Source of the DNA: Rodentibacter mrazii
Lineage (GTDB): Bacteria; Pseudomonadota; Gammaproteobacteria; Enterobacterales; Pasteurellaceae
NCBI RefSeq assembly: GCF_001998825.1
Contig: NZ_MLHG01000016.1
Coordinates: 1-48,185, forward strand
Direction: 5' to 3'
DNA: 48,185 bases
Part shown: positions 1 through 48,185 of the stretch, piece after piece
How the letters are laid out: each line of letters starts with the position of its first letter
Position numbering within the stretch: the first letter of the stretch is position 1
Made by a program: the position numbers and the translations under genes
Notes under the pieces: generated by a model
Seen by the model: only the letters and a program-made list of their open reading frames with translations
Told to the model about the DNA's origin: nothing
Database searches by the model: none

Positions 1-148
1 GCTAATATGTCGATGTAATACATTTAATAAAAATTCAATGGCGTGGAGTTTTCGTTTTTATCACACAGGATTATTAAAATAATTCATAAATCTATTGAAA
101 ATAATGAGTTTGCATAATGGAAAGAAATACCTCATTCTATCTTCATTC

Positions 149-164
149 GGACGTTTAGCCGTCT
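149..164 (+). promoter_or_regulatory. Tandem MetJ (met box) operator upstream of metE
   Basis: Two adjacent 8-mers, GGACGTTT and AGCCGTCT, match the met box consensus AGACGTCT at 6/8 and 7/8 positions and lie 36 bases before the metE start. MetJ with S-adenosylmethionine binds such tandem boxes cooperatively and represses methionine genes. The sequence match is direct; repression by MetJ is inferred. The rest of 1-148 holds no gene that I can see. Confidence 0.7.
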
Positions 165-199
165 AAACCACCCACAACATCATAGATGAGGAACTTATT

Positions 200-2476
200 A
201 TGACAACATTTCATTTATCCGGTTTTCCACGTGTTGGTGCAAAACGTGAACTTAAGTTTGCACAAGAACGCTATTGGCGTGGAGAAATTGCTGAGCAAGA
301 CTTATTAGACATTACCAAAGCATTACGTGAAATCAACTGGAAGCACCAAGCGGATGCAAATGCGGATTACATTGCCGTAGCAGATTTCACTTTCTACGAC
401 CATATTTTAGATTTACAAGTGGCAACTGGTGCTATTCCTACCCGTTTTGGTTTTGATAGTCAAAATCTTACTCTTGATCAATATTTCCAATTGGCACGTG
501 GAAATAAAGAACAATTTGCTATCGAAATGACCAAATGGTTTGATACGAACTATCATTATCTTGTACCCGAATTCCACTTAGATACCCAATTTAAAGCAAA
601 CCCTGCGCATTACATTCAACAAATTCGTGAAGCCAAAGCCCTAGGATTAAATGCCAAACCCACCCTTGTCGGGCCATTAACTTTCTTATGGTTAGGCAAA
701 GAAAAAGGTGAGGCATTTAATCGTTTTGATTTACTTCCGAAACTTCTCCCTGTTTATGTGGAGCTTCTAAATGCGTTGGCGGCAGAAGGTGTGGAATATA
801 TTCAAATTGATGAGCCAGCCTTAACTGTCGATTTACCTGCACAATGGGTTACTGCATATAAAGAGGTCTACACCATATTAACCACACAAGTGGAAACAAA
901 ATTATTATTAGCGACTTATTTTGGTTCCGTGGCGGAACACGCTGATTTATTAAAATCTTTGCCTGTTGCAGGTTTACATATTGACTTGGTGCGAGCCCCA
1001 GAGCAACTTTCGACCTTTGTTGATTATGACAAAATTTTATCTGTAGGTATCATTGATGGTCGTAACATTTGGCGGGCAAATTTAAACCAAGTGTTAGACG
1101 TTGTGGAACCGCTAAAAGCTAAATTAGGCGATCGTTTATGGATTGCTCCAAGCTGTTCCCTACTCCATACGCCTTATGATTTATCAATAGAAACCCAATT
1201 ACAGGAAAACAAACCTGAACTTTATAACTGGCTTTCTTTCTGTTTACAAAAAATTCAAGAATTACGTGTCATTAAGACCGCACTTGAACAAGGTCGTCAA
1301 GCTGTTCAAGGGGAAATTGATGCCAGCCAAGCTGCTGCCGATGAGCGTGCTAACTCAAAAGATATTCATCGCTCTGAAGTTGCTGAACGTTTAGCAAACT
1401 TGCCAAAAGGTGCCGATCAACGCAAATCACCGTTTGCAGAAAGAATTAAATTACAAAATGCGTGGTTAAATTTGCCACTACTCCCGACTACTACCATAGG
1501 ATCTTTCCCGCAGACTAAAGAAATCCGCTTAGCCCGTGCAGCCTTTAAAAAAGGTGATTTAAGTTTGGCGGATTACGAAGCGGCAATGAAAAAAGAAATT
1601 GAATTGGTTGTACGTGAGCAAGAAAAATTAGATTTAGATGTATTGGTTCACGGCGAGGCAGAACGTAACGATATGGTGGAGTACTTTGGCGAATTATTAG
1701 AGGGTTTTGCCTTCACTAAATTCGGTTGGGTGCAAAGTTATGGATCCCGTTGTGTAAAACCACCAGTGATTTACGGTGATGTCGTTCGTCCTGAACCAAT
1801 GACAGTACGTTGGTCTCAATATGCACAAAGTCTAACGAAAAAAGTAATGAAAGGTATGCTTACAGGCCCTGTCACTATTTTACAGTGGTCTTTTGTTCGC
1901 AACGATATTCCGCGTTCGACAGTCTGTAAACAAATTTCCGTCGCACTTTCTGATGAAGTATTGGATTTAGAAAAAGCCGGAATTAAAGTGATTCAAATTG
2001 ATGAACCTGCAATCCGTGAAGGTTTACCGCTTAAACGGGCAGACTGGGATGCTTATTTACAATGGGCCGGTGAAGCATTCCGTTTAAGCACAATGGGTTG
2101 TAAAGACGACACGCAAATTCATACCCATATGTGTTATTCCGAATTTAATGATATTTTACCGGCTATTGCAAATTTAGATGCCGATGTTATCACTATCGAG
2201 ACTTCTCGTTCTGATATGGAACTCCTCACCGCCTTCGCTGATTTCAAATATCCAAATGACATAGGCCCTGGAGTGTATGACATTCATAGCCCACGCGTTC
2301 CAACTGATGATGAAGTTGAACATTTATTACGTAAAGCATTACAAGTCGTGCCAAAAGAACGTTTATGGGTCAACCCGGACTGCGGACTAAAAACTCGAGG
2401 CTGGAAAGAAACCATTGAGCAATTAAAGGTGATGGTAGATGTAACGAGAAAAATACGTAAGGAATTAGTATGTTAA
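200..2476 (+). CDS. metE: Cobalamin-independent methionine synthase MetE
   Basis: 5-methyltetrahydropteroyltriglutamate--homocysteine methyltransferase, 758 residues, full length for the family. It transfers a methyl group from methyl-tetrahydrofolate-triglutamate to homocysteine in the last step of methionine synthesis, in the cytoplasm, without B12. The N-terminal half (1-~400) and the C-terminal catalytic half are both intact. The zinc and homocysteine site is visible as H643 and C645 (HTHMCYSEF) and C728 ([11 protein letters not shown]). The N-terminus ([18 protein letters not shown]) is typical of the family. A GAGG ribosome site precedes the ATG, and tandem met boxes lie upstream. It is the only ordinary chromosomal gene in the window. 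Confidence 0.98.
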
Positions 2477-2557
2477 CCATCATGCCAAATGTATCAGGTT
2501 GATGTGGTAAGATCACAGAAAGTGAGCCACTATGTCTTTTGATAAACGCCTTGTTAT

Positions 2558-2863
2558 TTAAACAGGGAATAAACCTGGCATGCTTTTAGAAACTCTCCTA
2601 AAATTCGCCGTCTTTATGATGAAGACGGCCTTTCTTACCATAAGATCGCTGAAAAACTTTGACTCAAAAAATAACTCAATTATTGTTGAGATGACCGAAT
2701 AGCAACGAGAATTTTGCTCAGGGGTATCTGTCATCAGTTGCACTTTCACCACTAATGGAGTTTTATCGCCTGTTGGCAAGTCTTTGAGAAACTCAAGATA
2801 ATTTAACCGCACTTTGGGAAAGGACAGTTGTAGTTGTAAAACAAAATTATTAAAAATTGACAA
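2558..2863 (-). pseudogene. Truncated NinB remnant
   Basis: The first ~57 residues match the N-terminal part of the intact NinB at 42923-43348: VRLNYLEFLKDLP against VRSNCIEFIRDLP, then TPLVVKVQLMT against KPLVVKVQPMT. NinB is a recombination-mediator protein of lambdoid phages. After about position 2692 the similarity ends and the remaining open frame (to 2558) is unrelated, reading antisense to the helix-turn-helix scrap. This is best read as debris of an earlier prophage beside metE. An alternative is an expressed 101-residue fusion, for which I see no support. Confidence 0.65.
2573..2662 (+). pseudogene. Short helix-turn-helix gene fragment
   Basis: One frame reads SPKIRRLYDEDGLSYHKIAEKL and then stops. 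This resembles the first helices of a recombinase- or regulator-type helix-turn-helix domain. No start codon or ribosome site belongs to it, and the frame is closed a few codons upstream. It lies tail to tail against the NinB remnant on the other strand, so it looks like a scrap left by recombination. The parent family cannot be named from about 25 residues. Confidence 0.35.
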
Positions 2864-2918
2864 TATGGATGAAGTTATGTAGATTCTTGAGCTTTTTTAC
2901 ATACAACTCCATTTTTAA

Positions 2919-3642
2919 ATGAAAACAAATTCAAGCATTATCATTAACTCTTCTGTTTTTCTTGCTTATATCTCCTTTTTAGGTTGGTCAGTGGTCTACA
3001 TATATGGATGGGCTAAATTTTACTACTATAATTATCCTTGGGAATTCGTAGAAGTTGGTATAAATAACATTGCTAGAGCGCTTGGTATATATTATTCGTT
3101 TCAATGATTATATTCATAACTTTATAGGCTGGATTATTATTAAGAGTGCGAAGCAAGTATTCTCAAGTACAACAGTTGCATCTATTCGAACGTTTGTTGT
3201 GTTAAGTATTGTATTTACTCCATTATTAGTTCAGTTATCACTGGTTACACATAAAAATGACTATGCCATCATTTCTGTTTATTTACTTGGGGCAATAGCT
3301 ATATCTATTCTTTGCAAAAAACATAGTTATAATATCAGTATCCAAAAAATTTTTAATGATATTAAAAATCAGAAAGTACACTTACTCACTGCACTGACTA
3401 TAGTGTATTTTTACTTTGCTTTATCAGCTTTTATGATTGGTTATTATGCTCAGATTTTCCCCAAAACTTATGCTCAAATTACATTATTTGAAGAGGATTA
3501 TTACATTTTAGGGAAAAGCCATGACACCCTTATTTTAATTCAAGACATAGGGGATAATAATAGTAACTTTTTCATTTATCCCTGCGTGAATAATATTAAA
3601 CCTTGTAAAGTAACGATTAAAAATAAATCAATTATGGATTGA
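2919..3642 (+). pseudogene. Frameshifted small membrane-protein gene
   Basis: Two overlapping frames together look like one membrane protein. The first (2919-3107, 62 aa) starts with an ATG and has one hydrophobic segment (SVFLAYISFLGWSVVYIYGW). The second continues from about 3100 to 3642 and has three more (around FVVLSIVFTPLLVQL, AIISVYLLGAIAISIL and ALTIVYFYFALSAFMIGYY), then a soluble tail. The second frame has only a TTG (3070) inside the first frame and no good ribosome site, so a single-base shift near 3100-3110 is the simplest explanation. About 235 residues when joined. Family not recognised. It is AT-rich, like the accessory DNA around it. Confidence 0.55.
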
Positions 3643-3686
3643 TTTATTTTCCCTAGAGAAAAGTGTTATATCTACTTACTGGTTAA

Positions 3687-3709
3687 AAAAGGGGCATTAC
3701 GCCCCTTTT
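3687..3709 (+). terminator. Intrinsic terminator
   Basis: AAAAGGGGC, a 5-base loop and GCCCCTTTT form a 9-bp stem 45 bases after the frameshifted membrane-protein gene. It ends in a short T run. Confidence 0.7.
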
Positions 3710-3888
3710 GAGATTGTTTGAATAGCTCACTGCTTGAATAATCATGAATAATCAGCTGGCCTTGAGGAATATTTAAATTACGGCTAAGTTGTTCAGTGAG
3801 TTCAATAGAAAAAATAGACAACTTAAAAACTCTAAGTTCCCCTTTTTTAGTCTCAACTCAATGAAAATAAAAGATTTTTAGGCAAAAA

Positions 3889-3911
3889 AAAGCCGCTATT
3901 AAAGCGGCTTT
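3889..3911. terminator. Terminator hairpin
   Basis: Perfect 9-bp stem AAAGCCGCT/AGCGGCTTT with loop ATTAA. It is A-rich on the left and T-rich on the right, so it could work in either direction. Confidence 0.65.
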
Positions 3912-4056
3912 CTATGTTTAAAATTCTGTTTGGTGCCTAGGGTCTGTTTCTTTTATCTTTGATTTAAAAGCATTAATTGTTTGATTGGCGTAATTTTGGC
4001 GTAACTTGTGTTTTCATAAATTTGTATCCATTGAAAAAATTCCCACGGGCCAGAAC

Positions 4057-4084
4057 AAAAAGCGAGGCGTTAACCTCGCTTTTT
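4057..4084. terminator. Bidirectional terminator at the prophage left edge
   Basis: AAAGCGAGG (4059-4067) pairs with CCTCGCTTT (4074-4082), flanked by A and T runs on both sides. It would stop leftward phage late transcription from 4222 and anything arriving from the left. Confidence 0.75.
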
Positions 4085-4221
4085 TCTGCCTATTCGGCAG
4101 TCAATATGAAATGAAAAATACATTTTTCTAAGCTACTTATTCAGCAGTAAAGTGATTATATCAAATTAATCGCATGAGTTACGGCAAAACTACCGTACTT
4201 TTGTCCTATACTTTCCTTCAT

Positions 4222-4548
4222 TTATTCACAGCAACAATCACCCTTTTCTTCACTTGGGCAACCAAGATCGTTAAATGCAGATTCGGTAAACTCCCATTTC
4301 ACACAGGAGCCGGTAGGGAATGTTTTGGCTTCTGTTCCGTCTTTACCCCGTTCAATTTTTACTTCATTTCCAAAAGCATAAGCCTTCACAATTTCTGCAC
4401 CTGTGCCATCATTGATGACTAGGTAAGTGTGATTTTCGCCGAGCTTTTCAGCCAGTTCTTTTGCGTTGATGATAGGCAATAAGCCGTCTGTTGCATTCAG
4501 CTTTTCTGTTAGGCTTGCATTAAAGCCGTTTAAAAATTGATATTTCAT
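4222..4548 (-). CDS. Hypothetical phage protein with Cys-rich C-terminus
   Basis: 108 residues, not recognised. It ends in GCPSEEKGDCCCE, a cysteine cluster shared in style with several other small proteins of this phage. The start codon overlaps the stop of the upstream gene (TAAATG), so the two are probably translationally coupled. It is the last gene of the leftward array, after the fibre-like and accessory genes. A virion or host-interaction role is possible but not shown. Confidence 0.7.
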   Translation of the reverse strand: MKYQFLNGFNASLTEKLNATDGLLPIINAKELAEKLGENHTYLVINDGTGAEIVKAYAFGNEVKIERGKDGTEAKTFPTGSCVKWEFTESAFNDLGCPSEEKGDCCCE

Positions 4549-4872
4549 TTAGCACCCCAAACATTCTGAAGAAGTAAAATAACCGTTTTCACTGTTTCCA
4601 ATATTGCATTTACAGCCAAGATGTAACGGTACGCAGAAAGGCTGACAGCCTTCAATTCGGATAATGCCTTGATAACGCCCTGATCGTGCTTTATAAAGTG
4701 CATCGTCCCACATAAAGGTTACGCTGTCTGCCGTCATTTCTAAAGACGGATAAACGATAGTATCGCTACCTCCCACACGAGTAATTTCAATCGTGGCTTC
4801 GGTTGCGTTACCACAGTTGTCAATTTGAAAGGTGGTTTTTGCCACTTTTTTGTTGATATGTATTGGTCGCAT
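4549..4872 (-). CDS. Hypothetical phage protein, Cys-rich
   Basis: 107 residues. The predicted beta-rich body (KTTFQIDNCGNATEATIEI and similar alternating stretches) is followed by a cysteine-rich C-terminus with GCKCNIG and ECLGC. A GGAGC-like ribosome site precedes ATG 4872. It is coupled to the downstream 108-residue gene. The small beta-domain resembles decoration or fibre-accessory proteins in general character only; no family is assigned. Confidence 0.65.
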   Translation of the reverse strand: MRPIHINKKVAKTTFQIDNCGNATEATIEITRVGGSDTIVYPSLEMTADSVTFMWDDALYKARSGRYQGIIRIEGCQPFCVPLHLGCKCNIGNSENGYFTSSECLGC

Positions 4873-4895
4873 TTTTGCTCCTTGTTAAATGAAAA

Positions 4896-4923
4896 AACCG
4901 CACAATCTTGTGAAAGTGCGGTT
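4896..4923 (-). terminator. Uptake-signal hairpin, copy 1
   Basis: AACCGCAC and GTGCGGTT pair around a 12-base loop; the right arm is an AAGTGCGGT uptake signal. On the minus strand it ends in a T run, downstream of the STAS-like gene. Near-identical elements occur at 15685, 21123 and 24237. Confidence 0.75.
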
Positions 4924-4941
4924 GGTTTATGATTTATTTAT

Positions 4942-5952
4942 TTACTTAATTTGGTAACCTGTTCGTTGGATCATGTCCTTAATATCATTCGTGGCATTAA
5001 TAACAAAGAGTTGAACATTTGGGTGATCGTTTTGATAAACACGGAAAAGCTGGTCAGCAAACCCTTGTCCTATACTTGTTACACCTTGAAAATCTAAAAT
5101 AACCTTTTGGAAATGCTCAAAGCGGGCAACTAACCTTTTTGCCTGTGAACGAGACATTAAAAATTCCCCCTCGTGTTTTGCTAAATTAACGGGAACAACT
5201 GTTGTTGCAAAAGCATATTCATCCGGCATTGCAAACTGATCAAATACATCTTTTGTTCGTTTGGTTGATGAATGTAATAATTCAAACATTACCTTTGTTC
5301 CCTCAATGTATTCAATATCATGTTCATACATAACATCAATGACACCTGCATCATGTACAAATGCCCAGCCTTTTGAATTTATACAGAAGAAATCAAAAAT
5401 CTTAGATGAAAAGAAAATTCCTTCCCCACTATGATTTTTCTTATCCGTGGTAAGTTTTCCCTTTGATAACTCAAAAATAGATTGACGAATATCAATGAGA
5501 TCAAAGGCTTTTTGTATTTTTTCAAAAATACCTAATCCATTATCGGTAATGCTCACAAAAGTTGAAATAGGCGTTTGGCGAATTTCAACAACAATTTCCG
5601 TTCCATTTGAATGGTCAATGGCATTATTGAACATCTCTGTAAATCCGTACTGGAAGATCTCAAGCACATTTTTACTCAATCCATTTAATTTTGAATCTAA
5701 CGTTTGAGTGTAAACCTGAAACTCATCAAGTTCATTGCTTAAACTAAAAGTAAAAGTATCTACCTTTTCAACTAATTCATAACGGGTAGAACGCCCACGT
5801 CCTGAAACGGTTAATAAATTATCCTCAACCCAACCTTTTAATTTTCTTGATGCACTTTGGCGAGTAATTGAAAGTTTTTCAGCAATTGCTTCTGCCGTTT
5901 GTGTTGGATTATGTTTTACAACTTCAAGTAATTTACATAAAATATCGTTCAT
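4942..5952 (-). CDS. Winged-helix / GHKL ATPase / STAS-like (DUF4325-type) protein
   Basis: 336 residues with three visible modules. Residues ~1-62 are a winged helix-turn-helix (TAEAIAEKLSITRQSASRKL). Residues ~95-220 are a GHKL (histidine-kinase-type) ATPase: N-box EMFNNAIDHS (E106, N110), G1 box DNGLGI (137-142) and G2 box HSGEGIFFSSK (174-184). Residues ~250-336 are a STAS-like domain (FQKVILDFQGVTSIGQGFADQLFRVY). No phospho-acceptor His or transmembrane part is seen, so it resembles anti-sigma-factor-like ATPases more than a sensor kinase. It sits between terminator hairpin and spacer, with its own ~95-base upstream region, at the lysogenic-conversion end of the phage. Role unknown; gene control or phage exclusion are guesses. 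Confidence 0.85.
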   Translation of the reverse strand: MNDILCKLLEVVKHNPTQTAEAIAEKLSITRQSASRKLKGWVEDNLLTVSGRGRSTRYELVEKVDTFTFSLSNELDEFQVYTQTLDSKLNGLSKNVLEIFQYGFTEMFNNAIDHSNGTEIVVEIRQTPISTFVSITDNGLGIFEKIQKAFDLIDIRQSIFELSKGKLTTDKKNHSGEGIFFSSKIFDFFCINSKGWAFVHDAGVIDVMYEHDIEYIEGTKVMFELLHSSTKRTKDVFDQFAMPDEYAFATTVVPVNLAKHEGEFLMSRSQAKRLVARFEHFQKVILDFQGVTSIGQGFADQLFRVYQNDHPNVQLFVINATNDIKDMIQRTGYQIK

Positions 5953-6048
5953 AAAATCCTTTATAAGTAACCTAAATACGATGAAATAGTAACATAAAGC
6001 AATTTATAATGTAACATTTTATTTATTAGCTTGAATAACAGGTAAAAA

Positions 6049-6930
6049 TTATCCCCACAAGTTATTGGCAAATGCCGGTATGTTGTGTGAATTCAATGCC
6101 CCAAATTCTGCCGTTCGCATTGTGCCAAGGTATCCGCCAATATTACTTAAACCGGCAACCGATTGAGACCAGCCCTCATAAGGATTGATTTGGCTTGCGG
6201 CAGCGGCGGCTTGTTGGGCTGTGCGTAATGAGTTAAGACTGTCCGCAATCCGTCCTTGGAACATCGCATTCCATTTGTACATTTCTTCCCGATACTGGCT
6301 TTCACGTTGATGTTTGCGTTCTTCTTCAAAACGAATAGCTTGGTTAGTAGCTAACACCACGGCTTTTGCCTCTGCCACTTGCAGTTGGCGTAATGCCGTG
6401 CGGGTTGCGCCTACACAGTGGATATTGCTTTCCCGTTGCACTTTATCTCTTGCCCGTGAAAACTCACTGCGAGCCTGAGCCACTGCTCTATTTTTTGCCG
6501 TTTCATAATCGACTTGATAGCCTGCTTGCTCACGTGCTGACGCTTCGTTTAACATTCGGATTTCAATCGGGCGTGAATTGTCGTACCAATGATTGAAAAA
6601 CTTATCCGATTTGTCTTTCTGATTGTTCCAGATTTCATCAAAACGATTTTGTGCCTGTTTTGCGACATCGTGTTGTTTGTCGGCAAAATAAAATGAGGCG
6701 GCTTGTTGTATTAGAGCAATAATCATATTGGCTCGGGCATTTTGTTGAACTGCTTCAAAATACTTACAAGCATAATCTGCCATTGCTAACGCTCTTGCTT
6801 TAGCCGAAGCATTTGTTAATTTGTTATCATCGGGAAGCGCTTTTATATCACTCTTAACTTTGTCACAATCACTTTCTTTCGTATCAAACAGTTCCATTAT
6901 TTGATCGTGTGTATATGGGGTATCGCCCAT
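6049..6930 (-). CDS. Probable internal virion (ejection) protein
   Basis: 293 residues, not matched to a named family. It is largely helical and Ala/Gln-rich, with long coiled-coil-like stretches (ASAREQAGYQVDYETAKNRA; RKHQRESQYREEMYKW) and a Gly-rich C-terminal tail (SVAGLSNIGGYLGTMRTAEF). Such helical proteins with flexible tails next to the giant virion protein and lysozyme are typical of podovirus ejection proteins. The assignment rests on position and composition. The next gene upstream (71 aa) ends only 2 bases away. Confidence 0.55.
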   Translation of the reverse strand: MGDTPYTHDQIMELFDTKESDCDKVKSDIKALPDDNKLTNASAKARALAMADYACKYFEAVQQNARANMIIALIQQAASFYFADKQHDVAKQAQNRFDEIWNNQKDKSDKFFNHWYDNSRPIEIRMLNEASAREQAGYQVDYETAKNRAVAQARSEFSRARDKVQRESNIHCVGATRTALRQLQVAEAKAVVLATNQAIRFEEERKHQRESQYREEMYKWNAMFQGRIADSLNSLRTAQQAAAAASQINPYEGWSQSVAGLSNIGGYLGTMRTAEFGALNSHNIPAFANNLWG

Positions 6931-6932
6931 AA

Positions 6933-7148
6933 TTAAAACTCCTCATTTAAGTAATGTAGATAGAGATACTCCGCTTTTTCTTTATATTCCATCATTTGAT
7001 GAATTAGCTCTTTGACATATTCATCTCGTAATGCCATCAGTTGCGGTGCGGTGTATTTTTTGTATTCTTGATAAAGCAGGTCTTTGCTACTGTCTTTATC
7101 GGATTTGTCTTTTAATTCGTTGATGATAGGCTCAAATTGATTTGCCAT
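6933..7148 (-). CDS. Small helical phage protein
   Basis: 71 residues starting MANQFEPIINELKDK. The start at 7148 is chosen because AGGAG lies 6 bases before it; an upstream in-frame start would run back through the terminator at 7175-7200. The protein is highly charged and helical (KELIHQMMEYKEKAEYLYLH). It is probably co-translated with the 293-residue gene that follows. Function unknown. Confidence 0.65.
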   Translation of the reverse strand: MANQFEPIINELKDKSDKDSSKDLLYQEYKKYTAPQLMALRDEYVKELIHQMMEYKEKAEYLYLHYLNEEF

Positions 7149-7174
7149 AGTTCTCCTGTTTGTGGGTAAGAAAA

Positions 7175-7200
7175 AACCGCCTGTATTGCTACAAGCGGTT
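7175..7200 (-). terminator. Intrinsic terminator
   Basis: On the minus strand AACCGC-T-TGTA pairs with TACA-G-GCGGTT, followed by a run of T. It lies just after the stop of the 141-residue gene. The plus strand contains ACAAGCGGT, the other Pasteurellaceae uptake-signal type, probably by chance within the stem. Confidence 0.75.
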
Positions 7201-7212
7201 TTGTGAAAAAAT

Positions 7213-7638
7213 TTAATCAAATAGAGGATTGTCAGGATCATCTTCCTTTGGAAACGGAATATGAATCGGAGAAAATCCTACAATTGTAATTTCTTCCTGA
7301 GAAACTTTTCGATAATGAAGAACTGCTGCGGATGTTAATCCTTCCAAATTAAGCTGAAGCTGATAAGTTAATCTCCGAACTTTTGCACCAGGATCGAACT
7401 CACCACAATGATAATGCCAAAAATGGTTTGCCTGATAATTTTCTGTATTGGGAATTTCATCTAAATTATCATCCAGCCAAGAAGGTTTATTTTTACCAAC
7501 TAGCGCTTTATCTAGCATCACATCTCGAGCAAAAACAAAAATCAAATTTTTCTGCGCCTTTGACAAAAACGGCATATCCACAAATTGTCGATTATTTGCC
7601 GTCCCGGATCTAAATGCCTCGGAAAAATTAACCTTCAT
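7213..7638 (-). CDS. Hypothetical protein of a three-gene accessory cassette
   Basis: 141 residues. Features are SKAQKNLIFVFARDVMLDKA, a central WHYHCGEF motif and a C-terminal IVGFSPIHIPFP. The compact alpha+beta look and the Trp-His-Tyr-His motif are reminiscent of small RelE-like toxins, but I cannot assign a family. It starts 8 bases after the 163-residue gene (7647-8138) and is probably coupled to it. Terminators at 7175 and 8707 set off 7213-8657 as a unit, as expected for an accessory (moron) cassette. Confidence 0.6.
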   Translation of the reverse strand: MKVNFSEAFRSGTANNRQFVDMPFLSKAQKNLIFVFARDVMLDKALVGKNKPSWLDDNLDEIPNTENYQANHFWHYHCGEFDPGAKVRRLTYQLQLNLEGLTSAAVLHYRKVSQEEITIVGFSPIHIPFPKEDDPDNPLFD

Positions 7639-7646
7639 CTTTCAAG

Positions 7647-8138
7647 CTACCCAAAAATAAATTGACGGAGCTCTTCGTCCGAAGAGTTCTTGTCAAAGCT
7701 CGCAACAATAGGGCTATTTACTCTTGGCAATAACACTAGGTCAGCTTCTTTTTTATATTCATAGGAATGAAAGAGTTTAGTAAGTTTATTTAGTGAATCT
7801 TCAAACCTTGTTAAATACTCAAACATGAGTGAACCCTCTTCAGCATATTGTTTAGTTGAAAACAACAGCCTTGCTGATTCCTTAAATAAGCTCATTAATT
7901 CACCTTCTGCAAAACCCTCAAAAATTGAAAGGCGTGTCTTAGCAAGTTGATAAAAACCAGATAAGTTTTTTTCTGCCATAAAAATACGTTCGGTTAGCTC
8001 CTGAATTTCCGCTTCAGTCGCTTCTTCAGGCACAGAGACAATATGCTTAACTTCAGAATATTGCGTGTTATAGTGTGGCTGAGGCACACCCGCAATCGCT
8101 GAAGCTATTGCCATACTAACTAATCCTAATGAAGCCAT
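7647..8138 (-). CDS. Hypothetical protein with N-terminal hydrophobic segment
   Basis: 163 residues. The first ~18 (LGLVSMAIASAIAGVP) are hydrophobic, either a signal peptide without a clear cleavage motif or a single anchor. The rest is acidic and helical (TEAEIQELTERIFMAEKN) and ends SSDEELRQFIFG. It is the middle gene of a three-gene set with 8199-8657 and 7213-7638. GGAGG-type ribosome site. It could be a partner that tethers its neighbours to the membrane; that is inference only. Confidence 0.6.
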   Translation of the reverse strand: MASLGLVSMAIASAIAGVPQPHYNTQYSEVKHIVSVPEEATEAEIQELTERIFMAEKNLSGFYQLAKTRLSIFEGFAEGELMSLFKESARLLFSTKQYAEEGSLMFEYLTRFEDSLNKLTKLFHSYEYKKEADLVLLPRVNSPIVASFDKNSSDEELRQFIFG

Positions 8139-8198
8139 AATTCCTCCCTATTTTTGCTATTCTACATTATAACACTAAGGGCGATCAGCTTTAAACCA

Positions 8199-8657
8199 TT
8201 AAGACAAACTCTTCATCAGCAACTGAATATAACTCTCTGTTAACTTACTGTATCGATATTCTTCATCTTCCTGTAAATTAACTGAATAGGCGACTTTGGG
8301 AATAACGAGAAACTCAAAGAGCAATCTATCCGACTGAGCAAAAGTTGCCTTTATCTTAATAAAATGAGTGGTTTTAGGATAAATTTCAGGGGCATCCTCT
8401 AAGGTTACACCAAGATCAAAATTGACTTTAGGTAATTCAAAGCCATCTTCCACAAATGAATGAATATTGGTTTGTACATAAGGCGTTGTTGCCACGTCAT
8501 CAGTGATATTCGCTTTGTAATATTTATCCACTAATCCAAGTTGCCTTGCAAGCGTATCGGCAAATAATTGGATTTCACGTTTTAATATTTCCTTATGGGT
8601 TAATTTGGTTTGTTGAAAAGCCTGACCTTGTTTACATAAGGTTTGGTAATCAATCAT
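8199..8657 (-). CDS. Hypothetical protein, first gene of accessory cassette
   Basis: 152 residues. A helical start (LTHKEILKREIQLFADTLARQL) is followed by beta-rich sequence (FIKIKATFAQSDRLLFEFLV). No family recognised. It has GGAGG before ATG 8657. It stands between the giant virion gene, which is closed by a hairpin at 8707-8726, and two further unknown genes in the same direction. Confidence 0.6.
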   Translation of the reverse strand: MIDYQTLCKQGQAFQQTKLTHKEILKREIQLFADTLARQLGLVDKYYKANITDDVATTPYVQTNIHSFVEDGFELPKVNFDLGVTLEDAPEIYPKTTHFIKIKATFAQSDRLLFEFLVIPKVAYSVNLQEDEEYRYSKLTESYIQLLMKSLS

Positions 8658-8706
8658 TTTCCCTCCTATTTTTGAGTGAATTTTACACTGCCGTCATAAA
8701 ATCACA

Positions 8707-8726
8707 ACCGCACCCTAAAGTGCGGT
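8707..8726. terminator. Uptake-signal hairpin after the giant virion gene
   Basis: ACCGCAC, a 6-base loop and GTGCGGT, with a T run on the plus side. It lies 7 bases beyond the stop of the 8733-15656 gene. It is weaker as a leftward terminator. Confidence 0.55.
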
Positions 8727-8732
8727 CGTTTT

Positions 8733-11700
8733 TTAGTGAGTTTTCTTAGTGTTCAATTTCTCAAGAGTGCGGTACTTAAATAATATTCGGCGTTGCACTT
8801 CGTCCACTTTTTTGTAGTAAAGTGCCAACCGTTTATCATATTCCCCTTGAGAAATCTGTTTCTTTTCTAACCCTTTTGTCGCATTCGCTTTAACCTTGCG
8901 TACCACGCCGATTGCTTTATTCGCTTCTTCGTTTAATGCCAGTAAGCGTTTTCGCTCCGGTGTTAGCCAAGTTTTTACATTCTCAGGGTGATGCTCCTGC
9001 TCATATTTGTAAGCTTTTGCCAAATTTTCCATCTCAGCTTTGCTTTCATAATATAACGTACCAACCCGACTTTCGCCTTTTAATGCAAAAAAGTCATTAA
9101 ACAAAGGGATACTCATTGGTTTTCCTTGAGCAACACGATTAGGATTCTCAATGAGCGCAGTCGCTAAATCACCGGCAGAACCTAAAAAGCCTTTATAAGC
9201 ATTGATAAGATGCTGATAGCTTTCCGGATGGGCATCCATACCAAAAACATCATACATTGTTTTCGCCACATCTTCCCAAAATGGGGCAGTGTTGGATTTT
9301 GATTGGGTAGCATGCAATTCCTTTTCATTCACCCAGTTTGGCGTAATTTTATTACCAAAGGCATTACGGTCGGTTGCCAACTCTACAAACGGTTTGAAGA
9401 TAGTCGGTGTAAGGGTGTTCGCAATTTTCGCAAACGGATCTTTGGTTACACTGGTTTCATTCGGACTAACCGGCATTAAGCTTTTTGCATTATGCGCCAC
9501 AATATTACCCACAGCATCAGATAAATGAATCTGCCCGTTGAAATAACGCATCATATTTACCGCCATATTCCATGCCATTTGCGGCGCACCATAACCAACC
9601 GGAACTCGAATATCTCCTAATGGGGTAGGGATACGAATTTCACGGCTTAAATCTCCTTTGCTATCCATTTTTCCACCCGCCTCGTCATCATCACCGGCGA
9701 GAGCTGAGAGTAGTTGATAAACCATCATCCCCATCAGAACACGAGAGGCTAAATAAACTTGACCACGGCGAGTGCGTATAAACATCAAGTTATTTTTACC
9801 TCCTTGAATAGCCGGATTTAAGAACGCATAAAAGCCTTTAAAATGTTTAGTAAATGAACCTTGTTTACGGAAATCCATTAACCCAAGTACTAAACCACTG
9901 GCTTGCGCCGGAGAAATACCGTTTTCCCGTAATGCCATATAAGATGCTAAAGACGATACCGTATCAAATGTGGTGTTCCACATTTCCGCTAGACGCATCG
10001 CTTTTGTGGCCAATGTCGGATTACCATATTGCTTAAACTCCTTATCCAAGTCTTTGCGGGTTCTGGCAAGCATTGCGGAATAAGTTGATAATGCCCCGCT
10101 GTCGATCATCTCTTTTAAATAGCCCTGCTCTTTATTGAGATAATTGCCTTGTGCATCTTTTCTATCGTCTAAATTTGCTGTTCCGCCCTCTTTCGCAAAT
10201 TTCGCTGTCGCTTTATAAATGCCATTCCGCCCCAAATGCGCGCCCCAAACAAGTTTTGTCATATCACGACCAATCTTGTTTTTCGCTTTCTGATCTAAAT
10301 CTTTACCATTACTGCCTAAGATTTCTCGGGTTGTCAGTAAAATAGATTTCTCCCAGCTATCCCGAACCATATTTTTCAGGGCAAACATCGGTTTCAATTG
10401 GGTTACCCCACGAGCAAACCAACCTGTTAAGGTTTTGATTTGGCGAAAACCCCATAAATCGCCAAGCGGACTGACGGTTTGAGAGCTGTTTAATGCCTTC
10501 ATTACATTATCCGGAAGTTTATACTCATAATAGTTATCGCCGTATTTCCGAATCAATACATCATCGCTTGTGCGTGTTGTGCCTTTCATCAGTTGCTTGG
10601 TGATACCTGTTGCCTCCTCAGCTAATTTTTGAGCTTCTCTTTCCGAATGCCCCTCTTTAAGCGCATTTTCTTTAGCCGTTTCATACAATTCATCAATCGA
10701 ATTTTTAAACGGCTGCCATGCAGCATTGGTGATGGTTTTATCCAACATTCGCCATGTTGCATCAATTGCGCCTTCCGCCTCAGAATTTGAACGTCCTTTT
10801 GCCGCTTTATCCTTGCTGACATTTTTCGCTTTACGTCCCGCCCCACCAATATAATCGTTCTCTTTTTCAAGATCGATTTCATTGTCTCCGGTCAGTGGAA
10901 CATAATGTTTATTTTGACGATATTTGTGATACTGCTCCCTCGTAATACGACCGCTTGCAAGATTCATTGCTAAATTTTCCTCAATTGCCTCAAACAAAGG
11001 TTTGGTTGCAATCTCAATTTCTTTAGCCGGAATTTTGGCTTCAATATTACGCATAATTGTTTGAGCATGAGGGATTGACCAACCACCTGCCGTGCCGACT
11101 TTCGGTTGATACAACTGATTACCCTGTTTATCTCTGCCCCAAACTTGACTTTCCACATCAGCTTTACGGTAGCGATATTGACGTTCAGCACGTCTATGCT
11201 CTCGGGTTGCTTGAGCAAGTGCCTCTCCATCACCGGCATTTTTTGCCTCTTCAATCGCCTGCAATGCCTCCTCTATTTTCTGTTTCTCATTGGCTAAATA
11301 CTCGTTATTTTTTTCAATAGAATAACGGGCAGAAAGCCAATATTCCGCATAGAATTTAGCCTGCTCAACCGACATATTATGCTTCTTCGCTAACGCATTG
11401 ATATTTTTCATCAACGGCTGCAAATACTTTTGCATCATTCGAGCATTCGCCGCATTTTTCACCCCGTCTGTGCGATTCATTTGATGAACGATACTCACCT
11501 GTTCGGCATGGGTGATTAAACCGCTTTGTTCAAGGTTCTTTAACCATTCGGCAACAGGACGGGTTTGATCTGCCAATGCAGTATCCGCTTTCACCTTAAA
11601 ATATTCCCACGCTTTGCTAAACTCTTTTTCGCTTAACAAACTGCGGAGCGTGGTTTCATCTTCACTACGATGAATTTCCCCACTTTCAATTTGTTCCAAT

Positions 11701-14700
11701 ACAGAAGGTTTACGGGAATAACGAATATCATTACCCGATTGCTCAGATTGATATTGACTTAGATCGGTTTCTGTTTTAACATCACTCCCAATGGACTGTT
11801 CTTGTGATACATATGCGGGCAATTGAAGCCCAAAGGTATCTACAATATCAGTCCCTTTTTCGGAGCTGTTTTCCAATGACGAAGAACGCAATTGAAGCGT
11901 GAAGTTATTTAAGAATTCAGCTCCTTTTTCTTTATTCCAATACAGTAAATCATTCTCTAATCCACGTTGGATTTGTGAATGATTTCTACCATATACGCTT
12001 GCAATATTAATCAACTCAATACCTTGTTGAGTTTGTTTTAAATGCAATGCTGCCACAATAGGCTTATCCACCCCATTTACTCTTTCAGTGAGTTCCGTCA
12101 AAACAACATAACCATTTTGTTGTGTACTTGATCTCATCACTGCAACAGGATTATTAATTTGAGCGGGAATAGCTTTTAATACTGTTGGTTCTACCGCATG
12201 CTTATCAAACATAACTTTAGAAAGCGTTTTAGCGTGAATAATCACATCGGTATCTGGAAGCCCTAGCATTTTTAATACATCAGGAGTTGTACCAACATGG
12301 ATAATTTTTGTTTCTGCTTGTTCACCACTAACCAAATCATCAACCGCTTTCGCAAAATCAGAATCGGCATTTTCATTCAAGCTGTAACGAACATCATCTT
12401 GCATTACCTGATCTTGCTGAGAAGTGGAAATCGTATTAATCCCCTCTTTGATACCTGACAAGGTGTTAAACACATCTGAGGTCGTCATTTTTTCGGTAAA
12501 TTTAGGGCTGCGGAAAATTAAATTCATCAATTTACGAATATAGTTGGCAATTTTCGTAAGATGATCGGCAACGCTATTTTTACCTTGCTTATAGCTTTCG
12601 TGAATTTTGGTTTTATAACGGTTTTCTAATGCCGCCCAGTTTCCGGTTTCAAATGCCGCATAGATTTCTACCAAGGCTTCTTCCACTGCAACAGGGTAAG
12701 AAATATCGCCACGATCTTGTTGGATTTTTCGGGCCATGACTTTTACCACAACATTTTCTGCCGCACTTGCTAAGATACGGGTCAGGGCATCACCATATTT
12801 CACCCGCACACCGGCATGCGCCAATTCGTGCCAAGCTACCCAAGCCAAGCGTTCATCACGACTTAGTGTTTCATCTGCCGTAATGTTATCGCTGATGAGA
12901 TAAAGTTTTTTCGTTGAGATTTCAAACCAACCTTCCACACCATCAGATATTAATTTTTTCACGTCTTTGCCGGAAGGGATTTCCGTATTGCGATCAACCA
13001 CCTGAATATGTGAGGCGGTTTCATCGCCTAAAAGGCGTGATAGGGTTTGTTGATCTTGGGCGATTTGATTGACAACCTGTGCAGAATTGGCTAAATTATC
13101 ACCGTTCTCTGCAACCACGCCCCTGCCTCTTTGTGAGTGAGCGTGCGTATCGTTCAGTTGGCTAATGTTAGTCGGTCGCCCGAGTTCAAGGGCGGTGTCA
13201 TTTGACAAGCCGTTAGGATTAGCGAACTGTCCTGAATCAGAAGCCACGTTTGGAGCCCCTTTATCAGCACGGGGAAGTGTAGGGCTGGTAATAGTAGGAA
13301 TAGACTTGTCATATCCCTTTCTATTCGCATCTTCAAACACATCAACAGCTCCCACGTTTTGACGCGTAAGTGTAGGCTTAACGTGCGTAGTAGCGGAAGT
13401 ATCTCCACCTACTCCGTTTACACCTGTTTGATGTAACTTAAACCCCGTAATAATCCAAGAGTTACTTCCTTTTCTTTTTGCTAATGCAACACGATACCCG
13501 TTGTGATCGATTTGTACGCTTAGATCTTTTCCATTTGGACTAGACCAAACTTTTCCAGCCTTTCCTTTCGCAATCGCTTCAACAATATTATCTATTAGCA
13601 TTCTCGCTGCCTGAGCATAACTCATACCATCTTTACGCATACGGGCTTCAATAATATGAGCAATCCCTTTGCCAACAGGTTCTCCTTTTTTGTTAAACGG
13701 TTTCGTTAAACCATCATCCCCCCAAACAAAATCAACCCAACCAAACTCACCGTTATACATTCCCCGTTTCACATCCGCTTTATCCAAGATTGCCTGTGTC
13801 ATGCGCTCACGACCCCGTGCAATATTGGCTTCAACCGATTTCATTGGTGAACGAGAGTAAAGCACTTGCTGTTCTTGATCTTCTTGCTGTCTGCGATATA
13901 ACTCTTGTGCGAGTTGTTGGTGTTCAGGGTAACGCTGAATTATCTCGGCATAACGGGAATTTACTTCTCTTTCCGTAATATCACCACGTTGATAAGCTGA
14001 CACTATATCCTGAGATGCTTGACGATATTGTTCCAAACGATCTTCATCAAATACAGGTTGGGTAGTTTCCTGCTCCGGTTCAGTCGTCTTAACCTCGGTA
14101 TCTGCAAAAACTTGCTCATTTTCAACCGCACTTTCCGACTGTAATTGCCCCGTTTGCTCAAGATAAGCCCGGGCTAAATCGGCATATTCCCGATCGCCTT
14201 CGTTTAAACGTTGTTGTAATTTACCGTCTTCAATATCGGATTTCAGATCGCTATAAAGTTCGTTAAAACGTGCTTCATCAGACTGATAACCTGCCAATAC
14301 ACTTTCTAACACATTGCCGTTTACCGGTGATTTTGGCTGTGTTGGTTGAGGTTCGGGTTGGGTGTTGTTTGCTATATCATCGACAGCCTGATCGCTATTC
14401 GCTTGTATTTGTTCTTCACTTGGCTTGCGATAAGCATTATCTGCCGCCGCAATCGCCCCGCCTGCCGCACCAAATAATAAACCGCCTGCTGCCGCTTCAC
14501 CTAAGCCATCGCTGAGTGAATGGGTGGGATCAATATCATTGATCGCTTTATTGCCCATAAACTGTTGAAATACTTCATCAGTAGGTTCAGTAATCAATTC
14601 AGAGGCAAATTTTCCTGCCGTTGAACCCAACACACCTTTTCCAACTTGACCAATACGGGCTAATCCCCCTAATTGGCTTAATGCCGCACTGCTTAAACCG

Positions 14701-15656
14701 GTTGCCAACACTTCCCCACCGTGTTCAATCAATGAACCCGCCAGTTGTGAGCGTGCCTGTTGGGGCGTTAAACCTTGGGAAAGTAACGCCTGATATTGAG
14801 GGCTTTGCTGTAATTGGCTTTCAGGCATTGCCATAAGGTGATCGTAAATCTCATTACGGGTTTCCCCTGCTCCTTGCACACCACCTACAACAAAAGGCAA
14901 GGCTAAACTTGCACCACCTGTTACCGGTGCGGCGGCTGTACCAACGACTGCCGCCCCAATGGTTGGTAAAGCACTTTCGGTAAACTGCCCAATGGTTTCT
15001 AATGGGTTTTCTACGGCATTGGAAAAGAATTGAGTAAAACCTAACTCGCCATTGGCTTTCGCTTTTGCCATCGCATCGGCAGAACGTAATGCACGCATTT
15101 TGGCTTCATCACTTCGCCAGTTTTCTACCTCGTCTGTTGCTTCCTTAAACCATTTTCTTGCATCACTCTCCGGCGCAACTAAGCCAGTTACTTGTTCCCC
15201 AAGTTTTGTGAATGTTGTCGGAATGTAGGAAAGTGCATCACCTGCACGGCTGAAAAAGCCAGCCTCTTCGTCAGCAAGGCGGAACACATCAGCGTGTTCG
15301 TTAAATGCCGACAAAGCAGTTTGTTGTTGCTCTTCCGTTAAATGGGCATACTGTCTTTTCAGTGCTTCTTGTGCTTGCTCCCAAGCACGATAGCGTTCTT
15401 CTGCCGGTAAATTTGCGGTGTTGTTGATGAACGCTTTTCCCATTTCGGCTGATTCTGTTGCCAAATTGGTATTAAATGCTTCTAAACGAGCGGCACGATC
15501 ACGCTCTGATAATTGGCGTGGTTTAGGTTGTTCAAAGCCATAGGCTTTTTGGAGTTCCGCCACTTCTTTTGGGGAAAGCATATTGCTAAATCCACTCGAC
15601 AAGGGAGCAAAATATTCTTGAAGTTGTTTTTGAAGTTGGGTATCAAATTTCGGCAT
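8733..15656 (-). CDS. Giant polyvalent virion protein (BECR nuclease, zincin, MuF-C and LPD38 domains)
   Basis: 2307 residues. ATG 15656 is preferred because AAAGGA sits just before it; an earlier start would add 12 residues from the terminator. Order: helical Gln/Ala-rich N-terminus; Gly/Ala hydrophobic stretches at ~224-263 and ~393-416 that could insert in a membrane; a BECR-fold nuclease-like domain (~610-745, KGIAHIIEARMRKDG, RVALAKRKGSNSWIITGF); a zinc peptidase motif HELAH at 943-947 with downstream acidic residues (YPVAVEEALVEI); a MuF-C toxin-like domain (~1116-1253, VGTTPDVLKMLGLPDTDV); an LPD38-like region near 1753 (FARGVTQLKPMFALKNMVRD); helical C-terminus. Known polyvalent proteins are packed in the virion and ejected with the DNA, where their domains act on the host. 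Transcribed after tail and lysozyme genes, as for podovirus ejection proteins. Confidence 0.88.
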   Translation of the reverse strand: MPKFDTQLQKQLQEYFAPLSSGFSNMLSPKEVAELQKAYGFEQPKPRQLSERDRAARLEAFNTNLATESAEMGKAFINNTANLPAEERYRAWEQAQEALKRQYAHLTEEQQQTALSAFNEHADVFRLADEEAGFFSRAGDALSYIPTTFTKLGEQVTGLVAPESDARKWFKEATDEVENWRSDEAKMRALRSADAMAKAKANGELGFTQFFSNAVENPLETIGQFTESALPTIGAAVVGTAAAPVTGGASLALPFVVGGVQGAGETRNEIYDHLMAMPESQLQQSPQYQALLSQGLTPQQARSQLAGSLIEHGGEVLATGLSSAALSQLGGLARIGQVGKGVLGSTAGKFASELITEPTDEVFQQFMGNKAINDIDPTHSLSDGLGEAAAGGLLFGAAGGAIAAADNAYRKPSEEQIQANSDQAVDDIANNTQPEPQPTQPKSPVNGNVLESVLAGYQSDEARFNELYSDLKSDIEDGKLQQRLNEGDREYADLARAYLEQTGQLQSESAVENEQVFADTEVKTTEPEQETTQPVFDEDRLEQYRQASQDIVSAYQRGDITEREVNSRYAEIIQRYPEHQQLAQELYRRQQEDQEQQVLYSRSPMKSVEANIARGRERMTQAILDKADVKRGMYNGEFGWVDFVWGDDGLTKPFNKKGEPVGKGIAHIIEARMRKDGMSYAQAARMLIDNIVEAIAKGKAGKVWSSPNGKDLSVQIDHNGYRVALAKRKGSNSWIITGFKLHQTGVNGVGGDTSATTHVKPTLTRQNVGAVDVFEDANRKGYDKSIPTITSPTLPRADKGAPNVASDSGQFANPNGLSNDTALELGRPTNISQLNDTHAHSQRGRGVVAENGDNLANSAQVVNQIAQDQQTLSRLLGDETASHIQVVDRNTEIPSGKDVKKLISDGVEGWFEISTKKLYLISDNITADETLSRDERLAWVAWHELAHAGVRVKYGDALTRILASAAENVVVKVMARKIQQDRGDISYPVAVEEALVEIYAAFETGNWAALENRYKTKIHESYKQGKNSVADHLTKIANYIRKLMNLIFRSPKFTEKMTTSDVFNTLSGIKEGINTISTSQQDQVMQDDVRYSLNENADSDFAKAVDDLVSGEQAETKIIHVGTTPDVLKMLGLPDTDVIIHAKTLSKVMFDKHAVEPTVLKAIPAQINNPVAVMRSSTQQNGYVVLTELTERVNGVDKPIVAALHLKQTQQGIELINIASVYGRNHSQIQRGLENDLLYWNKEKGAEFLNNFTLQLRSSSLENSSEKGTDIVDTFGLQLPAYVSQEQSIGSDVKTETDLSQYQSEQSGNDIRYSRKPSVLEQIESGEIHRSEDETTLRSLLSEKEFSKAWEYFKVKADTALADQTRPVAEWLKNLEQSGLITHAEQVSIVHQMNRTDGVKNAANARMMQKYLQPLMKNINALAKKHNMSVEQAKFYAEYWLSARYSIEKNNEYLANEKQKIEEALQAIEEAKNAGDGEALAQATREHRRAERQYRYRKADVESQVWGRDKQGNQLYQPKVGTAGGWSIPHAQTIMRNIEAKIPAKEIEIATKPLFEAIEENLAMNLASGRITREQYHKYRQNKHYVPLTGDNEIDLEKENDYIGGAGRKAKNVSKDKAAKGRSNSEAEGAIDATWRMLDKTITNAAWQPFKNSIDELYETAKENALKEGHSEREAQKLAEEATGITKQLMKGTTRTSDDVLIRKYGDNYYEYKLPDNVMKALNSSQTVSPLGDLWGFRQIKTLTGWFARGVTQLKPMFALKNMVRDSWEKSILLTTREILGSNGKDLDQKAKNKIGRDMTKLVWGAHLGRNGIYKATAKFAKEGGTANLDDRKDAQGNYLNKEQGYLKEMIDSGALSTYSAMLARTRKDLDKEFKQYGNPTLATKAMRLAEMWNTTFDTVSSLASYMALRENGISPAQASGLVLGLMDFRKQGSFTKHFKGFYAFLNPAIQGGKNNLMFIRTRRGQVYLASRVLMGMMVYQLLSALAGDDDEAGGKMDSKGDLSREIRIPTPLGDIRVPVGYGAPQMAWNMAVNMMRYFNGQIHLSDAVGNIVAHNAKSLMPVSPNETSVTKDPFAKIANTLTPTIFKPFVELATDRNAFGNKITPNWVNEKELHATQSKSNTAPFWEDVAKTMYDVFGMDAHPESYQHLINAYKGFLGSAGDLATALIENPNRVAQGKPMSIPLFNDFFALKGESRVGTLYYESKAEMENLAKAYKYEQEHHPENVKTWLTPERKRLLALNEEANKAIGVVRKVKANATKGLEKKQISQGEYDKRLALYYKKVDEVQRRILFKYRTLEKLNTKKTH

Positions 15657-15684
15657 AGCATTTCCTTTATTTCGGATATAAAAA

Positions 15685-15711
15685 AACCGCACAATCTTGC
15701 GAAAGTGCGGT
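15685..15711 (-). terminator. Uptake-signal hairpin, copy 2
   Basis: AACCGCAC/GTGCGGT stem with the same 12-base loop as copies 1, 3 and 4, followed on the minus strand by seven T. It lies between the 323-residue gene and the giant gene. Confidence 0.8.
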
Positions 15712-15741
15712 CGGTTTTGGTTAAGTTTTACTTGATATTAA

Positions 15742-16713
15742 TTACCAATGCTGACCTCTTGCCTTAGCTTTCTCTATTTCAAGCCAACTAAAAAGATCAC
15801 TTAAGTTTTTAGATTGCCCCTCCGATGGAATAAATCGTCCATTCATCATTATTCCATTTTGTTTTTCCGGTAAAGCCGTTGGTTCTACCGTTATCGGTAC
15901 TGTGGATTGTGCTGCTACTTGCGGAGGCTGTGTATCAAGTCTATAAGGAAATGTTACCTGCTGCGGAATAGGCAATTGCCCAAAAGGCACAGATAAATCC
16001 AGTTTTGGTATCGTATAAGCCGCAAGATCAACAGGCATCACTTTCTTTCTGAGTGCCTCCGCTTCTTCCCTACTCGCATTACCGGAAATAATCAGTTTAT
16101 TTAATTCAAAATCAAGCAAATTTGAATCGTATTGACCTGTTCTCATTTTTTCACCCGTTATCGGGTCGATAGTTACTTTTTCAGCCGACTGTAAAACGCC
16201 TTGCATAAGCGCATCCTTTTTTGCCCGATCTTGTGCTGCGGCATTGTCAAGATTGTAGTAGGCATAAGGCGATACTGTTTTTCTCACTTCCTCCGGCAAT
16301 CTGTTATAAAACTCCATTTGGCTTTCACCGGGTTTGCCAAATTGTGCCCTCAGTTTAAGTAGCTCATCCTGTCCCAACAACGCCTTATTCCCGATATCAT
16401 GTTGCGTGGTGTTATGCATGTTCAGAGCAATTTGGCTTTGGATTTCACTCGGATCGGTTTTTAGCGCGTTATTATATAGTCGCTGTAAATCGGCTAATTC
16501 CACGTTATTTTTGCCAATACCGGTTTCAAATTTATTATTTTCAAACGCTGTTCGCCAATCTTCTGTCGCTAAATTCTCACGGTTCTTTCGGTGGTTTTCG
16601 GATGTGGTTGCAAAGTTATTTGCAATATCAAATGCCGTTTTCCACGCATTTTGATCGAACTCTGTCGGTTGGGCGTAAAGTGCCATTGCTTTGTTAATGT
16701 CTGAGATTGCCAT
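15742..16713 (-). CDS. Probable internal virion protein
   Basis: 323 residues starting MAISDINKAMALYAQPTEFD. It is soluble, helical and Asn/Gln-rich in the first two thirds, then Pro-rich (IPKLDLSVPFGQLPIPQQ). No named family recognised. AAGGAAACAC precedes the ATG. Its place between the lysozyme and the giant polyvalent protein suggests one of the ejected internal proteins of a podovirus. This is inferred from synteny only. Confidence 0.55.
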   Translation of the reverse strand: MAISDINKAMALYAQPTEFDQNAWKTAFDIANNFATTSENHRKNRENLATEDWRTAFENNKFETGIGKNNVELADLQRLYNNALKTDPSEIQSQIALNMHNTTQHDIGNKALLGQDELLKLRAQFGKPGESQMEFYNRLPEEVRKTVSPYAYYNLDNAAAQDRAKKDALMQGVLQSAEKVTIDPITGEKMRTGQYDSNLLDFELNKLIISGNASREEAEALRKKVMPVDLAAYTIPKLDLSVPFGQLPIPQQVTFPYRLDTQPPQVAAQSTVPITVEPTALPEKQNGIMMNGRFIPSEGQSKNLSDLFSWLEIEKAKARGQHW

Positions 16714-16722
16714 TGTGTTTCC

Positions 16723-16848
16723 TTATTTAATTAAGTAGTAAGAAAAGGCTAATGCCATAATAAAAATGGCAAGTCCTCCACTGCAAAAGAAAAACTTAAT
16801 GCCGAAAGAAATATCCTTTCCTGCTTTATCTGCACCTTGTTCACTCAT
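16723..16848 (-). CDS. Very small single-pass membrane protein
   Basis: 41 codons: MSEQGADKAGKDISFGIKFF leads into one transmembrane segment (SGGLAIFIMALAFSYYLIK) and a stop. GAGGCAAT lies before the ATG, and the stop is followed at once by the ribosome site of the 323-residue gene. It is one of several tiny one-pass proteins in this late region. Function unknown; a holin-like or envelope role is conceivable. Confidence 0.6.
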   Translation of the reverse strand: MSEQGADKAGKDISFGIKFFFCSGGLAIFIMALAFSYYLIK

Positions 16849-16896
16849 ATTGCCTCTCAATTTTATTCCTTCTTTTATGGGAAGTTGGAATGAAAA

Positions 16897-16925
16897 AACC
16901 CCGAAAGTTTGCCGCTTTCGGGGTT
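16897..16925. terminator. Intrinsic terminator after lysozyme gene
   Basis: AACCCCGAAAG and CTTTCGGGGTT form a perfect 11-bp stem with a 7-base loop. T-rich tails on both strands. Confidence 0.85.
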
Positions 16926-16944
16926 TGTTTTTTGTTCGTTTAAA

Positions 16945-17760
16945 CTATGCCGTTTGGTCGTAAATACTTCTCACCATATCACCAATATAATCCGGCAATC
17001 CATTTCCTACCTGTGGTGCAATACCAAAAGCGTCAGCTAATTGTTGCTGATATTTTTGCCGGTTACTGATTTTAGGTTGTTCCGGCTCGAACTGATTTAA
17101 TGCCTCAAATTCACTGTTCATTGGGTTGAAGTAATTTTCAAACCCGTTATTTGTTGTTGGGGGTGTAAATGCACTGGCTAGTTGTTCTCCTAGATTTACT
17201 GGTATTGACGGCTGGCTTAAAGGTTTTGGTTCAATATTCAAATTATCATAAAGAGGAAACTGATTTTCAGGCATTGGAGCATCAACCTTTTGCCCACCTA
17301 AAAACATTTCACGTTCTCTCACTCTGCGATTAAATAGCCCTTTATTAAAACTGGGTCTTGGTTCCCCATTTTGACGGGATTTATTAAATTCTAGAATAGT
17401 ATCCGCTGCCTTTTGAAAATCACCACTATTTAAGTATTTTGGAATATTAGATCGGCTAAAAGCCCCCCCACCGATGTTATAAGCAAGACTAACGAGTGCA
17501 TCAAATTGGTTTTGAGATAGAGGAACTTTTACACTACTATTCACCGCATTTTCAAACTCTTTTAATTTTCCTCTTAAAATTGTATCCGCTTGGTCCTTTG
17601 TAATCGTCATCCCAGCACCAATAGGAACACCGTTAATATGCCCTGTATGTCCATAACCAATTGTCCAAACTTTTCCCTGATCTTGATAAGCTTTTAACCT
17701 TAAACTCTCTGAACCAATTAATTCATTAATGCCTTGCTGGCTTATTGTCATTCCACTCAT
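16945..17760 (-). CDS. GH24 (T4-type) lysozyme with C-terminal extension
   Basis: 271 residues. It cleaves the N-acetylmuramic acid to N-acetylglucosamine bond of peptidoglycan. The E-D-T catalytic triad has the T4 lysozyme spacing: E18 (GSESLRLKAY), D27 (YQDQGK) and T33 (VWTIGYGHTG). The domain covers ~1-150; ~120 further residues are Pro/Asn-rich and end MVRSIYDQTA. The start at 17760 has GGAGA before it; an earlier in-frame ATG overlaps that ribosome site. No signal or SAR sequence is seen. The extension, and a position among virion genes away from the holin, suggest a virion-associated lysozyme for DNA entry rather than, or as well as, the lysis enzyme. Confidence 0.9.
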   Translation of the reverse strand: MSGMTISQQGINELIGSESLRLKAYQDQGKVWTIGYGHTGHINGVPIGAGMTITKDQADTILRGKLKEFENAVNSSVKVPLSQNQFDALVSLAYNIGGGAFSRSNIPKYLNSGDFQKAADTILEFNKSRQNGEPRPSFNKGLFNRRVREREMFLGGQKVDAPMPENQFPLYDNLNIEPKPLSQPSIPVNLGEQLASAFTPPTTNNGFENYFNPMNSEFEALNQFEPEQPKISNRQKYQQQLADAFGIAPQVGNGLPDYIGDMVRSIYDQTA

Positions 17761-17778
17761 ATTTGTCTCCATAAAAAA

Positions 17779-17804
17779 ACGCTTACATATTGCGATGTAA
17801 GCGT
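17779..17804. terminator. Intrinsic terminator
   Basis: ACGCTTACAT pairs perfectly with ATGTAAGCGT around a 6-base loop, with A and T runs on either side. Confidence 0.85.
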
Positions 17805-17823
17805 TTTTTGATTTTTAATGCAT

Positions 17824-18264
17824 TTACTCAGCAGAAACCTCGTAATAATGGTAAGTTGTTATTAAATGTTTAACCTCTTCCCATAACGCTTGGCAATCTT
17901 TATTCGTTTTTACTGTCGTTTTATTTTTTTTCTCAGTTGAAATTTTGGCTAAATAGGGACTTAAATCTAATTCCCTCTTCATTACTCTCTCGGCATTTTC
18001 CTCACCAAAACTATCCACAAGTAAAGGATAATAGAGAGAATCATAAATCAAAGCCAAGTGTGATTTATCAGGATCATCAACCCAATTCTGAAGTATTTTT
18101 GTTCGTTCTTCCTGAGAGCTTGCAGACCAAATTTCAGGGAAATAGCACATCGTAATATTATTTCCTTTAATAATATAATTTGCTGTTTGTTTTTCGGTTA
18201 TTTCCGCATCCGCCACCGAACAACCTAATAAACTAAATAAAAGAGCGGTTAAAATTCGTTTCAT
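17824..18264 (-). CDS. Small secreted protein, probable lipoprotein
   Basis: 146 residues. The N-terminus MKRILTALLFSLLGCSVADA is a classic signal sequence, and LLGC fits a lipobox with Cys15 as the modified residue. The mature part is helical and charged, with two more cysteines (ITMCYFPEIW; NKDCQALWEE) that could form a disulfide. It lies beside the lysozyme gene. Superinfection exclusion or lysozyme inhibition would be typical of phage lipoproteins, but no family is recognised. Confidence 0.7.
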   Translation of the reverse strand: MKRILTALLFSLLGCSVADAEITEKQTANYIIKGNNITMCYFPEIWSASSQEERTKILQNWVDDPDKSHLALIYDSLYYPLLVDSFGEENAERVMKRELDLSPYLAKISTEKKNKTTVKTNKDCQALWEEVKHLITTYHYYEVSAE

Positions 18265-18276
18265 TTTTTACCTCAC

Positions 18277-18564
18277 TTAGGCTAACCTTGATTGTGCCTT
18301 TTCATAAACACTATTCCGATCTCGTTTACCCACCGCAATCACTTTTACCACAATGCGTTCATCAATGACTTGATAAACCAATCGATAGCCCGAACTACGC
18401 AACTTGATTTTATAGCAATCCTTCATTCCCCTCAATTTTGCACTTTCAATGCGAGGGTTTTCCGCTCGCTCTCGCAATTTTTCTACAAATTGTTTTCGTA
18501 AATCTAAATCCAATTTACGAAACTCTTTTTCAGAAGAGGGAATAAATTCGATTGTGTAAATCAT
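18277..18564 (-). CDS. RelE/ParE-family toxin
   Basis: 95 residues with the RelE pattern: EFIPSSEKEFRKLDLDLRKQF, then ESAKLRGMKDCYKIKLRSSGYRLVYQV and IAVGKRDRNSVYEKA. RelE-type proteins cut mRNA in the ribosomal A site. The start overlaps the end of the antitoxin gene by 4 bases, the normal order for relBE. It probably stabilises the prophage or acts as a defence. Confidence 0.92.
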   Translation of the reverse strand: MIYTIEFIPSSEKEFRKLDLDLRKQFVEKLRERAENPRIESAKLRGMKDCYKIKLRSSGYRLVYQVIDERIVVKVIAVGKRDRNSVYEKAQSRLA

Positions 18565-18815
18565 TTGAGCAGATCCTCTAAATCAACCGCATAGCTTTTT
18601 TCTTGCTGTCTTTCTTCCACAATCTTCGCAAGTTCGGCATCTTCTGCCAACTCTATTAAATATTCGTAAATATGGGGTGGAACGCAATAAAATGCAGGTT
18701 CATTGCGATTTAAAATGGCAATCGCCTCTCCTCCTGCCGCATTGAATGTTGCCATGGGATTGGTTTTTAGTTCGGTAATACTTGCTACGGTATTGGTTAA
18801 AATAATACTTGGCAT
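18561..18815 (-). CDS. Phd/YefM (StbD-like) antitoxin
   Basis: 84 residues: ITELKTNPMATFNAAGGEAI followed by AILNRNEPAFYCVPPHIYEYL, the pattern of Phd/YefM-type antitoxins paired with RelE-like toxins (StbD group). The N-terminal half should bind the operator, the C-terminal half the toxin. Upstream DNA (18820-18860) contains an AGTACT palindrome and AT-rich sequence that could hold the autoregulated promoter. It is a self-contained unit inside the late region. Confidence 0.9.
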   Translation of the reverse strand: MPSIILTNTVASITELKTNPMATFNAAGGEAIAILNRNEPAFYCVPPHIYEYLIELAEDAELAKIVEERQQEKSYAVDLEDLLK

Positions 18816-18877
18816 AAATAACGCTCCTCTTTTAGAGTACTATTTATCGCTCTTTATTTAGGTTTTGTCAATTAAAT

Positions 18878-19210
18878 TTACAAACTATCCAGCACAATCT
18901 TCACATAATCATCAAAGTCTTTATCACCTTGAGTTAAGTCAATAAAACGTTGGATAAATGGCTTTGTAATAAAGAGTGGATTTTCAATCACCAACACCAT
19001 CACACAGCCTTGGATTTTCCCTTCCTCCCTTGCCGTAAATACTTTGATTTTTGTGTATGGCGTTTGCCCTGCCCACACTTGGAAAAAATGCTGCCATTCC
19101 GGGCGTAGTTGAGCGTTTTGATCGTAATGCTCACCGACATAACTAAAAAGCTCAGCCAGTAAGGTTTGGGACTGAGCAATATCTTCAATTCGTTCTGTTT
19201 GGTATTTCAT
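18878..19210 (-). CDS. Hypothetical phage protein, faintly acetyltransferase-like
   Basis: 110 residues from ATG 19210; four residues longer if the ATG at 19222 inside the upstream gene is used. The middle (IKVFTAREEGKIQGCVMVLV) faintly resembles a GNAT beta-strand pair, and T7-like phages carry GNAT-like virion proteins, but the acetyl-CoA loop is not seen. It overlaps or abuts the 41-codon membrane gene upstream. Function unassigned. Confidence 0.6.
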   Translation of the reverse strand: MKYQTERIEDIAQSQTLLAELFSYVGEHYDQNAQLRPEWQHFFQVWAGQTPYTKIKVFTAREEGKIQGCVMVLVIENPLFITKPFIQRFIDLTQGDKDFDDYVKIVLDSL

Positions 19211-19212
19211 TT

Positions 19213-19338
19213 TTACCACCATTTAATTGCCGTAATTAAATTAGGCAATGCCCATACCATGCCGAAGATAAAGGCTAAGATAACAACGCAATAAGCAAAT
19301 TTCCGTGCTTTATCGGATTTATCGATGATTTCTAGCAT
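19213..19338 (-). CDS. Very small single-pass membrane protein (paralogue of 22060-22233)
   Basis: 41 codons: MLEIIDKSDKARKFAYCVVI, then a transmembrane segment (AFIFGMVWALPNLI) and the tail TAIKWW. It aligns with the 57-residue product of 22060-22233 (MLEVIDRSHKARAFAYLFLI), while its last residues match the end of the 32-residue product of 22237-22335 (NAIKWW). The basic N-terminal helix would stay in the cytoplasm. Function unknown. Confidence 0.65.
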   Translation of the reverse strand: MLEIIDKSDKARKFAYCVVILAFIFGMVWALPNLITAIKWW

Positions 19339-19413
19339 TTTGCGCACCTCATTAAATATGTTAAAATCCATTCAAAGTTTATTCCTTTTAAATCTAGCTT
19401 AACCGGAATGAAA

Positions 19414-19444
19414 AAAGCCGAGATACTGCAAATACCTCGGCTTT
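19414..19444. terminator. Intrinsic terminator after the nozzle-like gene
   Basis: AAAGCCGAG/CTCGGCTTT stem with a 13-base loop, 13 bases beyond the stop of the 19457-21103 gene. A and T runs flank it. Confidence 0.8.
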
Positions 19445-19456
19445 ATTTTTTGTATG

Positions 19457-21103
19457 TTACTCTGTTCCTAATTCCGCCACACTGGTTGCAATGTGATACT
19501 CCCACACTTCGCCTTTTCCTGTGATTTCCACATCAAAGAATAATGTGGCATAACCGGCTTTAAGGCGGTGTGGACGGCTGTCAATAACGGTTTTATCGCC
19601 CAGTACAACCGTATCTTGCACCATTTCACTACGATGCCGTTTATAGCCAATGTGCTTAACATAATTAGGTTCATAATCCTGCACCACCTTATATGCCGTC
19701 ATTGCCATATATTGTGGTAGATTATGTAAACGACCACGCCATCTAAAGGTTTTCCAATTATCCCCGGCATTCCATTGATAAATTCCATCATCAGTCGCAA
19801 AGAACAATTCATCTTGATCGCTACGATAGACAGCTTTAGGTTTAATGCTCAGTGTGGTTAATTGTTCAATTTGCACGTCTTCGTAAATCGAATCAGGGAC
19901 TTTAAAGCGGATAGAAATGCGATCGGTAAAACCAAAATAATAACCATCATGCACCACACCAATCATCTGCCAAGGGGCAAGAGCTTGCCATTGGTCTTTT
20001 GTATAAAGTGCGGTCGTCATCACCTTTGCTTGATTGCCGGCAAGCATCACTAACCCGTCTTTAGTCGCATAAAAACAAGCACCGTTATAAAGGCAAGCGG
20101 ATTGATACGAGATAATGGGCAGCGGTTCTTCTAACTGCGTGATAGAACGGCAACCTTGTGATTGGCAAGGACTTTCCATTTCAATCACGACTGGGTATTC
20201 GTCCGTTAAGATATACCCTGCTCGCTCACCACAAAGAAAGCGGATCGGCTTGCCGTTAAAGCGCCCATAGCGATAGGCTTCGGGGAAAGCGTGGGGCTTT
20301 AACGGTTCTGACAGCCAAAGCTCCGTTCCCACTAATCCACCAAGCTGACCGTTACCACAATACTGTAAATCGGTCATACATTCGTGTGGCGGTTCATATT
20401 CTTCCGTTAGACATTCTTCACCATAAACCGTATGGGCCTGATGAACATAACTGCCTATCCCAAAACTCACCTCATCAACCAATAAGAAATGGGCTTCGGC
20501 ATTTTGATCTTTGACTTGCTCACCATAATCAAGTTGAGTAACGGCACAATACAACCGCACTTTTTCGATAGAATAAGTCGGAAAAGATGTGGGCAGTCCG
20601 CTGATCACCACCGATTGATCGTTATGCACATAAATCGGATCACTCGGTAAACTTGGCGCACTTTCAAAACCAAATTCATCAACAAGCGTGTAAATGTATT
20701 GCCGTAGCTCTTGGTTAAAATCTTGGCTCAATGTTCCCAAGAATTGGGCATTGGGTGCGTTAAGTTCAACCGGAAAACCCAATCTGTTCCACTTATCATT
20801 GCAGGCATTATCTTTACGCTGAATAACGGGATAATCTTTAACACCACTCGCTACGATAAAACAACAATCTGTATCAATGCGGGAAAACGAGGCTTGGCAG
20901 TTATCACTTGCTAGAAAACAACATTTATCTACAAAGATTGAGTTGCCTGTTTTACCCGAGACTTTCTTATCCGTTCGCCACGGCCGCAATGTACCACGAG
21001 ATAAATCCACATCTTCGGCAACCTGAGCCATTGCTTGATGTAGATTGTTCGGGCGTTGCCGTGGGGCAATGCCACCAAATTGAGTGAGTTTGATTGAAGG
21101 CAT
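19457..21103 (-). CDS. Podovirus tail (nozzle/stabilisation-like) protein
   Basis: 548 residues from ATG 21103, with AAGGAAA just before it; a start 9 codons earlier would come out of the terminator. The N-terminus TQFGGIAPRQRPNNL, then AQVAEDVDLSRGTLRPW, is the signature of a family of podovirus tail proteins that precede a beta-propeller-like body. Body repeats include YILTDEYPVVIEMESPC and LFFATDDGIYQW. Many cysteines (CCFLASDNC, CECM-type pairs, QSQGCRS). It would form the lower tail tube through which DNA leaves. The family link is confident; the precise name (TTPB/gp10-like) is inference. Confidence 0.8.
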   Translation of the reverse strand: MPSIKLTQFGGIAPRQRPNNLHQAMAQVAEDVDLSRGTLRPWRTDKKVSGKTGNSIFVDKCCFLASDNCQASFSRIDTDCCFIVASGVKDYPVIQRKDNACNDKWNRLGFPVELNAPNAQFLGTLSQDFNQELRQYIYTLVDEFGFESAPSLPSDPIYVHNDQSVVISGLPTSFPTYSIEKVRLYCAVTQLDYGEQVKDQNAEAHFLLVDEVSFGIGSYVHQAHTVYGEECLTEEYEPPHECMTDLQYCGNGQLGGLVGTELWLSEPLKPHAFPEAYRYGRFNGKPIRFLCGERAGYILTDEYPVVIEMESPCQSQGCRSITQLEEPLPIISYQSACLYNGACFYATKDGLVMLAGNQAKVMTTALYTKDQWQALAPWQMIGVVHDGYYFGFTDRISIRFKVPDSIYEDVQIEQLTTLSIKPKAVYRSDQDELFFATDDGIYQWNAGDNWKTFRWRGRLHNLPQYMAMTAYKVVQDYEPNYVKHIGYKRHRSEMVQDTVVLGDKTVIDSRPHRLKAGYATLFFDVEITGKGEVWEYHIATSVAELGTE

Positions 21104-21122
21104 AGGTTTCCTTAAATGAAAA

Positions 21123-21149
21123 AACCGCACAATCTTGCGAAAGTGCGGT
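21123..21149 (-). terminator. Uptake-signal hairpin, copy 3
   Basis: Same 27-base hairpin as copy 2 (AACCGCAC, 12-base loop, GTGCGGT), between the KilA-N gene stop at 21167 and the nozzle-like gene start. Confidence 0.8.
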
Positions 21150-21166
21150 CGGTTTTGGTTAGTTTT

Positions 21167-21790
21167 TTAATTAAGTAATTGGTAAAAGGCTTTGACTAAT
21201 GCCAATCGTTCCGTGTTGGATTGAATAAACTGTTTGGCTTTCGTCATCGTCTGTTCAAGTGGATATTTGAAATTGTGGAGATACTGCCCACCAATTTCAT
21301 TTTCCATTTGACCGGGAATGTTTGTCTTCCGTAGTTTTTCTTGCATTTCGTGCGCTTGGAAGCAGAAACTATACATCTTGATAAAAAGGGCTAATGCCTC
21401 TTCGCTTTGGGTAATATTGTCAAAATGATAGTCCGGTTCTGGCAAAGCAAGCTGTTTCGGTTCATTCCGGTGCATTGCTAAAAATGCCCGTAACACAACT
21501 AAATGAAATTTCGGGCTAATCCACATTGCGTAGCTTAAGACAAGTTCTTCGCAAGCCCAAGTTCCTTGAATAGAAATATCTTTGCCACCACGAATAGTTT
21601 TAATAGCGAAGATCGTTTTTGTGCTTCGCTCATTTTCAATCTCTTTTGCTAATTCTTTGGTTTGTTCATTACGAGCAAATAAACTTGGACGATGCTTTGG
21701 ATCATTTCCGCTTGCCAAGTGAAGATCATTTAAGGAATAGAGATTGTCTAAAGTACGAATTGATTGATTTAAAATAGATAAGTTTGTCAT
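21167..21790 (-). CDS. KilA-N domain antirepressor-like protein (module C)
   Basis: 207 residues. The KilA-N DNA-binding domain fills ~1-110: LYSLNDLHLASGNDPKHRP, GTWACEELVLSYAMWISPKF, HLVVLRAFLAM. The C-terminal part is helical. Closely related to the product of 42222-42887 (first 25 residues nearly identical). GGAG precedes the ATG, which follows a C4-type RNA and structured leader. KilA-N proteins of this layout are phage antirepressors, expressed to relieve CI repression. Its place in the middle of the late genes is unusual. Confidence 0.88.
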   Translation of the reverse strand: MTNLSILNQSIRTLDNLYSLNDLHLASGNDPKHRPSLFARNEQTKELAKEIENERSTKTIFAIKTIRGGKDISIQGTWACEELVLSYAMWISPKFHLVVLRAFLAMHRNEPKQLALPEPDYHFDNITQSEEALALFIKMYSFCFQAHEMQEKLRKTNIPGQMENEIGGQYLHNFKYPLEQTMTKAKQFIQSNTERLALVKAFYQLLN

Positions 21791-21841
21791 AACGACACTC
21801 CGTTAATTTTCGAAATTAAGATTTCCCTAAATAAATAGGGA

Positions 21842-21916
21842 GCCAAGAGGTTCGAAAGCCTAACGGTAGGCTGGAGTTATTCCCCTTTCGGGTATTGTAT
21901 TCCTCACCCTCTCGGC
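21842..21916 (-). ncRNA. Structured leader (C4 target) of module C
   Basis: On the minus strand GCCGAGAGG (21908-21916) pairs with CCTCTTGGC (21842-21850) with one G-U pair, enclosing a CCC-GAAA-GGG hairpin and a GCCTA/TAGGC hairpin. The TTTCGA at 21852-21857 complements the loop TCGAAA of the C4 RNA just upstream. The same fold, with different bases, occurs in modules A and B. It lies about 50 bases before the KilA-N start. Confidence 0.75.
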
Positions 21917-21987
21917 ATAGATTGAATTTTAGGTATGCACAATCAAAATTCGTTGGAAGAGAGAAAAGAGATCACGAATTTTACGCA

Positions 21988-22046
21988 TAAAAAAACCGCT
22001 ATGCTTTCGGGTGCGGATTTCCGCCGTTAAGGTTTCGACACCTTGG
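21988..22046 (-). ncRNA. C4-type antisense RNA, module C
   Basis: Starts about 7 bases after a TAGTAT -10 box. The first hairpin is AAGGTGTCGAAACCTT (22029-22044), the second GGCGGAAATCCGCAC. A weak CCG/CGG stem followed by seven T forms the terminator. GGTGTCGAAACC matches the recurring first hairpin of phage C4 antisense RNAs (P1 c4 type), which block translation of a downstream antirepressor. The C4 assignment is from memory of the motif. Confidence 0.75.
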
Positions 22047-22051
22047 GCGAG

Positions 22052-22080
22052 ATACTACTTTAGCTTTGGCGTAAGGTCAA
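22052..22080 (-). promoter_or_regulatory. Promoter of module C
   Basis: TTGACC (22075-22080), 17-bp spacer, TAGTAT (22052-22057) on the minus strand. The same layout, TTGAC(A)-17-TAGGAT, precedes the C4 RNAs of modules A and B. It lies inside the end of the 57-residue membrane gene. Confidence 0.75.
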
Positions 22081-22233
22081 GATAAAATCTGATAACGCCT
22101 TTAAAAAGTTTGGCGATACCCATAGCAACGCAATAATAAAAACGAAAATAAGGAATAAATAAGCAAAAGCTCGTGCTTTGTGAGAGCGGTCAATGACTTC
22201 TAGCATTTTCCTATTTGAGCCTTCTTTACTCAT
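22060..22233 (-). CDS. Very small single-pass membrane protein
   Basis: 57 residues. A basic start (MSKEGSNRKMLEVIDRSHKA) leads to one transmembrane segment (LFLIFVFIIALLWVS) and a short tail. Paralogous to the 41-residue product of 19213-19338. Its coding sequence contains the promoter of the C4/KilA-N module C. It follows the 32-residue gene by 3 bases. Function unknown. Confidence 0.6.
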   Translation of the reverse strand: MSKEGSNRKMLEVIDRSHKARAFAYLFLIFVFIIALLWVSPNFLKALSDFILTLRQS

Positions 22234-22236
22234 TGT

Positions 22237-22389
<153 letters not shown>

Positions 22390-22420
22390 TTATTACTCAT
22401 TCTGTATCAATGGGTAAAGA

Positions 22421-22451
22421 AAAACCCGATTGTTGGTCGCAATCGGGTTTT
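22421..22451. terminator. Intrinsic terminator
   Basis: AAAACCCGATTG and CAATCGGGTTTT, a perfect 12-bp stem with a 7-base loop and a T run on the plus side. It closes the lysis gene group on the left. Confidence 0.85.
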
Positions 22452-22634
22452 GTTTTTTCCGATTACGTTGCTTTATTATTGCAACGTTGATTTTGTGTGA
22501 AGAGAGGAAAGACTTCAGCACTAGCACGTTGTGAGAAGTATTTTCACAATTTAGTCCCTGAATTTCTTTTAAAGTACTTTAAAGAAAATGTCATGCAAGT
22601 CATTGACTGCAACCCCGATTTTTTGGATTGGGGT
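22452..22634. other. Gene-free stretch after the endopeptidase gene with palindromes
   Basis: No gene with a start and ribosome site is visible, and no Rz/Rz1-type spanin is recognisable here. It holds a CGTTGC/GCAACG hairpin (22469-22489) and a perfect 16-bp palindrome TTTAAAGTACTTTAAA (22568-22583), which could be an operator or part of a lost gene. A CCCC/GGGG hairpin follows the endopeptidase stop. Confidence 0.4.
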
Positions 22635-23039
22635 TTACGGATAAACCGCTTTCAGTAATTCAAAATGTGGGCCATCATAGAACTTTTCGTCATCACTTCT
22701 GCCGTTGCGATTCCAATCACCGCCCCAACGAATAGGAATTTTTAATTCTTTAGAAGCTTGGAACATCGCTTTTGAAAGCTTTCCAAATTTCTCTAAATCA
22801 TTCCAATCCAGCGGATAAGGGACAATATCAACAGCGTGTCCGGTTAAATGACGGCTGTTCATTGTTTTGGTTGCACCTTGTGCAAATAAACGCTTTTGTT
22901 TAGCTTTACTACGCAATCCCTCAATCACAGTAAAATCGATTTCGGAAATTTCCAACGCTCTGCGAACTACTTTAACTAAATCTGAATGAACACCTTTGAG
23001 ATTATCCAAACTTCGTTGGCTAAATCGAAACTTACCCAT
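22635..23039 (-). CDS. Endolysin: M15-family L-alanyl-D-glutamate peptidase
   Basis: 134 residues, like phage T5 endolysin in size and motifs. It cuts the L-Ala to D-Glu (peptide) bond of peptidoglycan. Zinc ligands: H64 and D71 in SRHLTGHAVD, and H125 in DGPHFEL. The start at 23039 follows GGGGAGA and overlaps the end of the holin gene by 8 bases. No signal peptide, so release depends on the holin. The phage thus has two different wall enzymes: this and the GH24 lysozyme at 16945. Confidence 0.92.
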   Translation of the reverse strand: MGKFRFSQRSLDNLKGVHSDLVKVVRRALEISEIDFTVIEGLRSKAKQKRLFAQGATKTMNSRHLTGHAVDIVPYPLDWNDLEKFGKLSKAMFQASKELKIPIRWGGDWNRNGRSDDEKFYDGPHFELLKAVYP

Positions 23040-23361
23040 TATTTCTCCCCTTAGCTTGAATTGAGTAGCGAAGCGCCATTGCCCGCACTTTATCAATACC
23101 CAGTAACGCCACGATTGCGCCGATAGCAACGGATAGCTTTGGTGGCAGTGCTAAATACTCAAGTACCGATTCACTTGCGACAGCAATTAAACCGCAGAGA
23201 ATACTTTCAACAATCACTCTGGTTTTCTTGCGCTCTTTGCCGATATAGCAAATGCGGAAAATAGCAATAAAAAACGCCATCATAAAACTATGAATGGCGT
23301 TGAGGTTTGCTTGAATATAGGCGGCAATCATCGCCCATAAATTTGGATCTTTAGTTGGCAT
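23032..23361 (-). CDS. Holin (class with about three membrane segments)
   Basis: 109 residues from ATG 23361 (MPTKDPNLWAM), chosen because GGTGGAG lies 7 bases before it. Hydrophobic segments are about IHSFMMAFFIAIFRICYIG, VIVESILCGLIAVASES and LSVAIGAIVALLGI, and the C-terminus is basic (RYSIQAKGRNNG). This matches lambdoid holin family 3 (lambda S-like superfamily). It is directly followed by, and overlaps, the endolysin gene. Confidence 0.85.
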   Translation of the reverse strand: MPTKDPNLWAMIAAYIQANLNAIHSFMMAFFIAIFRICYIGKERKKTRVIVESILCGLIAVASESVLEYLALPPKLSVAIGAIVALLGIDKVRAMALRYSIQAKGRNNG

Positions 23362-23551
23362 TTTCATACTCCACCCCATTGGGCTTATAGTCGGAACAGC
23401 CACAATCTTCACAACGGGTTGCCAGTTCTACAATTTCACGCTCAATCACTCGTTCGGTTGGACGTGGCACGCTAATTTGACTTGCAAGCCCTTCATCTTT
23501 GTTTTTGCAGCATTGACACTTTTTGCATTTTTCAATCACTTTACAGGTCAT
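23351..23551 (-). CDS. Small Cys-rich protein, possible zinc ribbon
   Basis: 66 residues with CxxCxxC-type clusters at both ends: CKKCQCCKNK near the N-terminus and CEDCGCSDY near the C-terminus. Two paired clusters could bind zinc. GGAGG lies before the start, and stop/start overlap with the neighbours on both sides. Not recognised as a named family. Confidence 0.65.
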   Translation of the reverse strand: MTCKVIEKCKKCQCCKNKDEGLASQISVPRPTERVIEREIVELATRCEDCGCSDYKPNGVEYENAN

Positions 23552-24219
23552 TAAATCCTCCCTTTATATGCAATAGAATGTCCGCCCGTTTCAAAACGTT
23601 GCATGACATCAATTTTTGCCTGTGCAATGCCTTGTTTAAAACGTGTGTCGTAGAACATCGCCATCTGCGGATCGGCAAAATTGTACTGTCGCATTAACAA
23701 CAAATTCGCTAATGCTCCATTCACGACAACATCGTGATAGCGGTCGAATAAAAGTTTATCCACTTCACAGGCACTTTGTGTCGGCATCGCGAAATAACGA
23801 ATATAAAGCTGATTTTCTTTGTCGGCTTTTGGTGTGTTATGCAGAATGATTTTGTCGTTTGGTTCAAAATCAAAACCCTCTTTGCAAAAAAACGGTGAAA
23901 TTTGACCGCTCTTTAGTGCCACTTTATCGACATAATGCACCTGTTCATGATCGCCATTATCCAAATAATAGTCACGCACACCGGCTTGCACATCTAAACG
24001 AAGTTCACGTTTCAACAATCGACTATCTCGAGCTAAGATTTGTGCTGATTGACGTAAATATTCCAATGCCACATCATCCGGCACGCCTTTTGCCACAAGC
24101 GTTACTCGAGGTAAGAACGCATCTAAACCGATAAACTCTACGTCCCGTCCGTCATTGTCGCAGGTAAAAATGACGGGATTGGTGCTGTTACATTTAGGTT
24201 TGATACAACCGCATGACAT
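23551..24219 (-). CDS. Head-tail adaptor-like protein
   Basis: 222 residues from ATG 24219 (GGAGAAAATAT before it; an earlier start would read through the hairpin). After MSCGCIKPKC the body has PDDVALEYLRQSAQILARDSRLLKRELRLDVQ followed by GVRDYYLD, a pattern seen in podovirus adaptor or tail-tube A proteins. The end is helical (DTRFKQGIAQAKIDVMQRF). It would join portal and nozzle. The assignment rests on pattern and location downstream of the capsid genes. Confidence 0.6.
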   Translation of the reverse strand: MSCGCIKPKCNSTNPVIFTCDNDGRDVEFIGLDAFLPRVTLVAKGVPDDVALEYLRQSAQILARDSRLLKRELRLDVQAGVRDYYLDNGDHEQVHYVDKVALKSGQISPFFCKEGFDFEPNDKIILHNTPKADKENQLYIRYFAMPTQSACEVDKLLFDRYHDVVVNGALANLLLMRQYNFADPQMAMFYDTRFKQGIAQAKIDVMQRFETGGHSIAYKGRI

Positions 24220-24236
24220 ATATTTTCTCCATAAAA

Positions 24237-24265
24237 AACCGCACAATCTTGCGAAAGTGCGATCG
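24237..24265 (-). terminator. Uptake-signal hairpin, copy 4 (decayed)
   Basis: AACCGCAC and GTGCGATC arms around the shared loop. One base of the uptake signal has changed (GCGGT to GCGAT), which weakens the stem. T run on the minus strand. Confidence 0.65.
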
Positions 24266-24267
24266 GT

Positions 24268-24789
24268 TTAAAATGCAAAATCAAGTTGTTCCATTTGGGT
24301 TAATCGCTGCCTAACTTCTTCATAGGCGTGCTTTTCCTTTTTTCGCTTTTGTAATGCTCTCCCCGCTTCACTACCACGTTTTTTAGACTCACTTTCGTTT
24401 TCTTCTAACTCTTCACGTTGTTGACGAATATCTTCCCATTTGGCAACACCCAGAGTCCAATAATCCCATAGTACTTCATAACAATCTTTTTGGTATTCAA
24501 TGAGCTTGTCTTTAATTTCAGGTTTAACACGAGATGGATTTACGCCAAACAACCACCCATTGAGATAATAGAGAGGCAAACAAACCGCATCTTGTTCACC
24601 ACCATTTGAAGGTATTCGTATTACACGAATACCTTGGGATAACACTTCATTACGCTGTAAACGTTCAAATTGTGCGTGCCAAACTAAACCGATATTCTCG
24701 GCAATTTGTTTCATCGGTACGTAAGGCTTATTTTCGTGATTAATCACTAAAATATCCAAGCCTAAGAATTTTGCTTTTAATGTCTTCAT
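24268..24789 (-). CDS. P22-type antirepressor N-domain protein
   Basis: 173 residues. The N-terminal ~115 residues fit the P22 antirepressor N-domain: NKPYVPMKQIAENIGLVWHA, QFERLQRNEVLSQGIRVI, CLPLYYLNGWLFGVNPSRVKPE. The C-terminal part is a charged coiled coil (EELEENESESKKRGSEAG). P22 Ant binds and inactivates CI-type repressors. Together with the KilA-N genes this gives several antirepressor-like genes in one prophage. Confidence 0.88.
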   Translation of the reverse strand: MKTLKAKFLGLDILVINHENKPYVPMKQIAENIGLVWHAQFERLQRNEVLSQGIRVIRIPSNGGEQDAVCLPLYYLNGWLFGVNPSRVKPEIKDKLIEYQKDCYEVLWDYWTLGVAKWEDIRQQREELEENESESKKRGSEAGRALQKRKKEKHAYEEVRQRLTQMEQLDFAF

Positions 24790-24819
24790 TATTCCTCCTA
24801 TTAAATTTTTGGATAATAA

Positions 24820-24847
24820 AAAACCCGACCTTTTCTGATCGGGTTTT
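24820..24847. terminator. Intrinsic terminator
   Basis: AAAACCCGA/TCGGGTTTT stem with a 10-base loop. It separates the antirepressor gene from the plus-strand gene at 24898 and works in both directions. Confidence 0.75.
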
Positions 24848-24897
24848 ATGTGGTTAAATAAAAAGACAAAAGCCCCATAACACTGGAGAAACTGCTG

Positions 24898-25092
24898 ATG
24901 ATTTTTATCATCATAAAAATTGTGTATATTACGCTTTTTATGTCTTTATTTGGTTTAATCGGTTATTTCAAGATTTTCAGCCGTAATCGCCCCTTAACGT
25001 TAAAATCTCTCTTTGCTTTAGGTGGTTTATTGTTCTTTTTTGAATTCCTTCTACCTGTATTTTTCTTTCTATGGAGTAGGGCTATTCAATAA
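24898..25092 (+). CDS. Possible small membrane protein on the opposite strand
   Basis: 64 residues with two hydrophobic segments (IFIIIKIVYITLFMSLFGLIG and ALGGLLFFFEFLLPVFFFLW) joined by a basic loop (FSRNRPLTLK). GGAG lies 9 bases before the ATG. It runs against the surrounding late genes and overlaps the 3' end of 25069-25608 by 24 bases. A lysogenic-conversion gene is possible; a chance hydrophobic frame is the alternative. No promoter could be placed with confidence. Confidence 0.45.
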   Translation: MIFIIIKIVYITLFMSLFGLIGYFKIFSRNRPLTLKSLFALGGLLFFFEFLLPVFFFLWSRAIQ

Positions 25093-25608
25093 GGTTTTCA
25101 CCTTTTCATATTGCTGTTTGCTGATCATAATATTTACAGGCTCTGTCCAGCTCCCAGTTATCGAAAATGGTGTGCCAAATTCTGTCTGCAAGAGAGAATA
25201 CCCTGTATTAGTCAGGTCTAAGGGTTTTGAAAATTCATCGCTCAGAGCATAATTAACTTGCCCAACAAGGAAGTAATTTCCCCTTTGCTGAATAACTTCG
25301 CCATCAAATGAACCACTAATGACCACACCGCCTATCGCCCACAACGGATTATTGATTTGCCATACTTCACGCTCTTCCATTAGGCGATAACCGTTTTTGA
25401 AATTTAACCTTTCTCCATTTAAAATTTGCCTAATAAATGCAGAATGTAGGCTTTCTTGGTTCAATTTTCCTAACTTACCATTTGTGGTAACTAATGTTTG
25501 AACAGCCTGATTTACGCCCATTTGCTCAAGTGTTACCGGCTTGCCATCCGCTAACAAATAGTACAACACCAAATGGAGTGATGTTGCCTTACTATTTTCT
25601 ACATTCAC
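25069..25608 (-). CDS. Hypothetical phage protein, beta-rich
   Basis: 179 residues. The C-terminal half alternates in a beta-sandwich-like way: GVVISGSFDGEVIQQRGNYF, GQVNYALSDEFSKPLDLT, FSITGSWTEPVNIMIS. This is loosely like small effector or immunity domains, but no family is assigned. The start overlaps the preceding adaptor gene by 4 bases, so it is in the head-assembly operon and may be structural. Confidence 0.6.
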   Translation of the reverse strand: MNVENSKATSLHLVLYYLLADGKPVTLEQMGVNQAVQTLVTTNGKLGKLNQESLHSAFIRQILNGERLNFKNGYRLMEEREVWQINNPLWAIGGVVISGSFDGEVIQQRGNYFLVGQVNYALSDEFSKPLDLTNTGYSLLQTEFGTPFSITGSWTEPVNIMISKQQYEKVKTLLNSPTP

Positions 25609-26270
25609 GATGGATTACTCCGCTGATAACCTTGTTGTTGCTGAATATGTGAAAATGCCCTTCTAGCCTGAGTTTGCATTGCAATCCCATTTAAGAACTG
25701 CTTATAATGCAGTGCTGATTTCTGCTGGGAACTCATACTTTCCGTCTCCGCCCCAAATAAGCGATATAGCACATAATCCACCAATGCCGCATAGTTTTCC
25801 GTAACGATTTCATCAAGCTCATCTCCTGCTTTTATTTGAGTCGGTTTTACCGCACAAGTCATTCTGGCATAGACCGTTTCATTCGGGCTGACAGGTGGTT
25901 TTACCGTGAATTGATTGTCCGTATTGGCTACCTTGCTGTAACTGCGTGCATCCGTTTTTCGATTAGAACAATTGCGCTTACCAAATGCGCTCTGAGCGGC
26001 ATCATCGACGTCCTTTAGTTCCGCAATAAAATTGCCATGTGCATCAGTAATCGCATCCACCGAATAAAGCAAATCACAACAACAGGGTTGCTGCAGATCG
26101 CTATCGTCCAGTTTCGCCACGACCGTTTTTATGAACCGAGACGGATTAAGTTTGAACATTTCTGCCATAGCCTCATTGAGATAATCCAAAATAAGCGGAT
26201 CTTCAATGCGATCTGCATCAACATCGTTGTAATCGAACCGAACACGCAGAATAAAATCTGCGGTGTTCAT
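25605..26270 (-). CDS. Phage adaptor protein (DUF6682-like)
   Basis: 221 residues. The pattern DRIEDPLILDYLNEAMAEMF, then LNPSRFIKTVVAKLD, VDAITDAHGNFIAELKDVDD and a later PPVSPNETVYARM, is that of adaptor proteins placed after the capsid gene in BPP-1/BcepC6B-like podoviruses. It probably forms a ring below the portal. One CCC motif (QPCCCDLLYS). 4-base overlap with the next gene, 1-base overlap with the 68-residue gene. Confidence 0.7.
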   Translation of the reverse strand: MNTADFILRVRFDYNDVDADRIEDPLILDYLNEAMAEMFKLNPSRFIKTVVAKLDDSDLQQPCCCDLLYSVDAITDAHGNFIAELKDVDDAAQSAFGKRNCSNRKTDARSYSKVANTDNQFTVKPPVSPNETVYARMTCAVKPTQIKAGDELDEIVTENYAALVDYVLYRLFGAETESMSSQQKSALHYKQFLNGIAMQTQARRAFSHIQQQQGYQRSNPS

Positions 26271-26476
26271 TAGCTAATTTCCTGTTCGTTATCGTCTGTT
26301 GTGGATTTGCCTTTACCTTGTCTAACGCTTCCTGCTTTTGCGGAAATACTACGGTGAAGGTGAACAATTTCTTTCTTTTCATTCTTGGAAAGAAGGCTTG
26401 CGGTTAAAGCGTTTTGCACATCAAATTTTGCACCGTTAATGGCTGAAACAAATACTTGTTTTTGAGGTTGTGTCAT
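26270..26476 (-). CDS. Small hypothetical phage protein
   Basis: 68 residues, basic and soluble (MTQPQKQVFVSAINGAKFDV ... VRQGKGKSTTDDNEQEIS). The ribosome site AAAGGAAC precedes the ATG. It is coupled to the adaptor gene by a 1-base stop/start overlap. No family recognised. Its place just after the capsid and 198-residue genes suggests a minor head role. Confidence 0.6.
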   Translation of the reverse strand: MTQPQKQVFVSAINGAKFDVQNALTASLLSKNEKKEIVHLHRSISAKAGSVRQGKGKSTTDDNEQEIS

Positions 26477-26499
26477 TGTCTGTTCCTTTAAAAGAAAAA

Positions 26500-26519
26500 C
26501 CCCGGTACATTGACCGGGG
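26500..26519 (-). terminator. Intrinsic terminator after capsid genes
   Basis: CCCCGGT/ACCGGGG stem with a 6-base loop, then a T-rich tail on the minus strand. It would let capsid genes be expressed above the genes that follow. Confidence 0.8.
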
Positions 26520-26526
26520 CATTGGG

Positions 26527-27123
26527 TTACATCATATAGCCTTCTTGTTCAAAGCGGCGGGCAAGTAACATCACTAAGTTATTTAAACTTGCTTTGTCTT
26601 TCGGCAAGGCTTTGATTTCAAGCTCGATTACATCGACTTTAGCATTGTAGCCGTCAACGGGTTGAATAACCCATTGTGTACGTTTTCCTACTTGAGCTGT
26701 TTCTGCCGTATCGAAAGCCTCTGCGGTTTCCGTGGTATCAACACCACCATTTTCAGCATAGGTTGCTTTGCGAACTTTACCGGTCAGATCTGTGCCATTG
26801 ACTGTGGTTAAATCAAACTGGAAACCTAAGACCGGTTCACGAAAATCAATGAAAATGGATTTCACATCGGCGTGATTCGGATTTAAGAACACACGTAGTT
26901 TGTCGCCTACTTCCAAATCTTCCACCGCTTTGCCGTAACGTTGGAATAGTAAACGCATTAAGCTTTTCCATTCTACTTTGTCACGATTGCCATAAGCACC
27001 GTCCACACGATTATCCGGTTGTACTTTAATTGGTAGCTGATCTTCATCCAATGCGTCACATTGACGGCAAGGCTTACCAAATTCAACGACATAACCGCCA
27101 CGGTATAAATTATAAATTGCCAT
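26527..27123 (-). CDS. Head-associated protein, possibly decoration protein
   Basis: 198 residues, directly after the major capsid gene (3 bases apart). Features are YVVEFGKPCRQCDALD, LEVGDKLRVFLNPNHADVKS and a Thr/Ala-rich middle (GGVDTTETAEAFDTAETA). Ends LVMLLARRFEQEGYMM. No named family. Position and apparent high translation fit a head decoration or cement protein, but this is inference. Confidence 0.65.
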   Translation of the reverse strand: MAIYNLYRGGYVVEFGKPCRQCDALDEDQLPIKVQPDNRVDGAYGNRDKVEWKSLMRLLFQRYGKAVEDLEVGDKLRVFLNPNHADVKSIFIDFREPVLGFQFDLTTVNGTDLTGKVRKATYAENGGVDTTETAEAFDTAETAQVGKRTQWVIQPVDGYNAKVDVIELEIKALPKDKASLNNLVMLLARRFEQEGYMM

Positions 27124-27126
27124 AAA

Positions 27127-28092
27127 TTACCCCTCCACGACAATCGCTGCAACGGCGATTGATTTGTTACTTAATGCTGCCACATCAAAGCGATAGTTAC
27201 CCACTAAGTAAATGTCGTTCAATACGGTTTGCCATTCGAGGTAGTCTAAACGGCTTGGTGCGGCAATGTTTTCAGGATCGACCATTAATACATATTCCAC
27301 CACTTTGCCATCGGCACGGCGATAGCGTGGCATATGTAAAGAGGAATACACTTCCATTCCCAACATTGGGTGAACCATACCGGTGACAATCGGGTTATCC
27401 GGTAGGCAGCAACCTGCACCAAGGCTTGACTGTTCCCCACGAATGCGAGAATAAAATGCCGGGCTTGCCACAATTTTCAGCGCATTGCCACCACAGGTTA
27501 CGCCATTTTCTTGCAAAGTTTGTTCCATTGACTGCAATACATCCATTGCACGAATATCGCCCCCCTTGCTGATGACTAATGGGTTTTCCGTATCTCCTAA
27601 GTTAATATTGCCACTTAATGCACCTGCACGCACACCACGAGAAAGCGGATGAGCAGAAGCCACTAATACCGCAAAACCGTAACGCTCGGTTAAATCACGC
27701 AATGCACGCCCAACCGCTGTTTCATAACCATCTTGGAATGTTTCCCAGTTGTGGCACATTAATGTAGCTTCTTCACGGGAGAATTTCTTTTTAAGCGGTA
27801 CGCTTTGGCATAAGCGAATTTCACCGCTACGGAATGGATTGTCAGGCTCCCAAGTTTCACCGTTCCAAGCACCGTCGGTGAAATCCCCCACCTCAATATT
27901 ATCCATGATGGTGTAGTGGGCCACCGGCGCACAGTTTAAGCCTAATTCAACAATATTGTGTTTTGGATTGACGATGCGTGATAATGCTGAACAGTTGTGC
28001 ATTTCAGAAATCACAATCTGCGTGGCATAATCAGGAATATACAACCCTTCTGTTGCACCGCCTAAGTCGGCAGCACGCATATTTTTAGCCAT
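27127..28092 (-). CDS. Major capsid protein (HK97-fold)
   Basis: 321 residues: LYIPDYATQIVISEMHNCSA at the N-arm, FRSGEIRLCQSVPLKKKFSR, DLTERYGFAVLVASAHPLS, and a C-terminal VLNDIYLVGNYRFDVAALSN. The length, its location after the scaffold gene, and this layout match capsid proteins of BPP-1-like podoviruses. It forms the icosahedral shell. Cysteine-rich for a capsid (GVTCGGNALK; GAGCCLPDN). GGA-type ribosome site before ATG 28092. Confidence 0.85.
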   Translation of the reverse strand: MAKNMRAADLGGATEGLYIPDYATQIVISEMHNCSALSRIVNPKHNIVELGLNCAPVAHYTIMDNIEVGDFTDGAWNGETWEPDNPFRSGEIRLCQSVPLKKKFSREEATLMCHNWETFQDGYETAVGRALRDLTERYGFAVLVASAHPLSRGVRAGALSGNINLGDTENPLVISKGGDIRAMDVLQSMEQTLQENGVTCGGNALKIVASPAFYSRIRGEQSSLGAGCCLPDNPIVTGMVHPMLGMEVYSSLHMPRYRRADGKVVEYVLMVDPENIAAPSRLDYLEWQTVLNDIYLVGNYRFDVAALSNKSIAVAAIVVEG

Positions 28093-28103
28093 AAAAAATC
28101 CTT

Positions 28104-29114
28104 CTATTTTTTAAATTGAGTTAAAAACGCACGCAGTTCTTTTGTTTTTCCCTGTCGGGCCAACATTTCTGCGTGAGCCTCATCTTTTTCAGTCATTTCT
28201 TTAGGAGTATTTACCTTTGCTTTTACCGTGGCCGTTTTTTGTGGTGCGACAGTCACAGTTGCAGGCGTAGATACTTGCGATTGTTTGTACTCATCCAATA
28301 AATTGCGAATAACCGGAATTAAGCGAACATCTTTACTTGCTCCCGCTTTTTGAATCAGATCTAAGCCACTCGCCCCCGTCCAATCCGTTTTACCCTGTGC
28401 AAATTCCACGAATTTAGAATCGCCAAGTAATCCTTGAACTTCAGGAATTTCACGTTGCACTTCGGCATACCAAATGCGATCACGCTCAGTCATGCTCGGT
28501 TGAGCTGTCTGAGTTTGGGCTTGTGTGTTCGTTGTTGATTGCGTATCGGCAGTGGTTGGCGTGGTGACTATTGATTGTGCTTTTGAGGCTTCTTGAGCAT
28601 TTTTCACCTTGACATACAACTCAGGATTAAACATTCTCAACTCTTGTAACTCTGTATCAGATAAGCCGTTAGGGTCTGATTGTGCTGTTGTAGCCGGTTG
28701 ATTTGTTTGCTGATGTTGTGCAGATTCAAGCTCACGCACTCGTCTTTCAGCACGTTCTCTTGCTTCTGCTTCTTCAATAAGTCGTGCATTCAAGTTTTGA
28801 CGTTCAGCCTGTTCCTTTTTCAGCCGACCTTTCCACGCATTCACATCATTATCTGTTTTCGCAATATCCTGTTCGGATGTCGAATGAGGCACAGTCTGCT
28901 CTTGTTTAGGCTGTGGTTCGTCTTGCGGTTGTGATGCCTCTGTCGTGGTATCGGTTAATTGAGTGTCCGATTTCTGTTCAGCCTCCACCTCATCATTTTT
29001 TTGCGTTTCGTCCGTTTCAGACGCCCCGACTTTTGCTTGATGTGCTTTGGTTAAATCTGCTTGTAAATAGGTCGGAATATGTTTGCCATATTTTGGTTGA
29101 GTATTTTGTTCCAT
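28104..29114 (-). CDS. Capsid scaffold protein
   Basis: 336 residues. Highly charged and Gln/Thr-rich with a long coiled coil (LKKEQAERQNLNARLIEEAE ... ERAERRVRELESA) and a basic C-terminal segment ending ELRAFLTQFKK, as scaffolds use to grip the inner capsid surface. It directly precedes the capsid gene. The composition and position make the call; sequence identity to a family is not needed for scaffolds, which diverge fast. Confidence 0.8.
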   Translation of the reverse strand: MEQNTQPKYGKHIPTYLQADLTKAHQAKVGASETDETQKNDEVEAEQKSDTQLTDTTTEASQPQDEPQPKQEQTVPHSTSEQDIAKTDNDVNAWKGRLKKEQAERQNLNARLIEEAEARERAERRVRELESAQHQQTNQPATTAQSDPNGLSDTELQELRMFNPELYVKVKNAQEASKAQSIVTTPTTADTQSTTNTQAQTQTAQPSMTERDRIWYAEVQREIPEVQGLLGDSKFVEFAQGKTDWTGASGLDLIQKAGASKDVRLIPVIRNLLDEYKQSQVSTPATVTVAPQKTATVKAKVNTPKEMTEKDEAHAEMLARQGKTKELRAFLTQFKK

Positions 29115-29143
29115 GTGTCTTTCCTTAAAGAGTGGAAATAAAA

Positions 29144-29174
29144 AAGCGGCAAGTCTTTGCAGAACTTACCGCTT
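29144..29174 (-). terminator. Intrinsic terminator before the scaffold gene
   Basis: On the minus strand AAGCGGTAAGT pairs with ACTTGCCGCTT (one G-U pair), followed by six T. It lies 18 bases after the stop of the 96-residue gene. Confidence 0.8.
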
Positions 29175-29191
29175 ATATTGAGCGTTAAACA

Positions 29192-29482
29192 CTACACTGT
29201 CGGTAGTGTTCCCGTTGTCGGTTTAGGTCTATCGGGGCTAAAAATCATTCCTGTAATTTCAGCGACAGCATGAGCAGCTTGCTGATATTCCCTACGAATA
29301 TCTTCATCTAACTCTTTTCTTGCCTTGCTGTTTAACACGCACCATTGGGCGTGCAAGAAACGTTCCAACTCCGATTTAATTTGTTCGTTATGTGATAGGC
29401 TAATGCGCAGTTCGGTCAGTTCTTCTTGAGAGCCGGTAGGCGAACACATTTGCACCCATAACGGTAAATCAGCCAATTTCAT
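29192..29482 (-). CDS. Hypothetical phage protein
   Basis: 96 residues, helical, with two Cys near Trp (WVQMCSPTG; HAQWCVLNSK) and a Pro-rich tail (SPDRPKPTTGTLPTV). The ATG overlaps the stop of the 56-residue gene by one base. It is between fibre and scaffold genes. Function unknown. Confidence 0.65.
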   Translation of the reverse strand: MKLADLPLWVQMCSPTGSQEELTELRISLSHNEQIKSELERFLHAQWCVLNSKARKELDEDIRREYQQAAHAVAEITGMIFSPDRPKPTTGTLPTV

Positions 29483-29652
29483 TATTTGCCACAGCTACTA
29501 CAGCCACGCTTGCTACCTTTGCTGGCAGAAGGCATCATGCCACCGTTAATAATACCGGCGACTTTTGCCGTAGAATCCGTATAACGGACGCCATTATTAC
29601 CTTCATTTAGCTTTTTAACGTTTTCACGTCCTTTTAATGGGGTATAGCTCAT
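29482..29652 (-). CDS. Small Cys-tailed phage protein
   Basis: 56 residues: MSYTPLKGRENVKKLNEGNN ... NGGMMPSASKGSKRGCSSCGK. It ends in a CxxC pair, as do several proteins here. AGGAGAAAGCG precedes ATG 29652, and its stop overlaps the next start (TAATG). Small, basic and probably structural or a DNA-binding accessory; not recognised. Confidence 0.65.
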   Translation of the reverse strand: MSYTPLKGRENVKKLNEGNNGVRYTDSTAKVAGIINGGMMPSASKGSKRGCSSCGK

Positions 29653-29703
29653 TCGCTTTCTCCTTATTTTTTGATAAAAAAAACGACCGCACTTTTACAA
29701 GTC

Positions 29704-30141
29704 TCAGTCGCATAATCTGTTTTTAGGGATTACCGGGTCGTCATAGTGATCGATAATCACCTGATTTGTGCCGTGATATTCAAAGTAATAAGTACCGGCA
29801 TCATCAATATGTAATGTCGGATCATCTGCGGTGAGTACCACTTCTTGCTTACATTTTTTATACGGCATATGTTGCACATTCGCTACCGCACTTGGTTCAA
29901 TCGGACAAGGGCAACAATCATCCGTTAATGTCCAGTTTGGATTACCTAATGACTGTACCCTTGCAATATGTACTGATACGGTTTCATCGCCAATAAGCCC
30001 CCATGCAATTACCCGTTTTGGATATTTGCGGACTTCAATATTCGTTGATATAGGGAAAAGCTCATTGAGCGTGAAACGTGGTTTAATATTTGATTGAGTT
30101 TGTGAGGTTTTGATGTGGCTGTGGGTTTTGATATTGCCCAT
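29704..30141 (-). CDS. Hypothetical structural protein, shares a domain with 33254-34045
   Basis: 145 residues. RVIAWGLIGDETVSVHIARV and the later AGTYYFEYHGTNQVIIDHYDD match VTAYGLINEETITFKRVHY and AGNYIPVVNGNPTDLIVEVE of the 263-residue protein at 33254. A DDCCPCPIEPS cluster sits in the middle. The repeated beta-domain suggests a virion decoration, fibre-base or accessory role. It follows the 67-residue membrane gene. Confidence 0.65.
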   Translation of the reverse strand: MGNIKTHSHIKTSQTQSNIKPRFTLNELFPISTNIEVRKYPKRVIAWGLIGDETVSVHIARVQSLGNPNWTLTDDCCPCPIEPSAVANVQHMPYKKCKQEVVLTADDPTLHIDDAGTYYFEYHGTNQVIIDHYDDPVIPKNRLCD

Positions 30142-30161
30142 ACACCACCTGTTTCGTTTGG

Positions 30162-30365
30162 TTATTTCGATAAACTTGGTTGTTTGATTGCTCGAACAAT
30201 TAAACCGATAGCACCAAGAACAGCATAAACTAATGGTTTATGTTGCTCTGGAATAATGTTATCAATCCAAGTTGTAGAGAAATCAATTGTTGCAAGTGCT
30301 GTTGTTGCTGTTAGCACTTGAACAGACCAAGATTTAGCGAGATCTTTGAAATTGAAAAATCTCAT
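30162..30365 (-). CDS. Small holin-like membrane protein (DUF7940-like)
   Basis: 67 residues. Start MRFFNFKDLAKSWSVQVLTA, a hydrophobic stretch (LTATTALATIDF), and a second one (LVYAVLGAIGLIVRAIKQ) with a basic end. This matches small two-segment phage proteins often annotated as putative holins. A clearer holin is at 23032, so this may be an antiholin or an unrelated membrane protein. GGAGA ribosome site. Confidence 0.65.
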   Translation of the reverse strand: MRFFNFKDLAKSWSVQVLTATTALATIDFSTTWIDNIIPEQHKPLVYAVLGAIGLIVRAIKQPSLSK

Positions 30366-30417
30366 TTTATCTCCTGTTGTTTATGCAACTTATTACAGCC
30401 GCACGGGTTATAAAAAA

Positions 30418-31611
30418 TCAAAATTTCCAGTATGAAGTCGGTATCGTAGTGGTAGGCACAACAATTTGTTCTACACCCTCTGCGAGTTTGTCGAAGCGAG
30501 TATTGTAGATACGCTTAGTTACATCTGTGATATTAGGTGTACCTTGATTGTTCACCGTGGTATCGGAACCATATACATTAGTCCAACCGTGAGTGCCATA
30601 TAAGTAACATTCGGCTGCATCTAACGCTAAATTACGTATAGATATATCTAGCCCATAGCCATAGAAGAAACTCATTAAATACAAACCACGAGCATCTTTT
30701 TCTCTCAAGTTACCTTGTCGCATTAAGTCATTCGTTTCTGCTACGTCACCTGTAATATTAGGTTTACCAATAGTAGTACAACGTGCATTGATAAAATTCA
30801 AACGACTATTTTGCCCCATATTTATACGCCACGGATCAGTATTTACATCACGAATACCACCGGCAACATTATTTTGTTTGCGAACGGAAACGTTGAAATT
30901 AAACCCTAAGTCGTTTACCAGTCGCACACCTTGAAATGTCAAAACCAAGTTATGTTCTGTATAAATAGATGCTACCTGTAAACGATCAAACTCTTGAACC
31001 GAATCTGAATACGGTAGTTTGTTAGCCCCTTTAAATACTAAACGAGGTTCTTCTCCGCTCTTAATTAAAGCAGCAGCCATTAAAAAGAAATTACCATGTT
31101 CCTTTTCATTAAGGCGATCTGTTGTTTCACCATATGGAAGAATACCTAAACTACCAGTCTTAATAGCAAAGTATTGTGATTGAAAAACATCATGGTCTTG
31201 GTTTTCTTTTAACCAAATATTTCGTGAAGTACCTTTTTCAGCTAAAGTAGCCGCATATTTAAATGTACGTAAAGGGTTAGCTCGAGTACCGGCACCTTTT
31301 ACTTTTAGCGGGTCTTGATCTACACCATTCTCTGCATCAACATAAAGATTAGCCAGTTCTGCTCGTGGTTTTGTCCCATAGTAGAGTTTACCGTCAATAA
31401 CTCGTAACAAGTTATCTTCTAGATTGCTTACCCGTACTTCAAGATCACCATTATCATTAACGTGAATTGGCTGATTTTCAGCAATAGAAACATCATATTG
31501 CCTTGTACTTTCATTCCACTTAATGCCTTTCCCTATGTTAATTGGTGCGACAACCGGAATATCACCATTAGCGGTTTCTTTTCCATCTGCTTTTTTATGA
31601 ATTTCCGCCAT
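30418..31611 (-). CDS. Tail fibre/spike protein
   Basis: 397 residues from ATG 31611 (GGGGG 6 bases before it). N-terminal part ~1-90 is like fibre-base sequence (IPVVAPINIGKGIKWNESTR, NDNGDLEVRVSNLEDNLLRV); then LYVDAENGVDQDPLKVKGAG-TRANPLRTF, the usual opening of pectin-lyase-like spike domains; then beta-rich repeats (LVLTFQGVRLVNDLGFNFNV). Probably the receptor-binding spike. Stop/start neighbours with the 115-residue fibre protein upstream. Confidence 0.75.
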   Translation of the reverse strand: MAEIHKKADGKETANGDIPVVAPINIGKGIKWNESTRQYDVSIAENQPIHVNDNGDLEVRVSNLEDNLLRVIDGKLYYGTKPRAELANLYVDAENGVDQDPLKVKGAGTRANPLRTFKYAATLAEKGTSRNIWLKENQDHDVFQSQYFAIKTGSLGILPYGETTDRLNEKEHGNFFLMAAALIKSGEEPRLVFKGANKLPYSDSVQEFDRLQVASIYTEHNLVLTFQGVRLVNDLGFNFNVSVRKQNNVAGGIRDVNTDPWRINMGQNSRLNFINARCTTIGKPNITGDVAETNDLMRQGNLREKDARGLYLMSFFYGYGLDISIRNLALDAAECYLYGTHGWTNVYGSDTTVNNQGTPNITDVTKRIYNTRFDKLAEGVEQIVVPTTTIPTSYWKF

Positions 31612-31612
31612 T

Positions 31613-31960
31613 TTATACCCCCACAATTCTACCTAGCACACGAGTGCCGCTTGCATCGACTAATCGAATATTAGCGACCTTATCTGCGATAATTTCAATC
31701 TTACCCTCATCACTCACCTTTATTGAACTTCCAAGATTGAGTGCTAAAGGAGATTTTTTTGTACCATTTCCTTTGATGCCTGATTTATCTTTAACAGCAA
31801 CCTCAACATTACCGGCAATGGCTTCTTTAATTTTTTCAGCAGTTACCTTTCCGCCACCTTCACCACTAGATTTATCTAGTAGCGAGTCTTCGGCAGAAAT
31901 AGCTTTTTTATCTTGTTCTTCTTGCGAAGTCTTAAATTGGCTACAAGTTACAAATGCCAT
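31613..31960 (-). CDS. Short tail-fibre protein or fibre adaptor
   Basis: 115 residues. After a charged start, KDKSGIKGNGTKKSPLALNL and then IKVSDEGKIEII is a fibre repeat motif (G-x-G-T-x-x-PL), also present in style in the next gene. It ends VDASGTRVLGRIVGV. It would link spike to virion or chaperone its assembly. GGAGAAAAAT lies before ATG 31960. Confidence 0.65.
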   Translation of the reverse strand: MAFVTCSQFKTSQEEQDKKAISAEDSLLDKSSGEGGGKVTAEKIKEAIAGNVEVAVKDKSGIKGNGTKKSPLALNLGSSIKVSDEGKIEIIADKVANIRLVDASGTRVLGRIVGV

Positions 31961-31973
31961 ATTTTTCTCCTAT

Positions 31974-31995
31974 AAAAAAGCCCCTAATTAGGGGC
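31974..31995 (-). terminator. Intrinsic terminator
   Basis: GCCCC/GGGGC stem around TAATTA, then six T on the minus strand, after the 329-residue gene. Confidence 0.8.
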
Positions 31996-32015
31996 GATTG
32001 CTTATATGTCGTTAC

Positions 32016-33005
32016 TTATTCCGGCGTTTTGTATTTTTCTCTCAACTCATCGAAAGTTTCAGCTTCAACTTTAAACGTGCGGAACCCGCCATTTTCACTG
32101 ACCATAGGCAGTGTTAATGAAATAGTGTCACTGCCAAATCTATTAGTAATTTCAAATACAAGAGTAATGCTATTTGCAAAACTCATTAAAGTATTCGTTG
32201 ATACGTATTTAGCAATGTAACCTGTACCGTAAGGAGTAACTTCCGTAGCTGTTAAACTGGCATCAGTTAATTGATTATTGTAATTAATGTTACTTAATGG
32301 AAACTGATTATCCGCATTAAATGTTCCAAATTCATCTTCATTAACACCGGCTAAAGTAAAGTGAATACCGCTTGCCGTTTCTTCTAATGTAACGCTAGCG
32401 GGGGTTGGTACATATTCTACGTCAATTTCTTTCACATCTACCGGCGTATAAATAACAATAGTTTTATGTTCGTAATTTTCACCTTTAACTAATAGTCCTG
32501 TCTCTAATTTATCAGCAATGTGTTTTACATCTTCTACTGATAATGCCAATGTGAAGTTCTTATTATGAGTATTCTGTTGTAATCGTGTTACACCATCACT
32601 ATAAGTACTAAGTCTATGCATTGTAATAAATACAGGCTTACCCACTAACTCTTCAGGTATTTCAAAAGGAACCGCTTGTTGTTTTCGTCCAGTCGAATCA
32701 GCTTTTAATGAATACATTTGTACAATTGATTTAGCGTTATCTTTAAAAATATCGCCAATCGGCACATGAAACTCTTTGTCATCTTCGCCCTCTTTGCGGG
32801 TAGTTAAAACAATTTCTTTGGTGTTTGCGTCGTAGGTTGCATCTGCCAAGAAACGATCTGCCATCATTGCCGGAATAAACTCAGCAATATCAATTTCAGC
32901 CTTTTTATCGCCTAATGAAACCTTTAACTTTGATCCATTACGAGACAAGTCAATGTCTGTTGTATCATTGTCGTGTGTAGATACACGGATTTTAATTTCT
33001 GACAT
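32016..33005 (-). CDS. Putative tail fibre/virion protein
   Basis: 329 residues, beta-rich: MSEIKIRVSTHDNDTTDIDL, then LADATYDANTKEIVLTTRKE, Ig-like stretch VKEIDVEYVPTPASVTLEET, and a C-terminal SITLVFEITNRFGSDTISLT. It sits between a coiled-coil gene and the fibre genes, so it is probably part of the host-binding apparatus. No family name is given. Confidence 0.65.
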   Translation of the reverse strand: MSEIKIRVSTHDNDTTDIDLSRNGSKLKVSLGDKKAEIDIAEFIPAMMADRFLADATYDANTKEIVLTTRKEGEDDKEFHVPIGDIFKDNAKSIVQMYSLKADSTGRKQQAVPFEIPEELVGKPVFITMHRLSTYSDGVTRLQQNTHNKNFTLALSVEDVKHIADKLETGLLVKGENYEHKTIVIYTPVDVKEIDVEYVPTPASVTLEETASGIHFTLAGVNEDEFGTFNADNQFPLSNINYNNQLTDASLTATEVTPYGTGYIAKYVSTNTLMSFANSITLVFEITNRFGSDTISLTLPMVSENGGFRTFKVEAETFDELREKYKTPE

Positions 33006-33014
33006 CGTTTTTCC

Positions 33015-33254
33015 TTATTCATTGTCTAATGGGAATGCCTTGAATAACGCTTCATCTTCTAGTGAGTGCACCGTTATCAGGCTTGATTTATCAATCTTTT
33101 CAGATAAAGCCTTTTGCAAGGCTTCAATCTGCTTAGATTGCTCTTCAATTTTTTTCTGTAGTTCGGTTAATTGTTTCGATACATCACCGCTTGAACCGCT
33201 ACTACAGCAACCAAGTTGTGTCAATTTTTCTTGGTAAATAGGTTTGCTTGCCAT
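33015..33254 (-). CDS. Small coiled-coil protein
   Basis: 79 residues: QLGCCSSGSSGDVSKQLTEL continues into a heptad coiled coil (IEEQSKQIEALQKALSEK) and a tail. The N-terminal CC pair recurs in other proteins of the phage. Coiled coils of this size often trimerise fibres. 1-base overlap with the upstream gene and close to the 329-residue gene. Confidence 0.65.
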   Translation of the reverse strand: MASKPIYQEKLTQLGCCSSGSSGDVSKQLTELQKKIEEQSKQIEALQKALSEKIDKSSLITVHSLEDEALFKAFPLDNE

Positions 33255-34045
33255 TATTTACACTCCAATTGTTGTGGGGCCGTTGCGGAATTATTGACAG
33301 CATAGCCAATAATATTTCCATCACATTCTTCAATGGGTAACGTATGACCGTCACCGGCTTGTGGATAAGCATAGCCATGTAGCTTGCCTTCACAATCTGT
33401 AATTTCAACTGTTGCATCAGGATCTCTTGTTTCGTCAGGGTGAAATAAATACCCCATAAACTGTGAACCACAACAATCCCCCTCATCTAATACGATAGGA
33501 ATAGGTACACCGGCATAATATCCGCAACGTTTTTTAGTACGTGTCCAACGAATATTTCCACAATGAGAAATTTCTTCTTGCTCAACAAAATGCTGATTAC
33601 AACGTTCCGCCCCTGTGGTTTCCCATGTTTTATCTAAACAAAACCCGCAAGGTTCAATACCAAGCTCTTTATCACTAAAATCACGCAAATTAATCGCTTC
33701 CACTTCCACGATTAAATCTGTTGGGTTTCCATTCACAACCGGAATGTAATTGCCTGCGTAGGGAATAATTAAGCTATTTCGCTCAGGGGTAAGACTTGGT
33801 GTGCAAGTACCAATTTGATATTCAATCGCAGAACTGAGTTCACCTTTGGTCGGCGTAATCAAACTGCAACCATTACGCTCAAAGTGGGGTTGCGTACTGC
33901 AATAATGCACACGTTTGAATGTAATCGTCTCTTCATTGATTAGACCATAGGCAGTTACCCGTACCGCACTGCTCACCGCAAAGCCCTGCACATCTACCAC
34001 ATCAGGAGAAATCACAGTAAGTACATTTGGATCGCAACTTTTCAT
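33254..34045 (-). CDS. Cys-rich virion protein with repeated domain
   Basis: 263 residues. The first ~130 share the AYGLINEETITF domain with 29704-30141. The second half is cysteine-rich (GIEPCGFCLDKTWETT, GAERCNQHF, DEGDCCGSQFMGYLF) and contains two similar units (CEGKLHGYAYPQAGDG and CDGNIIGYAVNNSATA). Starts by a 4-base overlap. It may be a head or fibre-attachment protein. No family recognised. Confidence 0.65.
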   Translation of the reverse strand: MKSCDPNVLTVISPDVVDVQGFAVSSAVRVTAYGLINEETITFKRVHYCSTQPHFERNGCSLITPTKGELSSAIEYQIGTCTPSLTPERNSLIIPYAGNYIPVVNGNPTDLIVEVEAINLRDFSDKELGIEPCGFCLDKTWETTGAERCNQHFVEQEEISHCGNIRWTRTKKRCGYYAGVPIPIVLDEGDCCGSQFMGYLFHPDETRDPDATVEITDCEGKLHGYAYPQAGDGHTLPIEECDGNIIGYAVNNSATAPQQLECK

Positions 34046-34320
34046 TGGTTCTCTCCATATAAATTTTCAAACAGCACCGCAACTAAATCGTGAAATTTGC
34101 TGTAATCCTGTCCTTTACGAGGTATAAAGGCGATAGGTCTTTGCCACCATAAAACTTTAAGTCCACCGGAGTAACCGCCTTCAGTAAAGGTCAGCACTTT
34201 AGTGGACTCATTAAATTTCACATCACAAGTACCGGATTGAACACGCTGTACAATGCCATAGCCGTAGCGATCGTGCCAAACCTGATCACCTTGTTTGACT
34301 TCATCAAAATCAATTTTCAT
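34042..34320 (-). CDS. Small SH3/KOW-like phage protein
   Basis: 92 residues. The opening IDFDEVKQGDQVWHDRYGYG-IVQRV is a small beta-barrel pattern seen in KOW/CarD-type modules. It follows portal by stop/start overlap and is located where other podoviruses have small head proteins. Function not known. Confidence 0.6.
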   Translation of the reverse strand: MKIDFDEVKQGDQVWHDRYGYGIVQRVQSGTCDVKFNESTKVLTFTEGGYSGGLKVLWWQRPIAFIPRKGQDYSKFHDLVAVLFENLYGENQ

Positions 34321-36269
34321 TACATCATCCTTAAACTCCGTCCGTCTAATCCGCTCGTTTGGCTTGCCATTTGAGCGTTATTGAGATCAGACTGAACGCC
34401 GTTACTTGGCATATAGCGATCAGTATCAATCCCTGCTGATTTAAAATAATCTCGTACCATATCGGAAATCATTTCTCGTGGCACAAGTCCTTGTTGTGCG
34501 AATTGACTCGCTTGTGGTACAAGCCCGGCAAGTTCTTTCGCTTTGTTCAACTCCGTCTTTAAGCCCAAAAGACCGGTTGGTGTAATCTTCGCATCGGCTT
34601 TTACGCTGTCATCATTCCCCAATAAATTATGGGCATAAATCAAGGTAATCGCCGGGCGAATAAAATACTCATCAATATTAAAGGCGCAATCTTCCAACCC
34701 AAGCACGGCGTTATCGGTCATCATTGCCAAACCACCTAAGGTTTGCCCTGCACCTTGTAGCCCTGCGTTACCATTTAGGAACGACGGCAATCCGCACTCA
34801 TCATCGGCAAGTCTGATTTCATTGGTCATAAAATTGAATAATTGCGGAAAAGTCATCGGCACCGTATGTTGGGTAATTCCCCGACCATTATTTTCCTTAG
34901 TAGGATTAGAATTCACCCGACTAAATGGCTCAAAGGTAATTTGTGACGGATCACTAAATTTATCCACATCCACTTCAATCATTGGCCCGGCTGCATACAT
35001 CGCATTCAGTAACATTGAATATTGTGTACGGTTAATGGATTGTTGGCGGTCATAAATCATCATTCCCACCGACACGCCATAGGCTCCACCGGCAATGCGT
35101 TTGTAGCTTGCACTAAAATAAGTGCGTTCACCTTTCGGGTGTGCAACAATTTGACAACGGATCACACGACCATCACAGACTTCAATATCGGCGTTAAAAT
35201 AGTCATCTGCTTCGCTTTCTTTGATTGATGATACACCATAATCAATCAAGTCTTTCCCTTGAATTAACATCTGACAACGTAAGGTATGGATTTCGTCATC
35301 AACTAACATATAGTCCAGTACACCTTTATTGTCAGTATCTAATCCAAGCCAATGAGAATCGCCGTTGTTAATCACCTCTCTCAAGGCTTCATCGTCATAA
35401 CCCAATTCTTCTTTACCCAAAAAAGACGATAACTGAGCTTTAGTTCGCTTGGTTAATTCAATAAAGAATGAACCGTCCTGTGCACTTGTCGCATCCGGGG
35501 CAAAAAAAGCATTAATAGGATTGATACGTCGAAATGTAGGTCGAATAACCGTTTTCTTCACATACTTGTTTTTCTGCCACTGATAATCCACCACAGCTTG
35601 ATTATCATAACCAATCACCATTACCGGCATTAATGCAATATCAAATAACGATTCGCTTAATGTTTGAGAGAAATTGTTTTCGACTAACTGATCTTTGATT
35701 AAAGTAATCATCTTAGCCGTAGCATCACTTGCAATTTGCAATTCTTCTTGCCGTAGCAATGCCTTTGCTTCTTTGCTTTGATCTTCAATAAACTTCGCTA
35801 TTTTAGGTAATAAAAAACCATCATCACCTAATAAGGCTTCAGGCGGTAGTCCGCTTTCGATCATTCTATTTAATAATGCAGCCTTTACCCGCTCAAGCCC
35901 CTGATCTTTTTTATTTTCAGGCAACTCTACAATCGGTGTCGGTGTAATATTAAACGGAGGATTGGTTGGACTGGCATATTTAGAACGCATATAACTGGCG
36001 ACCATATTGATTTTTATCTGTATCAAACCAAAATAAGACCGCATATTTTTACGGCTAACTAATTCCTCATAGTCATGAATCTTATGGTAAGCATCATCTA
36101 ACCGTCTAATCCAATCATCAACCGTTTTACCCTGTATCTGCAGTGATGAACGATAGCTTTTTGCTTGCCTAAAACATTCCATCACTTTTTCCGCCAACGA
36201 ATCCTGAACCGCCTCTAATTCCTCGTCATCATCGGGCATTTTAATTTGTTCATTATTAAATGTTGCCAT
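34320..36269 (-). CDS. Portal protein
   Basis: 649 residues, the size of podovirus portals. It forms the dodecameric ring for DNA entry and tail attachment at one capsid vertex. The helical N-terminus (ECFRQAKSYRSSLQIQGKTV, DDWIRRLDDAYHKIHDYEEL) is followed by SVGMMIYDRQQSINRTQYSM and a C-terminal barrel-like helix rich in Gln. The start overlaps terL by 14 bases, the standard terminase-portal order. Confidence 0.85.
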   Translation of the reverse strand: MATFNNEQIKMPDDDEELEAVQDSLAEKVMECFRQAKSYRSSLQIQGKTVDDWIRRLDDAYHKIHDYEELVSRKNMRSYFGLIQIKINMVASYMRSKYASPTNPPFNITPTPIVELPENKKDQGLERVKAALLNRMIESGLPPEALLGDDGFLLPKIAKFIEDQSKEAKALLRQEELQIASDATAKMITLIKDQLVENNFSQTLSESLFDIALMPVMVIGYDNQAVVDYQWQKNKYVKKTVIRPTFRRINPINAFFAPDATSAQDGSFFIELTKRTKAQLSSFLGKEELGYDDEALREVINNGDSHWLGLDTDNKGVLDYMLVDDEIHTLRCQMLIQGKDLIDYGVSSIKESEADDYFNADIEVCDGRVIRCQIVAHPKGERTYFSASYKRIAGGAYGVSVGMMIYDRQQSINRTQYSMLLNAMYAAGPMIEVDVDKFSDPSQITFEPFSRVNSNPTKENNGRGITQHTVPMTFPQLFNFMTNEIRLADDECGLPSFLNGNAGLQGAGQTLGGLAMMTDNAVLGLEDCAFNIDEYFIRPAITLIYAHNLLGNDDSVKADAKITPTGLLGLKTELNKAKELAGLVPQASQFAQQGLVPREMISDMVRDYFKSAGIDTDRYMPSNGVQSDLNNAQMASQTSGLDGRSLRMM

Positions 36270-37797
36270 TTAGCATACTTCCCCCATAAGTTGGTGCTTT
36301 GCGCAAGCCCTCATATTCTTCAGGCTGCTCAGATTTAGGCATCACATAATTCATCGCAAAGGTAAAAGAAAGCGCATCCGCCAAATCAGGTGAATGCGCT
36401 AACTCTTTTTTACTTTGCATTTTCAATCTTCGAGAGCTGTCATATTCTGCCGACAACGACAACAAATCACTTTCAAAAATATCGTTATCAGGGATATCCG
36501 CCCCGGCATCAAACCATTGTGCCATTCTGTCCCACATCTCAGCCCGCTTATTCACATAAGCATCGGGTTCATCTGCTCGGCGACTGGCTTTTACATCAAC
36601 CACTCGATCTTGATAACCAAGCTCGACTAAACGTGCGTGAATACCTAAACCTAACCCAACGGCATCAATAAACATCATATCGATTTTATATTCGTGCAAC
36701 ACATCCACACAACGCCCCACCACTGCCATTAAATCAGGGTGCTTAAATCGCCACGCTTTCAACACTTTACAGCCTTGACGAATTACAATCGCCGTACTGT
36801 CTTTACCACCGGCAGCAGGATCGACACCACACACAATAGCGCCATAAGGCTCTAATGTGGCTTTTCTTGCTTCCGCAACCGCTTTTTTACTGATAAAAGA
36901 ATTACCGCTTGAACGGAATGCCTCTTCAGGAGTGATAGGATATTGCTCTTGGAATAATGCGAGCTTTTCTTCAGGTGAGCCTTTAAACTGTCGCATTTTG
37001 GCTTGTCGCCAAGCTAACTGTTCGTCATCAATGCCGTAAAGTTGCTGATATTCCCGCTCTTCCTTGCTAAATTCAAAACCGGCACTATCTGTTCGATACT
37101 CTTCCATCGCAGTCCAAGGGTAAAAAACTGGAATAAATTCGCTCTCACCACGAATAGCCGCTTGCCAAGTTTCATGAAAGTACTCACCGGAACCATTTGC
37201 CGTACTCTCCAGAAAAATCATTGAGCCTTCGCCACTTGGTACTGTCTGCATTACACCAGCCGTCATATCCGCTTGGTTATTACTACGAGAAACTTCGGAC
37301 CAATGCAAACACTGTATTGTTGAACCGTGTCCCACATTTTTACTTCCGGCAGTAGCAGTTTTGATTGCACAATCAATCCCTTGAAACACCAACTCATTAA
37401 CACTATCTCTCTTAGCCGATGTTTTAAATGGTAAAGGAGTTTTTTCGTTATACCTCCTAGTCATTTCAAACAGCTCTTTAGTAGCGTCATCTAAATGCGT
37501 AAGTACTAATGATTTTGTACCTGTATGATGAACTGTCCACCAGTAAATTAGGGCCTCAATGAAAGTTGATATCCCCATCTGTCTAGCTTTTAGAACAATA
37601 AAACGAACTCGCCCATTAATTTGCATTTGTTCATAAAATTTATTCAATAAATCTAACTGCACAGAATTAAAATGGAAAGGAATCAATCCACCATTTTTAG
37701 GGCGAATCATTAAACAATCGGCGGCAAACCGCTGAAAATCAATTCGGTAAATATTACTCAGTCGTTGAATTATTTCGCTGTCTGTCTTGTTGCTCAT
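36256..37797 (-). CDS. terL: Terminase large subunit
   Basis: 513 residues from ATG 37797, with AGGTGA just before it; a GTG two codons earlier is possible. ATPase part: Walker A-like KARQMGIST (~68-77) and Walker B MIFLEST. Nuclease part: VCGVDPAAGGKDSTAIV with the first acidic ligand, FIDAVGLGLGIHARL, and HSPDLADALSFTFAM near the end. It packages DNA into the prohead. It has tandem AGG-AGG arginine codons at 37453-37458, read by tRNA-Arg(CCU). Overlaps terS by 44 bases. Confidence 0.93.
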   Translation of the reverse strand: MSNKTDSEIIQRLSNIYRIDFQRFAADCLMIRPKNGGLIPFHFNSVQLDLLNKFYEQMQINGRVRFIVLKARQMGISTFIEALIYWWTVHHTGTKSLVLTHLDDATKELFEMTRRYNEKTPLPFKTSAKRDSVNELVFQGIDCAIKTATAGSKNVGHGSTIQCLHWSEVSRSNNQADMTAGVMQTVPSGEGSMIFLESTANGSGEYFHETWQAAIRGESEFIPVFYPWTAMEEYRTDSAGFEFSKEEREYQQLYGIDDEQLAWRQAKMRQFKGSPEEKLALFQEQYPITPEEAFRSSGNSFISKKAVAEARKATLEPYGAIVCGVDPAAGGKDSTAIVIRQGCKVLKAWRFKHPDLMAVVGRCVDVLHEYKIDMMFIDAVGLGLGIHARLVELGYQDRVVDVKASRRADEPDAYVNKRAEMWDRMAQWFDAGADIPDNDIFESDLLSLSAEYDSSRRLKMQSKKELAHSPDLADALSFTFAMNYVMPKSEQPEEYEGLRKAPTYGGSMLNGNI

Positions 37798-38233
37798 ATT
37801 CACCTAATTTCCTTAACCATTCCTCTCGATTAAAACCCTCTGTTGTTGCTTGATTTTCAGTGCTTGCTCCTAATGCAAGGCGATAGCCTTTCTGTAAATC
37901 CAGTAAAGCCCCCGTAAGAGATTTAATCTCGCTGGGTTTCTCACAGACACTCAACATTTTTAAGACTTCATCTTGAGCATAAGCGATAGCTTTTAAGTTT
38001 TTATTTTCAAATTGAGTAAGTTCATCAACACGATCTTCAATTGTTTTTTCAATTGATTTTGTGATCACCTTGTGATCTACTTGTGATCGTTCATCTGTCC
38101 ATTTCTCTTTCGTAACTTTCCGTGAAAGCGTGCCTAATGGAATATTAAAAGCCTCAGCAAAATCACGAATAGATAAAGTAGATTTAATAAATTCCACTTT
38201 TATTTTTGCCCAGTCGTGATTTGATTTCGCCAT
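37754..38233 (-). CDS. terS: Terminase small subunit
   Basis: 159 residues. The N-terminus is a helix-turn-helix (LSIRDFAEAFNIPLGTLSRK-VTKEKW), then a coiled-coil oligomerisation part (ELTQFENKNLKAIAYAQDEV) and a charged tail. It would recognise the packaging site. The gene order and overlap with terL support it. Confidence 0.8.
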   Translation of the reverse strand: MAKSNHDWAKIKVEFIKSTLSIRDFAEAFNIPLGTLSRKVTKEKWTDERSQVDHKVITKSIEKTIEDRVDELTQFENKNLKAIAYAQDEVLKMLSVCEKPSEIKSLTGALLDLQKGYRLALGASTENQATTEGFNREEWLRKLGEYEQQDRQRNNSTTE

Positions 38234-38236
38234 TCC

Positions 38237-38569
38237 TTACCCCAACAAATATCCAATCAATCCACCAAGCACTAAGCCACCCATAATGCGGTAGCCTAAA
38301 CAGCATTGGCAGTTTGTACCATAAGCGAAAAATAAAGCTGCCTGTTTAAGCTGCTTAAATGGAAACGGCAATTCTTTTGTATCTTTGGCACAAATCCATG
38401 CAATCTCTTTCCCTTCGAATAGGTCTTTCTCTATCTCGTCATAGCCAAGATAAATTAAATTACCACTAATGGACTTCGCTTTGTCTTTGGCTTCTTTTAC
38501 CGTTTCAGCAAGAATTGCTAATTGCTGTTCTTTTCCATCATAACTATAAGTAAAATAACAATTTAACAT
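38237..38569 (-). CDS. Hypothetical phage protein with C-terminal hydrophobic tail
   Basis: 110 residues. A soluble domain (LNCYFTYSYDGKEQQLAILA, ETVKEAKDKAKSI) is followed by a Cys cluster (NCQCCLG) and a Gly-rich hydrophobic end (GGLVLGGLIGYLLG) that could anchor in membrane. Ends 3 bases before terS. Function unknown. Confidence 0.6.
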   Translation of the reverse strand: MLNCYFTYSYDGKEQQLAILAETVKEAKDKAKSISGNLIYLGYDEIEKDLFEGKEIAWICAKDTKELPFPFKQLKQAALFFAYGTNCQCCLGYRIMGGLVLGGLIGYLLG

Positions 38570-38604
38570 TGATTATCCTTTTTATGCTTTCTGTCATAGA
38601 GAAA

Positions 38605-38629
38605 CAAAAAAGGCGACCGTTAAGCCGCC
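38605..38629 (-). terminator. Intrinsic terminator before terminase cassette
   Basis: On the minus strand AGGCG and CGCCT close a 10-base loop and are followed by six T. A second hairpin, ACTGC/GCAGT, lies beside it. This 38570-38739 gap, between HNH and terS, is a reasonable place for the packaging site, but no cos or pac motif is identified. Confidence 0.55.
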
Positions 38630-38739
38630 TAAAACAAACTGCGGTCATTTGCAGTCGGTTTTTGTATAGTGGATAGCAAGGTCGGCTAGGCTCTTATGTC
38701 AAATAACCAACTTAACTGCCTGCTCCCTGCCAATCCTTG

Positions 38740-39003
38740 CTATTTATTGCCTTTCTTGCGATTAGCCGTTTTTGATAATACCTGCAAATTACTGCGAGAA
38801 TTCGAACCACCTTTGCTTAATGGCTTTTTGTGATCTACCTCTTTCCCCTTTAACGCAGATTTACCCATTTCTTTTTCCATCGTTCTTCTTGCCTTATTAC
38901 GAGCCGCACGATTGGCAATCTGCTCCGGTGTTCCGTGATAGGTTCGATACTCTTTCTTATAATCACGGTCACGATCAGGCTTGATTGATTTCTTCTTTGC
39001 CAT
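38740..39003 (-). CDS. HNH endonuclease (packaging-associated type)
   Basis: 87 residues. The HNH core is KEVDHKKPLSKGGSNSRSNL followed by QVLSKTANRKKGNK: D-H, a Gly-Gly turn, and N-L. The N-terminal half is basic. Small HNH proteins beside terminase genes assist DNA packaging in many phages. It lies directly upstream of the terS/terL cassette. Confidence 0.9.
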   Translation of the reverse strand: MAKKKSIKPDRDRDYKKEYRTYHGTPEQIANRAARNKARRTMEKEMGKSALKGKEVDHKKPLSKGGSNSRSNLQVLSKTANRKKGNK

Positions 39004-39058
39004 AAAACATCCAATAAAAAAGCCCCAAGCATTTCTGCTTAGGGCCGTATCAGATTTA

Positions 39059-39134
39059 TGGCACTCTGTACCGGAATCGAACCGGTATCGATGACTTAGG
39101 AGGTCATTGCTCTATCCTGTTGAGCTAACAGAGT
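39059..39134 (-). tRNA. tRNA-Arg (anticodon CCU)
   Basis: 76 bases including an encoded CCA. Acceptor stem ACTCTGT/ACAGAGT with G discriminator, D stem GCTC/GAGC, anticodon stem ATGAC/GTCAT with loop CTCCTAA (anticodon CCT), T stem ACCGG/CCGGT with loop TTCGATT. All stems are fully paired. It decodes the rare AGG codon. It is inside the phage between higBA and HNH, so it is probably phage-borne rather than an attachment site. Confidence 0.95.
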
Positions 39135-39144
39135 AAATATATAT

Positions 39145-39173
39145 TAAAAAACCCCGACTGTATTCAATCAGGG
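39145..39173 (-). terminator. Terminator-like hairpin upstream of the tRNA
   Basis: CCCTGA/TCGGGG arms (one T-G pair) followed by six T on the minus strand, 18 bases before the tRNA 5' end. It would end leftward transcripts before the tRNA unless antiterminated. Confidence 0.55.
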
Positions 39174-39308
39174 CTACTAAATTCATTTGTGCGTTGCTTA
39201 CGTGCAAAAACCGCACTATAGTGTGAATCATATACTTTCACTTGCAAGTCGTCAAGTGGTTATTAACAAAATCAAAAGATATTTGGTGTTTAAAAATGTG
39301 AACTATAA

Positions 39309-39337
39309 TTGACACTCAAAATAAGATTATCTAAAAT
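39309..39337 (+). promoter_or_regulatory. Promoter of higBA-like operon
   Basis: TTGACA (39309-39314), 17-bp spacer, TAAAAT (39332-39337). A near-consensus sigma70 promoter 31 bases before the toxin start. Confidence 0.75.
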
Positions 39338-39367
39338 AGCCTTGAATAAATTGATAAGGATTCCTCA

Positions 39368-39667
39368 ATGACAATCCAGATTAAAACCACTTTAACTTTT
39401 GATAACTGGTTGGCTAAATTAAAAAATATTCGAGCTAAAGCCAAAATTAATGCGCGAATCAAACGCTTACAGTTTGGAAACTTTGGCGATATCAAAAGTG
39501 TAAATGATGGCATTTTTGAATTACGCATAGATGAGGGACAAGGTTATCGAATTTATCTGAAAAATCAAAACGGTGTTTTAGTATTTTTACTATGTGGCGG
39601 AGACAAATCCACACAAGAACAAGATATCAAGAAAGCAAAACAACTTGCAGAGGAATTAGGATTATGA
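39368..39667 (+). CDS. HigB/RelE-type toxin (HI1419-like)
   Basis: 99 residues: FDNWLAKLKNIRAKAKINARI, GNFGDIKSVNDGIFELRIDE, GQGYRIYLKNQNGVLVFLLC, GGDKSTQEQDIKKA. This is the killer-protein subgroup of RelE toxins, with the toxin gene first. AAGGA ribosome site. Its last 4 bases overlap the antitoxin start. On the opposite strand to its neighbours, with its own promoter. Confidence 0.92.
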   Translation: MTIQIKTTLTFDNWLAKLKNIRAKAKINARIKRLQFGNFGDIKSVNDGIFELRIDEGQGYRIYLKNQNGVLVFLLCGGDKSTQEQDIKKAKQLAEELGL

Positions 39668-39957
39668 CAGAACAATTAAAAGATTTTGATATTGCAGAAC
39701 ATCTCACTTCCGAAGAGGAAATTCAGCTTTATCTCAACGAAATTTTACAAGAAGACAATGTTGAACTTATTTTATCTGCGCTTGGAGATATTGCCCGAGC
39801 ACGTAATATGAGCCAAATTGCCCGTGATGCAGGAATCAGCCGTGAAGGGCTTTATAAAGCATTATCCGGTTCAGGTAACCCAACTTTTGCTACCGTGATG
39901 AAAGTTATGAAAGCACTAAACCTCAAATTCCAAGTTCAACAATCGAGTTTCGCTTAA
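39664..39957 (+). CDS. HigA-type antitoxin (HI1420-like)
   Basis: 97 residues starting MTEQLKDFDIAEHLTSEEEI. The helix-turn-helix is MSQIARDAGISREGLYKALS followed by GNPTFATVMKVMKAL, as in HI1420-type antitoxins. ATGA overlap with the toxin gene fixes the start. It should neutralise the toxin and repress the operon. Confidence 0.92.
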   Translation: MTEQLKDFDIAEHLTSEEEIQLYLNEILQEDNVELILSALGDIARARNMSQIARDAGISREGLYKALSGSGNPTFATVMKVMKALNLKFQVQQSSFA

Positions 39958-39961
39958 ACAA

Positions 39962-39988
39962 AAAGTGCGGTCAAAATTAACCGCACTT
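39962..39988. terminator. Terminator between higBA and Q-like gene
   Basis: AAAGTGCGGT pairs with ACCGCACTTT around a short loop. Both arms are uptake signals. It ends the convergent higBA and Q transcripts. Confidence 0.8.
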
Positions 39989-39996
39989 TCGCTTTC

Positions 39997-40365
39997 TTAC
40001 CCCAAAAACATAAATTTAATCTTCGCTCCAGTAAAAGCACCTTTTAAAAATCGGACTCCTTGTGCCCGTTCACGATACATTCTCGCAGGAGATATACCAA
40101 GCGCATTGCAAATATCCCGCTCTTTTGCTTTCTGAACATACAACGCCATCAAAATTTGATACTGTAGAAGATTGTCAGCATGAAGATTCATAATTTGCTG
40201 TTCTATAAGGAGGCATTCATCGTCTGTAAGAAACTTAACGTATGCTTTCCGTGGTTTAGGTAATACCGGTATTGATATCGTTGTATTTGGATATTCCGTA
40301 CCTATTCTTGTTCTCCCCCAAATATTTCCCCATTTTTCAATCACGCGTTCCACACTATAAGCCAT
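39997..40365 (-). CDS. Q-like late antitermination protein
   Basis: 122 residues. The start MAYSVERVIEKWGNIWGRTR, middle LTDDECLLIEQQIMNLHADN and helix-turn-helix-like RDICNALGISPARMYRERAQ match small Q-type antitermination proteins of lambdoid phages. It lies directly before the late genes and overlaps ninG by 11 bases, the usual nin-Q order. The many terminators in the late region fit such a role. Confidence 0.75.
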   Translation of the reverse strand: MAYSVERVIEKWGNIWGRTRIGTEYPNTTISIPVLPKPRKAYVKFLTDDECLLIEQQIMNLHADNLLQYQILMALYVQKAKERDICNALGISPARMYRERAQGVRFLKGAFTGAKIKFMFLG

Positions 40366-40900
40366 TATTTACCACCTTAACCTTTTCTTTGTAATACTGA
40401 ATAATTTCTTTGCAATCTTCGACTGTGTATTTCTTAAAATCGTGGTCTTGGCGTTCTAGCCATTCCACTTTATCCACCCCGATTTTTCTTACCAAATTAA
40501 TCCGATACTCAATCACATTGCCGCTTTTATGGTTATTGCACGGTTGGCATTGTTTATGGACATTCAACTCACAAAACCGCAATTCAGGGCAAGCCCCCAC
40601 GCTGCGATAATGCCCGGCGTGCCATTGTCCTTGATGATAGCGACCACAACTGATACAGGGTTCGTCTTTATCACGCAGGCGGATGAATTTATTAAATACC
40701 GATTGTGCCTCTTTCAGCCATTCTGAACGGCTTTTCAATCTTGCTTTACGTTCCTTTAGCTTTTTCTTTTCGGCTTTCTCTCGTGCTTTTTGTGCGTTAT
40801 CTCGAGCAAGTTCTATCGCACATTTAGGCGAACAGACTTTTTGTGTGGTTTGAAACCGCACGAAAAACTGACCGCACTTTTTGCATTTATATTCTTTCAT
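40355..40900 (-). CDS. ninG: NinG/Rap recombination protein
   Basis: 181 residues from ATG 40900 (AGGGG 5 bases before it). Cys pairs at the N-terminus (CKKCGQFF, CSPKC), then a charged helix, then EPCISCGRYHQGQWHAGHYR and CQPCNNHKSGN, the HNH-like zinc nuclease core of NinG. Lambda Rap is a Holliday-junction nuclease acting in phage recombination. Overlaps the Q-like gene. Confidence 0.92.
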   Translation of the reverse strand: MKEYKCKKCGQFFVRFQTTQKVCSPKCAIELARDNAQKAREKAEKKKLKERKARLKSRSEWLKEAQSVFNKFIRLRDKDEPCISCGRYHQGQWHAGHYRSVGACPELRFCELNVHKQCQPCNNHKSGNVIEYRINLVRKIGVDKVEWLERQDHDFKKYTVEDCKEIIQYYKEKVKVVNNGL

Positions 40901-40908
40901 CAAACCCC

Positions 40909-40936
40909 TTGTTTTTTGTGTATGCGTGTGTATAAT
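40909..40936 (+). promoter_or_regulatory. Promoter of hicAB
   Basis: TTGTTT (40909-40914), 16-bp spacer, TATAAT (40931-40936), 30 bases before hicA. It lies back to back with the ninG start. Confidence 0.65.
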
Positions 40937-40966
40937 AAACCCCGATTAAGACGATAAGGAGGAAGC

Positions 40967-41149
40967 ATGCGATCCAGCGACTTAATCAAGGAACTCAAAA
41001 ATGCAGGTTGCACTTTTGTTCGGCACGGTAAAGGCGATCATCAAATATGGAAATCGCCCATCACAGGAAAGACGTTTCCTGTTCCGCACCCCAAGCAACA
41101 TGTCCCAATCGGCACATTGAGATCCATCAAAAAATTGGCAGGGCTTTAG
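40967..41149 (+). CDS. hicA: HicA mRNA interferase toxin
   Basis: 60 residues, the usual HicA size. A double-stranded-RNA-binding-like fold with catalytic His in FVRHGKGDHQIWKSP. Ends VPIGTLRSIKKLAGL. HicA cuts mRNA independently of translation. AAGGAGG precedes the ATG. Antitoxin gene follows 28 bases later. On the plus strand against the early operon. Confidence 0.95.
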   Translation: MRSSDLIKELKNAGCTFVRHGKGDHQIWKSPITGKTFPVPHPKQHVPIGTLRSIKKLAGL

Positions 41150-41177
41150 CTCTGCCAAGCTGACTAAAGGAGCGATT

Positions 41178-41606
41178 ATGTTATTTACTATCGGCATTGA
41201 AACCCCTACAAACAAAAATGAAGCCTACGGTATTGCCGTCCCCGTCTTGTTTACGGAAAAATACGCTTGCGTAAGTGCAGCAGATACCCTTGAAGAAATC
41301 CCAACGCAAGCCACAGATGCCATTCATTCCATCTTAGAAATGATGTTTGAAGGCGGGGACGACATCAGCCAACTTCAAGACAAAGGCTACAAACACTACC
41401 AAAGCCTAGAAGAGTTTAATTATTGCGATACTTGGCTCTTGCTTGATGTGGATATTTCCCCTTATCAAGGAAAACGCCAGCGCATTAACATCAGCTTGCC
41501 GGAATATCTCATCAAACGCATTGATAGCCGTGTCGCAAGTAACCCCATATACAAAGACCGTAGCCACTTTTTAGCGATTGCCTCGCAAAAAGAGTTACGC
41601 CAATAA
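41178..41606 (+). CDS. hicB: HicB antitoxin
   Basis: 142 residues. An N-terminal degraded RNase H-like HicB domain (AVPVLFTEKYACVSAADTLE; VDISPYQGKR) is followed by a C-terminal ribbon-helix-helix-like part (INISLPEYLIKRIDSRVASN). It binds HicA and represses the operon. AAAGGAG ribosome site. The C4/KilA-N module A begins 14 bases after its stop. Confidence 0.93.
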   Translation: MLFTIGIETPTNKNEAYGIAVPVLFTEKYACVSAADTLEEIPTQATDAIHSILEMMFEGGDDISQLQDKGYKHYQSLEEFNYCDTWLLLDVDISPYQGKRQRINISLPEYLIKRIDSRVASNPIYKDRSHFLAIASQKELRQ

Positions 41607-41619
41607 CCTTTCCCTACCC

Positions 41620-41648
41620 TTGACAACCCCAACTGTTAAGGGTAGGAT
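41620..41648 (+). promoter_or_regulatory. Promoter of module A
   Basis: TTGACA (41620-41625), 17-bp spacer, TAGGAT (41643-41648). Same spacing and boxes as module B (41942) and, with one change in each box, module C. Confidence 0.8.
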
Positions 41649-41654
41649 TTGTTT

Positions 41655-41716
41655 CAAGGTGTCAGAACCTTATGAAAAGCGGTAATCCGCAACCGAAATC
41701 CTTTGCGGTTTTTTTG
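41655..41716 (+). ncRNA. C4-type antisense RNA, module A
   Basis: First hairpin AAGGT-GTCAGA-ACCTT (41656-41671), second GCGG/CCGC (41679-41690), then a terminator AACCG/CGGTT with a T run. About 60 bases if it ends there. Loop TCAGAA (41662-41667) is complementary to TTCTGA (41845-41850) in the downstream leader. Matches phage C4 RNA design. Confidence 0.75.
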
Positions 41717-41899
41717 TATCTAAAATTTGTGATCTCTTTTCTCTTTCCCACAATTTTTGTACAAAAAGGTAATTTACAATCTATGATCGAGTGGGCGGCT
41801 AATACAATACCTTCGGGGAATATGCCCAGCCGACTTTTCACGGTTTCTGAACCACTCGATCGCCCGAATTATCGGGATTTCTCTCAAAAGGAAACGTAA
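41672..41899 (+). CDS. Icd/Ash-like leader ORF
   Basis: 75 codons starting inside the C4 region (MKSGNPQPKSFAVFLYLKFV) and ending at the ribosome site of the KilA-N stump. KSFAVFLYLKFVISF resembles the recurring AVFLCL motif of Icd (P1 inhibitor of cell division) and Ash-like phage peptides, which lie between c4 and ant. In modules B and C the same frame is interrupted. Translation is possible but unproved; the RNA role may be primary. Confidence 0.55.
   Translation: MKSGNPQPKSFAVFLYLKFVISFLFPTIFVQKGNLQSMIEWAANTIPSGNMPSRLFTVSEPLDRPNYRDFSQKET
41785..41861 (+). ncRNA. Structured leader (C4 target) of module A
   Basis: GATCGAGTGG (41785-41794) pairs perfectly with CCACTCGATC (41852-41861) and encloses smaller hairpins, including CCG/CGG around 41831-41843. 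TTCTGA next to the 3' arm complements the C4 loop. It is followed by AAAGGAAACG, the ribosome site of the truncated KilA-N frame. Confidence 0.75.
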
Positions 41900-41901
41900 C
41901 T

Positions 41902-41961
41902 ATGTCAAATCTAACTATTCTCAACACTTCAATTCGTTCCCTTGACAAACTTTCCCGTTGA
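41902..41961 (+). pseudogene. KilA-N gene stump of module A
   Basis: MSNLTILNTSIRSLDKLSR then stop, 19 residues. The first 12 are identical to the start of the intact KilA-N protein of module B. The sequence then runs straight into the promoter of module B, so most of the gene was lost, probably by recombination between tandem modules. The -35 box of module B lies within its codons. Confidence 0.85.
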
Positions 41962-41970
41962 GAGTAGGAT
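41942..41970 (+). promoter_or_regulatory. Promoter of module B
   Basis: TTGACA (41942-41947), 17-bp spacer, TAGGAT (41965-41970). The -35 box corresponds in place to the Leu-Asp codons (CTTGAT) of the intact KilA-N gene, so part of the promoter seems to have been made from coding sequence. Confidence 0.8.
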
Positions 41971-41976
41971 TTCTTC

Positions 41977-42047
41977 CAACGGTGGAGTCGAAACCCCGTT
42001 GATTTTTTAGTAACTCGCTATTTCACTGCGTTAATGTGATTTTTTTG
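41977..42047 (+). ncRNA. C4-type antisense RNA, module B
   Basis: CAACGG (41978-41983) and CCGTTG (41996-42001) form a hairpin whose loop has GTCGAAACC, followed by T6 (terminator 1). A second hairpin TCAC/GTGA with T7 follows (42023-42046). Loop TCGAAA (41988-41993) is complementary to TTTCGA (42177-42182). More diverged than A and C; the central GCGG/CCGC hairpin is missing. Confidence 0.65.
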
Positions 42048-42123
42048 TATCTAAAATTTGTGATTACTCTTTCTTTTTACCGCAAAATTTAATGGTACAA
42101 AAACAAGATACATTTCAATCTAT

Positions 42124-42193
42124 GGTTAGGTGGGTGTGGGAATAACCAATACCACACGCCGTCTAGTTACTACGGTTTTCGAACCACCTAACC
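42124..42193 (+). ncRNA. Structured leader (C4 target) of module B
   Basis: GGTTAGGTGG (42124-42133) pairs perfectly with CCACCTAACC (42184-42193). Inside are GTGTGG/CCACAC and CCGT/ACGG hairpins. TTTCGA at 42177-42182 complements the module B C4 loop. Between the C4 RNA and this stem (42048-42123) no ORF is left. Confidence 0.75.
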
Positions 42194-42221
42194 ACCATTC
42201 CATTCGAAAGGAAACGTAACT

Positions 42222-42887
42222 ATGTCAAATCTAACTATTCTCAACACTTCAATCCGTACCCTTGATAATCTTTATTCTTTAAACGATCTTCATCGTATTA
42301 GTGGATCTGAAAAAAACTACCAACCTAATTTTTTTATTCGTAACCAACAAACCAAAGAACTCATTGCTGAAATTGAGCGATCTGCAAATTCTATGATCGC
42401 TATAAAAACAGTTCGTGGTGGTCGTAATCCAGCATTACAAGGTACTTGGGCTTGCAAAGAACTCGTTATCGCCTACGCTGCATGGGTAAGCCCTGCTTTT
42501 CACCTTGTCGTCCTCAGAGCGTTCCTCAACCAAATTGAGCCACCGAAACAACTCGCTTTGCCTAATCCTGAACACAAATTCCCATTTGAACACTCAGAGT
42601 ATGAACTCCAATGTATGGCGTGGGATTGGTTCGCCTTATTTAAATGCGTTGAGTTCACGAGTTATATTTTGCCGGCACTGGAAAACATTCAATCCAAGTT
42701 CGCCGCACAAGCCAGTAGCATTGTTAGCGAATATGGTTCAATGCTCCGCCGTCATCAACCCATCATTCAAAAACTCACTGCCGAATTTAAAACCGGAATG
42801 TGGCAACATGAAAACTGGAATCGGGTCTTGCCCACTATTCAGGATAATGATGTGCTTCGCCCAAAACGGCAACTCGGCAAATTCTAA
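42222..42887 (+). CDS. KilA-N domain antirepressor-like protein (module B)
   Basis: 221 residues. KilA-N domain ~1-110: NLYSLNDLHRISGSEKNYQP, GTWACKELVIAYAAWVSPAF, HLVVLRAFLNQ. The C-terminal half is different from its relative at 21167 (WHENW-type Trp-rich, ends RPKRQLGKF). AAAGGAAACG precedes the ATG. Controlled, by inference, by the C4 RNA upstream. It is encoded against the early operon, between ninB and hicAB. Confidence 0.9.
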   Translation: MSNLTILNTSIRTLDNLYSLNDLHRISGSEKNYQPNFFIRNQQTKELIAEIERSANSMIAIKTVRGGRNPALQGTWACKELVIAYAAWVSPAFHLVVLRAFLNQIEPPKQLALPNPEHKFPFEHSEYELQCMAWDWFALFKCVEFTSYILPALENIQSKFAAQASSIVSEYGSMLRRHQPIIQKLTAEFKTGMWQHENWNRVLPTIQDNDVLRPKRQLGKF

Positions 42888-42902
42888 AACCCCCTCGAAA
42901 TC

Positions 42903-42922
42903 AACCGCACTTCGGTGCGGTT
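42903..42922. terminator. Terminator between KilA-N and ninB genes
   Basis: AACCGCAC-TTCG-GTGCGGTT: perfect 8-bp stem with a UUCG tetraloop made from two uptake signals, then T4. It ends the convergent transcripts. Confidence 0.85.
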
Positions 42923-43348
42923 TTATCTTCCCCAAAATCCCCATCTGTCGTTAAACTTCACACCGTTTTGCACGCCCCAAGCGGTGACATATTCAATCAA
43001 ACTTGCGAGCCGTTTCACGCCCATCTGTGCCGTAGATTCACGCAGATTTATCACCTCGCCCTCAAGCCCGATTGCCATTTCTGCTTTTCCACCTGTCGCA
43101 ATTCGATGCGCCGACACCATAATCATCTTCCAAGTATCAATATCCCGTTTTTTCCCTTGAAACTCGCATTGTTTGCTAATATCACCCAACATCGCATGTA
43201 ACTTGGCATTTTGTGCCTGTGTACGTGTCATTGGCTGCACCTTCACCACTAACGGCTTTTTCTCGTCTGTTGGTAAATCCCTGATAAACTCAATGCAATT
43301 TGACCGCACTTGCTCATTACGCAAGAAAAATGGTTGTTTATCGGTCAT
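42923..43348 (-). CDS. ninB: NinB recombination protein
   Basis: 141 residues: FIRDLPTDEKKPLVVKVQPM, TRTQAQNAKLHAMLGDISKQ, and the C-terminal RESTAQMGVKRLASLIEYVT followed by GWGV-type aromatic sequence (FNDRWGFWGR). Lambda NinB (Orf) mediates loading of recombinase on SSB-coated DNA. The start overlaps dnaB by 4 bases. A truncated copy of the N-terminus is at 2690-2863. Confidence 0.9.
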   Translation of the reverse strand: MTDKQPFFLRNEQVRSNCIEFIRDLPTDEKKPLVVKVQPMTRTQAQNAKLHAMLGDISKQCEFQGKKRDIDTWKMIMVSAHRIATGGKAEMAIGLEGEVINLRESTAQMGVKRLASLIEYVTAWGVQNGVKFNDRWGFWGR

Positions 43349-44715
43349 TGCATTGCTCCTTTACCATAGGATTTTGATGCGTAGGGTTTCGGCTGTTGTG
43401 GTTTTTCATTGATGAATTGATAGGCTTGCGCTTGGTCGCAATCCACAAAATGCCCTTTCTCGAATCGCATATAAGCCGTACCAAGTTCACCAAAGCGATT
43501 TTTAGTGATGATGGCTTCGGAATAAGGATTGTCCGTATCCGCCTTGTATGCGCCCTCACGGTAAAGCATGATGATTTGGCTTGCGTCCTGTTCAATTGCA
43601 CCGGAATCACGCAAATCTGAATTGGTCGGTCGTTTTACAGCACGGCTATCCACATCACGGTTAAGCTGACAAAGCAAAATCAGCGGAATATTGAAATTTT
43701 TAGCAAACGTTTTAAGCTTGCTCATTGAATTAGCGATAGCCTGTGTCAGGTTCATTCCGCGTTCTTGCTTGTGATTCATTAAACCCAAATAATCAATCAC
43801 TATCGCAGAGGGAGTGCCTTTCTCGTTGATATGATTTTCCGCAATCACACAAATTTCATCAGCAGATAAACCACCGCGATCGACAAAATAAACTTCTTGC
43901 TTGCGCACTTCGGTGATAGCTTGTGTTAAACGGTTATAATCAAGCTCATTAAGTTCTTGTGGGTTGCGTAATTTCTTCACACCAACTTGACCTGTTGCAC
44001 TTAACAAGCGATCGACCAGTTGGAAATTGCCCATTTCAAGGCTAAAAAACAACACCGAACCTTTGTGTTTTGCAATATTGCGGGTAAGGGTTAGGCTAAA
44101 CTCGGTTTTACCTGTGCCGGGGCGACCGGCTACCACAACGATGTCAGTGGAATTAATTCCGCCAAGTACGTTATCCACCCCCTCAATGCCGGTAAAAAGT
44201 AACCGCTCTTTGAAATCGCTTTTTGAACGTTTTTCAAGCACGTCCACGTAAGAATCCATCAACTCACCCAAGGCAACCGGTTTAATTTCGGTTTTGCTCA
44301 CCAAGAGTTTTTGAATTTGATTGAGTGCGCATTGAGTAATCTCGTTCACTTTTTCTTCACGGGCATTGGCTAATTCGCTTGCCATTTTGAGCATGGTCTG
44401 TTGTGCCGAGCGGTTAATCCAAGCAGCGTGAACTTTTTTCGCATACCCCGAGAGATTTCCGCTGTAAACGATTCGATTTGCCATTTCCACCAAGTTTGCA
44501 AAGTTTTCGCCGTAGTCTTGTGAAAGCATTAAAATATCAATCAAATCATCTTTGCGGGCTTGTTTGCGAATGTTGCCGTAAAGTGCGCCAAGCTGAACGG
44601 TCTCAAACATTTCCGGTTCAAGCCAACTCATCACTTCTCGGGCTTGTGGTGATAGTCCGCCACTCAGTAATGCCCCAACAAGGCTATATTCCAAATCGTA
44701 ATTGATATTTTGCAT
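43345..44715 (-). CDS. dnaB: Replicative DNA helicase (DnaB family)
   Basis: 456 residues. N-terminal domain EYSLVGALLSGG..., linker, and RecA-like domain: Walker A GRPGTGKT (~196-203), Walker B-like AIVIDYLGLM, and CQLNRDVDSRAVKRPTNSDL-RDSGAIEQDA near the end. Unwinds DNA at the phage fork. Functions in place of lambda P plus host DnaB. 1-base overlap with the initiator gene. Confidence 0.95.
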   Translation of the reverse strand: MQNINYDLEYSLVGALLSGGLSPQAREVMSWLEPEMFETVQLGALYGNIRKQARKDDLIDILMLSQDYGENFANLVEMANRIVYSGNLSGYAKKVHAAWINRSAQQTMLKMASELANAREEKVNEITQCALNQIQKLLVSKTEIKPVALGELMDSYVDVLEKRSKSDFKERLLFTGIEGVDNVLGGINSTDIVVVAGRPGTGKTEFSLTLTRNIAKHKGSVLFFSLEMGNFQLVDRLLSATGQVGVKKLRNPQELNELDYNRLTQAITEVRKQEVYFVDRGGLSADEICVIAENHINEKGTPSAIVIDYLGLMNHKQERGMNLTQAIANSMSKLKTFAKNFNIPLILLCQLNRDVDSRAVKRPTNSDLRDSGAIEQDASQIIMLYREGAYKADTDNPYSEAIITKNRFGELGTAYMRFEKGHFVDCDQAQAYQFINEKPQQPKPYASKSYGKGAMQ

Positions 44716-45584
44716 TACAGGTTCCCTTCCAAAACTTTGTCTAACGTGCTTTCACGAAGTAAATATTCAAAATCGGCTTTCCAGCCACGGTCATTTTCAC
44801 CAAAGTAAAACGGCGGGGCTTGCTTCAGGAAATCGGCAAAATATTCCCCAATTGCCGATGCACTCCCATCACCAAATCGTTTTTTAAACACCGTGGATAA
44901 TTTTTTCACAGCTCGTTTGCGTTTATCGCTGAGCGCATTAGGGTTAGCCACAAACGATAAATGCGTTTGGGATTCCTCAACCGCTTGGTTGTAGGCTTTC
45001 GCTATACCGGCATAATCAACCGAATCGGATTTTGTTTTTTCTTCAGGCGTAGTAAATTCGTTTTGCGAATCCATTTCATCCACAGGGTCGGCGTTAGCCG
45101 ATTCCCCGCAAGGGGATAAAGGGGTTTTATTTGTATGTAATCTAGTGTATGTATTCTCTTGATCAATAACGAAATGACAATTTGACTGTTCCCGAAATGA
45201 CGTTTTGTCATTTGGGGAAATGACACTTTGCTCATTGGCGAAATGACAATTTGACTGTTCCCGAAATGACTCAACCAAATCATCAAATACATCAAAATCA
45301 ATTCGGAAATACAGGCGGTGTTCTAATCGTTTATTGGTCTCAACGACCACCCCAAGTGAACGTAATTTCTCACGGGCAGAACGCAATTCACGCTCGGTTA
45401 ATCCTGTTTCGTCCATCAGTTCATCAAGGGTTTTATACACACCTAACGGATTATCGGTTTTATCACTCCAATAATATAATTGCGAAAATAAAATCGTCGC
45501 TGTAGCCCCGCCAAGCACTTTTGTCAGCCCTTTGTAATAAGCTATGGGCTGACCGATTAAACGTAATGATTCAGAGGCTTTCAT
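44715..45584 (-). CDS. Lambda-O-like replication initiation protein
   Basis: 289 residues from ATG 45584 (AAGGAG 7 bases before it). The N-terminal winged helix (IGQPIAYYKGLTKVLGGATA, TLDELMDETGLTERELRSAR) should bind the iterons; the C-terminal ~90 residues (SDKRKRAVKKLSTVFKKRF) are like helicase-loading domains. Residues ~110-145 hold a duplicated segment (SFREQSNCHF twice, 23 residues apart) encoded by the iterons at 45171-45270. It directs dnaB, next in the operon. Confidence 0.85.
   Translation of the reverse strand: MKASESLRLIGQPIAYYKGLTKVLGGATATILFSQLYYWSDKTDNPLGVYKTLDELMDETGLTERELRSAREKLRSLGVVVETNKRLEHRLYFRIDFDVFDDLVESFREQSNCHFANEQSVISPNDKTSFREQSNCHFVIDQENTYTRLHTNKTPLSPCGESANADPVDEMDSQNEFTTPEEKTKSDSVDYAGIAKAYNQAVEESQTHLSFVANPNALSDKRKRAVKKLSTVFKKRFGDGSASAIGEYFADFLKQAPPFYFGENDRGWKADFEYLLRESTLDKVLEGNL
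45171..45270. repeat. Replication origin: five iterons of 23-bp period inside the initiator gene
   Basis: GAAATGAC occurs at 45171, 45194, 45217, 45240 and 45263, exactly 23 bases apart. The outer pair share longer flanks. The stretch 45120-45170 beside them is AT-rich and could melt. Lambda, too, has its origin inside O. The period is direct evidence; origin function is inference. Confidence 0.85.
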
Positions 45585-45687
45585 CAAAAATCTCCTTGTC
45601 TAACATCGCTAATCTCACTGATAAAACCCTTTGCCAATAAAGAGCTAAAAGCACATCAATTCGTACCGGTTGATTAAAACGTTCCAT
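45571..45687 (-). CDS. Small phage protein
   Basis: 38 residues: MERFNQPVRIDVLLALYWQR then VLSVRLAMLDKEIFDESL. GGAGG lies 6 bases before ATG 45687. It overlaps the helix-turn-helix gene upstream by 14 bases and the initiator gene downstream by 14 bases. Function unknown, but the strong ribosome site and packing suggest it is real. Confidence 0.6.
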   Translation of the reverse strand: MERFNQPVRIDVLLALYWQRVLSVRLAMLDKEIFDESL

Positions 45688-45922
45688 TGCGTGCCTCCAT
45701 AAAATACTGACTGAATCGCTTACCGCTTTTAGGGTCTTTAATGATTCTTGAGTAAATGTGATAGCCGTTATTGCGCAAATCCAAAATCCGTGCGGACAAA
45801 CGCATACAACCAAATAGCTTTAACGCCTCAAGTGAAGTGATTTTTCCGCCGTTTTGCATAAATGCTAAAATTTGTGCATTTTGGGATTGACTTGATTTCT
45901 CATTTAAATTAGTATTTTTCAC
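45674..45922 (-). CDS. Helix-turn-helix protein (HTH_39-like)
   Basis: 82 residues: SQNAQILAFMQNGGKITSLE, ALKLFGCMRLSARILDLRNN, GYHIYSRIIKDPKSGKRFSQ. This is a common small winged-helix protein of phage early operons. Possibly acts in replication or regulation. It follows a GTGG/CCAC hairpin (45943-45960). Confidence 0.8.
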   Translation of the reverse strand: MKNTNLNEKSSQSQNAQILAFMQNGGKITSLEALKLFGCMRLSARILDLRNNGYHIYSRIIKDPKSGKRFSQYFMEARNGTF

Positions 45923-45938
45923 GTCTGTATATTCCTAA

Positions 45939-46180
45939 TTAGCCACGGTTGCCGCCGTGGTTTTTTATTGGGTTTAAATTAGCTTTGTTTCGACGGTTTT
46001 TATTGCCAATAAACCGTTTAGCCTTATCCAACAAATACGTCATTACGTCCGGTTTAAACGTGCTACGGCATCGATATTCTTGTAAGCACATCTCGGTTGC
46101 CTGATTGACTGAAACCATATCAGCCCCCCCTGAATCAGTTGGTTGCGAATATGTTTGATGATGAAATCTTCTGCATTCAT
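45939..46180 (-). CDS. Small early phage protein split by a G7 tract
   Basis: Two frames meet at seven G (minus strand, about 46124-46130). The first (46180-46043, 45 aa) begins MNAEDFIIKHIRNQLIQGG; the second (46118-45939, 59 aa) begins MVSVNQATEMCLQEYRCRST. Read with one extra G, they join to an ~80-residue product with a layout common among small phage proteins (NQLI...A...A....EYR). Explanations: a real frameshift mutation, ribosomal or polymerase slippage, or a second start with its own site (GGGGGG 6 bases before ATG 46118). Confidence 0.55.
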
Positions 46181-46199
46181 GTTGTTTATCCTTTGGTTT

Positions 46200-46664
46200 T
46201 TATTGCCCCAAAACCTGTTTTAAACACACCAACTGAGAAAGAAGGTGTTCAACAGATTCCATTAATTTATCCCGCTCTTTTGCAGAAATTTCATAGCCCA
46301 AATCAGAATCCTCTGAAACCGCTTCCGCAGTATCGCCACAGAGTTTTCCAACCGTTGCGGAAAGTTTCGCTACATCACGCAATAAATCCGTTGAATTGCT
46401 ACCGCACTTTGGCTTTGGCATAAGTGTGCAATCCACGCTTTGTGCAATCATTTCCACTATATTTACTGACTCAGTTAGAGAAATAAGATGAATAGCGTCA
46501 ATAAACCCTAATTTATTGCGTGGGTAATCAGGATTAAGCTCTTGTGCTAATTGAGATTCAGCTTTGCCCAATGTCGGTGCAAAATTAGAAATATTGCGAG
46601 AACTAGCCAGCTGAACGTGTAGAGCCTGTTGAACATAAGCGAATGGCGATTTATTTTCTTTCAT
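46200..46664 (-). CDS. Phage regulatory protein CII-like (CP76 family)
   Basis: 154 residues: SPFAYVQQALHVQLASSRNI-SNFAPTLGKAESQLAQELNP, then DYPRNKLGFIDAIHLISLTE and a helical C-terminus (EISAKERDKLMESVEHLLSQ). This matches the phage regulatory CII family (CP76-like), which steers early gene expression and lysogeny. First gene after cro. Confidence 0.85.
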   Translation of the reverse strand: MKENKSPFAYVQQALHVQLASSRNISNFAPTLGKAESQLAQELNPDYPRNKLGFIDAIHLISLTESVNIVEMIAQSVDCTLMPKPKCGSNSTDLLRDVAKLSATVGKLCGDTAEAVSEDSDLGYEISAKERDKLMESVEHLLSQLVCLKQVLGQ

Positions 46665-46713
46665 AAAAAAATCCTGTCTTTTTATGGTTATTTTTTTAAT
46701 CTAATCGGGTAAA

Positions 46714-46914
46714 TTAATCTTCAGTTAAGGATTGAAGAATTTCATCAGTTGAAACTTTTCCACCGGTAGCATCAGAAATTGCCTTAATATGCTTACCGTT
46801 GATTCCTTGACCTTTTAGCCAGTTGCCAACGGTAGCGTTACTTACACCGCAGGCTTTGGCTAAAATGTCTCGGCTACCACATTCTTCAATTACTTTTTCA
46901 ATAGCTTTATTCAT
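46714..46914 (-). CDS. Cro-like (YdaS-type) repressor
   Basis: 66 residues from ATG 46914 (AAGGAA before it). Helix-turn-helix: SRDILAKACGVSNATVGNWL-KGQGINGKHIKAISDATGGK, then VSTDEILQSLTED. Divergent from the CI gene, so it would act at the shared operators. First gene of the leftward early operon. Confidence 0.88.
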   Translation of the reverse strand: MNKAIEKVIEECGSRDILAKACGVSNATVGNWLKGQGINGKHIKAISDATGGKVSTDEILQSLTED

Positions 46915-46955
46915 AAACTTTTCCTTAATCAATATAAAGCAAATATTAAATTATT

Positions 46956-47010
46956 CTTTAATTAAAATAAAGTTTTATTTTATTGCATTTGCTAAAGAAA
47001 ACTTTAGGAT
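46956..47010. promoter_or_regulatory. CI/Cro operator region and repressor promoter
   Basis: Two inverted repeats: CTTTA-N7-TAAAG (46956-46972) and CTAAAG-AAAA-CTTTAG (46992-47007, perfect). The second overlaps a candidate CI promoter, TTGCAT (46983-46988), 16-bp spacer, TAGGAT (47005-47010). An isolated TAAAG half-site is at 46935-46939. Autoregulation is inferred. Confidence 0.55.
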
Positions 47011-47038
47011 CAACAAAAAACTTAAAAAGAGGTATGCG

Positions 47039-47731
47039 ATGAGTACGCTCGGTGAACGAATTGATTGGGCAATGCGCCAAAAACTGAAAACAAGAAAGCA
47101 GCTTGCAGAAGAGCTTGATGTTTCAGTGATGGCAATAGGTGATCTTATTAATGATAAAACTAAGAAACCTCGTAACTTGTTGGAAATTTCCATGGTTTTA
47201 GGTGTAAATCCAGTATGGTTACAAAGTGGGATTGGAGAACCATTCGAGGGCTCAACAGATATTTCTGCTTATACAGCAACAGAAGATGACGAAGATAACA
47301 TAACACTTGATGTATTAGATATTGAAGCCAGTGCAGGTCATGGCGCAGTGAATGGTGATATGGTTCAAGTGGTAAAACAATTAAAATTTGTACCTGACCA
47401 GTTTTACAAATATTACCCCGGTATTACCCCGGCAAACATTCGAATCATTAATGTGAAAGGGGACTCTATGTTTCCAACTTTCAATAATGGCGATCTCCTC
47501 TTTGTGGATATATCTATTCAATATTTTGATGGTGATGGTATTTATATTTTTACCTTTGATGACACACTTTTCGTTAAACGTGTGCAAAAAATAGGGCGAG
47601 ATTACTGCATTATTTCTGATAATGATGATGTGTATAAGCCTTGGTATATTAAACCAGAAGAAGCCTCTGAAATGTTCATTCACGGCAAAGTGAGAGTCCA
47701 CCAAAGCCAGAAGTTGAATTTTGTGGGGTGA
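47039..47731 (+). CDS. CI-type repressor (LexA-like, S24 peptidase)
   Basis: 230 residues from ATG 47039 (AGAGG before it); a long extension upstream would cover the operators. N-terminal helix-turn-helix (TRKQLAEELDVSVMAIGDLI), cleavage site A99-G100 (ASAGHG), catalytic S143 (KGDSMFPTF) and K180 (LFVKRV). RecA-stimulated self-cleavage would induce the prophage on DNA damage; antirepressors may also act on it. Confidence 0.95.
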   Translation: MSTLGERIDWAMRQKLKTRKQLAEELDVSVMAIGDLINDKTKKPRNLLEISMVLGVNPVWLQSGIGEPFEGSTDISAYTATEDDEDNITLDVLDIEASAGHGAVNGDMVQVVKQLKFVPDQFYKYYPGITPANIRIINVKGDSMFPTFNNGDLLFVDISIQYFDGDGIYIFTFDDTLFVKRVQKIGRDYCIISDNDDVYKPWYIKPEEASEMFIHGKVRVHQSQKLNFVG

Positions 47732-47834
47732 TTGTAGGAGCATTGATTTACCTCAAACATATCAGAGTGTTAAGGAATAAAAAACTATCAATATTGTTTA
47801 ATATTTAATTACAAACTAACCATAAGGATAAAAT

Positions 47835-48185
47835 ATGGTAACAAACCAGAAGAAACACAACTTCAATATTAGATTCTATTCTGCTTGTTCAGAGAATGGT
47901 TATAATTTTAGAACACTAGTAAATTATTTTAAGGATGACTCAATGCCTGTCGTAATGATAGGTAATTATGCGAGAAGAATACACATTTTCTCTGATAATT
48001 CTAGTTTTGATAATTCAATATCTGGTTATTTCTCTACATTTAGAGAAGATATTTTACACAAGGGAAATAAAACTACAGGAAAAGAAGAACTTTTGAATCT
48101 TGAAGATGACGAATCTATTATAGAACGTAATTATTTCACATTATTTTATGGACAAGAAAAAGAATTTTTGCTTTATCATAATTCA
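47835..48185 (+). CDS. Unknown gene beside CI, cut by the window end
   Basis: At least 117 residues: MVTNQKKHNFNIRFYSACSE, NGYNFRTLVNYFKDDSMPVV, later GYFSTFREDILHKGNKTTGK. AAGGAT lies before the ATG. No family recognised; the end is missing. AT-rich and in the same direction as cI, so likely expressed in the lysogen, where phages often keep superinfection-immunity genes. That role is a guess. Confidence 0.6.
   Translation, partial: MVTNQKKHNFNIRFYSACSENGYNFRTLVNYFKDDSMPVVMIGNYARRIHIFSDNSSFDNSISGYFSTFREDILHKGNKTTGKEELLNLEDDESIIERNYFTLFYGQEKEFLLYHNS

Follow-up and report, generated by a model that had tools for sequence, protein, structure and literature searches.

Candidate C4-type antisense immunity units with paired sequence addresses in a Rodentibacter mrazii prophage

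Introduction

Antirepressor-type genes are thought to wake dormant prophages, and in P1/P7-type systems the C4 RNA, which is processed by RNase P to about 77 nt, represses antirepressor synthesis. A prophage in the 48,185-nucleotide stretch of Rodentibacter mrazii DNA analysed here (the window) contains three units, A, B and C, that seem to be laid out for control of this kind, which raises the questions of which RNA in each unit would be the antisense RNA, what it would recognise, and whether the units would act on one another or apart. Published systems are cited below from the available parts of the respective papers.

Results

Organization of the three units

Each unit comprises, in the letters of the window, a TTGAC[AC]-17-TAG[GT]AT promoter, a short hairpin region, a T7 run and a stem-closed long RNA, whose outer stem is ~9-11 bp (Table 1). 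An earlier note on this DNA had described three such units with a promoter, a T run and a closed-stem leader, and these are present at coordinates that agree with the sequence; it had also given a KilA-N gene to all three, whereas only B and C carry one. Unit C, the one that the note had placed in the late operon, lies co-oriented between an endolysin-family gene (22635-23129) and an internal virion protein-family gene (19457-21130) on the minus strand. On the plus strand, units A and B follow one another head to tail behind a HicB-like antitoxin gene, with NinG and NinB on the opposite (minus) strand. The prophage genes are lambdoid, and include NinB, NinG, a DnaB-like helicase, an O-like gene and a Q-like gene, the last just under the Pfam cut-off.

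Several other features lie in or beside the units. The HicB-like antitoxin gene (Pfam HicB_lk_antitox, 41178-41606) is immediately 5' of unit A, with a possible partner in the 60-codon frame at 40967-41149. The unit A promoter lies within a perfect inverted repeat of 9 bp at 41613-41646 (CCTACCCTT / AAGGGTAGG, 16-nt spacing), which is possibly an operator; no such repeat was seen by eye at the B or C promoters. An extra AT-rich hairpin of the AAAATTTGTG..CACAATTTT type, perhaps with a role in processing, lies between the terminator and the long RNA in each unit (41722-41758, 42053-42090 and, on the minus strand, 21982-21945). Terminator-like hairpins with ACCGCACTT-type arms are found 3' of both KilA-N genes (21150-21119 on the minus strand, and 42904-42924); we take these arms to resemble Pasteurellaceae DNA-uptake signals.

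Table 1. Features assigned to units A, B and C, in window coordinates
Unit	Feature	Position	Strand	Basis or remark
A	Promoter TTGACA-17-TAGGAT	41620-41648	+	Window letters
A	a1 hairpin, loop TGTCAGAA; TCAGAA complementary to the predicted C4-A a' segment	41656-41671	+	Complement search
A	b1 site TGAAAAG, exact complement of the predicted C4-A P3 loop	41673-41679	+	
A	Proposed antiterminator (CGG..CCG) and intrinsic terminator (CCGC..GCGG-T7)	41680-41715	+	Proposed short-RNA end
A	T7 run	41709-41715	+	
A	Predicted C4-type RNA	41785-41869	+	sRNA-Xcc1 RF02221, 61.5 bits; P3 and a' segment 41828-41853
A	Stub frame, 19 codons, truncated KilA-N start	41902-41961	+	First 12 residues as in B
B	Promoter TTGACA-17-TAGGAT	41942-41970	+	-35 box within the end of the A stub, -10 box beyond the stub
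B	a1 hairpin CAACGG/CCGTTG, TCGAAA in loop, then first T run	41977-42008	+	
B	b1 site TAGTAACT, 8-nt complement of the predicted C4-B P3 loop	42008-42015	+	
B	Terminator TCAC..GTGA-T7	42023-42046	+	T7 at 42040-42046
B	Predicted C4-type RNA	42118-42202	+	C4 RF01695, 35.4 bits at 42118-42199; P3 and a' segment 42158-42185
B	a2 TTCGAAA and b2 GTAACTA (b2 overlaps the A of ATG)	42203-42222	+	
B	Antirepressor-type gene, KilA-N and P22_AR_C	42222-42887	+	Pfam
C	Promoter TTGACC-17-TAGTAT	22052-22080	-	Window letters
C	a1 hairpin AAGG-TGTCGAAA-CCTT and b1 TAACGG	22024-22044	-	
C	Proposed antiterminator and terminator CCGC..GCGG-T7	21989-22023	-	T7 at 21995-21989
C	Predicted C4-type RNA	21834-21916	-	sRNA-Xcc1 RF02221, 69.4 bits; P3 and a' segment 21849-21872
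C	a2 TTTCGAAA and b2 TTAACGG, overlapping Shine-Dalgarno GGAG	21798-21815	-	
C	KilA-N gene	21167-21790	-	Pfam

Assignment of the C4-type RNA and its target

The earlier note had taken the short terminated RNA as C4 and the long leader as its target, and had named a search of these stretches with the C4 covariance model as a check. When run, this search placed a sub-threshold C4 match on the long leader of B and sRNA-Xcc1 matches on leaders A and C, and found nothing on the short RNAs. At the curated cut-offs (45 bits for C4, RF01695; 53 for sRNA-Xcc1, RF02221; 50 for IsrK, RF01394), a cmscan covering the whole window returned sRNA-Xcc1 on C and on A (Table 1), plus one tRNA. Leader B, which is below the cut-off of both RF01695 and RF02221, matched C4 with 35.4 bits (E 5.8e-5) and sRNA-Xcc1 with 33.3 bits at a relaxed threshold. 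The Rfam models of C4, c4-a1b1 (RF03163) and isrK gave no match to the short RNAs of A, B or C at E<=5. Since B scores 35.4 bits against a cut-off of 45, and A and C score above the RF02221 cut-off and were reported only as RF02221, we call the units C4-type and do not file them as RF01695 members.

The model alignments of A, B and C contain the three-stem fold (P1, P2 and P3) with two exposed variable segments. Free folding gave all three stems in B, and P1, a P2-like hairpin and P3 in C; in A only P1 and P3 agree with the model. Two further traits of the C4 family were looked for: a1/b1 lies upstream in the same predicted transcript in A, B and C, and a2/b2 lies at the antirepressor start site in B and C and is absent from A. 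In phage P1 itself, our scan gave C4 at 68.8 bits, c4-a1b1 at 51.0 bits and a sub-threshold isrK match (35.1 bits) that covers a1/b1 together with the terminator-like hairpin that follows, and the annotated features a1, b1, c4, a2 and b2 of the P1 record concur. By the Rfam matches and the P1 element order, the roles given in the earlier note are swapped: the short terminated RNA is the predicted target, carrying a1/b1, and the long leader is the predicted C4-type antisense RNA.

Addresses of the units in the window

The address logic was taken from the P1 record, where a pairs with the C4 strand after P3 and b with the P3 loop. Exact complements of each unit's own C4 were found in its leader (TGAAAAG and TCAGAA in A; TAGTAACT and TCGAAA in B; TAACGG and TCGAAA in C) and at the start sites of B (TTCGAAA and GTAACTA) and C (TAACGG and TTCGAAA), the a/b sites of B and C being identified by hand, outside the rule-based count described below. 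The start site of A holds no C4-A complement above 5 nt, and the GTAACTA before the A stub (41896-41902) fits C4-B, not C4-A. In shuffles of single units, whose complements are short, the b match in the leader had p values of 0.04 (A), 0.007 (B) and 0.05 (C) and the a match 0.11-0.28; the values were 0.01-0.09 at the start sites of B and C, and 0.47 and 0.85 at that of A.

Duplex energies with leaders A/B/C were -24.9/-14.0/-14.4 for C4-A and -15.6/-14.3/-21.7 for C4-C, each of which favours its own leader. C4-B did not discriminate (-15.3/-16.5/-17.5), because B and C have the same a segment and different b segments. With start sites A/B/C the energies were -9.1/-9.1/-9.6 for C4-A, -10.9/-14.7/-13.7 for C4-B and -7.4/-11.9/-17.0 for C4-C. 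By address, unit A is predicted to be independent of B and C, and B and C to share a and differ in b. The proposal in the earlier note that the units tune one another is thus mostly not predicted, save that the shared a segment makes some cross-talk between B and C possible. Four nucleotides in the a' region are reported to be enough to restrict P1 versus P7 (PMC5320573); for B and C, which differ in b, heteroimmunity is conjecture.

Address matches across genomes and viruses

The R. mrazii genome has 8 RF02221 matches, 5 of them above the cut-off, and at least one match at E<=1e-4 was found in 69 of 140 Pasteurellaceae genomes. The earlier note had thought several units per genome unusual, which does not fit the family, as one genome (G087) has 28 sRNA-Xcc1 matches at E<=1e-4. 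From the matches listed, we assembled a family set of 142 units in the own genome (8) and the 140 family genomes; one had no flank and two had no P3 by our rule (unit B and one in L116), which left 139 units with 94 distinct loops. Each distinct loop was counted once, and a match was an exact complement of at least 6 nt.

The unit's own leader holds the loop complement for 85 of the 94 loops (mean 23.4 and maximum 39 in 10000 swaps), and its own 75 nt downstream for 74 (10000 swaps: mean 13.1, maximum 26); both sides were matched in 70/94 and either side in 89/94. As upstream controls, the uncomplemented loop was found in 18, the reversed loop in 16 and the complement in the own coding region in 18 of the 94, and downstream the uncomplemented and reversed loops were found in 5 and 8. 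Adjoining the b sites, the a segments matched in 72 of 85 cases for a1 (swaps: mean 20.7, maximum 36) and in 57 of 74 for a2 (mean 16.1, maximum 27). Downstream matches lie 21-34 nt 3' of C4 in 69/74. Ten of the 85 upstream matches have no CGG directly after them, and four of these ten lie elsewhere in the leader (L017, L047, L074 and L121). Within this count unit A is an upstream match and a downstream miss, B is absent, and C is missed on both sides (5 nt) because the rule trimmed its loop to six bases. The rule-based stem finder replaced a fold-based extraction after the data had been seen; the latter gave 71/96 upstream and 63/96 downstream.

Whole-segment duplex energies were also tried as an address test on 118 distinct cores and were rejected, the own leader ranking first in only 13/118 (median rank 19) and the own downstream site in 19/118 (median rank 6.5). 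Their means are still far from the swaps (z -13.6 for the leader, -20.2 downstream), and we think that the poor ranking comes from dominance of the constant stem sequence.

Two further sets, of at least 120 stretches each, were collected with an exact core pattern. Among the matches listed for genome contigs, 113 were usable (8 were dropped for a short flank or no P3) and gave 70 distinct loops, 5 of them in common with the family set. In this set b1 was found for 59/70 (swaps: mean 10.1, maximum 20) and b2 for 38/70 (mean 3.8, maximum 11), with a segments in 52/59 upstream and 22/38 downstream; the 32/70 loops without b2 include many from Xanthomonadaceae. Among the matches listed for viral contigs, 116 were usable, 7 were dropped, and the 66 distinct loops had 55 upstream and 52 downstream matches; this set appears to include the window itself, as L322 (IMGVR_UViG_2791354949_000003) has the same length of 48185 bases and its retrieved stretch falls within the window. 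For the 44 of these listed loops that are new relative to the other sets, 37 matched upstream (swaps: mean 6.6, maximum 16) and 35 downstream (mean 4.3, maximum 12).

The 85 proteins starting <=75 nt behind distinct loops, many of them truncated where the retrieved sequence stopped, contained Bro-N (30), P22_AR_C (24), KilA-N (22), P22_AR_N (18), AntA (10) and ORF6C (5) domains, and three other domains once each. The range of these domains behind C4 units suggests an RNA module common to several antirepressor types. The sRNA-Xcc1-type RNAs of Xanthomonas, Rhodanobacter and Dyella (L142, L148, L150, L160, L174, L185, L198 and others) have an upstream a1/b1 and a terminator and no b2 downstream, as orphan-like C4 RNAs. 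The next frame of L148, L150, L175, L188 and L202 contains GYFLPE.

Possible attenuation at the terminator

A CGG lies directly 3' of b1 in 75/85 family leaders and, among the matches listed, in 56/59 genome-contig leaders. In the leaders inspected by eye the CCG partner sits in an arm or the loop of the terminator, so that the antiterminator and terminator hairpins would be mutually exclusive. Variant pairs were seen by eye in L054 (CAGC/GCTG) and in unit B and L064 (CGC/GCG), and no obvious antiterminator partner was seen by eye in L055, L057 or L119. A T tract was found by rule in 132/140 leaders (raw count).

Attenuation was assessed with the partition function while sites were blocked. 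Blocking b1 alone left the mean over 85 family leaders unchanged (0.56 -> 0.56), whereas blocking b1 and three further bases raised it to 0.76, with a rise of >0.1 in 43/85 leaders versus 22/85 with a control block. In 47 genome-contig leaders, among the matches listed, the mean went from 0.78 to 0.84 (11 leaders versus 9 with the control). Unit A went from 0.08 to 0.86, but reached 0.75 with its control block; elsewhere in the own genome L002 went from 0.75 to 0.99, L006 from 0.15 to 0.21 and L008 from 0.65 to 0.58, and L004 (at 1.0) and L005 (near 0) were unchanged. Unit C is outside this count because its scripted b1 match is only 5 nt. Attenuation at the terminator is kept as a hypothesis, to which the energy test lends no more than moderate support.

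The Gifsy-1 IsrK locus

In NC_010392 (L260, 34131-34329), isrK (79.3 bits) and c4-a1b1 (48.1 bits) matches overlap on one leader, and a C4 match (69.0 bits) lies 25 nt behind this leader, before the antirepressor gene. With +1 at 34316, the positions C18, G28, G31, A107, G114, U120, G121, C159, C162, G173 and C175 published for this locus have the expected base in 11/11 cases; G28 and G31 fall in GGCGT (a1), and C159 and C162 in ACGCC of the C4 a'. For the compensatory pairs G28/C162 and G31/C159, the double mutants are described as recovering the wild-type conformation in native gels, with expression decreasing only in part (PMC4825925). Complements before anrP, identified by eye only, are TTGGCGT and ATCACCGGAGG. 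On this alignment IsrK is the predicted a1/b1 leader, the next RNA is a predicted C4, and the published IsrK mutants fall within the predicted a1:a' pairing. The paper itself proposes that STnc1160 may act on the terminator, and a term search found no C4 or P1 term in it (PMC4825925).

Units without an antirepressor gene

Unit A has an intact promoter, a1, b1, terminator and C4, and in place of its gene a 19-codon stub with no cognate a2/b2. In the family set, a frame of at least 60 codons starts within 75 nt in 129/139 units, 104 with b2 and 25 without, and neither frame nor b2 is present in 6/139, namely A and one unit each in G011, G012, G027, G064 and G083. Each of these six orphans has a b1 match, 6-7 nt long. 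Close behind five of them lies another unit detected with the Rfam models (B, behind A, being below cut-off); behind the sixth, a pattern search gave a C4-like scaffold. An A-like leader and C4, nearly unchanged, stand before a cognate a2/b2 in another species of the genus (L115/L266); the open frame of this complete unit is at least 291 codons long and, by eye, looks like the start of B. Five clustered sRNA-Xcc1 copies are also described in Xylella, where they are interpreted as exported RNAs (PMC12189769).

We searched the 140 genomes for the cognate a2/b2 of four of the six orphans. The sites of A gave 8 rows at 7 sites, and one of the 3 examined lies behind a C4 unit (G125); the G064 orphan has 3 sites, all examined, one behind a C4 unit (G110, L398). 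The G011 orphan has no cognate site in the 140 genomes, and none of the 5 examined of the 7 sites of the G027 orphan lies behind a C4. The remaining sites (L263, L264, L265, L267, L390 and L392) are outside the examined subset. Since patterns read backwards matched 2 (A), 11 (G064), 1 (G011) and 3 (G027) times, bare site counts are meaningless, and we give weight only to sites that follow a C4. Plain descent would also be expected to produce shared addresses.

Discussion

Comparison of architecture, address matches and the antirepressor-type genes downstream indicates that each of the three units is very probably a C4-type antisense immunity switch or a derivative of one. C4 control of antirepressors, put forward in the earlier note, is still the best reading, with three units present, the RNA roles exchanged and unit A left without a gene.

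In the mechanism that we infer from sequence, one promoter would give one transcript that holds the target leader (a1 hairpin, b1 and intrinsic terminator), the C4-type RNA and the antirepressor gene. Read-through beyond the terminator would yield the C4 RNA, probably excised from the transcript, with its P3 hairpin loop (b') and the following strand (a') exposed as variable segments. Pairing of a'/b' with a2/b2 at the ribosome-binding site would keep the antirepressor silent in the lysogen. We propose attenuation and sponge action as hypotheses for the other half of the switch: a'/b' would also pair with a1/b1 of new transcripts and, since b1 adjoins an arm of the terminator-competing hairpin, this pairing should favour termination, and the terminated short RNA, with the same a1/b1, may titrate C4. 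By soaking up C4, the short RNA would let the antirepressor through when the promoter fires strongly or when a phage enters a C4-free cell. The a/b pair would serve as a private address, so that differently addressed units in one cell would act apart; C4-A, with neither a gene nor a2/b2, would be limited to its own leader or to action in trans. In Gifsy-1 the published text speaks against a simple sponge, as co-expression of orf45 (STnc1160) with IsrK gives stronger growth arrest and anrP activation requires orf45 translation (PMC4825925).

Two other assignments of the RNAs have to be weighed against this mechanism. In the first, the short terminated RNA would act as the C4 repressor on the long leader; this has in its favour that the short RNA has a terminator and carries complements to the long leader. 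We find it scarcely credible, as in every unit the C4 or sRNA-Xcc1 models fall on the long RNA (below cut-off in B) and no such match falls on the short one, a1/b1 is the first element and C4 the second in the P1 record, and short IsrK supplied in trans activates the antirepressor in Gifsy-1, raising anrP translation 114- to 171-fold from the wild-type fusion in most of the series (PMC4825925). The long RNA might instead be a cis-acting mRNA leader only, whose folding alone, with no released RNA, sets antirepressor translation and termination. Here a1/b1 and C4 do lie in one predicted transcript and could pair in cis, as they do in structure A at the isrK locus, where orf45 translation and coupling matter (PMC4825925). 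However, 6/139 units have no gene yet retain both C4 and a b1 match, related C4 RNAs of A. baumannii have more reads over the C4 part, interpreted as processing (PMC5320573), and sRNA-Xcc1 was mapped as an 88-nt RNA (PMC2996969), so we consider a leader acting solely in cis improbable.

For unit A in particular, the chances seem even that it is functionless debris of tandem recombination. Its gene is cut at 19 codons and shares its first 12 residues with B, an a2/b2-like sequence of another address stands in its start region, and orphans are few; against this, its promoter, a1, b1, terminator and C4 are intact and self-matching, every orphan has its b1 match, and the near-identical leader and C4 stand before a cognate a2/b2 and a long frame in another species. 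Our wider hypothesis of trans-immunity holds that orphan C4-type RNAs like A are kept as stored-address RNA immunity against the antirepressors of other phages, that the short a1/b1 RNAs are anti-immunity sponges, and that sRNA-Xcc1 and IsrK/STnc1160 belong to the same system; as a whole we rate it as possible and rather unlikely.

Returning to the C4-type switch, among the described systems closest to it is P1/P7 immI (C4 RF01695 and c4-a1b1 RF03163, clan CL00128), which has the same promoter, a1/b1, C4, a2/b2 at the start site and antirepressor operon, a three-stem C4 and, in P1, a terminator-like hairpin after b1 that is covered by the isrK model. The window units differ in that A and C fit RF02221 and not RF01695, the gene encodes a KilA-N protein with no icd frame before it, and unit A has neither gene nor a2/b2; moreover, the most variable segment in the units studied here is b, but P1 and P7 are reported to differ in a' (PMC5320573). 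The Gifsy-1 IsrK/STnc1160/anrP locus likewise has a terminated leader RNA, a C4-scoring RNA and an antirepressor gene in this order, with the a1:a' pairing backed there by compensatory mutants (PMC4825925). Unlike Gifsy-1, the window leaders have no isrK model match, and the paper, in its available text, describes the second RNA in terms of orf45 and translational coupling and likens IsrK to P4 SeqA (PMC4825925).

Units A and C are members of sRNA-Xcc1 by score. That family is described as a Xanthomonas sRNA found in integron cassettes, with a link to HrpG/HrpX and many predicted host targets (PMC2996969, PMC12444791, PMC12189769); the window copies differ in preceding antirepressor-type genes and having cognate a1/b1 and a2/b2. 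The C4-like Group 1 sRNAs of A. baumannii, with 21 C4-type RNAs in one genome and a variable target segment, are similar, but the available parts of that report assign them no cognate target, whereas most units here carry their own (PMC5320573). The CI RNA of satellite P4 with seqA/seqC, set beside our units by description only, is also a processed RNA that pairs up- and downstream of itself and stops transcription (PMC4825925). In Rfam, C4 and c4-a1b1 share one clan, and isrK and sRNA-Xcc1 have none; one table lists C4, isrK and sRNA-Xcc1 as separate families (PMC12189769), and a review covering IsrK and C4 RNA treats them apart in the parts available. A literature search, with most subscription papers outside it, found no published statement of C4, isrK and sRNA-Xcc1 as one system.

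The unit design would join three RNA families that are listed apart in Rfam. It would give a mechanism to sRNA-Xcc1 sRNAs, which have so far been interpreted as virulence-linked or exported, and offers a new reading of the IsrK locus, for which published mutants are to hand. C4-type phage immunity groups would become readable from sequence as a pair of short addresses, and orphans in tandem would offer a way to test whether a lysogen stores RNA immunity to phages absent from its own genome.
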